In this document: piece by piece, positions 1-21,237 of the stretch
Numbering within the stretch: position 1 is the first letter of the stretch
Layout of the letters: every line of letters starts with the position of its first letter
Virus record (IMG/VR): IMGVR_UViG_3300049827_000053
Coordinates: 1-21,237 of that record
DNA: 21,237 bases
Reading direction: 5' to 3' (one strand)
Origin: a virus
Notes under the pieces: model-generated
What the model saw: only the letters and a program-made list of their open reading frames with translations
Databases searched by the model: none
Told to the model about the DNA's origin: nothing
Program-made: the position numbers and the translations under genes

Positions 1-1
1 G

Positions 2-964
2 TATGCAATTCAGGTTACAATGGCTAACTTTCCAAATACAAAACAATTGGGTTCAGTTGTTAATGTTGATGGTTATTCATTGCCGAAGATTGATATTCTA
101 ATTGGAGGATCACCTTGTCAATCATTTAGCTTTGCAGGTAAACGCAAAGGAATGTCTACAAAAGATGAACAAGAGATATTAACACTTGAGCATTATCTGG
201 AATTAAAGGCAGAAGGATTTGAGTTTGAAGGTCAATCGTATTTATTTTGGGAATACATGAGATTGCTAAATGAAGTAAAACCAAAATATTTTTTGCTTGA
301 GAATGTAATGATGGGAGAAAGATGGGAGAAAGTTTTAAGTAAAGCCATTGGAGTTAAAGCAATTATGATTAATTCAGCTTTAATTTCTGCTCAAAATCGA
401 CAAAGATTGTACTGGACTAATATAGGTTTACAACCACAAGGATTATTTGGTTATTTGGAATCTATTATTGAGCAACCTAAAGACAAAGGCATATTGTTGA
501 AAGATATTTTAGAAGAAAACGTTTCAAAAAAATATTTTATAAGTCAAAGAATGATAACTGGATTTATAAAACATACGGCAAAACACGAAGAAAAAGGAAC
601 TGGTTTTGGATGGAAACCAACCGAAGGTAATAAAAAAGCAAATTGTTTAAGAGCTAATGGAGCTTTAAATGCTACTGATAATTCAATAATTGTAGGTGAT
701 CAAGAAATTGTTGGTGGGGATTTTAGATATGATGAAGGATATAGATGGAGAGAAGGAGGAAAATCAGGCACCTTGTGTACCAATGCCGACAGTTTTGCAA
801 AGATAAATTCACAAATTAGAAGACTTACTCCAGTTGAATGTGAAAGATTACAAACAGTTAAAGACAACTACACAGCTCACGTTTCAGATTCGCAACGTTA
901 CAAGATGCTTGGGAACGGATGGACAGTAGATGTTATAGTTCATATTTTATCATACCTTAAATAA
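2..964 (+). CDS. DNA (cytosine-5) methyltransferase, 5'-truncated by the window edge
   Basis: Transfers a methyl group from SAM to C5 of cytosine in DNA, probably protecting phage DNA from host restriction. The frame is open to base 2, so the start and SAM-binding motif I (FxGxG) lie outside the window; the ATG at 20 is internal. Numbered from that ATG, the catalytic motif IV PCQSFS is at 32-37 (nucleophile C33), motif VI ENV at 94-96, motif VIII QNRQR at 125-129, a variable target-recognition stretch at about 150-260, motif IX RRLTPVECERLQ at 267-278 and a motif X-like LGNGW at 297-301. All motifs are in the canonical order, so the enzyme looks intact apart from the missing N-terminus. No cognate endonuclease is visible in the window. 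Identification as a Dcm-type enzyme is firm; the recognition sequence cannot be read from the protein. Confidence 0.93.
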   Translation, partial: YAIQVTMANFPNTKQLGSVVNVDGYSLPKIDILIGGSPCQSFSFAGKRKGMSTKDEQEILTLEHYLELKAEGFEFEGQSYLFWEYMRLLNEVKPKYFLLENVMMGERWEKVLSKAIGVKAIMINSALISAQNRQRLYWTNIGLQPQGLFGYLESIIEQPKDKGILLKDILEENVSKKYFISQRMITGFIKHTAKHEEKGTGFGWKPTEGNKKANCLRANGALNATDNSIIVGDQEIVGGDFRYDEGYRWREGGKSGTLCTNADSFAKINSQIRRLTPVECERLQTVKDNYTAHVSDSQRYKMLGNGWTVDVIVHILSYLK

Positions 965-968
965 CAGA

Positions 969-1208
969 ATGAAAAGCAAAACAACAATCCAAAAGTTAAT
1001 CGACGAGGTCGATGATGTTTTACGAATTGATCATATAGAGGTCAATCGCAGAATGGTTTATCAACTATTCAAAGACAAATTGACTATTCTTCTTGATGAC
1101 GAGGAAGCAGTTATAAAGCAAGCGTTCAGAGAAGGATGCTGGAAATCAGGACATTATATGACAGAAGAATTAGCCGACACATACTATGACAAGACCTACG
1201 GAGTTTAA
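969..1208 (+). CDS. Small hypothetical protein ending in a YYDKTYG signature
   Basis: A 79-residue protein of unknown function that starts 4 nt after the methyltransferase stop. It is charged and predicted mostly helical. Its last residues, YYDKTYGV, match the ends of two other small proteins in this window (1830-2084, YYNETYGN; 2074-2304, YYNNTYGP). The preceding part also matches: a charged KQAFREGC segment corresponds to KDAFTDGC in the 2074-2304 protein. I infer a three-member phage family that has diverged at the N-terminus. No catalytic motif, signal peptide or membrane segment is visible. Position within an operon of other small early-type genes suggests an accessory role, but the sequence does not say which. 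Confidence 0.75.
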   Translation: MKSKTTIQKLIDEVDDVLRIDHIEVNRRMVYQLFKDKLTILLDDEEAVIKQAFREGCWKSGHYMTEELADTYYDKTYGV

Positions 1209-1305
1209 AAATCCAAGACAGAGTTTTTGGGAATTACTAATTATTTTAGTAATATCGGGAGTCGTAATGATTTCAGCAATCATTTATAACGTAATAAACC
1301 TATGA
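1186..1305 (+). CDS. 39-residue single-span membrane miniprotein
   Basis: ATG at 1186, TGA at 1303-1305. The N-terminus overlaps the end of the upstream gene by 23 nt, and its stop overlaps the ATG of the VRR-NUC gene in an ATGA junction, the same coupling seen at nearly every junction here. The protein has a basic, polar N-terminus (MTRPTEFKNPRQ), then one hydrophobic helix at about residues 14-37 (WELLIILVISGVVMISAII). The positive-inside rule suggests N-in, C-out. It fills an otherwise empty gap of about 95 nt exactly, which supports it being real. Function unknown: holin-like, superinfection-exclusion and membrane-anchor roles are all possible, and nothing in the sequence separates them. 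Confidence 0.65.
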   Translation: MTRPTEFKNPRQSFWELLIILVISGVVMISAIIYNVINL

Positions 1306-1643
1306 AAAACCAAGAGCATCAAATTCAAGTGGCAATCTGCCAATACCTTGATTTAATCAAAGTTCCTTTCTTTGCAATTCCTAACGGTGGCCTTCGCAAT
1401 GTAATTGTAGCCAAGAAGCTGAAAGCCGAAGGAGTTAAAGCTGGAGTAGCTGATTTATTTTTAATGATTCCAAATAAGATATTTAGCGGATTATTTATCG
1501 AGGTAAAGACCAGCACTGGAAGACAACAAGAATCACAAAAGGATTTTGAGAAGTTGGCTTTTGATTCAGGATATTGCTACGAACTTGTCAGAAGTTTAGA
1601 CGATTTAATTAAATGTTTAGAAACCTATAAGAAAATAAGATGA
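1302..1643 (+). CDS. VRR-NUC domain nuclease
   Basis: A stand-alone VRR-NUC domain of 113 residues, a typical length for the phage form. The PD-(D/E)xK superfamily core is visible: an early Glu (E5) followed by Q9, a PNGG turn at 27-30, the catalytic Asp in GVADLFL (D51), and the IEVK motif with E67 and K69 followed by a conserved Gln (Q79 region). VRR-NUC proteins cleave structured DNA; stand-alone viral members are known or proposed as Holliday-junction resolvase-like enzymes. Here it could act in replication-intermediate resolution or before packaging. The start overlaps the stop of the membrane miniprotein upstream, and its own TGA overlaps the next ATG. Domain assignment is firm; the physiological substrate is inferred. 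Confidence 0.9.
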   Translation: MKNQEHQIQVAICQYLDLIKVPFFAIPNGGLRNVIVAKKLKAEGVKAGVADLFLMIPNKIFSGLFIEVKTSTGRQQESQKDFEKLAFDSGYCYELVRSLDDLIKCLETYKKIR

Positions 1644-1825
1644 TAAAGAAGATTTTAACGGCCATATATGGATTAGGATTGATTTATTTAGTAGTCGCAA
1701 TGGATTACCCTAAAAAGCCAAATAAAGTGGCTTATATCGCAAAAGATACAATCGAGATATTTGAGGATGATTTCGATTCTACTTGGCAAGTTTACGGATG
1801 CACTTACTACGGATTTAAAAAGTAA
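1640..1825 (+). CDS. Small protein with an N-terminal membrane or signal segment
   Basis: A 61-residue protein that begins in an ATGA overlap with the VRR-NUC gene. It has a short basic N-terminus (MIKK), a hydrophobic helix at about 5-20 (ILTAIYGLGLIYLVVA), then a soluble tail of about 40 residues that includes an acidic patch (IFEDDFDS) and an aromatic end (YGCTYYGFKK). The hydrophobic stretch could be an uncleaved anchor or a signal peptide; there is no lipobox Cys. By charge the tail should be outside the cytoplasm. Family not recognised. It is one of three small one-span proteins scattered among the small genes. Confidence 0.7.
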   Translation: MIKKILTAIYGLGLIYLVVAMDYPKKPNKVAYIAKDTIEIFEDDFDSTWQVYGCTYYGFKK

Positions 1826-1829
1826 AACA

Positions 1830-2084
1830 ATGGGATATAAGCAAACAACAGTAGAATGGTTGATGGAAAATATTGATTTTAATTTTAATCCTATAACAAA
1901 AACATTTGAAATAGATAATTATCATTTTATGATAGCGTTACAAATGGAGAAAGACCAGATTAATAAAGTTTGGGAAAATGGATTTAGGTCAACTGGAGAA
2001 GGTTGGAATGGTGAAATACCTCCTGAATGTCAAGGTGAAGTTTTAGATACAAATGAATATTATAACGAAACTTATGGAAACTAA
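1830..2084 (+). CDS. Small hypothetical protein, YYxxTYG family
   Basis: An 84-residue protein. I choose the ATG at 1830, 4 nt after the previous stop, over an upstream in-frame ATG at 1761 that would run through the previous gene. The choice is supported by the downstream paralogue: MGYKQTTVEWLMENI here against METKQTAVDWMEEQI there align from the first residue. The shared blocks are KQTxVxW at the N-terminus, QMEKDQI in the middle (QAMEKEQI in the paralogue) and the C-terminal EYYNETYG. Function unknown. Adjacency and similarity to the next gene indicate tandem duplication followed by divergence. No membrane segment, Cys cluster or enzyme motif is visible. Confidence 0.72.
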   Translation: MGYKQTTVEWLMENIDFNFNPITKTFEIDNYHFMIALQMEKDQINKVWENGFRSTGEGWNGEIPPECQGEVLDTNEYYNETYGN

Positions 2085-2304
2085 ACAAACGGCAGTAGAT
2101 TGGATGGAAGAACAAATTAGATTAAAAATGATGGGATTATCAACTATTGAAAATATTTTTCAACAAGCCAAAGCAATGGAGAAAGAGCAGATAAAAGATG
2201 CTTTTACTGATGGATGTATTGGAGAATTGTATGAGCTAAATGCTTATTATACATCAGAAAAATATTACAACAATACTTATGGGCCACAAGTGGATAAGAA
2301 ATGA
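2074..2304 (+). CDS. Small hypothetical protein, YYxxTYG family (tandem paralogue)
   Basis: A 76-residue protein with its start at ATG 2074, 11 nt inside the end of the upstream paralogue. The longer frame from 2053 is rejected because the alignment with the paralogue begins at METKQTAVDW. It shares KQTxVxW, MEK(D/E)QI and YYNxTYG with the gene before it, and (K)xAFxxGC plus the C-terminal motif with the gene at 969-1208. After TYG it carries a short tail (PQVDKK) the others lack. Predicted helical and soluble. The function cannot be named from sequence. Confidence 0.72.
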   Translation: METKQTAVDWMEEQIRLKMMGLSTIENIFQQAKAMEKEQIKDAFTDGCIGELYELNAYYTSEKYYNNTYGPQVDKK

Positions 2305-2503
2305 CGAATTAAATTGTCCGTTTTGTTTGAAAGAACAAAAGGCTGAAGTCATCCATTACCTTTGGAACATGACAAGCAACGTGGCAGAGTTAAATGTTAT
2401 CTGCGACGATTGTAAAAAGACATTGAGGTTACGACAAACAAATTTAGGATACCTAATTTTAAGAAAATATGAGAAACATTATAAGCCAAATCGCAAAGGT
2501 TAA
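2279..2503 (+). CDS. Zinc-ribbon protein
   Basis: A 74-residue protein. The chosen start, ATG 2279 (MGHKWIRNDELNCPFC), overlaps the end of the upstream gene by 26 nt; the earlier in-frame ATG at 2240 would more than double the overlap. Two CxxC knuckles about 33 residues apart, CPFC near the N-terminus and CDDC in the middle, are typical of a zinc ribbon. The C-terminus is basic (LRKYEKHYKPNRKG), compatible with nucleic-acid or protein binding. Phage zinc ribbons of this size often modulate transcription or bind DNA, but nothing here shows a specific target. Confidence 0.72.
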   Translation: MGHKWIRNDELNCPFCLKEQKAEVIHYLWNMTSNVAELNVICDDCKKTLRLRQTNLGYLILRKYEKHYKPNRKG

Positions 2504-2714
2504 AAAACACCTGACCGAAAATAACATTCCGTTTATGAAATATCAGGATACGGAACATTACATGATCCTCAGAGCAAGCGGAGGCTATCATTACTTAATT
2601 CTAAAATTCTACGAGTTACCAATTAACAACTGGAAAGGATTTGAATTTAAGATTGAAGAAGTTAAAACATTAGACGAATCAGTTAAAGCAATCAATAAAT
2701 ATTTAAACCTATGA
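2469..2714 (+). CDS. Hypothetical protein
   Basis: An 81-residue protein that starts 35 nt inside the zinc-ribbon gene and ends in an ATGA overlap with the next gene. It has a helical basic N-terminus (KVKKHLTENNIPF), a central beta-rich stretch (ILRASGGYHYLILKFYEL) and a helical C-terminus (LDESVKAINKYL). The alpha-beta-alpha layout and length suggest a compact soluble domain. I do not recognise the family. It lies in the operon of small early-type genes. Confidence 0.68.
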   Translation: MRNIISQIAKVKKHLTENNIPFMKYQDTEHYMILRASGGYHYLILKFYELPINNWKGFEFKIEEVKTLDESVKAINKYLNL

Positions 2715-2926
2715 AAAAATCAAATTACTTGCACGCAATCTATTGGATAGATGAGCAACTGACCAAACCAACAAAGGAAGTAAAGATGAAAGGCGAAACG
2801 ATTCACGATTTGCATTATTCATTAAAGCTAAATCGAAATCAGATATTAGAAGATAGAGGAAATTATAGTTACGCAGCATTTTGCAGAACCAAACGTATAA
2901 AAGACTATTTAAATGAAATTAAATGA
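2711..2926 (+). CDS. Hypothetical protein
   Basis: A 71-residue basic protein that overlaps its neighbours by 4 nt (upstream) and 14 nt (downstream). Lys/Arg are spread along the chain and several aromatic residues are present (YWIDEQL, YSYAAFCRTKR). The second half is probably helical. The basic charge permits nucleic-acid binding, but there is no recognisable helix-turn-helix or zinc site. Family unknown. Confidence 0.66.
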   Translation: MKKSNYLHAIYWIDEQLTKPTKEVKMKGETIHDLHYSLKLNRNQILEDRGNYSYAAFCRTKRIKDYLNEIK

Positions 2927-3257
2927 AGAAGAAACTGTGATGATTTACTTGGGTTTATTAAACTCATTAATCGATCACATAGAAGGCGATTTTAGACAAT
3001 CGATATTCAACAAGCAATCACTAAAGAACAAATCAAACATGGTTTTGGATGAACTGCTAAAGATTGAGCAACAACTTTACAAGAACAATCCAGATACAAC
3101 CGTAAGCGATGACTACTTTAGTGCTGGAAAGAATATGTTAGAGTTTTTTAAGTTAGGAATTAAGATGACAAAATTAGAGGATGCGGAGGCGCAATCACTT
3201 AATACTGAATTAAATAGCTTATTAAATAAATACGAATTAGATTTGGAATTTAATTAA
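2913..3257 (+). CDS. Hypothetical helical acidic protein, last gene of the left operon
   Basis: A 114-residue soluble protein that is almost entirely helical by inspection: amphipathic stretches around VMIYLGLLNSLIDHIE, NMVLDELLKIEQQLYK and LNTELNSLLNKYELDLEF, with a polar break (NNPDTTVSDDYF) in the middle. The composition suggests a small helical bundle, possibly oligomeric. The family is not recognised. It is the last gene before the intergenic region containing the promoter-like sequence and the tRNA-like gene; I see no hairpin terminator between it and them. Confidence 0.68.
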   Translation: MKLNEEETVMIYLGLLNSLIDHIEGDFRQSIFNKQSLKNKSNMVLDELLKIEQQLYKNNPDTTVSDDYFSAGKNMLEFFKLGIKMTKLEDAEAQSLNTELNSLLNKYELDLEFN

Positions 3258-3275
3258 TTTTTATACATTTGTATA
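3242..3275 (+). promoter_or_regulatory. Bacteroidota-type promoter-like sequence upstream of the tRNA-like gene, inside an inverted repeat
   Basis: A -33-like TTTG (3242-3245) and a -7-like TACATTTG (3264-3271), separated by 18 nt, resemble the Bacteroidota consensus TTTG-N19-21-TAnnTTTG. Initiation would fall at or just after the 5' end of the tRNA-like gene (3275), giving almost no leader. The -7 box lies within a perfect 6-bp inverted repeat, TATACA-TT-TGTATA (3262-3275), which could be an operator or a chance feature of AT-rich sequence. The -33 element lies inside the end of the upstream gene. Confidence 0.45.
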
Positions 3276-3404
3276 GTCAGGTGGCGGAAGGTTAGGGGTG
3301 TCCCCTGACGATGGTAGACGCTAAACTCGGAAACCTAATTAGGTAGTGAACGTAAGAGTTAGATAACTGCGGTTATCGTATAGGTTCGAATCCTATTCTG
3401 ACTG
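3275..3404 (+). tRNA. Class II (Leu/Ser-like) tRNA-like gene with inserted D-loop hairpin and expanded anticodon loop
   Basis: The acceptor stem is AGTCAGG 3275-3281 with TCTGACT 3397-3403 (7 bp, one G-U), the discriminator is G3404 and CCA is not encoded. The D stem is GCG 3284-3286 with CGC 3319-3321; the D loop has Leu-like ends GAA and TGGTAGA. The variable arm is GATAAC 3362-3367 / GTTATC 3372-3377 (6 bp). The T arm is ATAGG-TTCGAAT-CCTAT (3380-3396). Two things are abnormal. The D loop contains a complete hairpin, GTTAGGGG-TGT-CCCCTGAC (3291-3309, 8 bp). The presumed anticodon stem AACTC 3324-3328 / GAGTT 3356-3360 closes a 27-nt loop instead of 7, containing the palindrome ACCTAATTAGGT (3333-3344). 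No anticodon can be assigned. A G discriminator suits Ser better than Leu, while the D-loop sequence suits Leu. It could be a processed tRNA, a tRNA-like structured RNA or a decaying gene. Confidence 0.65.
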
Positions 3405-3419
3405 CTAAACTTTGTAATT

Positions 3420-3623
3420 ATGAAAGAGCAAGTCAATCATCCTGAACATTATTCAGCCAATGGAATTGAAGCCATCGATGTTATAGATGCCTACGGATTG
3501 AATTTTAATCTTGGGAATGCAATTAAGTATATCTTAAGAGCAGATAAAAAAGGAAATAAGAAGGTTGATATGGAGAAAGCCGTTTGGTATTTGAACAGAG
3601 AAATAGATAAATTTCATGGATGA
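3420..3623 (+). CDS. DUF3310 (SaV-like) protein
   Basis: A 67-residue protein matching the phage DUF3310 family along its whole length: NHPEHYS near the N-terminus (residues 6-12), then IEAIDVIDA, FNLGNAIKYILRADKKG and a C-terminal KAVWYLNREI. The family is small and widespread in phages; it is sometimes labelled nucleotide kinase-like, but I know of no firm biochemical function. In larger phage proteins the same domain is fused to other parts; here it stands alone. It starts 16 nt after the tRNA-like gene and its end overlaps the next small gene by 8 nt. Confidence 0.85.
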   Translation: MKEQVNHPEHYSANGIEAIDVIDAYGLNFNLGNAIKYILRADKKGNKKVDMEKAVWYLNREIDKFHG

Positions 3624-3714
3624 TTTAGTATTTGAGGGAATCATTATCGGTGGCTTGGAATTAGCATACATTTTATTAATGATTTTTGCAATCTATTCAC
3701 AACGAAAAGAATGA
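3616..3714 (+). CDS. 32-residue single-span membrane miniprotein
   Basis: ATG at 3616 overlaps the DUF3310 stop, and the TGA at 3712-3714 overlaps the ATG of the sigma-like gene (ATGATG), so this short frame exactly bridges the gap between the two. The sequence is an acidic N-terminus (MDDLVFEG), a hydrophobic helix at about residues 9-27 (IIIGGLELAYILLMIFAIY) and a basic end (SQRKE). The charge pattern suggests N-out, C-in. Reality is supported by the fitted overlaps and clean amphipathic layout; function unknown. Confidence 0.6.
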   Translation: MDDLVFEGIIIGGLELAYILLMIFAIYSQRKE

Positions 3715-4181
3715 TGGTAAGCATCGACCATTTAATTGATAAGCATAAGCACTGGATAGCGGTAGTCAAACGCTTCGGAGAAATTGCCTACGCTGAAGAC
3801 ATCGTTCAAGAGGCTTACATCAAGATTATCAATTCTAACAAAGATGCAAACTTTGCTTACTTTTATTTCACGCTAAGGTCATTGACGATGAACCTTCACA
3901 ACAAGAAGGTCATTAAGGTAGAAATTACAAAGGATATTGAACACCTATTATTCGATTCACAAGAAGATGACATCATTTTAGAACTTGCTCAGCCATTTAT
4001 AGACTACATTCAAACGTGGGAAGATTACGAAAGGATGTTATTTATGGTTTATGTTAATAAGGGAGTTAGTATGCGAAAGATGTCGAGAGAATCAGGCATA
4101 AGTTTTACAAGCATTTATAATACTATCAAGAACTGCAAGAAAAAATTAATAACATGGCAAAAAGAAAACCACAAGGATTAG
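3711..4181 (+). CDS. Sigma-70-like RNA polymerase sigma factor / transcription regulator
   Basis: A 156-residue protein with ECF-sigma layout. Residues 28-39 (AEDIVQEAYIKI) match the sigma region 2.2 signature (DxxQEAF-like). Region 2 continues to about 65. The C-terminal part, 119-146 (VSMRKMSRESGISFTSIYN plus a basic helix), is a region-4-type helix-turn-helix. The N-terminal region 2 is shorter than in cellular ECF sigmas and lacks a clear 2.4 helix, so it may be a sigma-like activator. Its place just ahead of the packaging and structural genes fits a role in switching transcription to late genes; that is inference. It overlaps the following gene by 28 nt. Confidence 0.7.
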   Translation: MMVSIDHLIDKHKHWIAVVKRFGEIAYAEDIVQEAYIKIINSNKDANFAYFYFTLRSLTMNLHNKKVIKVEITKDIEHLLFDSQEDDIILELAQPFIDYIQTWEDYERMLFMVYVNKGVSMRKMSRESGISFTSIYNTIKNCKKKLITWQKENHKD

Positions 4182-4531
4182 GCGACACCATTGAGCAATT
4201 CACAGAAGCAACTGGAATCAAAGCCGGTGTTGAGAAGTTAGCACAAGCAATCGGATGGGATTGTGGATGCGATGCAAGAAAAGAGAAGCTGAATCAATTG
4301 TTTCCTTACAAGAAAATTAATTGCTTAACTGAGGAAGATTACGAGTATCTGCAAGGATGGTTTAGTATGGATCGTCATTCGGTTAGCATCATGGAACAAA
4401 GAAGACTAACGGAGGTTTATTATAATGTATTCAATATCCGCTTGGAACAGACAAGTTGCGATTCATGCTGGAGAGATTACATCAGTCAAATCCGAAAAGT
4501 TTACATTGAATACAAAGAAAATGGACAATAA
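4154..4531 (+). CDS. Cys-containing hypothetical protein common upstream of Bacteroidota phage terminase genes
   Basis: A 125-residue protein. The N-terminus is GLGDTIEQFTEATGI followed by a helix and the cluster WDCGCDARKEKLNQLFP (residues about 35-51). A second Cys pair, CDSCW, lies near residue 103. From memory the GLGDTIExxTxATGI...DCGCDxRKExLN pattern recurs in Bacteroidota phages next to packaging genes, but I cannot name a domain. The four Cys residues could bind a metal. Its 5' end overlaps the sigma-like gene by 28 nt. A role in packaging or regulation is possible but unproven. Confidence 0.75.
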   Translation: MAKRKPQGLGDTIEQFTEATGIKAGVEKLAQAIGWDCGCDARKEKLNQLFPYKKINCLTEEDYEYLQGWFSMDRHSVSIMEQRRLTEVYYNVFNIRLEQTSCDSCWRDYISQIRKVYIEYKENGQ

Positions 4532-4709
4532 GAAGCCAGATGAAATGGCAAGGTATATTTTTAACAACTGCGTTTATTTTTGTGGGAACAAATTATTCGC
4601 TAAGGAATGTACCTTATACATTGTTACCATTATTTCAAGGCTGAAGCTAAAGATTGATGACGAGATTTATTGGAAATTAGTTCACGAAGAAGTTTATAAA
4701 ATTAATTGA
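4521..4709 (+). CDS. Small hypothetical protein
   Basis: A 62-residue protein. ATG at 4521 (MDNKKPDEMARYIFNNC) is chosen because it overlaps the upstream stop by only 11 nt; the in-frame ATG at 4425 would put over 100 nt inside the preceding gene. It has three Cys residues (NNC, YFC and KEC), a hydrophobic stretch (LYIVTIISRL) too short and too charged at its edges to be a confident membrane span, and an acidic helical end. Family not recognised. The stop is followed 1 nt later by the next ATG. Confidence 0.62.
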   Translation: MDNKKPDEMARYIFNNCVYFCGNKLFAKECTLYIVTIISRLKLKIDDEIYWKLVHEEVYKIN

Positions 4710-4710
4710 T

Positions 4711-5448
4711 ATGCCAGTAATTAAATGTGCAAACGGAAAATGGAGAGTAGGACAAGGACAATGTATCTATGACACAAAACAGAAAGCGACAGAAGTTTAC
4801 CAAGCGATTATCGCACAAGGTAAGTATGCACAAGAAGGTAATAAAGTTTCTTTTGACTTTGATGATACGCTTTCCACTGCAAGAGGTCAAGCATTGGCTA
4901 AAAGACTAATTGCCGAAGGGAAAGATGTTCACATCATTACAAGAAGACAAGAATCTGACTCCGCAGAAGTTTACAAGGTTGCTAAAGAGTTAGGAATTCC
5001 TCGTTCTAAAGTACATTTCACAAATGGAAAGATGAAATGGGAAACCATTAAACGATTGGGTATTGATGTGCATTACGATAACAATCAAGATGAGATAAGT
5101 TTGATTGATAAGAATACGCAAGCGGTTCCGGTAAAGTTTGCCGCAGAAGATAGTTTTAACGATTATCCACAATCTGCAAGCGATAACGCTAAACGAGCTT
5201 TGAAATGGGCAGATGAAAATGGTTGGGGAAGTTGTGGCACACCAGTAGGCAAGATTAGAGCAAACCAATTAGCAAAGAGAGAATCCATTTCAAGAGATAC
5301 AATAGCTAGGATGGCATCATTTAAAAGACATCAACAGAATAAAGATGTACCTTATAAAGAAGGATGCGGAGGCTTGATGTGGGATGCTTGGGGTGGAACA
5401 GAAGGAATTGAGTGGGCAATAAGGAAATTAGAGCAAATAGATAAGTAA
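4711..5448 (+). CDS. HAD-like hydrolase domain flanked by two phage structural-protein-type domains
   Basis: A 245-residue protein with three segments. Residues 1-38 (PVIKCANGKWRVGQGQ, then a helix) are a small module seen in phage packaging and head proteins. Residues 44-140 look like a HAD-superfamily phosphatase: motif I FDFDDT (48-53, D49 and D51), motif II-type T77 in HIITRR, candidate Lys K107/K109 and motif IV acidic pair DNNQDE (123-128). Residues 147-245 are rich in conserved Gly/Trp (SASDNAKRALKWADENGWG, then GCGGLMWDAWGG), a domain I associate with Bacteroidota phage protease/portal proteins. The HAD part could be a phosphatase of nucleic-acid ends or nucleotides; no substrate is shown. 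It lies 26 nt before the candidate small terminase. Confidence 0.7.
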   Translation: MPVIKCANGKWRVGQGQCIYDTKQKATEVYQAIIAQGKYAQEGNKVSFDFDDTLSTARGQALAKRLIAEGKDVHIITRRQESDSAEVYKVAKELGIPRSKVHFTNGKMKWETIKRLGIDVHYDNNQDEISLIDKNTQAVPVKFAAEDSFNDYPQSASDNAKRALKWADENGWGSCGTPVGKIRANQLAKRESISRDTIARMASFKRHQQNKDVPYKEGCGGLMWDAWGGTEGIEWAIRKLEQIDK

Positions 5449-5474
5449 AAATTAATTGGTTAATTTGTATTAAT

Positions 5475-5756
5475 ATGGACAAGCGAAAGAATAACGGAGG
5501 ACATAGTACCAAGCCAGTTAGAGAAACAGATATGCGTTTGGCTTCAAAAACTGACTTGCAAGCTATTCATGAGAAATTAGAGCCATTTACTGAAGAAGCA
5601 ATTAAAAAACACGCTGATGCAATTAAGTTAGGCGAGAAATGGGCTATTGAATTGTTCTATAAGTATCGTTATGGTATGCCTAAGCAAGTTATTGACCAAA
5701 ACAATACGCATACAATTAACGACTTTGACATAAAAGACATCGTAAAATTCGAGTGA
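5475..5756 (+). CDS. Putative terminase small subunit
   Basis: A 93-residue protein directly upstream of the large terminase; its stop overlaps that gene's GTG start (GTGA). Small terminases recognise phage DNA and load the packaging motor. The assignment rests mainly on position and size. The N-terminus is basic (MDKRKNNGGHSTKPVRETDMR), the middle helical (DLQAIHEKLEPFTEEAIKKH) and the C-terminus carries RYGMPKQVIDQNN, a Y/GxPxQ pattern seen at the ends of small-terminase-like proteins. A -7-like TTAATTTG (5460-5467) lies just before the ATG, one mismatch from consensus. Confidence 0.55.
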   Translation: MDKRKNNGGHSTKPVRETDMRLASKTDLQAIHEKLEPFTEEAIKKHADAIKLGEKWAIELFYKYRYGMPKQVIDQNNTHTINDFDIKDIVKFE

Positions 5757-6958
5757 TTAAGCTGAACAAAAAGTATGTTCCATTATTTGAAAGTGATTCA
5801 AGGTACTTTGTAATAACTGGAGGACGTGGATCAGGGAAATCGTATGCGTTAAACTCATTTCTTTTGCTTCTAACATACGAAGTTGGACACGTTATACTAT
5901 TTACTCGTTACACTTTAATCTCTGCCCATATCTCAATCATTCCGGAGTTTACCGATAAGATTGAAACTGCTGGACTTTCTGATGATTTCTACATCACTAA
6001 GGATGAAATCATAAACACGAGGACAAATTCCAAGATTATCTTTAAAGGTATTAAGACATCAAGTGGAACACAAACGGCAAACCTTAAATCATTGGCTGGT
6101 GTTACGACATTCGTACTTGATGAGGCTGAAGAATTAGTGGACGAAGAAGTATTTGACAAGATTGATTTATCGGTAAGACATAACACAAAGCAAAATAGGG
6201 TTATCCTTATTTTGAACCCAGTTACCAAAGAGCATTTTATTTATCGAAGATTCTTTGAGGCTAAAGGAGTTGAATCAGGAAGGTCATTGACAAAAGACAA
6301 TTCTACTTACATTCACACAACATACATCGACAATAAAAAGAATTTATCAGATTCCTTCATTCATCAAGTTGAGCATTTACAAGAAACCAATCCTAAGAAA
6401 TATCAGCACGCAATACTTGGGGGATGGCTGGATAAAGCTGAAGGAGTTGTCTTTACAAATTGGCAGTTCGGTACGTTTAACCCTAATGGCTTACAAACAT
6501 CATTCGGAATGGACTTTGGATTCTCAATTGATCCGGATGCGTTGACTGAAGTAGCAATTGATAAGACCAAGAAAATAATCTACATTAAGGAGGTCATTTA
6601 TGAACGTGGATTAAAGACGCACGTTTTGGCTCAGTTAATGAAGGATAAAGTTGGCGGTGGTTTAATCATTGCAGATTCAGCAGAGCCAAGACTAATAGAT
6701 GACTTACGCTATCAAGGTATAAACATTCAACCAGTAAAGAAGGGAACGATTGAATCTGGAATTGTAAGGATGCAAGATTACCAAATCATTCTTGATCCGC
6801 AATCGACCAATTTAGCAAAGGAGTTTAACAACTATTGTTATTTAAATAAGGCAAGTAAGCTATACATCGATGACTGGAATCACGGAATCGATTCGGCACG
6901 TTATAACATCATTTACCATTTAGATAATCCAAATCAAGGCAATTACCATATTTATTAA
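5753..6958 (+). CDS. terL: Terminase large subunit (ATPase-nuclease)
   Basis: DNA-packaging motor that cuts concatemeric DNA and pumps it into proheads. 401 residues, normal for the PBSX/Terminase_3 type. ATPase: Walker A GGRGSGKS at 23-30, Walker B FVLDEAEE at 120-127 (D123, E124), and coupling motif around VILILNPV. RNase H-fold nuclease: first Asp in GMDFGFSIDPDA (D254), second in IIADSAEP (D308), third in GIDSARYN (D380). The start is GTG at 5753 inside the upstream stop; the first residues lead straight into the expected N-terminal strand, so I accept it. All key residues are present. The assignment is firm. Confidence 0.95.
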   Translation: MIKLNKKYVPLFESDSRYFVITGGRGSGKSYALNSFLLLLTYEVGHVILFTRYTLISAHISIIPEFTDKIETAGLSDDFYITKDEIINTRTNSKIIFKGIKTSSGTQTANLKSLAGVTTFVLDEAEELVDEEVFDKIDLSVRHNTKQNRVILILNPVTKEHFIYRRFFEAKGVESGRSLTKDNSTYIHTTYIDNKKNLSDSFIHQVEHLQETNPKKYQHAILGGWLDKAEGVVFTNWQFGTFNPNGLQTSFGMDFGFSIDPDALTEVAIDKTKKIIYIKEVIYERGLKTHVLAQLMKDKVGGGLIIADSAEPRLIDDLRYQGINIQPVKKGTIESGIVRMQDYQIILDPQSTNLAKEFNNYCYLNKASKLYIDDWNHGIDSARYNIIYHLDNPNQGNYHIY

Positions 6959-6989
6959 GACAGAATATTAACAAAATTGTTTATACACT

Positions 6990-7664
6990 ATGAAGGTAAA
7001 GATTTCAATCCCTACTGATTTAAGCGAAATAAAGCTACATCAATATCAGAAGTTCCTGAAGATTGTAGGCGAGAATGAGGAAAGCGATTTCTTAAACCAC
7101 AAGATGATACAGATATTTTGTGGTATTGACATGAATATCGTCGGGCAAATGAGGCAGAAAGATGTCGAAGATGCAACGCAGATAATAGGTGGATTGTTTA
7201 AGCAGTTGCCATCGCTAACGACAAAGTTTGAGATGAACGGAAAGACCTTTGGGTTTATTCCTAACTTGGATGATATGTCAAGCGGGGAATACATGGATTT
7301 AGACAATTATATTACAAATTGGGATGAGATGCACAGAGCAATGGCGGTGCTTTATCGACCAATTAAGCAGACAATGGGGGAACGATACTTGATTGAGGAA
7401 TACGAAGGAAGTGAAAGGTATTGCGAGCTGATGAAAGATGCACCTTTAAACGTAACGCTTGGGGCGGTGGTTTTTTTTTGGCATTTAGGGAAAGAATTAT
7501 TGAAAAGTACGATGGATTATTTAGTGGAGAATCCGCAGATGGATATTCTGAACAAGCGCAGTTTGGAAAACGGTGGGGATGGTATTCTTCAATCTATGCA
7601 CTTGCTCAGGGAGATGTTAGACGATTTAATGAAATTACCAAATTACCAATTAACCAGTGCTTAA
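6990..7664 (+). CDS. Tail assembly chaperone, short (frame 0) product
   Basis: A 224-residue protein. Tail assembly chaperones (gpG in lambda) bind the tape measure and recruit tube subunits. The N-terminus (VKISIPTDLSEIKLHQYQKF) is a pattern I associate with Bacteroidota phage proteins at this locus. The key evidence is genetic layout: within the gene a T9 run (7471-7479) precedes an open -1 frame that continues to 7732 and ends exactly in an ATGA junction with the next gene, as in gpG/gpGT pairs. After the T run, frame 0 still encodes a well-formed helical segment (WHLGKELLKSTMDYLVENPQ), so both frames look coding. It sits far from the tape-measure gene (about 7.3 kb upstream), unlike lambda. 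Confidence 0.68.
   Translation: MKVKISIPTDLSEIKLHQYQKFLKIVGENEESDFLNHKMIQIFCGIDMNIVGQMRQKDVEDATQIIGGLFKQLPSLTTKFEMNGKTFGFIPNLDDMSSGEYMDLDNYITNWDEMHRAMAVLYRPIKQTMGERYLIEEYEGSERYCELMKDAPLNVTLGAVVFFWHLGKELLKSTMDYLVENPQMDILNKRSLENGGDGILQSMHLLREMLDDLMKLPNYQLTSA
7472..7478 (+). other. Candidate -1 ribosomal frameshift site (T TTT TTT)
   Basis: Nine T residues at 7471-7479 are read in frame 0 as GTT TTT TTT TGG, so the heptamer T TTT TTT is in the correct X XXY YYZ register for tandem -1 slippage. The -1 frame is open from here to 7732. I see no strong downstream hairpin or pseudoknot and no Shine-Dalgarno-like stimulator, so efficiency may depend on the long T run alone. Transcriptional slippage on the same run is an alternative. 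Confidence 0.6.
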
Positions 7665-7732
7665 CGTTCCTAACATTTGAGAAGCAAAAGAACGAATTAG
7701 AAATGAAAATGATTAAATCACAAAGACAATGA
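7478..7732 (+). CDS. -1 frame extension of the tail assembly chaperone (frameshift product)
   Basis: This is not an independent gene: the -1 frame has no good start (the longest open frame begins at a TTG at 7421) and is expected to be fused to the first 163 residues of the gene starting at 6990, giving about 247 residues. The extension begins LAFRERIIEKYDG and contains FGKRWGWYSSIYALAQGDV, then RRFNEITKLPINQCLTFLTFE and a charged coiled end. The segment WGWYxSIYxLAxGD is, from memory, conserved in Bacteroidota phage tail proteins at this position. Its TGA overlaps the ATG of the next gene, which argues that it is translated. By analogy with gpGT, the extension would contact the tube protein. 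Confidence 0.65.
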   Translation: MAFRERIIEKYDGLFSGESADGYSEQAQFGKRWGWYSSIYALAQGDVRRFNEITKLPINQCLTFLTFEKQKNELEMKMIKSQRQ

Positions 7733-8184
7733 CCGGATTTTATTACGCAGTCAGCACATTAAGAAATTACCTAAAGAACGGAGGTTTTGTAAACACCGTT
7801 TCAACTGGCGATATATTTGAGGTCGATTTAGCCAAGCAAACGATTTATCCATACGTTCACATTATTGTAAATAATTCAACACCAAAAGAGAATAGTTTAG
7901 GCTTTAATTTATCGGTTTTGTTTATGGACATTGTTGATATTTCAAAGACTGAATCCGTAAACGTATTTGATGGCAATGATAATCTTCTTGATGTTTTAAA
8001 TAGTCAGTTGGCAATTGCGAGTAAAATGGTTACGGATTTACGCAGAGGGGATTTGTATTCTGATTTAGTTCAGATTGATGGCGATCCGTTATGCGAACCA
8101 TTTACTGACCGATTTGAGAATAAGGTCGCTGGGTGGACAGTTACTTTTGATTTGATAGTACCAAATGACATGACTATCTGCTAA
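7729..8184 (+). CDS. Putative tail terminator / minor tail protein
   Basis: A 151-residue alpha/beta protein. Its start overlaps the frameshift-frame stop (ATGA) and its stop overlaps the next start (TAATG). Early segment FVNTVSTGDIFEVDLAKQTIYP and a central VHIIVNN followed by a beta-strand run (LGFNLSVLFMDIVDI) resemble tail-terminator-like proteins that cap the tube in Bacteroidota siphoviruses. The strand LFMDIV and the end GWTVTFDLIVPND fit an alpha-beta fold of this class. The call rests on pattern and on its position next to the chaperone and gp10-like genes. It could instead be a head-tail joining protein. Confidence 0.55.
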   Translation: MTGFYYAVSTLRNYLKNGGFVNTVSTGDIFEVDLAKQTIYPYVHIIVNNSTPKENSLGFNLSVLFMDIVDISKTESVNVFDGNDNLLDVLNSQLAIASKMVTDLRRGDLYSDLVQIDGDPLCEPFTDRFENKVAGWTVTFDLIVPNDMTIC

Positions 8185-8720
8185 TGGCTGATTTAAGAGA
8201 AACGTATGCGGTAATAAAAAGATTTAGAGATTATGTGATTCAGCAATCACGTTCGAATCTTAGTAAGGGCCGCAAGAATGTTTCTAAGGAATTGTATAAC
8301 TCATTAAAAGGCGAGATAGTCCAAGAGAACAACTATGCAATTGTTGGCTTTAGGATGGCTGAATATGGGCAGTATCAAGATCAAGGTGTTAAAGGTAAAT
8401 TTAAGTCAGCTAAAGCACCTAATAGTCCGTTCAAATTTGGGAGTGGCACCGGTAAGGAAGGCGGCTTAACAAATGGAATTGAGAAATGGGTAAAGGCAAG
8501 AGGGATTCAGTTCAAAGATAAAAAGACGGGTAGATTTATTTCTTATCAGTCAACTGCGTTTTTGATTAGTCGAAGTATTTACATGACTGGGATGAAGCCA
8601 AGTTTATTTTTTACAAAACCATTTGAAGCTGGATACAAGAAATACATTGACACGGATTTAGCTAAAGCATTTGGCTTAGATGTTGAAACAATTATTGACT
8701 ATAATTTAAAAGATTTATGA
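8184..8720 (+). CDS. HK97 gp10-like head-tail / tail completion protein
   Basis: A 178-residue protein with the hallmarks of the gp10-like family: helical N-terminus, KELYNSLKGEI, then a strand (YAIVGFRMAEYGQYQDQGVKGK, residues about 49-71) where aromatic-Gly-x-aromatic-x-D-x-G is typical, followed by a Gly/Ser-rich loop (PFKFGSGTGKEGG) and a helix (FLISRSIYMTGMKPSLFF). Such proteins join the tail to the connector. It overlaps neighbours by 1 nt and 4 nt. Family call is moderately firm; exact place in the virion is inferred. Confidence 0.65.
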   Translation: MADLRETYAVIKRFRDYVIQQSRSNLSKGRKNVSKELYNSLKGEIVQENNYAIVGFRMAEYGQYQDQGVKGKFKSAKAPNSPFKFGSGTGKEGGLTNGIEKWVKARGIQFKDKKTGRFISYQSTAFLISRSIYMTGMKPSLFFTKPFEAGYKKYIDTDLAKAFGLDVETIIDYNLKDL

Positions 8721-9835
8721 TAACGATTAACGCAAGAAGTCCGTATTTTATTTCGATTACCGGAAGCACTAACACGACTTTAAAGCTATACGTTTGGAAT
8801 GGTGCAACAGAGCCAGCATCTGAAACGTATTCATTTACTAAGGCGGCTCCATCGTCAACACAAACGACATCGAACTACGACATCACACCTTACTTGCGTG
8901 AGTACATCGAAAATATCAATCCAGAATATGAGCCAACACCAGCGACTGAGGCAAGTACATCATTTGCTAATTTCAAGGCGGTTTCATTTAGCAACGGAAC
9001 TAATAGAACAAGTGCATTTAAGACAAGAGTAATTGCTGATTCAGGAACTTATGAGGCAGACAATTGCTTAGGTACTTTTATGGGCGATTATATTATCGGG
9101 GCCGCAGTCGATGGATATACGCTTTATTCAGGCGGTTACAACCAAGCCAATACGGCTGACATTGTTGCTTTAGCAGATACAAGCAAGACGATAACGTATT
9201 TAAATAATACGGATAATATGTATGTCAACGTTTTGATTAACCACACCGGCACATCAATCACGGCGGATTACGTTACATCGGTAGGAACGACAACGGTTAC
9301 AATATTGGCATCCTCAGCGACAAAAGGAGTTTACAATATGAAAGTACCTTTGAAGTTGGTTGGATTCACGACATCAAGTATTTTACGTATTAAGAGCAAC
9401 GGAACTACGATTTACACTTACAACATTGCGCCTATCTGTGAACCGAAATACACCCCCGTTTTGGCTCAATTTATAAATCGTTATGGTGGTTGGCAGTTCC
9501 TAACTTTCTTTAAAGCTCAAGCTAATTCCATCACAACTGAAAGAACGATGTATAATCTTTTGCCTGACAATGTTAATTATAACGTTAAAAGAGGACAAAG
9601 TAAGTCGTTCAATATCAACGGGATGCAAAAAGTTTCGTTAAATACCGGATTTGTTGATCAGAATTATTCAGATTTAATTCAAGATTTGATGCTAAGCAAT
9701 ACGGTTTTACTTAATGGAGTTCCCGTGCAAGTAGAAACTAACTCGACAGATTTAAAAACATCGATTCGGGACAAGAATATTAATTACCAAATTGATTTTG
9801 TTTACGCTTTCAATCTTAAAAATAACGTGATTTAA
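8717..9835 (+). CDS. Tail-tip/baseplate protein, Bacteroidota phage type
   Basis: A 372-residue beta-rich protein that starts in an ATGA overlap. It is Thr/Ser/Asn-rich in the first third. Residues 101-122 carry a motif, RVIADSGTYEADNCLGTF, that recurs in the small protein encoded at 19521-19955. Further on are CEPKYTPV followed by INRYGGWQFLTFFKA (about 240-265), and a helical-beta end with VFAFNL-like strands. From memory this pattern recurs in Bacteroidota phage tail modules between the completion protein and a large tail-tip protein. A distal-tail (Dit)-like role is plausible because the next gene is large and tail-tip-like, but I see no diagnostic Dit motif. Confidence 0.6.
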   Translation: MITINARSPYFISITGSTNTTLKLYVWNGATEPASETYSFTKAAPSSTQTTSNYDITPYLREYIENINPEYEPTPATEASTSFANFKAVSFSNGTNRTSAFKTRVIADSGTYEADNCLGTFMGDYIIGAAVDGYTLYSGGYNQANTADIVALADTSKTITYLNNTDNMYVNVLINHTGTSITADYVTSVGTTTVTILASSATKGVYNMKVPLKLVGFTTSSILRIKSNGTTIYTYNIAPICEPKYTPVLAQFINRYGGWQFLTFFKAQANSITTERTMYNLLPDNVNYNVKRGQSKSFNINGMQKVSLNTGFVDQNYSDLIQDLMLSNTVLLNGVPVQVETNSTDLKTSIRDKNINYQIDFVYAFNLKNNVI

Positions 9836-12378
9836 TGATAACGGCATCAATCTACATCTTAGTTGACGAAGTTTATAAGCGTATTGAGTTATTCAATGAC
9901 GAGAAAATAAGCGTTACAAGTTCGATTCAGAACGTAAATGATATTTCAAAAGTCTTTACGGATTATTCTCAATCGTTCACGGTGCCAGCATCCAAAATAA
10001 ACAACGAAATCTTTGGACATTGGTACGAAAACTCAATAGATGAAGGTTTTGATGCACGCACAAGAAAGCTCGCTTATATCGAATTAAATGACGCTACATT
10101 TAGAAACGGAAAGATTCAGTTAGAGAAAGCGCAGTTTAAAAATAACGAGATTGATAATTATCAGATTTCTTTCATTGGAAGTTTAGTTTCTTTAAAGGAT
10201 TTATTTGCTGGAAGATTCCTTCGTGATTTTGATTACTCAGCTTACAACTTTGCTTATTCGGGAACGGTTGTAAAGAATCGGGTTACTGGAGGAGTTACCA
10301 ATGACGTTAAATTTCCTTTGATTACATCGTATCACAATTGGACTTACATGACCAATGGAACTACAAAGGAAAATTGGGATATTCATAAGAATTCGCATCC
10401 AATTTATCATACGGATTTATTCCCAGCGATGCGAGTAAGCAAGATAGTCGAATCAATTGCTTCAGGTTTAGGGATTACAATACAAGGGAATGTGGCTAAT
10501 GATTTTTTGAGTTCAGACAAGTATAAAAATGCTTTCTTGTGGCTTAAGAACACCGATTTTTTTACATTAAAGCAAACGCATCAAAAGATAAACTTTCAGA
10601 CTAACACAAGCACGGTTGGAACGCAAGGGATATTTAATGTCTTTACTGATACGCTTACTTACACAAAGCCCGAAAGTCCGGTTTATTTAAATAAGTCAAA
10701 TATTAAGTTGACATTTACGACATCGGGAACGGAGTTTTATTTATACGTTTATAAGAACGGAATCAAATTAAGCGAGCAGAGTTATCTTACGCAAACAAGT
10801 CAGATGACCTTGTCGGCACCGTTGGAAGATTCTGGAACTTATTCGTTTTTCATTTCATCAGCTTCAGCAGTTACTTATACATCGGTTTATGAATTTGAAA
10901 CACGAAATTCAGTAACTACGGCAGTCGTTAGTGATGTAACTTGCACGGGAACAAGTCAGACAACAACCACAACGTTAAACGTGGCTGATTATATGCCTGA
11001 GATCAAGGCGGAAGATTTCTTTAGCGGAATCCTTAAGACTTTCAACCTTACTTGCTTTCAATTATCTGATACGGTTTATCAAGTTGAGCAGATAGAAAAT
11101 TGGTATGCTGGTGGAACGATTCGTGATGTTTCAAAGTATATCAACACAGAGCAAATTGAAATCGAAAGAGTAAAGCCATACAAGGCAATCAATTTCACTT
11201 ATGAAACGTGCGAGAATATTTTAGCGACTGAATACCTATCACGATCAGCGGTAGGATATGGAGATTTGAAATATACTTTGGATAATGATGGCGATGAGTT
11301 TGAAGTTACTTTGCCATTTGAGAATATGCCATTCCAAAAGTTTAGCGGAACGACTTTGCAAGTTGGGTATTCATTAAAGTACGATTTGAATTCTTACATT
11401 CCAAAACCCGTATTGCTTTATGACTATAATTCGATTCAAAGTTGCGATTTTCATTTTAATGATGGGTCTAGCACTACTAATGTTACTACCTATAATCTTT
11501 TTGGACAAGATACTCTCATCAGTGGTCAAGTAAATACAATAAACTGGGGAGCGCAACAATCTACGTTCACAGATGCGATTGAAACAAGGTCTTTGTTTAA
11601 TAATTATTACCTTGATTATTTGACGAATATCTTTACGGCTAAAGCAAGGATTGTCAAGCTAAAAGGAATTTTACCGATTAGTTTACTGCAAAGTTTAAAG
11701 CTAAATGACCGGTTAATTATTCGTGATAAACGATATATCATTAATTCATTCACAACCGACCTTACTACTGGTGAAGTTGACTTTGAATTGTTAAATGATT
11801 TCCGTGTAGCTTCATCCGTTCCTGATCCAACAACTTACTATTCATTCTTAGTAACAAATAATAATTCAGCAACGTCAGGCGATGCTTGTGCATTATCAAG
11901 CTATCCATTGACTATCTATGGAACGAATCCAACGTTTGAAAGTAACGCGTTATTCTATACAAATACGGGTGCTTTGTTTAATGGTAATAATTACTATTTC
12001 AAAACTGCTTTAAATAAATACGTTCAGATTAACACGGTAGGGGTTGGCTCAAATTATGGTTCATGTGGTTCAGCACCGGCACCGACATTAAATGCGTTTA
12101 GCGTAACGAATGCAAACTCAGCGACATCAACTGAGGCTTGTCCTATAACTGATTACACGCTTACTTTATACGGAGAATCAACACCATTGTACACCAACAT
12201 TGTGGTTTACGGAAATAACACCGGTACATTAGTTCCTTACGCTGGTAACGGATACGTTTACCATTGCAATGATGGAACTTGGGTACAAATTAACTCAAGC
12301 GGAGTTATTACATCATGGGGAACTTGTTCGGTAATTCCTCCAGCAGTTGAAACATTTACATTCTATACACTAAAATAA
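9835..12378 (+). CDS. Large tail-tip protein with C-terminal tandem surface modules
   Basis: An 847-residue protein starting at a TAATG junction. The N-terminal part (YILVDEVYKRIELFNDEKISV, then FTDYSQSFTVPAS and FGHWYENS) looks like a baseplate/tail-tip (Tal- or gp27-like) domain in Bacteroidota phages. The middle is beta-rich, with a predicted globular part containing LKDLFAGRFLRDFDYSAY and DYMPEIKAEDFFSGILKTF. After residue 670 there are two tandem modules of 84 residues (671-754 and 755-838). The protein probably forms the tail tip and presents the modules to the host. No peptidase or lysozyme motif was found, so a tail-lysin role is unsupported. Confidence 0.65.
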   Translation: MITASIYILVDEVYKRIELFNDEKISVTSSIQNVNDISKVFTDYSQSFTVPASKINNEIFGHWYENSIDEGFDARTRKLAYIELNDATFRNGKIQLEKAQFKNNEIDNYQISFIGSLVSLKDLFAGRFLRDFDYSAYNFAYSGTVVKNRVTGGVTNDVKFPLITSYHNWTYMTNGTTKENWDIHKNSHPIYHTDLFPAMRVSKIVESIASGLGITIQGNVANDFLSSDKYKNAFLWLKNTDFFTLKQTHQKINFQTNTSTVGTQGIFNVFTDTLTYTKPESPVYLNKSNIKLTFTTSGTEFYLYVYKNGIKLSEQSYLTQTSQMTLSAPLEDSGTYSFFISSASAVTYTSVYEFETRNSVTTAVVSDVTCTGTSQTTTTTLNVADYMPEIKAEDFFSGILKTFNLTCFQLSDTVYQVEQIENWYAGGTIRDVSKYINTEQIEIERVKPYKAINFTYETCENILATEYLSRSAVGYGDLKYTLDNDGDEFEVTLPFENMPFQKFSGTTLQVGYSLKYDLNSYIPKPVLLYDYNSIQSCDFHFNDGSSTTNVTTYNLFGQDTLISGQVNTINWGAQQSTFTDAIETRSLFNNYYLDYLTNIFTAKARIVKLKGILPISLLQSLKLNDRLIIRDKRYIINSFTTDLTTGEVDFELLNDFRVASSVPDPTTYYSFLVTNNNSATSGDACALSSYPLTIYGTNPTFESNALFYTNTGALFNGNNYYFKTALNKYVQINTVGVGSNYGSCGSAPAPTLNAFSVTNANSATSTEACPITDYTLTLYGESTPLYTNIVVYGNNTGTLVPYAGNGYVYHCNDGTWVQINSSGVITSWGTCSVIPPAVETFTFYTLK
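11845..12348 (+). repeat. Two tandem 84-residue modules within the tail-tip gene
   Basis: Residues 671-754 and 755-838 of the tail-tip protein align end to end. Shared positions include FxVTNxNSATSxxAC at the start, YxLTxYG, then a (F/V)YxN strand, a Gly/Asn turn with an aromatic, YVQIN or WVQIN, a Gly-Val, and a closing GTC or GSC. Each begins with a Cys after SATS and ends in a Cys, suggesting a small beta domain. Sequence divergence is high, so this is an old duplication and not a recent expansion. Role as a receptor-contacting module is inference. Confidence 0.75.
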
Positions 12379-12379
12379 T

Positions 12380-14833
12380 ATGGCATTTTCAAGCATAAGC
12401 GATGCACGCACAAAGTTATTCAGTACGACAACGGATGTAGATTCGCAAATTCTTTATGCGAATAACAATCTTCTTGATTCAACGACCATATTTTATACAA
12501 ACTCGGCCAAGACTATTTTAGCAAGTGCTGGCAATTATGTTATTCCAACGCAGTTTAAAACCTATTACGTTACTTTAGGAAGTGATGGAAAAATTAGCGG
12601 AAGCAAAACTGAATTAATTCAATCAGGAACTGACACAAGTTGGGTAGATGCAAGCGTAATAAATTATTCTCCTGATTCGGGGGAGCAAACATCAAATAAC
12701 TGGTTTAATACCTACGCTGGGGGTGTTAATTATTCTTTAAATACAACAACGCTTCTTTTGACCGATAACTATTGGACATCAAGACCTTACGCGTTTGATA
12801 AAAAATGGGTAATTGATAACGGAGTTTTAAGCGACACGGCAGTAACAAATATAGATTTGTCTGCGATGAAGGGATATGATTTAATTATTAGAAGTGGAGA
12901 ATGGAACACTGTATTTGGAGTTGCTGGATTTACAGATGGTATTTTATTAAGTTCATTTATTCATCTTGCTGCCGATCCCAACAGAACGCTAACGGTAGGT
13001 AAAGTAAACTATTATTTTAGACCTGATTATTTAATTCCAAAGACCGAAGAAGAATATCCAACATTTTTCAGAAGGATGCCTGATGCTTTGCCAATCTTTG
13101 ACAAGAACGGAGTTAAAAAAGAGTTCATGAGTTTGACCAACGTTTTATTTGACATGGTTGTTAAAGGAAGCGGAACACAAGGAAGCATTTCACGAACATT
13201 TAGAAATCCTAAAAGACAAAACAAAGGATTTACAAAATTAAACTTTACTTATTTCAAGAATTTTGTATCTGGGCAAGTATCAGGAACGAATGCCAATTAT
13301 ATTATGGCTTATGATCCAGATAATAGTGCATCAAATAACATTTACCAAAACGTTCCGATTGCAGATAGGCATTCATTTAATACAGATGCTTATATTAGAA
13401 GCCCAACGGCATTTATTAAGTCAGGCGGAAGTACAAGCGATCCAAATTACATTACAGATAGCTTAGTCGATGCCTCATGGTGTTGCGCATTGCTTGAATC
13501 GTTATTAATTACGGATGCTGGCGAGCGTGCAACATGGGTATTTAATAACGGAACAATTACCAAAACGTATGCCGAAATCAATCCTTATCAATGGACAACC
13601 GTTCCAAATGTGGGGACTGCTAATACAAACATTGCACCGGCAACAAATTATTTAGGATTCTTCAGACCTACCGGAACGACTTTAAATCCATTTAATTTAA
13701 ATCATGGGGCATTTGTTCAACATGATGCCGAATCGGTTGTTGGAGCTGGAAGAAAACGTATTAATACGGGAAGGTCATATGATGCGATGTTTGATAGTTG
13801 TAAAGCGATTTCAATTGCTAACAATTGGGCAGCGGATGGTGCAGTAATTCCTAAGTTTAGCATTTATGCAGAAGGGATTTATTACGCAAGTTATTACGGC
13901 TCAGGAACGAGTGGATGGATTCATGTTGATCCTACGGTTTCAATCGCAACGGCAAAGACAACTGATATATTTTCAGATTATCATAATTATTTTATTAACG
14001 GAACAATTAGCCGAAGTGCATTGATTAATTTCAATCCAATGTATGAAGGTTGCATTGATTCATTTGGTTTATTCTTTTGTACTGATTATAGCAAATCGAT
14101 TGTCAATAAGTGGTATTTCTATAATGCAGTTCATTCATACGATATAAGTAAAAAAATCATTGCTCAAATCGGAACTGAGGCAAGCAAAGATTATTCTGAT
14201 AAACGAGTGCAAGCGTATTCATGGAGATTTTACGAGCCATTGCCTTATACATCTGATTTCCATTTTGAAAGAAAAGGATTTAAGTATGGCAGTCCAGTAA
14301 CGGCAAGGCCAACGCTTCCGCCTTCATTCATGCAATCTTTAGCTGTTTGGGCATTCGCTTACATGGATGGACTTTATATGTGGGATAATCCTAACGTTTA
14401 CGGAGGAGAATTTAATAAATATCCTGACGAATATACGCCTGAATATTATATGTATGGCAATATGGATCAGATAGACAATGGTTCATATGATTGGCTTTTT
14501 GTAGGCTATTGGCAAGTTGAACAAAATAGAGATATTATTTCAGCTAACACGAATTGGGAGAAAACGCAATTGCTTGTGAGTGGAACTTGGACATCAAACA
14601 CAGATGCAAATAATTCTAATTATCCAGTAATGCTTTACAATCAGCAAAAGCCAATCTCTGCTTACAAATTGTCGGCTGATGGGACTGAGGCTTTATTAAT
14701 TATTGTAAATCCATTCAATAACGGATATACTAAGGCAACGCACACGGTTAGGCTACCAACAAAATCAAATCAACAATTTGATGTCGATACTTGGGGAAAT
14801 TTCACAACGGTAATTAGACTAAAAGGTTTATAA
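12380..14833 (+). CDS. Putative tail spike / host-surface-binding protein, possibly glycosidase-like
   Basis: An 817-residue protein, the second largest here, 1 nt after the tail-tip gene. Residues about 31-74 resemble the tail-tip C-terminal modules (IFYTNSAKT, GNYVI, YYVTLGSDGKISG). The rest is aromatic-rich (many Trp/Tyr), with a long central region and MQSLAVWAFAYMDGLYMWD followed by NPNVYGGE, reminiscent of the last strand of glycoside-hydrolase barrels, then a C-terminal beta-rich domain (LIIVNPFNNG, VDTWGNFTTVIRL) like those after catalytic barrels. That points to a glycan-binding or degrading spike, but I cannot assign catalytic residues. It could equally be a non-enzymatic receptor-binding protein. 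Confidence 0.55.
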   Translation: MAFSSISDARTKLFSTTTDVDSQILYANNNLLDSTTIFYTNSAKTILASAGNYVIPTQFKTYYVTLGSDGKISGSKTELIQSGTDTSWVDASVINYSPDSGEQTSNNWFNTYAGGVNYSLNTTTLLLTDNYWTSRPYAFDKKWVIDNGVLSDTAVTNIDLSAMKGYDLIIRSGEWNTVFGVAGFTDGILLSSFIHLAADPNRTLTVGKVNYYFRPDYLIPKTEEEYPTFFRRMPDALPIFDKNGVKKEFMSLTNVLFDMVVKGSGTQGSISRTFRNPKRQNKGFTKLNFTYFKNFVSGQVSGTNANYIMAYDPDNSASNNIYQNVPIADRHSFNTDAYIRSPTAFIKSGGSTSDPNYITDSLVDASWCCALLESLLITDAGERATWVFNNGTITKTYAEINPYQWTTVPNVGTANTNIAPATNYLGFFRPTGTTLNPFNLNHGAFVQHDAESVVGAGRKRINTGRSYDAMFDSCKAISIANNWAADGAVIPKFSIYAEGIYYASYYGSGTSGWIHVDPTVSIATAKTTDIFSDYHNYFINGTISRSALINFNPMYEGCIDSFGLFFCTDYSKSIVNKWYFYNAVHSYDISKKIIAQIGTEASKDYSDKRVQAYSWRFYEPLPYTSDFHFERKGFKYGSPVTARPTLPPSFMQSLAVWAFAYMDGLYMWDNPNVYGGEFNKYPDEYTPEYYMYGNMDQIDNGSYDWLFVGYWQVEQNRDIISANTNWEKTQLLVSGTWTSNTDANNSNYPVMLYNQQKPISAYKLSADGTEALLIIVNPFNNGYTKATHTVRLPTKSNQQFDVDTWGNFTTVIRLKGL

Positions 14834-14834
14834 G

Positions 14835-14987
14835 ATGATAAAAGATGTAATTGATTTGCTAATGGCTAATGACCATTACAATCGTTCAGAATTGATTGAG
14901 ATAGCAAAGGGAAAGAATGAATTGCCAACTACTTTAAAGAAGGGATTAAAACAAATTAAAAGAATATCGAAATGGCGAAAGATGTAG
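14835..14987 (+). CDS. 50-residue protein immediately upstream of the tape measure
   Basis: ATG at 14835, TAG at 14985-14987, overlapping the tape-measure start by 16 nt. It fills the 138-nt gap after the spike gene, which otherwise has nothing in it. The sequence is an amphipathic helix (MIKDVIDLLMANDHYNRSELI) followed by a strongly basic C-terminus (LKKGLKQIKRISKWRKM). Soluble, helical and basic. Function unknown; position suggests a small tail-assembly factor, but a translational-coupling leader for the tape-measure gene is also possible. Confidence 0.6.
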   Translation: MIKDVIDLLMANDHYNRSELIEIAKGKNELPTTLKKGLKQIKRISKWRKM

Positions 14988-16462
14988 AAGTAAATTTAAA
15001 CGTTAACAACAATATTCAGGGATCAATTGCCGAATTAAAACAATTAAAACGGCAGTTAAAGGACACTGAGGTTGGAACGGAAGCGTTTAAAAACCTATTT
15101 AATCAGATTGACGATTTAGAGGACAAAATTAAGTCGGCTAAAAACACAAGTTCTGATTGGGTTGATACTTTGGAGATGGCTGGTGGCCCGTTGGGAATGC
15201 TTGGCGGTGCAATCAATAAAGCAAAGGTCGCTACGCAATCATTTAGCGGTGCTTTAAAGGCTTCAGGTATTGGCTTGCTTGTTTCTTTAGTTGGTGGATT
15301 AGTTGCAGCGTTTAACGATTCAGAGAAAGCGACTAAGAAATTACAACCATTATTTATCGGTTTAGAAAAGATATTCAATGGAGTTTATTCAGCAGTTGAG
15401 CCATTATTTAACATCTTAGTTGATTTAGCCATAAGCGCTTTGCCTTTAGTGTCTAAAGCGATGCAAACTGTTTACGGATCAGTAACGGCAGTTGTTCAAT
15501 CATTGGGCAGTTTAGGAAGTGCAGTTGCTAAATTTGTTAAAGGCGATTTTAGTGGGGCATGGAAATCAGCTAAGGCATCCGTAACGGATTTCGGTAAGAA
15601 TTACGACGAATCAATCAAGCGTTTCCAAGAAGGTTCAAAAGAATTGACCAAAACCGAAAAAGAGGAAAGCGATAAACGTAAAAAAGCTAGAGAGGAAGCG
15701 GCAAAGCAATTAGCAGCCGAAAGGGAAGCAGAACGCAAGAGATTAGTCGATATTGAAAACCAAAATTTGCAGATTGAAGGCGAAATGCAAATGAAGGCAT
15801 TTGACAAATTAGCTGAAGAAGAAAATCAAAGATTACAAGAGCAAGGTCAATTACTATTTGAGGAATACGATGCAAGACAAAGAGCATTAGCCACCTATGA
15901 AGCAAATATAACGGCAGACGCAAAAGAACAAGCTGAGGAACGAAAGAATTTAGTAAAATCTGAAAACGATGCTAAACTTGCCTTACAAGAAGCATACGTT
16001 TCTAATACAATGCGGATAGGTCAGGGACTTAGACAAATTGCTGGGGAAAATAAAGAATTAGCCATTGCTGGAATTGTTTTAGAACAAGCCGCAGCAGTTG
16101 CTTCAATTGCCATTAATACACAAAAGAACGCAGCTAAATATGGTTATTTAACTCCTATGGGTATTGCTGAATTAGTGGCTGGAGGTTTAGGGGTTGCCTC
16201 CGCCATTTCAGCAGCGAGCAAAGGTATATCTGATATCAATTCAGGGACTGCAAGTGGTGGACAAATGTCCTTCGGTAATGCTCAAATGACACCAAGCTAT
16301 CAAGCCGCACCGAGATTCAATGTGGTAGGTGTTAATCCTATGAATCAAGCCGCACAAGCATTCCAATCTACTGGCCCAATTAAAACGTATGTGGTTGCTA
16401 GTGATGTTACAACTGCTCAGTCATTAGACCGAAACAAAATCACATCGGCTACATTGGGATAA
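14972..16462 (+). CDS. Tail tape measure protein
   Basis: Determines tail length and is ejected with the DNA. 496 residues with the expected order: helical N-terminus with the pattern GSIAELKQLKRQLKDTEVGT (about 17-36), a hydrophobic Gly-rich helix (94-114), a second hydrophobic block (about 130-185), a long charged coiled coil (about 222-345), a hydrophobic Ala-rich end region (about 365-420) and a Gly/Gln-rich tail. The family rule of about 0.15 nm per residue would give a tail near 75 nm, short for a siphovirus. No lysozyme or peptidase domain is visible. Its separation from the chaperone gene and placement before the protease-capsid genes are unusual. Confidence 0.85.
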   Translation: MAKDVEVNLNVNNNIQGSIAELKQLKRQLKDTEVGTEAFKNLFNQIDDLEDKIKSAKNTSSDWVDTLEMAGGPLGMLGGAINKAKVATQSFSGALKASGIGLLVSLVGGLVAAFNDSEKATKKLQPLFIGLEKIFNGVYSAVEPLFNILVDLAISALPLVSKAMQTVYGSVTAVVQSLGSLGSAVAKFVKGDFSGAWKSAKASVTDFGKNYDESIKRFQEGSKELTKTEKEESDKRKKAREEAAKQLAAEREAERKRLVDIENQNLQIEGEMQMKAFDKLAEEENQRLQEQGQLLFEEYDARQRALATYEANITADAKEQAEERKNLVKSENDAKLALQEAYVSNTMRIGQGLRQIAGENKELAIAGIVLEQAAAVASIAINTQKNAAKYGYLTPMGIAELVAGGLGVASAISAASKGISDINSGTASGGQMSFGNAQMTPSYQAAPRFNVVGVNPMNQAAQAFQSTGPIKTYVVASDVTTAQSLDRNKITSATLG

Positions 16463-16502
16463 TTGAAAATATAACAAAAATTAATTTAAAGGTTTAAGAG
16501 TT

Positions 16503-17087
16503 ATGAAAATTATAGAGCTGATAATCGAAAACGATATGGATGGCATTGAAGCCATTTCATTGGTTGAAAAACCAGCGATTGAAAGTAATTTCATCACATT
16601 AGCTAAGGAATACGAAATGAACTTAGCTGAAGTGGATACTGAAAAGAGAGTTTTAATGGGGCCAGCATTGATTCCCAACAAAATGATATTCAGAAAGGAA
16701 GGAGATACAAAGTTTAACGTATTCTTTTCTGAGGCAACGGTTGAGCAAGCAAGCCAAATGTATTTGAAAGCTGGCAATCAATCAAACGCTACATTGCATC
16801 ACAAGACAAAGATTGATGGAATGTCATTAGTTGAATCTTGGATTATCACGAATCCTGAAATGGACAAATCAAAAGCATACGGCTTTGATCTACCTAAAGG
16901 AACTTGGATGGTTTCCATGAAAGCAGATAACGACGAGATGTGGCAGAAAGCAAAAAGCGGAGAAGTAAAAGGTTTTTCAATTGAAGGATATTTTGCTGAC
17001 AAGCTAAGTTTACAAATGTTACCCGATATTACTGACGAAGATTTAGTTGAACATATTTTAAACATATTAGAAGATGGCGAAAAGTAG
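16503..17087 (+). CDS. Prohead protease, XkdF-like
   Basis: Matures the capsid by cleaving scaffold and capsid proteins. A 194-residue protein that matches the PBSX XkdF-type domain: RVLMGPALIPNKMIFR (49-64), FNVFFSEATV (71-80), ATLHHKTKIDGMSLVESWII (96-115), YGFDLPKGTWMV (126-137) and KGFSIEGYF (156-164). This is the fold class of herpesvirus assemblin; His99/100 and a Ser (S108, S112 or S159) are catalytic candidates, but I cannot assign the triad by eye. The gene directly precedes the Cys-rich small protein, scaffold and capsid genes, as expected. It overlaps the following gene by 14 nt. Confidence 0.8.
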   Translation: MKIIELIIENDMDGIEAISLVEKPAIESNFITLAKEYEMNLAEVDTEKRVLMGPALIPNKMIFRKEGDTKFNVFFSEATVEQASQMYLKAGNQSNATLHHKTKIDGMSLVESWIITNPEMDKSKAYGFDLPKGTWMVSMKADNDEMWQKAKSGEVKGFSIEGYFADKLSLQMLPDITDEDLVEHILNILEDGEK

Positions 17088-17262
17088 TTATTCAAGTCCA
17101 AAAGGTGCAAAGCGTGGATGCTTATGCAAAGATGGTACTTATTCAAGTGAATGTTGCGATGGAGAATTGATCTCTCAAGGTGTTGGGGCTTTAGTTTCTC
17201 AAGGAATTTCTGCGGTTACAAATGTTAACGCTGAAAGAGTTATTACAAACGTAAGTAATTAA
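17074..17262 (+). CDS. Small Cys-rich head-module protein (CLCKDGTYSxxCCDG)
   Basis: A 62-residue protein overlapping the protease gene by 14 nt. The N-terminal third holds the signature RGCLCKDGTYSSECCDG (residues 14-30) with four Cys residues in 14 positions, followed by a Gly/Ala-rich, beta-prone segment (LISQGVGALVSQGISAV). From memory the CLCxDxTYSxxCCDG pattern recurs in small proteins of Bacteroidota phages, beside protease and capsid genes. The Cys spacing could bind a metal or form disulfides. Function unknown; a head-completion or capsid-decoration role would fit the neighbours. Confidence 0.72.
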   Translation: MAKSSYSSPKGAKRGCLCKDGTYSSECCDGELISQGVGALVSQGISAVTNVNAERVITNVSN

Positions 17263-17273
17263 CAAAAATAAAT

Positions 17274-17870
17274 ATGGAATACAAAAGCAAAAAAAATCGA
17301 GTTAAAGCGGCTTTGGGTTTCCAAGTTAATTTAGCACAAATGAAGTTAGAGGATGGAATTACCATCATTGAAGCAGAATCATTTGAGCCTGAATTTTCGG
17401 TGGGAATTGTAACGGCTGACGGAGTTGTAGCTTTGCCAGTAGGCGAGTACAAGTTAGAAGATGGAAAAATCTTGGTGGTTGCAGTTGAAGGAATCATTTC
17501 TGAAATCAAAGAAGAAATGCCTGAAGAAGTAGCACCAGAGGAAGCTCCAGAAGTTGAGGTAGAAGTGGAGGCTGAAGCACAAGCTCCATCACCTAAGCGT
17601 ATTGTGGAATCGGTTAGCAAGGAAACATTCTTTGCAGAAATCGAGAAGTTGCGGACTGAATTGTCGGCACAAATTAGCGAAGTTAAAGCGGAGAACGAAG
17701 CATTAAAAGCTGAGAAAGAAGTTTTAGAAATTAAGTTAAATGCTCAAGAGGAAGGTGCAGAGCCAATCGTTCAAAATCCAGAGCCTGAGCAAAAGCAAGA
17801 AGGATTTACATTCGGTCAAAATCGTCCGGAAACCATCCAAGATAGTGTTTATTCAAAAATATTTTCATAA
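17274..17870 (+). CDS. Putative scaffolding protein
   Basis: A 198-residue acidic protein between the protease and major capsid genes, the standard scaffold position. An N-terminal beta-like domain (residues 1-77: LEDGITIIEAE, GVVALPVGEYKLEDG) is followed by a Glu/Pro/Val-rich linker (80-105), a clear coiled coil (about 117-157, heptads around EIEKLRTELSAQISEVKAE) and a Gln/Glu-rich C-terminus. Scaffolds of this shape oligomerise through the coil and bind the capsid with the C-terminus, then are removed by the protease. Call rests on layout, composition and neighbourhood. Confidence 0.65.
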   Translation: MEYKSKKNRVKAALGFQVNLAQMKLEDGITIIEAESFEPEFSVGIVTADGVVALPVGEYKLEDGKILVVAVEGIISEIKEEMPEEVAPEEAPEVEVEVEAEAQAPSPKRIVESVSKETFFAEIEKLRTELSAQISEVKAENEALKAEKEVLEIKLNAQEEGAEPIVQNPEPEQKQEGFTFGQNRPETIQDSVYSKIFS

Positions 17871-17889
17871 CAATTAATTAAATAACAAA

Positions 17890-18843
17890 ATGCCAACTAC
17901 AACAAGCATTACCACAACCTACGCCGGTGAATTTTCGAATAAGATTATCGCGGCTGCTTTATTGTCTTCTCCTACTATCGATCGTGGTGGTATTGAAGTA
18001 AAACCTAACGTACGTTTCAAGTCAGTTATCAAGCGTGTAGCTACTGACGGAATCTTGAAAGATGCGACTTGTGATTTCGATGCAACATCAACAATCACTT
18101 TGACTGAGAAAATTTTACAACCAGAAGAATTCCAAGTGAACTTACAATTATGTAAGAAGGATTTCGCTTCTGATTGGTTGGCAGTTGAGCAAGGATATTC
18201 TGCGTTCAAAACTTTGCCTAAGACTTTTGCTGATTTCTTAGTTGCTCACGTTGCTGCTAAAGTTGCTGCAAAGAACGAGACTAACATTTGGGAAGGTGTT
18301 ACTGCTAACGCTGGAGAATTTAATGGTCTTTCTACTTTATTAGCTGCTGATGCTTCTTTGCCTTCTGCTAACGAAGTTGCTGGAACTACTGTTACTGCTG
18401 CAAACGTTATCACTGAGCTTGGAAAAATTGCTGATGCTATCCCTTCTGCATTGTACACTAAGGATGACCTTTACATCTACGTTTCTCAGTCAATTGCTCG
18501 TTCTTATGTTCGTGCTTTGGGTGGATTCGGTGCTTCTGGTTTAGGTGCTAACGGTACTAACTCAATGGGAACTCAATGGTATAACAATGGTTCATTGTCA
18601 TTCGATGGTATCAAGTTGTTCGTTGCTGATGGTCTTGCTTCTACTAAAGCTATCGCTGCTCAGAAGTCTAACTTATATTTCGGTACTGGTCTTATCTCTG
18701 ACTTGACTGAAGTTAAAGTTATCGACATGGCTGACATCGACGGCAGCCAGAATGTTCGCGTAGTAATGCGTATGACTGCTGGAGTTCAATATGGTTTTGC
18801 TTCTGACATCGTTACTTACGGTATCACGAACTCAGCTAACTAA
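17890..18843 (+). CDS. Major capsid protein
   Basis: A 317-residue protein directly after the scaffold-like gene and followed by a hairpin terminator. It looks like Bacteroidota siphophage capsid proteins: TTTYAGEFSNKIIAAALLSS near the start, then GGIEVKPNVRFKSVI and VNLQLCKKDFASDW, a long helix (FADFLVAHVAAKVAAKNE) and a domain around DDLYIYVSQSIARSYVRAL (spine-helix-like). Residues 225-245 carry a Gly/Asn-rich surface loop. Codon use differs visibly from neighbours: Ala is mostly GCT, Ser mostly TCT and Val mostly GTT, as in highly expressed genes. HK97-fold membership is expected but not shown by an obvious motif. Confidence 0.85.
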   Translation: MPTTTSITTTYAGEFSNKIIAAALLSSPTIDRGGIEVKPNVRFKSVIKRVATDGILKDATCDFDATSTITLTEKILQPEEFQVNLQLCKKDFASDWLAVEQGYSAFKTLPKTFADFLVAHVAAKVAAKNETNIWEGVTANAGEFNGLSTLLAADASLPSANEVAGTTVTAANVITELGKIADAIPSALYTKDDLYIYVSQSIARSYVRALGGFGASGLGANGTNSMGTQWYNNGSLSFDGIKLFVADGLASTKAIAAQKSNLYFGTGLISDLTEVKVIDMADIDGSQNVRVVMRMTAGVQYGFASDIVTYGITNSAN

Positions 18844-18851
18844 TTAGGTTA

Positions 18852-18882
18852 AGGAGGGGCATTAATTTGTCCCTCTTATTTT
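18852..18882 (+). terminator. Rho-independent terminator after the capsid gene
   Basis: A 9-bp stem (18852-18860 with 18869-18877) with two G-U pairs and an 8-nt loop (ATTAATTT), followed by ATTTT. It starts 9 nt after the capsid stop. Moderate stability and a short T tract suggest partial termination, letting some transcripts reach the tube and portal genes. Confidence 0.7.
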
Positions 18883-18904
18883 CAATCTCTAAAATACAAA
18901 CATT

Positions 18905-19429
18905 ATGTGCGATATTAGCTTAGGTCGGTTAGAGCCTTGCAAGACAAGTGTTGGAGGATTGAAAGCGGTTTATATTATGAACAACGGAGATGCTACTAAC
19001 GTTACCTATGATGCAACGGAAACGGATGCAATCACGGCAATCGCTGGAACTCCTACGGGTTATAAATATGATTTGAAAGGTAACTCAAGTTTTGAGCAAA
19101 CAATCAATTCAAGCCGTGAAAACGGAACTACTTTCTTTACGCAAACATTAAATTTAACATTAAAAGGAATCACTGCTAAAGACTTGAAGCAAATCAAGTT
19201 ATTGGCTTACGGACGTCCACAAATTATCGTTGAAGATAACAACGGTAAATTCTTCTATACTGGATTAAAAAATGGTATGGAAGTAACTGGTGGCACAATC
19301 GTATCGGGTGCGGCAATGGGAGACCTTTCAGGTTTTACTTTGACAATCGTTGGCGAGGAGCCAGTACCTGCAAACATCATTCTTACATCACTTACTACTG
19401 CTGGTGTAACTATTGTTGTTGGAACTTAG
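18905..19429 (+). CDS. Major tail (tube) protein
   Basis: A 174-residue protein that matches the Bacteroidota siphophage tube protein pattern: CDISLGRLEPCKTSVGGLKA (residues 2-21), then YDLKGNSSFEQTINSSRENG (about 55-74), TQTLNLTLKGITAKDLKQIK, and LLAYGRPQIIVEDNNGKFF with GMEVTGGTIVSGAAMGDLSG. This polymerises into the tail tube around the tape measure. The gene is isolated between two terminators, as might suit a protein needed in very high copy. It lies outside the tail block, between the capsid and portal genes. Confidence 0.75.
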   Translation: MCDISLGRLEPCKTSVGGLKAVYIMNNGDATNVTYDATETDAITAIAGTPTGYKYDLKGNSSFEQTINSSRENGTTFFTQTLNLTLKGITAKDLKQIKLLAYGRPQIIVEDNNGKFFYTGLKNGMEVTGGTIVSGAAMGDLSGFTLTIVGEEPVPANIILTSLTTAGVTIVVGT

Positions 19430-19453
19430 TTTTTATTTTTAGGTTAAGATGTT

Positions 19454-19488
19454 GGAAGGCCGGTCAGAGTTACCGGTCTTTCCTTTTT
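19454..19488 (+). terminator. Strong Rho-independent terminator after the tube gene
   Basis: An 11-bp GC-rich stem (19454-19464 with 19472-19483, one bulged T and one G-U) with a 7-nt loop (CAGAGTT), followed at once by TTTTT. It begins 25 nt after the stop codon. This is the clearest terminator in the window. The remaining 33 nt to the next ATG hold no promoter I can defend. Confidence 0.85.
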
Positions 19489-19520
19489 AAAACAAAATCA
19501 CTTTTTTCGGTTTATAGTAT

Positions 19521-19955
19521 ATGATTCTATTAAAGGCGATAGCAACGGCACAAGAAGTGAAGTTTATTCCGACAAGGAGTGGAGTGCCAAATGAATTATT
19601 TTTAAGAAACGAAACGACAAACGTAGTTACAAATCAGTATATTGATTGTACGAACGAATCATTTTATAAAAAGTTTTCAGAGGTATTGACTTTAGAAGAA
19701 GGTCATTTTTATATTTTGACGATTAAAGAAAATTCTGACAAGACTGCAATTGATAATTTTGCATCAAGAGTGGTGGCAGATTCAGGAACGTATGAAGCGG
19801 AGTCGTGTTTATACACTTTCCTTTCATCCTTTGACCATACAAGCACTTTAATCCACAACGATAAGGTATTTGTAACTAATCAAGTTATTGACGATTATAG
19901 CGTAAATAAAGACGAATACGTTCAGCATTCGCAAAACATAATTTTCTATGAATAA
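19521..19955 (+). CDS. Small structural-module protein sharing a motif with the tail-tip protein
   Basis: A 144-residue beta-rich protein between the tube terminator and the portal gene, overlapping the portal start by 8 nt. Residues 80-101 include RVVADSGTYEAESCLYTF, identical at 15 of 22 positions to residues 101-122 of the 372-residue tail-tip protein at 8717-9835. The rest (QEVKFIPTRSGVPNELFLRN, LTLEEGHFYILTIKE) is a small beta-sandwich-like pattern. From memory, small proteins with this layout recur near the portal in Bacteroidota phages, but I know no function. Possible roles: connector/adaptor, tail-fibre accessory or assembly chaperone. Confidence 0.68.
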   Translation: MILLKAIATAQEVKFIPTRSGVPNELFLRNETTNVVTNQYIDCTNESFYKKFSEVLTLEEGHFYILTIKENSDKTAIDNFASRVVADSGTYEAESCLYTFLSSFDHTSTLIHNDKVFVTNQVIDDYSVNKDEYVQHSQNIIFYE

Positions 19956-21237
19956 GAGAAAGGATAATAGTGGTATTCACTTTGTTCAGTTGGAAGCATA
20001 CTCAGCACCAAAGACATCCGAAAACAATCGTGATGCGTGGGTAGGGTTTGGCGAGGATAACAATTACTTTCAGTTTTTGATTGACCGATACAACGGATCG
20101 ACGACTAACAACGCAGTAATTAACAATATTAGCAAGTTGATTTATGGTCGTGGCTTAGATGCTACGGATTCAAGCAAGAAGCCAAACGAATATGCTCAAA
20201 TGATGATGCTATTCCGTAAGGATATTGTAAAGAAAGGAGTTGCTGATTTAAAGATGCTTGGACAATATGCCTATCAATTGATTTACAACAAGTCAAAAGA
20301 TTCCATTATTCGTGTTGAACATATACCAGTTCAGTTGTTAAGAGCAGAGAAATGTAATAAAAAAGGAGAAATTGAGGCATACTATTATTCAGATAATTGG
20401 GAAGATACGAAGAAATTTGAGCCTAAACGTATTCCGGCTTTTGGTTTTGGGGATAAAACTTTGGAAATCCTTTATGTTGGAAATTACACCGTTGGTCAGA
20501 AGTATTACTCGAATGTTGACTATATTGGTGCAATACCTTATGCCAAATTAGAGGAAGAAATTGCTGATTACTTAATTAACGATGTTCAGAACGGATTCAG
20601 TCCGACAAGCGTTGTTAATTTTAACAATGGTATTCCTGACGAAGAAAAACGTGAGTTAATTAGCCGACAAGTATCAGCTACATTGACTGGATCAAAAGGA
20701 AAGAAAGTTGTGGTTTCATTTAATAACGATGAAACAAAAAAGACTACGGTTGATTCTATTCCTTTGAACGATGCGCCTAAGCATTACGAGTATTTAAGCC
20801 AAGAAGCACAAGGAAAGATTTTATTAGGGCATGGGGTTGTAAGTGGTTTGCAATTTGGTATTCCTTCGTCAAATGGATTCAGCTCGAATGCAGATGAGTT
20901 AAAGAATGCGATTACTTTGTTTGATAACATGGTAATTCGTTATTTCCAAGACACGTTCATCGATGGAATTGAGAAAGTATTAGCATTTAATAAGATTAGC
21001 TTAAATCTTTATTTCAAAACCTTGCAGCCATTGGAGTTCGTTGATTTGAACCCAATCGCTGATAAGGAAACGGCAGAAGAAGAAACTGGAGTTAAATTAT
21101 CTGCTCATTTAGATGAAATGGAACTCGAAGAATTTGGCGAGGACATTGATTTGACTGAATGGGAATTAATTGATTCAAGAGTGGTTGAGGACATGGAAGA
21201 GGAGGCTCGTTTAGATGCTGAACTTGAAGCATTAAAC
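19948..21237 (+). CDS. Portal protein, 3'-truncated by the window end
   Basis: An ATG at 19948 opens a frame of 430 codons without a stop to the last base. Portal proteins form the dodecameric ring through which DNA enters the head. The N-terminus (SAPKTSENNRDAWVGFGEDN, NYFQFLIDRYNGSTTNNAVI) and the following ISKLIYGRGLDA are typical of Bacteroidota portals, as are ILYVGNY with GQKYYSNVDYIGAIPYAKLE and LLGHGVVSGLQFGIPSSNGF, with an acidic end (about EEEARLDAELEALN) as the visible tail. The C-terminal part, probably around 20-100 residues by comparison with typical portals of this size, is outside. The start overlaps the preceding stop by 8 nt. Confidence 0.88.
   Translation, partial: MNKRKDNSGIHFVQLEAYSAPKTSENNRDAWVGFGEDNNYFQFLIDRYNGSTTNNAVINNISKLIYGRGLDATDSSKKPNEYAQMMMLFRKDIVKKGVADLKMLGQYAYQLIYNKSKDSIIRVEHIPVQLLRAEKCNKKGEIEAYYYSDNWEDTKKFEPKRIPAFGFGDKTLEILYVGNYTVGQKYYSNVDYIGAIPYAKLEEEIADYLINDVQNGFSPTSVVNFNNGIPDEEKRELISRQVSATLTGSKGKKVVVSFNNDETKKTTVDSIPLNDAPKHYEYLSQEAQGKILLGHGVVSGLQFGIPSSNGFSSNADELKNAITLFDNMVIRYFQDTFIDGIEKVLAFNKISLNLYFKTLQPLEFVDLNPIADKETAEEETGVKLSAHLDEMELEEFGEDIDLTEWELIDSRVVEDMEEEARLDAELEALN

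What the first reader, a model, noticed from the sequence alone, without database searches (positions are those of the whole stretch)
3275..3404. tRNA-like gene with a hairpin inserted in the D loop and a second insertion in the anticodon loop
Seen: acceptor, D, variable and T stems all pair and the T loop is canonical (TTCGAAT), but the gene is 130 nt where a class II tRNA is about 85-88. The excess is in two places: a perfect 8-bp hairpin with a 3-nt loop (3291-3309) in the D loop, and a 27-nt loop replacing the 7-nt anticodon loop, containing a 12-nt palindrome. Known group I tRNA introns are over 200 nt, and archaeal introns need a bulge-helix-bulge, which I do not see. Inference: either a tRNA with unusual processing, or a tRNA-shaped RNA used for something else, such as a decoy for anticodon nucleases, an aminoacyl-synthetase ligand or a regulatory RNA. 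A decaying tRNA would not be expected to retain paired stems.
Basis: partly seen in the sequence, partly recalled or inferred. Interest (0 to 1): 0.75.

Follow-up and report, generated by a model that had tools for sequence, protein, structure and literature searches.

The report
Phage tRNA-shaped RNAs with swappable heads
The odd tRNA-like gene is real and is one of a large, apparently undescribed family of phage RNAs that keep the top half of a tRNA as a constant chassis but carry interchangeable folded RNA modules where the D loop and the anticodon arm should be; what the modules bind is unknown.

Summary
In detail: 3275-3404 folds as a cloverleaf with a covarying hairpin in the D loop and a structured 27-nt loop in place of the anticodon loop. 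It is not a lone oddity. Most share one acceptor stem (AGTCAGG/CCTGACT) and T arm. They differ completely in two slots: the D-loop insert and everything between the D and T stems. D-loop inserts covary strongly (6 of 8 pairs changed on both sides). The window's anticodon-arm module recurs in nine other phage loci on the same chassis, with several kinds of D loop, and once free-standing between two ordinary tRNAs. At the window's own site, close relatives carry the same chassis with other modules, or nothing. One 208-kb phage has about 19 such genes beside a normal tRNA set. Of the 113, 102 cannot form a normal anticodon arm. I conclude that this is a non-decoding RNA family: a tRNA top half as processing and stability chassis for exchangeable structured heads. 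Decoy or ligand function against host factors is the best guess, untested. I found no prior description in the held library.

The parts
3242..3271 (+). Bacteroidetes-type promoter-like site: TTTG (3242-3245) and TACATTTG (3264-3271), putting a start near nucleotide 1 of the tRNA-like RNA
   Evidence: Read from the sequence; consensus TTTG-N(about 19)-TAnnTTTG is from general knowledge. Same sequence before the element in L002 and L078. Not enriched over the whole family (TAnnTTTG in 4 of 110 upstream regions vs 1.3 expected), so weak.
3275..3281 (+). Acceptor stem, 5' strand AGTCAGG, the family's commonest acceptor
   Evidence: Pairs with 3397-3403; 69 of 113 elements have AGTCAGG
3284..3321 (+). 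D arm: stem GCG/CGC, loop GAA-[insert]-TGGTAGA with A14 and G18-G19 kept; insert sits at the variable alpha position of the D loop
   Evidence: same frame in the family members
3291..3309 (+). Slot 1: D-loop hairpin GUUAGGGG-UGU-CCCCUGAC
   Evidence: Covariation in 14 distinct homologous inserts: 99.4% of cells paired, 6 of 8 pairs changed on both sides, 28 such cells, 0/500 shuffles reach that cell count
3325..3359 (+). Slot 2a: anticodon-arm module ACTC-GGAAA-CCTAATTAGG-TAGTGAACGTAA-GAGT
   Evidence: 25 of 35 positions invariant in 7 distinct copies; outer stem changes on both sides at 3 of 4 pairs; recurs in nine other phage loci on the chassis and free-standing in L213
3362..3377 (+). Slot 2b: class-II-like variable arm GATAAC-TGCG-GTTATC (UNCG-type tetraloop)
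   Evidence: Compensatory changes in L185 GGTATC/GATACC and L214 GATATC/GATATC
3380..3396 (+). T arm ATAGG-TTCGAAT-CCTAT
   Evidence: canonical T loop in the family (TTCGAAT 70, TTCGAGT 23 of 113)
3397..3405 (+). Acceptor 3' strand TCTGACT, discriminator G3404, encoded C74 (C3405)
   Evidence: C at position 74 in 110 of 113 elements, as in the normal phage tRNAs
3405..3419 (+). Right edge of the cassette: CTAAACTTTGTAATT, also present in the empty-site relatives just before the next gene
   Evidence: L005, L014, L015 join the upstream gene directly to CTAAACTTTGTAAT

Best explanation
The gene encodes a non-decoding, tRNA-shaped RNA of a modular phage family. SHOWN: a near-constant tRNA top half (acceptor stem, T arm, D-stem core with A14 and G18-G19, encoded C74) carries two slots. 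Slot 1 is in the D loop. Slot 2 replaces the anticodon arm and variable region. Both are filled with structured RNA modules that recur in different combinations in different phages, while the helices are kept by compensatory change. INFERRED from tRNA biochemistry: the constant half serves host tRNA maturation (RNase P where there is a leader, 3' trimming, CCA addition) and gives a stable, compact, nuclease-resistant RNA. LEAST CERTAIN, inferred from the turnover at one site: the modules are binding heads (aptamer-like decoys or ligands) for host, and probably defence-related, RNA-binding proteins or nucleases, refreshed by recombination through the shared chassis. The identity part is about 0.9 likely; the decoy function about 0.35.
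For: Family: 113 distinct elements on 82 contigs, 69 with acceptor AGTCAGG. Intact chassis: 84 of 87 pattern-found elements keep at least 6 of 7 acceptor pairs over 32 acceptor stems; strands taken from different stems reach 7 pairs in under 3%. Structured slots: mean fold z -1.69 for 63 slot-1 inserts and -1.07 for 104 slot-2 inserts. Covariation in slot 1 and slot 2. Exchange: one slot-2 module with three slot-1 states (L132, L166, L183), another with three (L174, L182, L194), and the window's with four. Same-site replacement: W, L002 and L078 have 91-95% identical upstream DNA but different slot 2; L005, L014, L015 are empty and L007 has a bare hairpin holding the counterpart of the L041b slot-1 module. 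Not decoding: 102 of 113 lack a 5-bp/7-nt anticodon arm. Same genome: G400 has about 19 and G399 about 15 copies of the shared acceptor/T-stem tail, next to normal tRNAs in G400.
Against: No expression, maturation or binding data. The decoy role rests only on modularity and turnover. No partner protein is common to the carriers (TROVE/Ro in 3 of 15 records). In the window alone slot 2 folds no better than shuffles (z -0.29). The pattern scans chose members resembling the window's D arm, so frequencies are biased and the total is unknown. Family membership used a filter of at least 6 acceptor pairs; one search is the less biased test.
Confidence: 0.58

Rival explanations
1. Regulatory or antisense RNAs: the tRNA ends are only stabilisers and the modules act by base pairing with host or phage RNAs.
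For: Conserved loops on covarying stems (UGU; ACUGAUAAA) would also suit loop-loop pairing.
Against: The window's slot-2 module is a conserved internal-loop motif (25 of 35 positions invariant), more like a protein or ligand site. Apart from one 17-nt sense match to 23S rRNA, inserts show no match to 23S on either strand beyond shuffles. Targets in mRNAs were not searched.
Confidence: 0.18
2. Selfish or neutral cassettes: recombination among phage tRNA islands scatters tRNA-like debris with no function.
For: Short identical chassis stretches are ideal for recombination; presence or absence at one site; L085, L086 and L149 carry an extra T-arm-like piece inside slot 2.
Against: Compensatory change in the acceptor, slot-1 hairpins and module stems needs selection on the RNA. 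Canonical T loops, and C74 in 110 of 113.
Confidence: 0.12
3. Aminoacylated non-decoding tRNAs: Leu-like RNAs (A73, GCGGAA..GGTAGACGC D arm) charged without an anticodon, used as synthetase or EF-Tu ligands or as amino-acid donors.
For: Discriminator A in most members (AC tail in 91 of 113) and Leu-like D-arm sequence. LeuRS does not read the anticodon (general knowledge).
Against: The variable arm, a feature of class II tRNAs, is replaced at will; the window itself has G73; the extreme slot diversity is not needed for such a role.
Confidence: 0.1
4. Working tRNA with two unusual introns removed by splicing.
For: tRNA ends and core are intact.
Against: No canonical anticodon arm in 102 of 113; inserts are shared modules, one also free-standing (L213); no splicing endonuclease in 15 carrier records; no bulge-helix-bulge seen; a carrier phage has ordinary tRNAs as well.
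Confidence: 0.03

Closest known systems
Canonical class II tRNA (tRNA-Leu)
   Same: 7-bp acceptor, U8, D arm with A14 and G18-G19, T arm, long variable arm in the window copy, C74 as in the phages' normal tRNAs
   Different: Folded hairpin in the D loop; no anticodon stem-loop; one acceptor stem shared by many different RNAs in one genome
tmRNA (RF00023)
   Same: tRNA top half used for something other than decoding; anticodon region replaced by other RNA
   Different: No G3-U70 alanine identity pair, no tag reading frame or pseudoknot set found, D stem intact, mostly 100-200 nt, many per genome; two carrier contigs also hold a separate tmRNA gene
Bacterial Y RNA (YrlA) with Ro60/TROVE
   Same: Non-coding RNA that mimics a tRNA
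   Different: Open acceptor ends; no TROVE partner in 12 of 15 carrier records
Engineered tRNA scaffolds and aptamer-tagged tRNAs (PMC3753655, PMC7590224)
   Same: Same principle: structured RNA placed in a tRNA frame
   Different: Laboratory designs; here natural, with two slots, and widespread in phage contigs
GOLLD and ROOL large RNAs (PMC12286853)
   Same: Large structured bacterial and phage-associated RNAs of unknown role
   Different: Far larger and multimeric, not built on a tRNA cloverleaf

Membership tests
tRNA | 7-bp acceptor stem and canonical T arm | tested here: met
tRNA | 5-bp anticodon stem with 7-nt loop and U33 | tested here: not met
   27-nt loop in the window; 102 of 113 family members fail; 24 of 31 short elements from the same contigs pass
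tRNA | Detected above standard thresholds | tested here: not met
   ARAGORN 0 genes; Rfam RF00005 25.6 bits, cut-off 29. Some relatives do pass Rfam
tRNA | Aminoacylated and used on the ribosome | not testable with these tools
   needs biochemistry
tmRNA | G3-U70 pair and tag-coding domain | tested here: not met
   pair 3 is U-A; ARAGORN and Rfam report no tmRNA in the window
Intron-containing tRNA | Canonical anticodon arm once the insert is removed; splicing enzyme | tested here: not met
   no PF01974 in 15 carrier records. Not every possible pair of splice points was tried
Bacterial Y RNA | Ro60/TROVE partner encoded in the same genome | tested here: inconclusive
   TROVE in 3 of 15 large records, none in the other 12
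Known Rfam family | Match at the curated cut-off | tested here: not met
Decoy RNA against host factors | Binds and titrates a defined host protein | not testable with these tools
   inference only

The most novel reading that the evidence does not exclude
A natural, combinatorial RNA display system: phages, probably of Bacteroidota, keep one constant tRNA top half and swap folded RNA binding heads in two slots, up to about 19 different ones per genome, renewing them by recombination in an arms race with host defences.
Probability: 0.33. Interest if true: 0.95.

Novelty: categorically new. Interest (0 to 1): 0.86.

Why it matters
If right, this is a new class of phage non-coding RNA hidden by annotation, because tRNA finders miss these genes or call them undetermined or wrong isotypes. 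It would show that nature uses the tRNA as a general RNA chassis, as engineers do, and would give a ready library of compact evolved RNA heads whose targets may reveal unknown host defences. It also warns that tRNA counts in large phages include genes that cannot decode.

Tried and rejected
Rfam scan of the window (nothing above cut-off). BLAST of the window element, an L096 array, the D arm and the slot-2 module against INPHARED, and of the module against plasmids: no family member found by similarity; chassis hits were ordinary tRNAs, except that Tenacibaculum phage pT24 carries two tRNA-Undet genes on another chassis whose anticodon arm is a hairpin with a 3-nt loop. Bacterial chromosomes: the genome-contig scan gave only unrelated hits, 0 of 395 Bacteroidota genomes hold the D-loop-insert pattern, and 0 of 148 hold the exact chassis. 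rRNA mimicry as a general rule: only L135 matches (17/17 nt of a 23S loop), and shuffles reach similar E-values. Family-wide own promoter: not supported. TROVE/Ro as universal partner: rejected. Splicing: disfavoured. Hammerhead-like reading of the slot-2 module (CTGATGAG in some copies): rejected by eye, not conserved. Literature searches found no description; the library lacks most subscription papers and all bioRxiv preprints.

Full report
What is in the window. The window is a 21,237-base IMG/VR virus record with a terminase (5753-6955) whose best relatives among sequenced phages are Nonlabens phages P12024S and L (61% identity), so a flavobacterial phage is likely. The element lies in a 162-base intergenic stretch between a small ORF ending at 3257 and a DUF3310 gene starting at 3420. 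Its minimum-energy fold is the full cloverleaf with the extra hairpins. ARAGORN does not see it and Rfam tRNA scores 25.6 bits, under the 29-bit cut-off.

The same site in close relatives. Terminase relatives gave 75 loci. L005, L014 and L015 have the same flanking genes with the element cleanly absent; L002 has a tRNA-like RNA with a normal D loop and a 105-nt slot 2. L078 has the same promoter-like sequence and chassis with a different slot 2. W, L002 and L078 are 91-95% identical over 300 nt upstream. L007 has, behind the same upstream sequence, only a two-part hairpin containing GGTTGTATCAGGGGTTCCCAGTC, the counterpart of the D-loop module in the second tRNA-like gene of L041.

The family. 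Some of these hits are protein-coding or GC-rich chance matches without a T arm; they were dropped. A structural filter gave 113 distinct non-canonical elements on 82 contigs. In 69 the acceptor is AGTCAGG. C is encoded at position 74 in 110, as in the phages' ordinary tRNAs. A less biased check took all D-arm hits followed by a T arm: 76 of 87 have all seven acceptor pairs and 8 more have six, over 32 acceptor stems. Pairing strands from different elements reaches seven pairs in under 3% of cases.

Slot 1. There are 61 distinct D-loop inserts, 33 of them with a simple hairpin of 6 bp or more. In 14 distinct members of the window's type, 99.4% of cells pair, 6 of 8 pairs change on both sides in 28 cells, and no shuffle of 500 reaches that cell count or covariation score; sliding the partner strand destroys the pairing. 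A second type keeps the loop ACUGAUAAA while its stem covaries. Inserts fold better than dinucleotide shuffles (mean z -1.69, 63 inserts).

Slot 2. The region between the D and T stems varies from about 20 to over 100 nt in most members. 102 of 113 elements cannot form a 5-bp, 7-nt, U33 anticodon arm; the three clearest exceptions are Leu(UAA)-like genes of a separate lineage. The window's anticodon-arm module occurs in L185 and L213-L221. Across seven distinct copies 25 of 35 positions are invariant and the outer stem changes on both sides at three of four pairs. It sits on the chassis with no D-loop insert (L214, L216-L220), with the ACUGAUAAA hairpin (L185), with another insert (L215, L221) or with the window's hairpin. 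In L213 it stands alone between two ordinary tRNAs. The variable arm GATAAC-TGCG-GTTATC is kept by compensatory changes. Other modules also move between carriers.

Within one genome. In the 208-kb record G400 the shared acceptor/T-stem tail occurs 19 times, in the 251-kb G399 15 times, with up to one mismatch. In G400 many of these sit beside a conventional set with normal anticodons and individual acceptor stems. ARAGORN labels a few of the AGTCAGG genes in G400 and G398 as Tyr, Pro, Ser or Leu.

Where it is not. The D-loop-insert pattern is absent from 395 Bacteroidota genomes and the exact chassis from 148. BLAST found no copy in 50,697 phage records. The cultured phage pT24 has two tRNA-Undet genes on a different chassis whose anticodon arm is a hairpin with a 3-nt loop, which suggests the wider design exists in culture. 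These searches are limited to the patterns and queries used.

How it probably works. The constant part is what RNase P, 3'-end enzymes, CCA addition and T-arm modification recognise (general knowledge of tRNA biology), so the RNA should be matured and stable. Slot 1 lies at the D-loop position where natural tRNAs vary in length, and slot 2 replaces the anticodon half, so both heads would project from an intact elbow core (inference). Modules with conserved loops or internal loops on covarying stems look like binding sites. Replacement at one site in near-identical phages suggests changing selection, most simply from host defences. I therefore favour decoys or ligands for host RNA-binding factors, at about 0.35; antisense action, charging by a synthetase, and neutral recombination remain open.

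Limits. No expression data. Membership came from patterns resembling the window, so abundance and host range are biased and uncounted. Host assignment of most contigs was not established. Literature coverage excludes preprints and most subscription journals, so the novelty claim is provisional. 'Categorically new' refers to the modular two-slot design and multi-copy repertoire; the tRNA fold itself is of course known.

Noticed in passing
upstream of elements in L041, L077, L081, L084, L096, L109, L112, L162, L173, L200: A short hairpin with loop GAAAGA and a covarying 4-bp stem, preceded by TGAC, lies within 40 nt upstream of 10 of 113 elements; 52 such hairpins in 4.3 Mb against 7.5 expected. 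Looks like part of another unnamed RNA.
   Followed up: partly
G402:C1:122228, G403:C1:98029, G404:C1:50735: Three large phages with tRNA-like genes encode TROVE (Ro60-like) proteins in frames of about 550 aa.
   Followed up: partly
L084:133-547, L096:6629-7114: Phage-borne tmRNA genes on contigs with tRNA-like genes.
   Followed up: no
L135:8071-8119: D-loop insert reproduces 17 of 17 nt of a 23S rRNA hairpin loop (AGTAGTGGCGAGCGAAC) on an unrelated stem; L169 has a diverged version.
   Followed up: partly
L085, L086, L149: Slot 2 contains an extra T-arm-like piece, as if part of another tRNA gene had been inserted.
   Followed up: no
L137, reverse strand, first 750 nt of the reverse complement: Two copies of a separate putative RNA (TGTGTTGTTCCCTTGAGAA...ACAACACAGAGGTTCTCAACCTC) beside the tRNA-like array.
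   Followed up: no
L111, L171, L172: Otherwise normal tRNA-Leu(UAA)-like genes with encoded CCA and a 20-nt D-loop insert, a different lineage.
   Followed up: no
window 20-964: C-5 cytosine DNA methyltransferase gene at the window's left edge.
   Followed up: no
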